A DNA stretch of 11,711 bases, taken from assembly GCA_021785115.1 (NCBI GenBank), contig JAJYGO010000213.1, forward strand, positions 1 to 11,711, read 5' to 3'. The translations under genes and the position numbers were made by a program. The notes beneath the pieces were generated by a model. The model was not told the DNA's origin. It did not search any database and worked only from the letters and a program-made list of their open reading frames with translations. Origin of the DNA: Chloroflexota bacterium (GTDB taxonomy: Bacteria; Chloroflexota; Limnocylindria; Limnocylindrales; CSP1-4). Of the stretch, positions 1 to 11,711 are shown piece by piece. Within the stretch, counting starts at the first letter, position 1. The number at the start of each line of letters is the position of its first letter.

Positions 1-1
1 G

Positions 2-1957
2 CCGGCCGCCGCGCAGGAGGGCTTCGAGATCGTCCGGCGGCGTCTGTTCGAGCCGATCGCCCCCGAGGCGGCCAGAGCGCGCGACGAGGTCGTCCAGCGG
101 TTCTCCGAGCTGTACTCGGGGAACGCCGGCACGTTCCCCGCCGACACGAGGGAGAAGGCGTACCTGGAGCGCCTCCGGAACTGCTACCCGATCCACCCCG
201 AGCTGTTCGACCGGCTCTTCGACGACTGGTCGACGCTCGAGCGGTTCCAGCGGACCCGCGGCGTGCTCAAGCTGATGGCCGCGGTCGTCCACGCCCTCTG
301 GGAGAAGCAGGACGGCAACCTCCTGATCCTGCCCGCGGCGCTGCCGCTCGACGACACCGCGGTGCTGCCGCAGCTGACGCAGTACCTCGACGACAACTGG
401 CAGCCGATCGTCGAGGGCGACGTCGACGGGCCGTCGTCCCTGCCGCTGCGGCTCGACCGCGAGAACGGCGGCACGTACGGGCGCTACTCGGCGGCCCGGC
501 GTGTCGCGCGCACGGTCTTCCTCGGCTCGGCGCCGCTGCCGGCGGCCGCCAACCGCGGGATCGACGACAAGCGGATCCTGCTCGGCTCAGTGCAGCCCGG
601 CGAGACGCCGGCGACCTTCGGCGACGCACTCCGCAAGCTGGCCGGCCAGGCGACCTACCTCTACGAGAACGCCGGCCGCTACTGGTACTCGACCCAGCCG
701 TCGGTGAACCAGCTCGCGCGCGACCGGGCGGAGCAGCAGCCCGAGGACCGGGTCGAGCTCGAGATCGAGACGCGCCTCAAGAAGGCGCTCGCGGATCGCC
801 TGCCGTTCCACCGCGTCCACGCCGCGCCGCGCGACGCCTCCGACGTGCCCGACGAGGACGAGGTCGCGCTCGTCGCCCTGCGGCCGGAGCACCCGCACGA
901 CGCGAAGGGGGCGTCGTCGAAGGCGAAGGAGGCGGCGGCCGCGATCCTGGCCTCGCGGGGGGCCGGCACCCGGGTCAACAAGAACACGCTCGTGTTCCTG
1001 GCGCCCGACTCGCTGCGGCTCCCCGAGCTGAAGGACGCCGTCCGCCAGTTCAGGGCGTGGTCGTCGATCCTCGACGACGGCGATGCCGGACGGCTCAACC
1101 TCGACGCCTTCGGGAAGGCCCAGGCGAGGTCGCAGCGCGACGCCCTCGACGAGACCGTCAAGAACCGGATTCCCGAGACCTACCACTGGCTCCTCGTGCC
1201 GGAGCAGGCCGACACCCTCGCGCCGGTCGACTTCCGCCAGGTCAAGATCGCGCCCGGCCCGGACATCGCCGCGCGCGCGGCCGCCAAGCTGCGATCCGAG
1301 GAGCTGCTGATCACCCGGTACGGGGGCGTGAACCTGCGCCTCGTGCTCACCCAGACCCTCGGCGACTACTGGTCGGCCCACCACGCGGTCGGGCTCAAGG
1401 AGCTGTGGGGCTGGTTCGCCCAGTACCCGTACCTGCCGCGCCTGCTCGACATCAGCGTGCTCGAGGGCGCGGTCGAGGACGGCGCCGGCAACCTGCTGTG
1501 GCGCTCTGAGACGTTCGCGTACGCGGCCGCCCGCGAGAGCGGCGGATCGTACATGGGGATCGTCGCCGGCCGCCGCGCGCCAACGCCGGTGACGTCGACC
1601 AGCGTGGTGGTTGACGGGTCAGTCCTGCCGGACCCGCTCCCCGGCGCCGAGCCGACGAAGCCGCTGGTCCCGGGACCTGCACTCGGTCCTAGTCCGGAGC
1701 CCACCGCGCAGGCCATCCGCCGCTTCCACGGCCAGGCCGTCCTCTCGGACCCGCGCACGCCGATCCCAGAACTCCAGAAGCTCGTGGCCGAGATCATCGG
1801 CCCGCTCGCGGCCCAGACCGACGTGAGCCTCACCGTCCGCGTCGAGGTCGAGGCCGACCACCGGGCCGAGGACGGCTTCAGCGACCAGACCATCCGCACC
1901 GTCTCGGAGAACGCGCGCACCCTGCGCCTCCGCGACTTCGGCTTCGACAAGGACTGA
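2..1957 (+). CDS. DUF499-family protein, C-terminal 651 residues (5' end off the window)
   Basis: The frame is open from the first complete codon to the TGA at 1955-1957, so the gene starts before the window; the first in-window ATG is internal. Recognisable DUF499 (PF04465) segments, in window residues: YPIHPELFDRL (about 62-72) followed by FQRTRG (82-87), which closes the AAA+-like part of this family; a central region with FLGSAPLP and a YENAGRYWYS segment; a Pro-rich linker at roughly 540-570; and a conserved tail ending in TVSENARTLRLRDFGF. Family members are usually about 1000 residues, so the Walker A/B motifs should lie upstream. DUF499 genes are often found with DUF1156 methylase-like genes in defence-type loci (established association). 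The biochemical role is not settled, and I infer an ATP-dependent anti-phage component. Codons end almost always in G or C, more so than in the next two genes, which suggests a separate module from the downstream operon. Confidence 0.85.
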   Translation, partial: PAAAQEGFEIVRRRLFEPIAPEAARARDEVVQRFSELYSGNAGTFPADTREKAYLERLRNCYPIHPELFDRLFDDWSTLERFQRTRGVLKLMAAVVHALWEKQDGNLLILPAALPLDDTAVLPQLTQYLDDNWQPIVEGDVDGPSSLPLRLDRENGGTYGRYSAARRVARTVFLGSAPLPAAANRGIDDKRILLGSVQPGETPATFGDALRKLAGQATYLYENAGRYWYSTQPSVNQLARDRAEQQPEDRVELEIETRLKKALADRLPFHRVHAAPRDASDVPDEDEVALVALRPEHPHDAKGASSKAKEAAAAILASRGAGTRVNKNTLVFLAPDSLRLPELKDAVRQFRAWSSILDDGDAGRLNLDAFGKAQARSQRDALDETVKNRIPETYHWLLVPEQADTLAPVDFRQVKIAPGPDIAARAAAKLRSEELLITRYGGVNLRLVLTQTLGDYWSAHHAVGLKELWGWFAQYPYLPRLLDISVLEGAVEDGAGNLLWRSETFAYAAARESGGSYMGIVAGRRAPTPVTSTSVVVDGSVLPDPLPGAEPTKPLVPGPALGPSPEPTAQAIRRFHGQAVLSDPRTPIPELQKLVAEIIGPLAAQTDVSLTVRVEVEADHRAEDGFSDQTIRTVSENARTLRLRDFGFDKD

Positions 1958-2073
1958 CCAAAGGGACGTCCGTGGAGGCACTGAAGGTCGATCCTGCCGT
2001 CTTGTTCGGCGTCATCGGCTGCAGGCCTGCCTCGGGTCTTCTGGTGGACCATCCGCCGATCGCCAAGCGCGAT

Positions 2074-2097
2074 GCGGCCGGGACGTTGCCCGGCCGC
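2074..2097 (+). terminator. 9-bp perfect hairpin between DUF499 gene and gajA
   Basis: GCGGCCGGG at 2074-2082 and CCCGGCCGC at 2089-2097 are exact reverse complements with a 6-nt loop. The hairpin lies 116 nt after the DUF499 stop and ends 31 nt before the chosen start of the OLD gene. No T tract follows. It could end DUF499 transcription, attenuate the downstream operon, or bind a regulator. It also argues against an earlier in-frame ATG at 2072, which would place the stem inside the coding region. Confidence 0.45.
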
Positions 2098-2118
2098 GGG
2101 TGCGCTCTCACACGAAGC

Positions 2119-2126
2119 AGGGGGAG
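2119..2126 (+). promoter_or_regulatory. Ribosome binding site deciding the gajA start
   Basis: AGGGGGAG sits two bases before the ATG at 2129, with its purine core about 5-8 nt from the start. The alternative in-frame ATG at 2072 lacks a comparable site and falls on the hairpin. The protein from 2129 begins MRVRRLTIHRFRGI, the usual first strand of OLD/SMC-type ATPases, which supports this choice. Confidence 0.7.
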
Positions 2127-2128
2127 CC

Positions 2129-3958
2129 ATGCGCGTGCGAAGGCTGACTATCCATCGCTTCCGTGGCATCGAGGACCTGACGATCTGCCCGACGGCGAGA
2201 AATGTCCTTGTCGGCCCGAACAACGCCGGGAAGAGCACAGTTCTGGAAGCCTTGGACCTTGCGCTCCACCCTGGCCTTGGACGTCCCCGCGCGGCGCCCA
2301 CCGAGGTCGACTATTACGATCGCGACCCGGCGCCAGGCTTCGAGATTGAGGTTGTGGTCGGCGACCTGACGGACGCGTTTCTCGCAGAATCCGCGGAGGC
2401 GCTCGAGGGCTGGCGCGACGAGGATCAAGATGTGGTCGCCGAGGTCGACGGCGACGGGATCGAGCCCTGCATTCGGCTGCGGGTCCTAGGCCTCCCAGAC
2501 CTCGAGGTCGTCCATGAGCACGCCAAGCCGGAGTTAGCGGGCGTCCGCTTCGGCCAGCGCTTGCGAGCGCGCCTCGGTTGGGTGTTTGACGGACGCCTGC
2601 GCGAGCCGTCCCGGCAGCTCGCCTTCTATCAGGGCGGAGTGCTCGACCGCCTCTTCGCCGATGCGGACCTAGACCCGGCACTGACGCTTCTTCGCGATGC
2701 GCTGGGCAAGGGCGCCGAGGGCCTGAATGCGGAGACAGCGGTGGTCGGGGTCCTAGACGCGCTCCGAGATGAGCTGGCCCCACTCGGTCTCGAGCCGGGA
2801 GGCGCACCGGAACTCGAAGCAGGTGCTGTCTCCAACCGGGAGCTGCTCCAGGCGCTGCGGCTCGCCATGCCCGGGCCCGCCACCCGGGCCATCCCGCTCG
2901 CCCGCGCGGGGCGCGGAACCCAACGGCTCGTCCTACTGGCGACGCTGCTGATGCTCGCGAGGCGGGACACGGCCCGACCCGTGATTGGTGGATTCGAGGA
3001 ACCGGAGGAGGCCGTCGAGCCGCTCCGGCAACTGCAGGCCGGCAGGATGATCCGCGAGCTTGCCGACAACGGCGGTCAGGTGTTCGTCTCGACTCACTCG
3101 CCGGACATCATTCGAGCGTTCGACTCCGACGACTTGGTGGTGATGGAACGCACCGGGACCGTGCGCGCGCGCCGCCTCAGCCTGACCAGCGCCGGCAAGC
3201 ATGGGTACGAGCGCCGGCTCGACTGGCCGCTGATCCGCGGGCTCTTCCTGCAGTACCCGATAGTCGTTGAGGGCGTGAGCGACCGAGTGGTCTTCACGGT
3301 GTTCTGGGACGCCCTCGCCGAGTCCGGAAAGGTGTCGCGCGCCGAACAACGAGGCCTCGAGTGCATCTCCGCGGAGGGCAACAGCAACATCCCGATGGCG
3401 CTGATGGTCCTCAGCGAGATGGGCAGGCTCCCGGTCGCCGTCGTCGAACGCGACCAGCCACGGGAGGCCGACCGGATCCTGGCATCGGGCCACGCTCGTG
3501 CCCTGATCGTGTACCCGGATGACCCAGCCGCCAACAACCTCGAGCGGCTACTCGCCATGAGTACGCCGCTCGATGCGCTTGCGGGCGCCATGACGGCCGT
3601 TGCCGACGACCGCGGCGACGACTGGGGCGCCCAGCGCGCAGACCTCGTCGAGCGGGCGCTGGCTGCGGGGCTGACAACCGATGAGCGTGACGCCATCGCG
3701 GGCACGTCGAGCCTGCGCGACGCTTTCGCGGTCGGGGGCGAGGCCGAGACCAGGCGCTTGGTCGCTTTGTGCATCGGGGCGAAGGAGCCACCGTGCCCAT
3801 TCGAGATCAAAGGAGGGCGGAACGCGCGCGTACTCGCCGAGTCGATCGTGGCTATGAGCGGCGTGCCGTCGCCCTTCGCTCGTGCCCTAGGGGCCCTCGG
3901 CGCCTGGATCGCCGCTGGCTCGCCAGACAGCTCCCGAATCGACATTACGGTGACATGA
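2129..3958 (+). CDS. gajA: Gabija-like GajA: OLD-family ATPase with TOPRIM nuclease domain
   Basis: This 609-residue protein is predicted to be the DNA-nicking/cleaving subunit of a Gabija anti-phage complex in the cytoplasm. The N-terminal ABC-type ATPase has Walker A GPNNAGKST (29-37), a signature-like RAGRGTQRL region (about 265-275), Walker B with catalytic acid FEEPE (289-293) and H-loop THSP (322-325). The C-terminal TOPRIM domain opens with VVEGVSDR (E381, D385), followed by VAVVERDQ (E440, D442) and a late lysine in FEIKGG (K561). Known GajA proteins are about 580 residues with ATPase then TOPRIM, and use TOPRIM acidic residues for metal-dependent cleavage regulated by nucleotides. 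Oddities: the usual DxD reads ERD, the preceding GGK-like segment reads EGN, and the DLE-like segment reads NLE, so nuclease activity may be altered. Its TGA overlaps the helicase ATG. Codons ending in A or T are more frequent than in the flanking genes, suggesting transfer. The class 2 OLD plus UvrD pairing makes the family call strong. Confidence 0.9.
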   Translation: MRVRRLTIHRFRGIEDLTICPTARNVLVGPNNAGKSTVLEALDLALHPGLGRPRAAPTEVDYYDRDPAPGFEIEVVVGDLTDAFLAESAEALEGWRDEDQDVVAEVDGDGIEPCIRLRVLGLPDLEVVHEHAKPELAGVRFGQRLRARLGWVFDGRLREPSRQLAFYQGGVLDRLFADADLDPALTLLRDALGKGAEGLNAETAVVGVLDALRDELAPLGLEPGGAPELEAGAVSNRELLQALRLAMPGPATRAIPLARAGRGTQRLVLLATLLMLARRDTARPVIGGFEEPEEAVEPLRQLQAGRMIRELADNGGQVFVSTHSPDIIRAFDSDDLVVMERTGTVRARRLSLTSAGKHGYERRLDWPLIRGLFLQYPIVVEGVSDRVVFTVFWDALAESGKVSRAEQRGLECISAEGNSNIPMALMVLSEMGRLPVAVVERDQPREADRILASGHARALIVYPDDPAANNLERLLAMSTPLDALAGAMTAVADDRGDDWGAQRADLVERALAAGLTTDERDAIAGTSSLRDAFAVGGEAETRRLVALCIGAKEPPCPFEIKGGRNARVLAESIVAMSGVPSPFARALGALGAWIAAGSPDSSRIDITVT

Positions 3959-5649
3959 CTGTCCGGGCTGACCCGGAGCAGGAACGCGTGCTTGCGTCTC
4001 CGGCCCGACATTTGGTCGTGGTGGCCCCGCCGGGGACGGGCAAGACCTCCCTCGCGGCACGGCTTGCCGCTGAGCGGGCCAGAGGCATAGGCGAACACCA
4101 ACGCGTCCTCCTGTTGACGTTCAGCAATCAGGCCCGCAGCGAACTCGAGCGGGAGGTCGCGTCGCACGTCCCGACAGCACTGCGGCGCCGCGTGGAGGTC
4201 ACCAACTATCACCGTTTCTTCTGGGGGCTCACGCTTCGATACCGTCGCGTCCTCGAGCTGCCGGAGCTGCTCACCATCGTGAGTAGCAGACGCAGGGAGG
4301 CTGTCATCCGGGGGGCGACACGACATCACGCTCTGCTCGGCGCGCTCGACGAATGCGCCGAGTTGCTCGTGCCGGCGATGCGACCCGCGCCGACGGCCCT
4401 CAATGAGGCAGAACTGGCGCGAGTCCTCGCGGCAGTGCGTCGGGAGCATGCGGAAGGTCGGCTGGTGTTCGGAGACTTCGGCGCCTTCTGGGCTCTTCTC
4501 GTGACCAGGCAGCCGACCCTGCGTCGTGCGCTCAGGGAGCGGTACCCGGTGGTCATCGCCGACGAGCACCAGGATGCGTCGCAGATGCAGGAGGCTCTCG
4601 TCCGCGAACTAGGCACCTCGCACGTCATCTTCGCTGACCCGATGCAGCTCATCCACGCCTTCCGCGGCGCAGACTGGGGGCGCCTCGAGGGCCACATGCG
4701 CGACGCCGACGAGATCGTCGAAATCGCGACGCCACACCGCTGGCATGACAGCCCCGCGCTCGGGAGCTGGCTCCTTGAGACGCGCGACCGGCTGCGCGGC
4801 GACCACCGACGCGGAGCACGTCCGCCGGAGGTGGTCATCACCCTCACCGCTCCGGCGCACGGTACCAACGGCATGCTCGGTGCGCTGCCGGCCGCGATCC
4901 GGCGCGCGAGACAGGACGGCGCGCGATCCATAGCAGTCATGGCGTGGCAGAACGGGCTCGTGGCAGACGTGCGCCGGTATCTGTGTCGTCACGGGATGAG
5001 ACCGGCTCAGCTCGGGATCTGGCACGCGTTCGACCGCCTCGTCGAGTTGCCCGAGCAGCTTGAGGGAAAGGAGCCGAAGGCGGTCGCCGCGATGATCGTG
5101 GACACCCTGGCCGCCCTGGCTCCGCAGATCACCGCTGACGATGTCTCGCGTGCGAGGGCACGCCTCAAGGTGTCGGGAGTGCGGGGGGCAGGGGCTAGCG
5201 TTACGGTGGCGTCAATGCTTGCCGGAGCGGACGCGGGGTACCGCCTCGGGCCGGGGGGATACTTTGCGGGTGTCGCCGTCGGAGTCGACGCCTTGGCGAG
5301 ACAGGGGATCCACGCCCCTGCGCTCGAGGAGGTCTCACTGTACCGACGGGCTGCCGCGGGGTCTGATCTCTCGGCGCAGATCGACCTGTTTCGATCAGCG
5401 CTCATGGCGACCACGCATCGTGCGACCCGCGCGGATCGCGGCGTACTCACGATGACCGTGCACCAAGCAAAGGGGCGTGAGTTCGACGCTGTCGTACTAG
5501 TCGGAGCTGACGCCACGTCGTACCGATGGGAATCCGACGAAAGCGTCCGGCTCTTCTACGTGGCGATCACTCGTGCGCGAAAGCATTGGGAGATCATCGC
5601 GATACGTGGCCGCGAGTCGCGCTTGATCGACGCGCTCGGGACGACGTGA
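3955..5649 (+). CDS. gajB: Gabija-like GajB: UvrD/Rep-type superfamily 1A helicase
   Basis: This 564-residue SF1A helicase is predicted to partner the preceding OLD protein. Motifs in order: Q-motif PEQERVL (7-13), Walker A APPGTGKTS (24-32), motif Ia LLLTFSNQA, Walker B DEHQD (203-207, where DEAQD or DEFQD is commoner), motif III FADPMQLIHAFRGA (about 224-237), motif V TVHQAKGREF (501-510) and motif VI VAITRAR (536-542). All core helicase motifs are present, so an active enzyme is expected. Known GajB proteins are about 500 residues and assemble with GajA in a large complex that acts on phage DNA; helicase and DNA-sensing roles come from that family knowledge. I chose the ATG at 3955 because it overlaps the gajA stop as ATGA, the classic sign of translational coupling, and the protein then begins eight residues before the Q-motif Gln. 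The same frame runs further upstream inside gajA, but that part is out-of-frame noise. Confidence 0.9.
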   Translation: MTVRADPEQERVLASPARHLVVVAPPGTGKTSLAARLAAERARGIGEHQRVLLLTFSNQARSELEREVASHVPTALRRRVEVTNYHRFFWGLTLRYRRVLELPELLTIVSSRRREAVIRGATRHHALLGALDECAELLVPAMRPAPTALNEAELARVLAAVRREHAEGRLVFGDFGAFWALLVTRQPTLRRALRERYPVVIADEHQDASQMQEALVRELGTSHVIFADPMQLIHAFRGADWGRLEGHMRDADEIVEIATPHRWHDSPALGSWLLETRDRLRGDHRRGARPPEVVITLTAPAHGTNGMLGALPAAIRRARQDGARSIAVMAWQNGLVADVRRYLCRHGMRPAQLGIWHAFDRLVELPEQLEGKEPKAVAAMIVDTLAALAPQITADDVSRARARLKVSGVRGAGASVTVASMLAGADAGYRLGPGGYFAGVAVGVDALARQGIHAPALEEVSLYRRAAAGSDLSAQIDLFRSALMATTHRATRADRGVLTMTVHQAKGREFDAVVLVGADATSYRWESDESVRLFYVAITRARKHWEIIAIRGRESRLIDALGTT

Positions 5650-5834
5650 TCACCGCTTAGCGCACCATCCCCGGCGCGAAGCAGGGTCGGCCGCGCGTCG
5701 CACGAGTGTGTCGCGATGCCAGGTTTGGTGTCAGGTCGGTGCGTGAAGTCATACCGTCCCTGACGCCCAGACCATAGGCGGTCCGTTGACAGATCCGGCG
5801 ATGCCCCGAGGCGCGTGCAGACGGGCCACGCGCT

Positions 5835-5860
5835 CCGACCCCGCCGCGCGGCGGGGTCGG
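5835..5860. repeat. Perfect 26-bp palindrome in the convergent gap
   Basis: The half-sites CCGACCCCGCCGC (5835-5847) and GCGGCGGGGTCGG (5848-5860) are exact reverse complements with no spacer. As RNA it would fold into an 11-bp GC-rich stem with a 4-nt CGCG loop in either direction. It sits between the helicase stop (5649) and the stop of the minus-strand TIR-like gene (5922), so a bidirectional terminator is the simplest reading, though there is no U tract. A dimeric protein binding site is the alternative. The rest of 5650-5834 shows no gene and no clear promoter. Confidence 0.6.
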
Positions 5861-5878
5861 CCGCCCCCGGTGCGGCCC

Positions 5879-5907
5879 GCGGGCTGGCACCAGAGGGGTC
5901 AGCCCGC
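5879..5907 (-). terminator. 8-bp stem-loop just after the TIR-like gene
   Basis: GCGGGCTG (5879-5886) and CAGCCCGC (5900-5907) are exact reverse complements around a 13-nt loop. On the minus strand the stem starts 14 nt after the TAG stop at 5924-5922. Position fits a terminator or 3'-end stabilising hairpin for that gene; the long loop and lack of a U tract keep confidence moderate. Confidence 0.4.
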
Positions 5908-5921
5908 ACACCCGGTATCCG

Positions 5922-7712
5922 CTAGAAGGCGGCGAACGCCGCGTACACCGCGTGCCGCTGACGCTCGTCGACGGCCGACACGGGCGCTCGCGCTGGCGCC
6001 ACAGCAGTCCTCACCCCCTCGTCCGGGTCTTGCTCGAGGGCTTCGAGGATGTCGAGCGGTACGGCTGCCGGCAGCCGCTCGGCGATGCGCGCCACGACGC
6101 CGGCGGCCCCCTCCCGCATCTCCGCCGATGGGCTCCCCGCCATCGCCAGGACCACGTCCCATGCCTCCGGGCGGCTGAGCGCGAGCTGCGCGAGGCATGC
6201 GCGCGCCGGCGTGTAGACGTACCAGGACTCCGCTGGCGCCGCGTCGCCCGTGGAGTCGACGAGGCGCGCGACCAGCGGCATCGGGACGAGGCCAGGGGCG
6301 CGGACCGCGCGGTCGTAGAGGATGACTGCAGCAGATGAGCGGACCGACGAGTCGCGGTGCCGCGACAGCTCGTCGACAACGCTGTCGGGCAGGAGCCCGA
6401 TCTCGAGCGCGGCCATGCGCTCGACGGCGTGGGAGGCGACCGACCGGTCCTCCCACTGCGGCGCGTTAAGCGCGACCGACACCATCAGCAAGGCGAGGGC
6501 CGCCCGTTCGCTGCTCGAGCGCCCCTCGAGCCACTCGAGCACGCGCCTGTATGTCCGGGCTGGATCTGTGACTGAGAGGCCGTCGATCATCGTGATCCCG
6601 TCGGCCAGCTCCGGGCTGATCGCAGCCTCGGCCGGGCGCCTCGGCGGGTCGGGGATAGCGAACCCCCACTCGCGGAGCTGGGCGAGCGCGGCGTCGAACG
6701 CCGCACCCGGGTCGCCCGCGTCGAGCTGCTCGTAGACCGGGGCGATGTTGCTCGGCAGCTGCGCGGCGTGCTCCTTGAGCACACAGATGCGGTCCCGCAG
6801 GCCAGCCGTGGCGCGCGCCCTCCCGATCTCGTCGGCGATGTTGGGGCGCGGGTGGAGCCGGCCTGCATCGTCGAGGAGGTCGCCTGTGACGATGGCGACC
6901 ATGGCGTCGGATCCCTCGAGGTAGGCGACGACCTTGTCCTCCGGCGTCCAGGCACCGCCGGGCCGCGGCAGGTCGCTGACGATGCGGACCTCGACGCCGT
7001 TCGCCTCGAGCAGGTCGCGGAGCGGGTGGGCGAGGCTCCGCTTGTGCCCCTCCGCGACGCTGATGAACACGGAGCGGCGCCGCGGCGGAGCTGGCGGCTC
7101 CGCGAGCGCGGGGTGCACAGGCGCCTCCACCACGGCGGACTCGTACGGCCATGTCGATGCCGGGAACCCCGGCAGCGGGAGCGCGCCAAGTAGCTGCTCG
7201 ACCGTCTGGATGTCCTTGAGCTGGCGGATCGCCATGCCGATGGTGACGGTCCACGGCCTGTCCGGGCCGCCCGAGATGCTCATCCAGCCCGGCAGCCGGT
7301 CCATCAACGCGCGGACGCGCCGGACCCTGATGTCGTCCGCGCCGCAGGCCTCGGCGAACTCGTCGCTGGTCAGCGTGGCGTTCACGCCCTGATCGAGCCA
7401 CCGCACATACTCGGACCTCACGAGGCAGAGGAGATCGCCGAGAACTTGCTCGCCCCCCTCGCACACCGACACGCCGTGGATCGTGAGCGTTGCCCTCCCG
7501 TCGACGCTGGTCAGGTCAAACTGCGCGAGCACCCGGCTCACGCCTGCAGCGACGCCGGCCACGTCGAGGTCGTCCCCTGACCGCGCCAGCGCGTGCTGCA
7601 GCTCTGCGACCAGCGGCCATTCCGCCGTCGAGAGGAACCGGTCGAGCGCGGCCTGGAGGAGCCGGCGCTCGGATCCGTTGATGACGCGGAAGTCGCGATC
7701 GTCGATAACCAT
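5922..7712 (-). CDS. TIR-like domain protein with N-terminal helical region and C-terminal HEAT-like repeats
   Basis: This 596-residue protein has three parts. Residues 1-190 are helical with a winged-helix-like pattern ending in RQLKDIQTVEQLL (163-175). I recall similar N-termini in multidomain proteins of bacterial defence loci, but have no firm name. Residues 213-352 resemble the predicted nucleotide-binding TIR-like family (PF10137): RRSVFISVAEGH, an alternating beta/alpha pattern, AMVAIVTGDLL, then RPNIADEIG (289-297) and RDRICVLKE...LPSNI. E295 sits where that family carries the conserved Glu of the NVxFELG motif, the likely NADase residue. Residues about 385-570 form HEAT-like repeats, including HRDSSVRSSAAVILYDRA, SPSAEMREGAAGVVARIAER and QDPDEGVRTAVA. 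No signal peptide or membrane segment is seen. Inference: the HEAT part senses or scaffolds and the TIR part degrades NAD+ or a nucleotide, as in abortive infection. The ATG at 7712 is chosen because the only earlier in-frame start seen is a TTG at 7940 with non-protein-like sequence after it. The ribosome binding site is weak. The gene converges with the Gabija operon. Confidence 0.75.
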   Translation of the reverse strand: MVIDDRDFRVINGSERRLLQAALDRFLSTAEWPLVAELQHALARSGDDLDVAGVAAGVSRVLAQFDLTSVDGRATLTIHGVSVCEGGEQVLGDLLCLVRSEYVRWLDQGVNATLTSDEFAEACGADDIRVRRVRALMDRLPGWMSISGGPDRPWTVTIGMAIRQLKDIQTVEQLLGALPLPGFPASTWPYESAVVEAPVHPALAEPPAPPRRRSVFISVAEGHKRSLAHPLRDLLEANGVEVRIVSDLPRPGGAWTPEDKVVAYLEGSDAMVAIVTGDLLDDAGRLHPRPNIADEIGRARATAGLRDRICVLKEHAAQLPSNIAPVYEQLDAGDPGAAFDAALAQLREWGFAIPDPPRRPAEAAISPELADGITMIDGLSVTDPARTYRRVLEWLEGRSSSERAALALLMVSVALNAPQWEDRSVASHAVERMAALEIGLLPDSVVDELSRHRDSSVRSSAAVILYDRAVRAPGLVPMPLVARLVDSTGDAAPAESWYVYTPARACLAQLALSRPEAWDVVLAMAGSPSAEMREGAAGVVARIAERLPAAVPLDILEALEQDPDEGVRTAVAPARAPVSAVDERQRHAVYAAFAAF

Positions 7713-8036
7713 TGCTCGTCGAGGGTACACACCCGCGCGACTGCACGGCTTGCGAGCGCCAGCGACACGCCTGGCATCGCCGTAGCCCGAGAGGGCAACC
7801 CTTATGGCGTCTCCCTGACCGCCAAGAATGACGCGGCGCTCGCGGTCTTGCCGACCGCTGCTCGCCGACACGCTCGCGGGCCCGGCCGGTGCGCTCTGGT
7901 GACCGCTCGCTGATGCCCCTTGAATGACCCGTGCCGCCAACGCGCCGGGTACAGCGGTCGCCGCCGAGTAAGCGCCGCATAAGCGCGGTGCGCTGACGAC
8001 GGCGGCCCACCCAGCTAGGCGAGGTCTCCCCGCCCG
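7713..8036. other. 324-bp gap upstream of the TIR-like gene
   Basis: No convincing gene on either strand. It must hold the TIR-like gene's promoter unless that gene is read through from the minus-strand genes upstream. A weak TACCCT (minus strand) lies about 11 nt before the ATG without a convincing -35 partner. TAAGCGC occurs twice 11 bp apart (7969-7975, 7980-7986). AGGCGAGG (8017-8024) and CCTCGCCT (8045-8052) form an 8-bp inverted repeat with a 20-nt loop that straddles the TAG of the next minus-strand gene. None of these is assigned a function. Confidence 0.5.
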
Positions 8037-8489
8037 CTAACCGGCCTCGCCTGCCCGGCTGCGCGTCGGGGCCGCCCGACCGGCGACCTCCAGTCGGGCG
8101 CCCGGCGGGAGCGCCTCGCGGAGCCCGCGGAGCTGGGCCGGCAGCAGGTCGCCGTCCTGGACCCTGACGGCGTCGGGCTCGGGGCGGCGCTTGGCGAGCA
8201 GCGCGAGCAGGCGGACGGCGACGACCTCCTGGACGCGGACCTCGGTTCCGGGGCCGTCCACGACGCGCCGCGACGGCCAGCCGTGGTCGACGCAGACGCG
8301 CCGCGCGAGGTCGGCGTCCTCGCCGCGGCCTGGGCCGAAGACGAGCGACACGCAGGGGCCGGCCGGGTCCGGCCCGGGCTCCGGCAACGGCTCCGGCCAG
8401 AACACGCCCCCGGCGTCGAGCAGCAACTCCTCGATGTCGGCGTCCATGCCGCCCGCGATGAAGAAGGGGCGGTCGCCCTGCTTGGTCAT
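8037..8489 (-). CDS. Hypothetical protein, 150 residues
   Basis: I do not recognise this family. The protein starts MTKQGDRPFFIAGGMDADI, continues with an acidic Pro-rich stretch (EPLPEPGPDPAG) and a VSLVFGPGRGEDADLA segment, and ends with a basic tail. It is soluble, with no signal peptide or membrane helix. Third codon positions are almost all G or C, supporting real coding. I chose the ATG at 8489 because its ATG overlaps the TGA of the 27-codon ORF ahead of it (ATGA), whereas the frame upstream of it encodes Arg-rich, non-protein-like sequence. There is little Shine-Dalgarno signal before this ATG, which fits reinitiation after the upstream ORF. It appears to be the last gene of a minus-strand cassette beginning at 8910. 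Confidence 0.7.
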   Translation of the reverse strand: MTKQGDRPFFIAGGMDADIEELLLDAGGVFWPEPLPEPGPDPAGPCVSLVFGPGRGEDADLARRVCVDHGWPSRRVVDGPGTEVRVQEVVAVRLLALLAKRRPEPDAVRVQDGDLLPAQLRGLREALPPGARLEVAGRAAPTRSRAGEAG

Positions 8490-8569
8490 GCCGCGATCGT
8501 GGCACTGGCGCGGGCCGGGCGCAACGCCCACCCCGTGGACGGGGACGCGATCTCGTCGTCGCGCATCAT
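8486..8569 (-). CDS. 27-residue small ORF overlapping both neighbours
   Basis: Reading the minus strand, ATG at 8569-8567 overlaps the TGA of the 114-residue gene as ATGA, and the TGA at 8488-8486 overlaps the ATG of the 150-residue gene as ATGA. The peptide begins MMRDDEIASPSTGWALR. Nearly all codons between end in G or C, clearly better than the other frames over the same bases, so coding is plausible. A second ATG follows directly. It could be a real small protein or a coupling leader that carries ribosomes from one gene to the next. No family is recognised, and the small size limits confidence. Confidence 0.5.
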   Translation of the reverse strand: MMRDDEIASPSTGWALRPARASATIAA

Positions 8570-8910
8570 GCCGCGTTCTCCTCGTTCCACCGATCCAGCG
8601 CGGCATCGAGCGCGTTGGATGCGAGGGCAATCACGTCGCTGGTCGCCGTGTCGATCCTGCTCCCGGTCGTCTGGCCGCAGCACCGCCCCAGCTGGACGGC
8701 AGTCCCCGACACGTCGGAGAGCACGACTCGAACCGCCGTCCGCGGGTACACCCGGCGGATGTCATCGGCCAACCGACGCGCCACGCTCCTTGCGAACGCC
8801 GCCTGGTGCTTGCGCCAGCGGTCGCGCCCGAAGATGTCATCAAACAGCGGGTAGCCGAGCTTCAAGTCGATCTCGGCGATGTGGTGCGCCGGGTGCCGCC
8901 GTCGTGCCAT
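8566..8910 (-). CDS. Hypothetical protein, 114 residues
   Basis: I do not recognise this protein. It starts MARRRHPAHHIAEIDLKLG, has a helical middle with many Arg residues (FARSVARRLADDIRRVYP), a beta-like VRVVLSDVSGTAVQLG strand pair with a nearby CC pair, and a helical C-terminus ending DRWNEENAA. It is soluble with no signal peptide. Codons end mostly in G or C. The ATG at 8910 is preferred over an in-frame GTG at 8955 because GGAGG lies 10 nt before it. It is the first gene of the cassette; its stop overlaps the 27-codon ORF. The 135-nt gap to the gene upstream (stop at 9046) leaves room for its own promoter. Confidence 0.75.
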   Translation of the reverse strand: MARRRHPAHHIAEIDLKLGYPLFDDIFGRDRWRKHQAAFARSVARRLADDIRRVYPRTAVRVVLSDVSGTAVQLGRCCGQTTGSRIDTATSDVIALASNALDAALDRWNEENAA

Positions 8911-8920
8911 CGGTCCAGGT

Positions 8921-8925
8921 CCTCC
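8921..8925 (-). promoter_or_regulatory. Ribosome binding site of the 114-residue gene
   Basis: GGAGG on the minus strand, 10 nt before the ATG at 8910. It is the only clear Shine-Dalgarno site in the three-ORF cassette, which supports coupled translation of the two ORFs behind it. Confidence 0.6.
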
Positions 8926-9045
8926 GTGCGCCGGGTCGTCCGCCCGGCCTGACACGAGGTTCGCGCCGCCCCGCCGATCGGGCCACGGAATCGCAGCCGA
9001 TCCGATGGTCCTGCTGACTGCCGGGACTGACGTACCAGGCGCCGG

Positions 9046-9645
9046 CTAGAGTCGTTTCGGCCGGTAGCCCCACCGCGCGTCGGCGAACCTCCGGGCGGCA
9101 GCGCGGTCCGCGAACCGCCACGGCGCGTTCCGGTGGTCGCGCCACGCCAGGCCCCACACGCCCAACTGGTTCAGCGCGGCTTCGCCCCGCCTGACGCCGT
9201 AGCGGGTCTGGACGCCCCACTTGCGCGCCGCGACCGAGGCCGTCCAGGGCAGCGGGCTGGCCTCGTACAGGTACACCAGCAACTCGACGGCCACCAGCTC
9301 GTCCGGGGTAGCCCGGCGCTTCATCCGCGGCGCCACGCAGGCTGCGCGAGGGCTGCCAGCGATGGCGGCGCGGGGCGCGGCGGCTGGAGGGGCCGGCGCG
9401 GGTCGCGGGGCGGCCGGTGCCGGCGGCGCCACGGCCTCGACCTGCGGCTTCGCGGCGCATGCGGCCCCGGGGTCCCTCTCTGCCGGTCCCTGACACGCCC
9501 TCGACGCGGGCCTGAAGTCGCGGATCGCCAGCCCGCCCATGGGACGCCCTGGCCGCTCCACGTCCACGACGGCGCTCCCGTCGGGCAGCCGAATCACAGC
9601 CCGGTCAACAGCCCGGCGGTGCCGGAGCAGCGAGAGTACGTCCAC
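9046..9645 (-). CDS. Hypothetical protein with Ala/Pro linker and basic Trp-rich C-terminal domain
   Basis: This reading gives 199 residues from the GTG at 9645. Three parts are visible: an N-terminal segment (AVIRLPDGSAVVDVERPG); an Ala/Pro-rich linker of about 35 residues (APPAPAAPRPAPAPPAAAP); and a C-terminal domain of about 90 residues from RMKRRATPDELVAVELL. That last domain is helical and basic, with Trp at intervals (LPWTAS, KWGV, VWGLAW, APWRFA, RWGYRP), and could be a winged-helix DNA-binding fold. This is inference from composition only. G/C-ending codons support coding. The start is uncertain: an ATG at 9540 has a modest AGGG before it, and a TTG at 9750 lies upstream, but the GTG keeps the coherent strand-rich segment. 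It is the first protein gene after the 3' end of tRNA-His, on the same strand. A regulator or recombination-related protein is possible, not shown. Confidence 0.65.
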   Translation of the reverse strand: MDVLSLLRHRRAVDRAVIRLPDGSAVVDVERPGRPMGGLAIRDFRPASRACQGPAERDPGAACAAKPQVEAVAPPAPAAPRPAPAPPAAAPRAAIAGSPRAACVAPRMKRRATPDELVAVELLVYLYEASPLPWTASVAARKWGVQTRYGVRRGEAALNQLGVWGLAWRDHRNAPWRFADRAAARRFADARWGYRPKRL

Positions 9646-9699
9646 GCTCGCACCGTCGGCGTCCCGCCACCCGCGGCAAGTCAGAGGTCCGATTTGTCC

Positions 9700-9752
9700 G
9701 TTTGCACGTCGCCGCCACCGACCACGGAGGGCCGACCCGCGTGCGTGCAAAC
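9700..9752. repeat. 9-bp inverted repeat upstream of the 9046-9645 gene
   Basis: GTTTGCACG (9700-9708) and CGTGCAAAC (9744-9752) are exact reverse complements separated by 35 bp. They lie 55-107 bp upstream of the GTG at 9645 and between it and the tRNA gene. The spacing suits an operator bound by a protein at two sites better than a terminator. No function can be assigned. Confidence 0.4.
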
Positions 9753-9886
9753 CGGGCAGACCCTGTTCGCAGGGGGTCGAGCAGCCGCACCGCCAGCCGC
9801 CACCCTATCCGCCACCCTAGCGCACCCTACGGGGCGTGTCTCGACGGGAAGTGGCGGCCCTCGGCGGAGGAGCCATGAGGGGGAGT

Positions 9887-9963
9887 TGGGGTGGCCTGCG
9901 GGGCTCGAACCCGCGACCTTCGGAGCCACAATCCGATGCTCTGCCAATTGAGCTAAGGCCACC
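9887..9963 (-). tRNA. tRNA-His (anticodon GTG), CCA encoded
   Basis: The cloverleaf is complete on the minus strand: acceptor GTGGCCT pairs with AGGCCAC, D stem GCTC/GAGC, anticodon stem TCGGA/TCCGA with loop TTGTGGC, T stem GCGGG/CCCGC with loop TTCGAAC. The anticodon GTG is at plus positions 9927-9929. Position 9963 supplies the encoded G-1 that pairs with C73 at 9890, the hallmark of tRNA-His, and CCA is encoded at 9889-9887. All stems pair perfectly, so the gene looks functional. Its 3' end faces the accessory genes at lower coordinates, making it a possible attachment site. Confidence 0.98.
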
Positions 9964-10029
9964 ATGCCGGGACTCCAGCCTCGCCGGCGGTGGGGCACCG
10001 GGTCGCAGGCTGCCGAGAACGGCCGACGC

Positions 10030-10035
10030 ATTCTA
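10030..10035 (-). promoter_or_regulatory. Candidate -10 element for tRNA-His
   Basis: TAGAAT on the minus strand, close to the TATAAT consensus and unusual in such GC-rich DNA, lies 66 nt before the tRNA 5' end. No good -35 hexamer is seen at 16-18 nt spacing. The rest of 9964-10225 shows no gene. Confidence 0.4.
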
Positions 10036-10225
10036 GCGGACGCGACGCCCGGGACGGGGGCGGCCGGCCGGCTTGACCGAGGGACGTCAGCCAAACCGGC
10101 GCCGCGGGTGGTACCGGGGTCCCGCCGCTCCCGGGGACCTGTGGGCCAGCGAAGTGCGGCACGGTGGGGTTCACCATGGCGGATGCCGGCCCCCCGACCG
10201 GCCCTGCCTAGGAGCCTCCACCGGC

Positions 10226-11191
10226 ATGACGCTGCCCGCCAGCCCCGTCCGCACCCTCCGCCGGTTCGACGCGCGCCGCCTGGCGGTCGTGCTCGCGGTT
10301 GTGTTCGCGGTGACCAGCGTGGAGCTGGCGGCGGTGCCGTCGGTCCTGGGCTGGGACGCCAACACCTTCAGCGCATCGTCGGAGAGCCAGCTGATCGCGC
10401 TGCAGAACCAGGCGCGCGCCTCCGCAGGCCTGCGCTCGCTCAGCCTCGACACGGCGCTGCGCACGATCGCGCGCTGGCGCAGCCAGGACATGATCGAGCG
10501 CAACTACTTCTCGCACACGATCCTGGGCACTACCCACAACGTGTTCTGGTACATGCAGTTCCAGTACGGGTACTGCTTCAAGGTGGCGGGCGAGAACATC
10601 GGCACCGTGACCTGGCCCGGCGCGTCGGAGGCCGACGCGACCAACTGGGTGTTCCAGCAGTTCATGAACTCGCCCACCCACCGCGCGAACATCCTGGGCA
10701 GCGCCTGGGACGTGGTCGCCGTGGGCGCGTACAAGGGCACGGGCGACGAGTTCATGTGGACCGTCCTGTTCGCCGACAAGTGCAGCGCCGCGGCGCCGAC
10801 CCCGACCCCCACCCCGAAGCCGACGGCCAAGCCCACGCCGAAGCCGACGCTGCAGCCGACGCCGCGACCGACCCCGAAGCCGACGTCCCGGCCCACCGCC
10901 AGGCCCACCCCGACGCTGGCGCCGACCCAGCCGACCGCCCCCGCGCCGACCCCGTCGCCAACGCTCACACCGTCGCCCAGTCCCACCGCCGGGCCCGACA
11001 CGGGCGCGCTCGCGACGCCCCAGCCGGAGGCCCCGACACCGTCGCCCAGCGCGGCCCCCAGCGCGGCCGCCACCCCAGCCCCCACGCCGTTCGTCCCGCC
11101 GGGCGGGCTCCAGATCAAGGACCCGCCGCCCCAGGGCGGCCTCATCGAGTCCATCCTGCAGGCGATCGCGGCCCGGTTCTTCGGCGGGTGA
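10226..11191 (+). CDS. Secreted CAP/SCP1-like protein with Pro/Thr-rich tail
   Basis: This 321-residue protein starts with a basic N-terminus ([10 protein letters not shown]) followed by a hydrophobic segment (about 19-40), a signal peptide or membrane anchor, so it acts outside the membrane. Residues about 52-186 are a CAP (SCP/PR-1, YkwD-like) domain with the usual cavity residues: H97 in YFSHTI, E123 in GENIG and H152 in [10 protein letters not shown]117 and C186 may form a disulfide. Residues about 191-290 are a Pro/Thr/Lys/Ala-rich spacer, probably wall-spanning or glycosylated. The protein ends with a short helix-like tail, [18 protein letters not shown], after a Gly/Pro turn. Bacterial CAP proteins are mostly of unknown activity. 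The ATG at 10226 is preferred: AGGAG lies 11 nt upstream and the signal segment follows closely, whereas earlier in-frame sequence is not protein-like. A 6-bp hairpin straddles the stop (11181-11197). Codon use is typical for the genome, so a core gene is likely. Confidence 0.92.
10796..11092 (+). repeat. Low-complexity Pro/Thr-coding repeat tract
   Basis: Degenerate reiterations of units such as CCGACCCCGACC and CCGAAGCCGACG encode [14 protein letters not shown] sequence, grading into PSP and PSA repeats toward the end. It lies wholly inside the CAP protein gene. Such tracts vary in length by slippage. Confidence 0.8.
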
Positions 11192-11273
11192 CGCCGAGGC
11201 CCGCTGGCGCGTCGTCCGGCCCGCTACCGTATCCACGACAGCCCTCCGCCCCTGCCGGGAGGCAGCCAGCCGC

Positions 11274-11711
11274 ATGACCCTCCAACCGCCGGCCGCCGCG
11301 CCGGCCCCCGGGCGCACCGTCCTGCCGATCCTCGAGGCGCGCTCGCTGACCAGGCAGTACCGGATGACCGGCGAGATCGTCGAGGCCGTCCGGGGCGTCA
11401 CGCTGTCGGTGATGCCGGGCGAGTTCGTGGCGCTCATGGGGCCGTCGGGGTCGGGCAAGAGCACGCTCCTCCAGCTGCTCGGCGGCCTGGACCAGCCCAC
11501 GTCCGGCGAGGTGCTGCTCGAGGGCGAGTCGATCGGCCGCCTGTCCGATTCGGACGCCACCCGCCTGCGCCGCGAGCGGACCGGGTTCGTGTTCCAGTCG
11601 TTCAACCTCGTGCCGCTGATGAACGTCGTCGAGAACGTCGGGCTGCCGTTCACGATCGCCGGACAGGACCCGCGGTCGCACGAGCTGGCGGCACGCATCC
11701 GGGAGGCGATC
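11274..11711 (+). CDS. LolD/MacB-type ABC transporter ATP-binding protein (3' end off the window)
   Basis: The first 146 residues are visible. After a Pro/Ala-rich N-terminus, the domain begins at about residue 18 (ILEARSLTRQYRMTGEIVEAVRGV), with Walker A GPSGSGKST (56-64) and Q-loop VFQSFNLVP (106-114, Q108). The motifs NVVENVGLP and SIGRLSD, together with the short spacing between Walker A and Q-loop, match the MacB/LolD/FtsE-like subfamily, which powers FtsX-like permeases in lipoprotein export, efflux or cell-envelope processes. Signature, Walker B and H-loop lie off the edge, and a permease gene would be expected to follow. GGGAGG (11257-11262) lies 11 nt before the ATG, fixing the start. 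The gap to the CAP gene is 82 bp on the same strand, so cotranscription is possible. Confidence 0.94.
   Translation, partial: MTLQPPAAAPAPGRTVLPILEARSLTRQYRMTGEIVEAVRGVTLSVMPGEFVALMGPSGSGKSTLLQLLGGLDQPTSGEVLLEGESIGRLSDSDATRLRRERTGFVFQSFNLVPLMNVVENVGLPFTIAGQDPRSHELAARIREAI

What the first reader, a model, noticed from the sequence alone, without database searches (positions are those of the whole stretch)
5922..7712. TIR-like domain fused between an N-terminal helical region and HEAT-like repeats, beside a Gabija operon
The central domain resembles PF10137-type TIR-like nucleotide-binding domains, with a candidate catalytic Glu (E295 in NIADEIG). A HEAT-like C-terminus and a distinct N-terminal region flank it. 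I know TIR domains with SAVED, STING, TPR/NLR or Argonaute partners in defence, but not this three-part arrangement as a named system. Its defence-locus position makes a single-gene, self-contained immune effector plausible.
Basis: partly seen in the sequence, partly recalled or inferred. Interest (0 to 1): 0.72.

Follow-up and report, generated by a model that had tools for sequence, protein, structure and literature searches.

The report
TIR–HEAT protein with swappable winged-helix module
A gene in a bacterial defence island probably arrests or kills the infected cell by destroying NAD+, and its front end is an unnamed module that other bacteria attach to several different immune proteins.

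Summary
Window 7712-5922 (minus strand, 596 aa) has three parts. (1) Residues ~8-180 are not merely helical: a confidently predicted tandem winged-helix module. (2) Residues 212-352 are a CAP12/Pycsar-type TIR: PF10137 over its cut-off, best fold match the TIR of SfTIR-STING, NADase pattern R-x-N-x3-E; E295 is kept in 27 of 27 aligned rows. (3) Residues 365-588 are HEAT/ARM-like repeats. The gene is convergent with gajB, beyond Hma, in a defence island of a Chloroflexota MAG. Most likely it is a one-gene abortive-infection NADase in which N-module and HEAT repeats gate TIR assembly; this is inferred, not shown. TIR-HEAT also occurs without the N-module, and a sister lineage joins the same TIR to an alpha/beta-hydrolase. 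The new part is the N-module, which no searched family library matched: close copies precede Abi_C/AbiJ, TIR_2 and HEC-01A parts; more distant ones precede Ymh, deoxyribosyltransferase-like, another PF10137 TIR and class III cyclase domains. Against: in two of five TIR-HEAT neighbourhoods no defence gene was recognised. New variant of a known kind.

The parts
5922..7712 (-). whole gene: N-module / PCTIR-type TIR / HEAT-like repeats, 596 aa
   Evidence: start set by relatives P0002, P0003
7173..7691 (-). N-module, residues ~8-180, tandem winged helix
   Evidence: AlphaFold2 alone pLDDT 90.4, pTM 0.86; shared with other effectors
7458..7679 (-). first winged helix, residues 12-85 (MntR/DtxR/MarR-like)
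7215..7457 (-). second winged helix, residues 86-166, with Arg-rich helix 127-137; read from the model's secondary structure, hardly tested by the fold search
   Evidence: secondary structure of the model; sequence
7080..7172 (-). linker, residues ~181-211, mostly low confidence
   Evidence: pLDDT under 50 at 190-208
6657..7079 (-). TIR domain, residues 212-352
   Evidence: PF10137 over cut-off; Foldseek/VIA-align match to SfTIR-STING 7un8
6828..6830 (-). codon of candidate catalytic Glu E295
   Evidence: invariant in 27 of 27 rows; same R-x-N-x3-E spacing as SfSTING R78, N80, E84
6840..6848 (-). codons R289-P290-N291, candidate NAD-binding residues
   Evidence: R 26 of 27, N 27 of 27; SfSTING R78 and N80
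5949..6620 (-). HEAT/ARM-like repeats, residues 365-588
   Evidence: model helices; ARM/importin/TOG matches; relative L062 over HEAT_2 cut-off
2072..3958 (+). context: GajA
   Evidence: PADLOC GajA 3.4e-49
3955..5649 (+). context: GajB; its ATG overlaps the gajA stop by 4 bp; ends 272 bp from the end of the TIR gene, convergent
   Evidence: PADLOC GajB 1.7e-48; coordinates
1..1957 (+). context: 3' part of hmaC; the gene starts about 1.3 kb before the window
   Evidence: PADLOC HmaC 1.2e-289 for the whole 1088-aa protein

Best explanation
A single-gene immune effector of the abortive-infection kind. At rest the TIR domain is kept from packing with other TIR domains by the tandem winged-helix N-module and the HEAT-like C-terminus. 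An invader-linked signal, most likely a phage or plasmid protein or complex bound by the HEAT groove and/or the N-module, lets the protein oligomerise. TIR domains then pack, E295 with R289 and N291 cleaves NAD+, and the cell is arrested or dies before the invader spreads. Shown by computation: the three domains, the TIR fold, the conserved site and the defence-island position. Inferred: NAD+ as substrate, activation by assembly, HEAT and N-module as the input, and protection against phage.
Against: No activity or phage data exist. Position 220, equivalent to SfSTING S10 by spacing, is Ala in 6 of 15 rows including the window (Ser in 8, one gap), and no equivalent of D110 was identified. In two of five TIR-HEAT neighbourhoods no defence gene was recognised. 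The full model's pTM is 0.58, so domain arrangement is not resolved. No phage, plasmid or viral-contig match.
Confidence: 0.6

Rival explanations
1. Signalling rather than depletion: the TIR makes an ADP-ribose-derived messenger (Thoeris-like) read by another protein.
For: TIR enzymes can do either (PMC13142454 passages). An ADP-ribosylglycohydrolase/phosphatase gene lies in the same island.
Against: No ThsA-like or other ADP-ribose receptor among the neighbours scanned; the gene stands alone; the best fold match is a TIR that depletes NAD+. The rest of the genome was not searched for a receptor, and most genes after window position 9750 were not scanned.
Confidence: 0.13
2. Not immunity: a stress or metabolic regulator in which the winged helices and HEAT repeats are regulatory and the TIR fold binds or processes a nucleotide.
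For: No defence gene was recognised in two of five TIR-HEAT neighbourhoods (L073, L003). 13 of 37 N-module proteins appear to carry class III cyclases. The sister alpha/beta-hydrolase domain also occurs with a LuxR-like HTH.
Against: Window and L083 islands; several other N-module partners are immune effector types; patchy distribution (full TIR-HEAT in 2 of 271 genomes, window included).
Confidence: 0.17
3. The TIR-like domain acts as a nucleoside 2-deoxyribosyltransferase or N-glycosidase on (d)NMPs rather than on NAD+.
Confidence: 0.06
4. Effector of a CBASS or Pycsar system switched by a cyclic nucleotide.
For: The TIR belongs to the CAP12/Pycsar family.
Against: No STING, SAVED or CNBD in Pfam at E up to 1; no cyclase among the neighbours scanned.
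Confidence: 0.04

Closest known systems
SfTIR-STING (CBASS Cap12)
   Different: No STING domain; tandem winged helix and HEAT repeats instead; no CD-NTase seen among the neighbours scanned
PycTIR (Pycsar)
   Same: PF10137-type TIR with an N-terminal input domain
   Different: Input is a predicted tandem winged helix, not a CNBD; no cyclase among the neighbours scanned; extra HEAT domain
DSR2 (SIR2-HTH-HEAT NADase)
   Same: NADase-type domain joined to HTH and HEAT parts in one protein
   Different: TIR in place of SIR2; 596 against about 1000 residues; winged helices at the N-terminus
PADLOC candidate PDC-S35 (matches a PF10137 part)
   Same: L052, an N-module protein, matches it over its PF10137 part
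   Different: The window protein does not match it at E up to 1; it has HEAT repeats
Effector-associated domains (EADs)
   Same: A non-catalytic module placed before many effector types
   Different: Two winged helices rather than, in most EADs, a small helical death-like domain; one copy found in the genome
HEC-01A, AbiJ (PADLOC)
   Same: Relatives L021 and P0020 carry the same N-module before HEC-01A-like and AbiJ/Abi_C parts
   Different: Different effectors; the PADLOC matches cover only the part after the module

Membership tests
CAP12/Pycsar TIR (PF10137) | score over Pfam's cut-off | tested here: met
   28.2 against 24.7 bits
CAP12/Pycsar TIR (PF10137) | active-site R, N and catalytic Glu | tested here: met
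   R289, N291, E295 by sequence and spacing; residue mapping on the structures was not available
CAP12/Pycsar TIR (PF10137) | S10 and D110 equivalents of SfSTING | tested here: inconclusive
   Ala at 220 in the window and 5 more of 15 rows, Ser in 8; D110 equivalent not identified
CAP12/Pycsar TIR (PF10137) | NAD+ hydrolysis | not testable with these tools
   needs biochemistry
CBASS effector Cap12 | fused STING or SAVED domain | tested here: not met
   none in Pfam at E up to 1
Pycsar effector PycTIR | N-terminal CNBD | tested here: not met
   no CNBD in Pfam at E up to 1; predicted tandem winged helix; definition from PMC11224242 passages
Thoeris ThsB | ThsB_TIR family (PF08937) | tested here: not met
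   not listed at E up to 1 for the window protein
Thoeris ThsB | adjacent ThsA | tested here: inconclusive
   none among the neighbours scanned; most genes after window position 9750 were not scanned
SPARTA (TIR-APAZ/pAgo) | APAZ part and a short Argonaute | tested here: not met
   no PADLOC or Pfam match of that kind in the protein at E up to 1 or in the neighbours scanned
DSR2-type SIR2-HEAT NADase | SIR2 domain | tested here: not met
   TIR instead
DSR2-type SIR2-HEAT NADase | HEAT repeat region | tested here: met
   model and fold match; Pfam below cut-off in the window protein, above it in relative L062
[quoted passage not shown]
   one N-module in the 92%-complete genome; definition from PMC8195603 passages
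Winged-helix DNA-binding regulator | binds DNA | not testable with these tools
   winged-helix fold, but net acidic in 27 of 28 modules

The most novel reading that the evidence does not exclude
The N-module is an undescribed plug-in regulator: a tandem winged-helix input domain that bacteria, in this survey chiefly Chloroflexota, attach to existing immune effectors (PCTIR-HEAT, AbiJ-like, TIR_2, HEC-01A ATPase, Ymh, deoxyribosyltransferase-like, another PF10137 TIR) and to class III cyclases. Here the sensor stays constant while the weapon behind it is swapped.
Probability: 0.4. Interest if true: 0.72.

Novelty: new variant of a known kind. Interest (0 to 1): 0.5.

Why it matters
TIR NADases are known with STING, SAVED, CNBD, APAZ and NLR-type inputs (in part recalled). 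A TIR gated by HEAT repeats and a shared winged-helix module would add a new input type in one small gene that can be tested in a laboratory strain. If the N-module is a common sensor, identifying its ligand would explain several otherwise unrelated defence proteins at once, and its profile could be used to find further candidates.

Tried and rejected
CBASS, Pycsar, Thoeris and SPARTA membership: rejected for missing defining parts. EAD: considered, but one copy in the genome and a different fold.

DNA-binding repressor reading of the N-module: not excluded, but 27 of 28 modules are net acidic. Foldseek's top rows for the module include Wadjet JetABC chains and arginine repressors, all with E over 0.001, so no fold family is claimed beyond winged helix; the VIA-align rows test mainly residues 4-85.

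Led nowhere: PDB sequence searches (none; only weak matches, E 0.098 or worse; one search's best two are named Molecular chaperone Tir, E 0.24, and NAD(+) hydrolase AbTIR, E 0.34); viral contigs, phages and plasmids: no match. For the TIR protein, PHROGs and NCBIfam gave nothing usable. The first own-genome PF10137 search found nothing although the window protein scores over the cut-off; its first look passed no candidate. The A5 search of the L003 genome found no N-module. The A9 search found one further N-module fragment but no new partner. Promoter/terminator scan: nothing. An AU test does not reject one clade of the PCTIR-HEAT and L052 N-modules (p 0.055), so two independent N-module/PF10137 fusions are likely, not shown.

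Full report
Observation. The protein is encoded on the minus strand, ATG at 7712 to a stop ending at 5922, 596 aa. Its start agrees with relatives P0002 and P0003. Pfam gives PF10137 (CAP12-PCTIR_TIR) at 28.2 bits against a cut-off of 24.7 for residues 215-324; TIR_2 and the HEAT models are below their cut-offs. NCBIfam has no match, and PADLOC only a weak match in the HEAT part.

Active site. In 27 aligned TIR rows (19 database proteins including the window's own, seven loci, and the canonical PF10137 part of L052), E295, N291, T276 and S321 are invariant and R289 is kept in 26. L052 was placed by the multiple alignment; a single-sequence search with the window TIR did not reach it. PMC9402430 (passages read) lists SfSTING S10, R78, N80, catalytic E84 and D110 from the dimer mate. 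The spacing R-x-N-x3-E is the same here. F216 and an aromatic at 255 (Trp or Phe) are also largely kept. The S10 position is Ala in 6 of 15 rows, the window included, and Ser in 8.

Relatives. The protein search found 19 proteins including the window's own. Four are N-module/TIR/HEAT (P0001-P0004), five TIR-HEAT of 368-389 aa without the N-module (P0005-P0009), nine alpha/beta-hydrolase/TIR fusions (P0010-P0012, P0014-P0019), and P0013 has a different N-terminus. Loci add four TIR-HEAT (L003, L062, L063, L083) and three hydrolase-TIR (L004, L005, L065). TIR-HEAT is thus taken as the core, and the N-module as an addition. In all nine database hydrolase-TIR proteins the stretch that I read as the nucleophile elbow is L-L-G-Y-Y instead of G-x-S-x-G, which suggests a ligand-binding pseudoenzyme. 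That identification is by inspection, and most of the nine hold other G-x-S-x-G strings elsewhere. Close hydrolase relatives end in a sequence that I read as a LuxR-type HTH (L008-L010, L016, L019).

The N-module. A region search with residues 1-200 found it before Abi_C (P0020, 48% identical) and before a TIR_2 domain (P0021). A profile then found matches in 12 of 400 genomes of the phylum, the window's own and two later dropped ones included. A wider profile, built partly from those hits, found it in 24 of 400, own included, and in 2 of 296 genomes of the phylum of L003. Of 37 N-module proteins examined: PCTIR-HEAT 4; Abi_C 1; TIR_2 1; AAA_21 1; Ymh 3; deoxyribosyltransferase-like 3 (one over the Pfam cut-off, one just below, one far below); class III cyclase 13 (only two were tested in Pfam: L042, 21.6 bits against 21.9, and L029, cut by its contig end, without a match; the rest are read by similarity to L042); canonical PF10137 1 (L052, 78.4 bits); an unannotated C-terminus shared by eye 5; other unannotated 3; no partner or truncated 2. 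PADLOC names the partner parts of P0020 (AbiJ), L021 (HEC-01A, 1.3e-130, with HEC-01B as the next gene), L052 (PDC-S35) and L023 (PD-Lambda-3_B), gives TIR models for P0021 and a weak one for L025, and nothing for L022 and L071. In the tree of 28 modules the window's group joins P0020 (100/99), then P0021 (89/78), then L021 (97/95): four different effector parts within one close clade. The cyclase modules sit on a long branch and are the least certain members. Modules are net acidic in 27 of 28. The window's genome, 92% complete, holds one copy.

Neighbourhood. Upstream on the same contig lie ThiF and small neighbours, an HTH and M78 peptidase pair, HmaA, an ADP-ribosylglycohydrolase/phosphatase, HmaB, HmaC, GajA and GajB. 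The TIR gene is convergent with gajB. Of five TIR-HEAT neighbourhoods: window and L083 (type ISP restriction enzyme, Panacea) are defence-like; L074 has an integrase, a transposase-type rve gene, a DUF3644 match just below cut-off and a DCD gene; in L073 and L003 no defence gene was recognised, mostly by eye. Of eight neighbourhoods fetched for other N-module proteins (8 of 37 proteins, chosen by me), six hold defence, restriction, SMC-like/nuclease or conjugation genes (L077, L078, L085, L086, L087, L089); in L084 and L088 none was recognised, without a family search of neighbours. L078 pairs an N-module/Ymh gene with a HmaA-like helicase. No random control was run.

Host. The hydrolase-TIR protein of G051, in the same family as the window's genome, is identical to that of a record titled Chloroflexi bacterium isolate CF_65, on a contig of the same length, so the host is taken as a Chloroflexota MAG.

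Mechanism and comparison. TIR-STING and PycTIR are activated by assembly (PMC9402430, PMC11224242; passages), and DSR2 joins a NADase to HTH and HEAT parts, the HEAT repeats helping to form a partner-binding cavity (PMC11263360; passages). By analogy, the HEAT repeats and N-module are taken as the input. This works like those systems but is a member of none: no STING, SAVED, CNBD, SIR2 or APAZ part was found.

Print. Searches for this arrangement or module in the held PMC library listed no paper whose title or shown abstract describes it. Only listings were seen, apart from passages of five papers, and most subscription papers are not held. Novelty is therefore a new variant of a known kind, with the N-module as the open question.

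Noticed in passing
L001:7940-10381 (window -6561 to -4120): An 814-aa ADP-ribosylglycohydrolase with a DSP-type phosphatase domain lies between hmaA and hmaB.
   Followed up: no
L001:201-3351: ThiF/E1-like gene with small neighbours that look E2/ubiquitin-like by eye, then an HTH gene and an M78 peptidase that PADLOC matches to capP, upstream of Hma.
   Followed up: partly
L001:13192-16455: The HmaC protein has an N-terminal HEPN_Swt1 domain, Pfam 84.8 bits.
   Followed up: no
L004:4502-5842, L005, L065, P0010-P0012, P0014-P0019: Alpha/beta-hydrolase/TIR fusions whose presumed nucleophile elbow reads GYYSS or GYYYS instead of GxSxG; the same hydrolase type occurs with a LuxR-like HTH (L008-L010, L016, L019).
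   Followed up: partly
L029, L042-L051, L056, L057: N-module placed between an unnamed N-terminal domain and what looks like a class III cyclase domain, in one Chloroflexota family.
   Followed up: partly
L077:7071-9546: HEC-01A/HEC-01B pair in which the ATPase carries the N-module as an N-terminal addition.
   Followed up: partly
L078:1010-7639: HmaA-like helicase, PP2C-like phosphatase (just below the Pfam cut-off) and N-module/Ymh protein in a row.
   Followed up: partly
L053, L054, L055, L058, L059: N-module followed by a C-terminus that looks shared and has no Pfam match in the two tested, L054 and L055.
   Followed up: no
L066:829-2355: A relative of the HEAT domain follows a different N-terminal part that looks nuclease-like by eye, so the HEAT part may be swapped too.
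   Followed up: no
P0013: The same TIR type with a third kind of N-terminus and an unknown C-terminus.
   Followed up: no
L054 and L083 (both genome G296): One genome holds an N-module protein and, on another contig, a TIR-HEAT protein without the N-module.
   Followed up: no
10073-11191: CAP-domain protein (PF00188) with a Pro/Thr-rich tail, probably outside the island.
   Followed up: no
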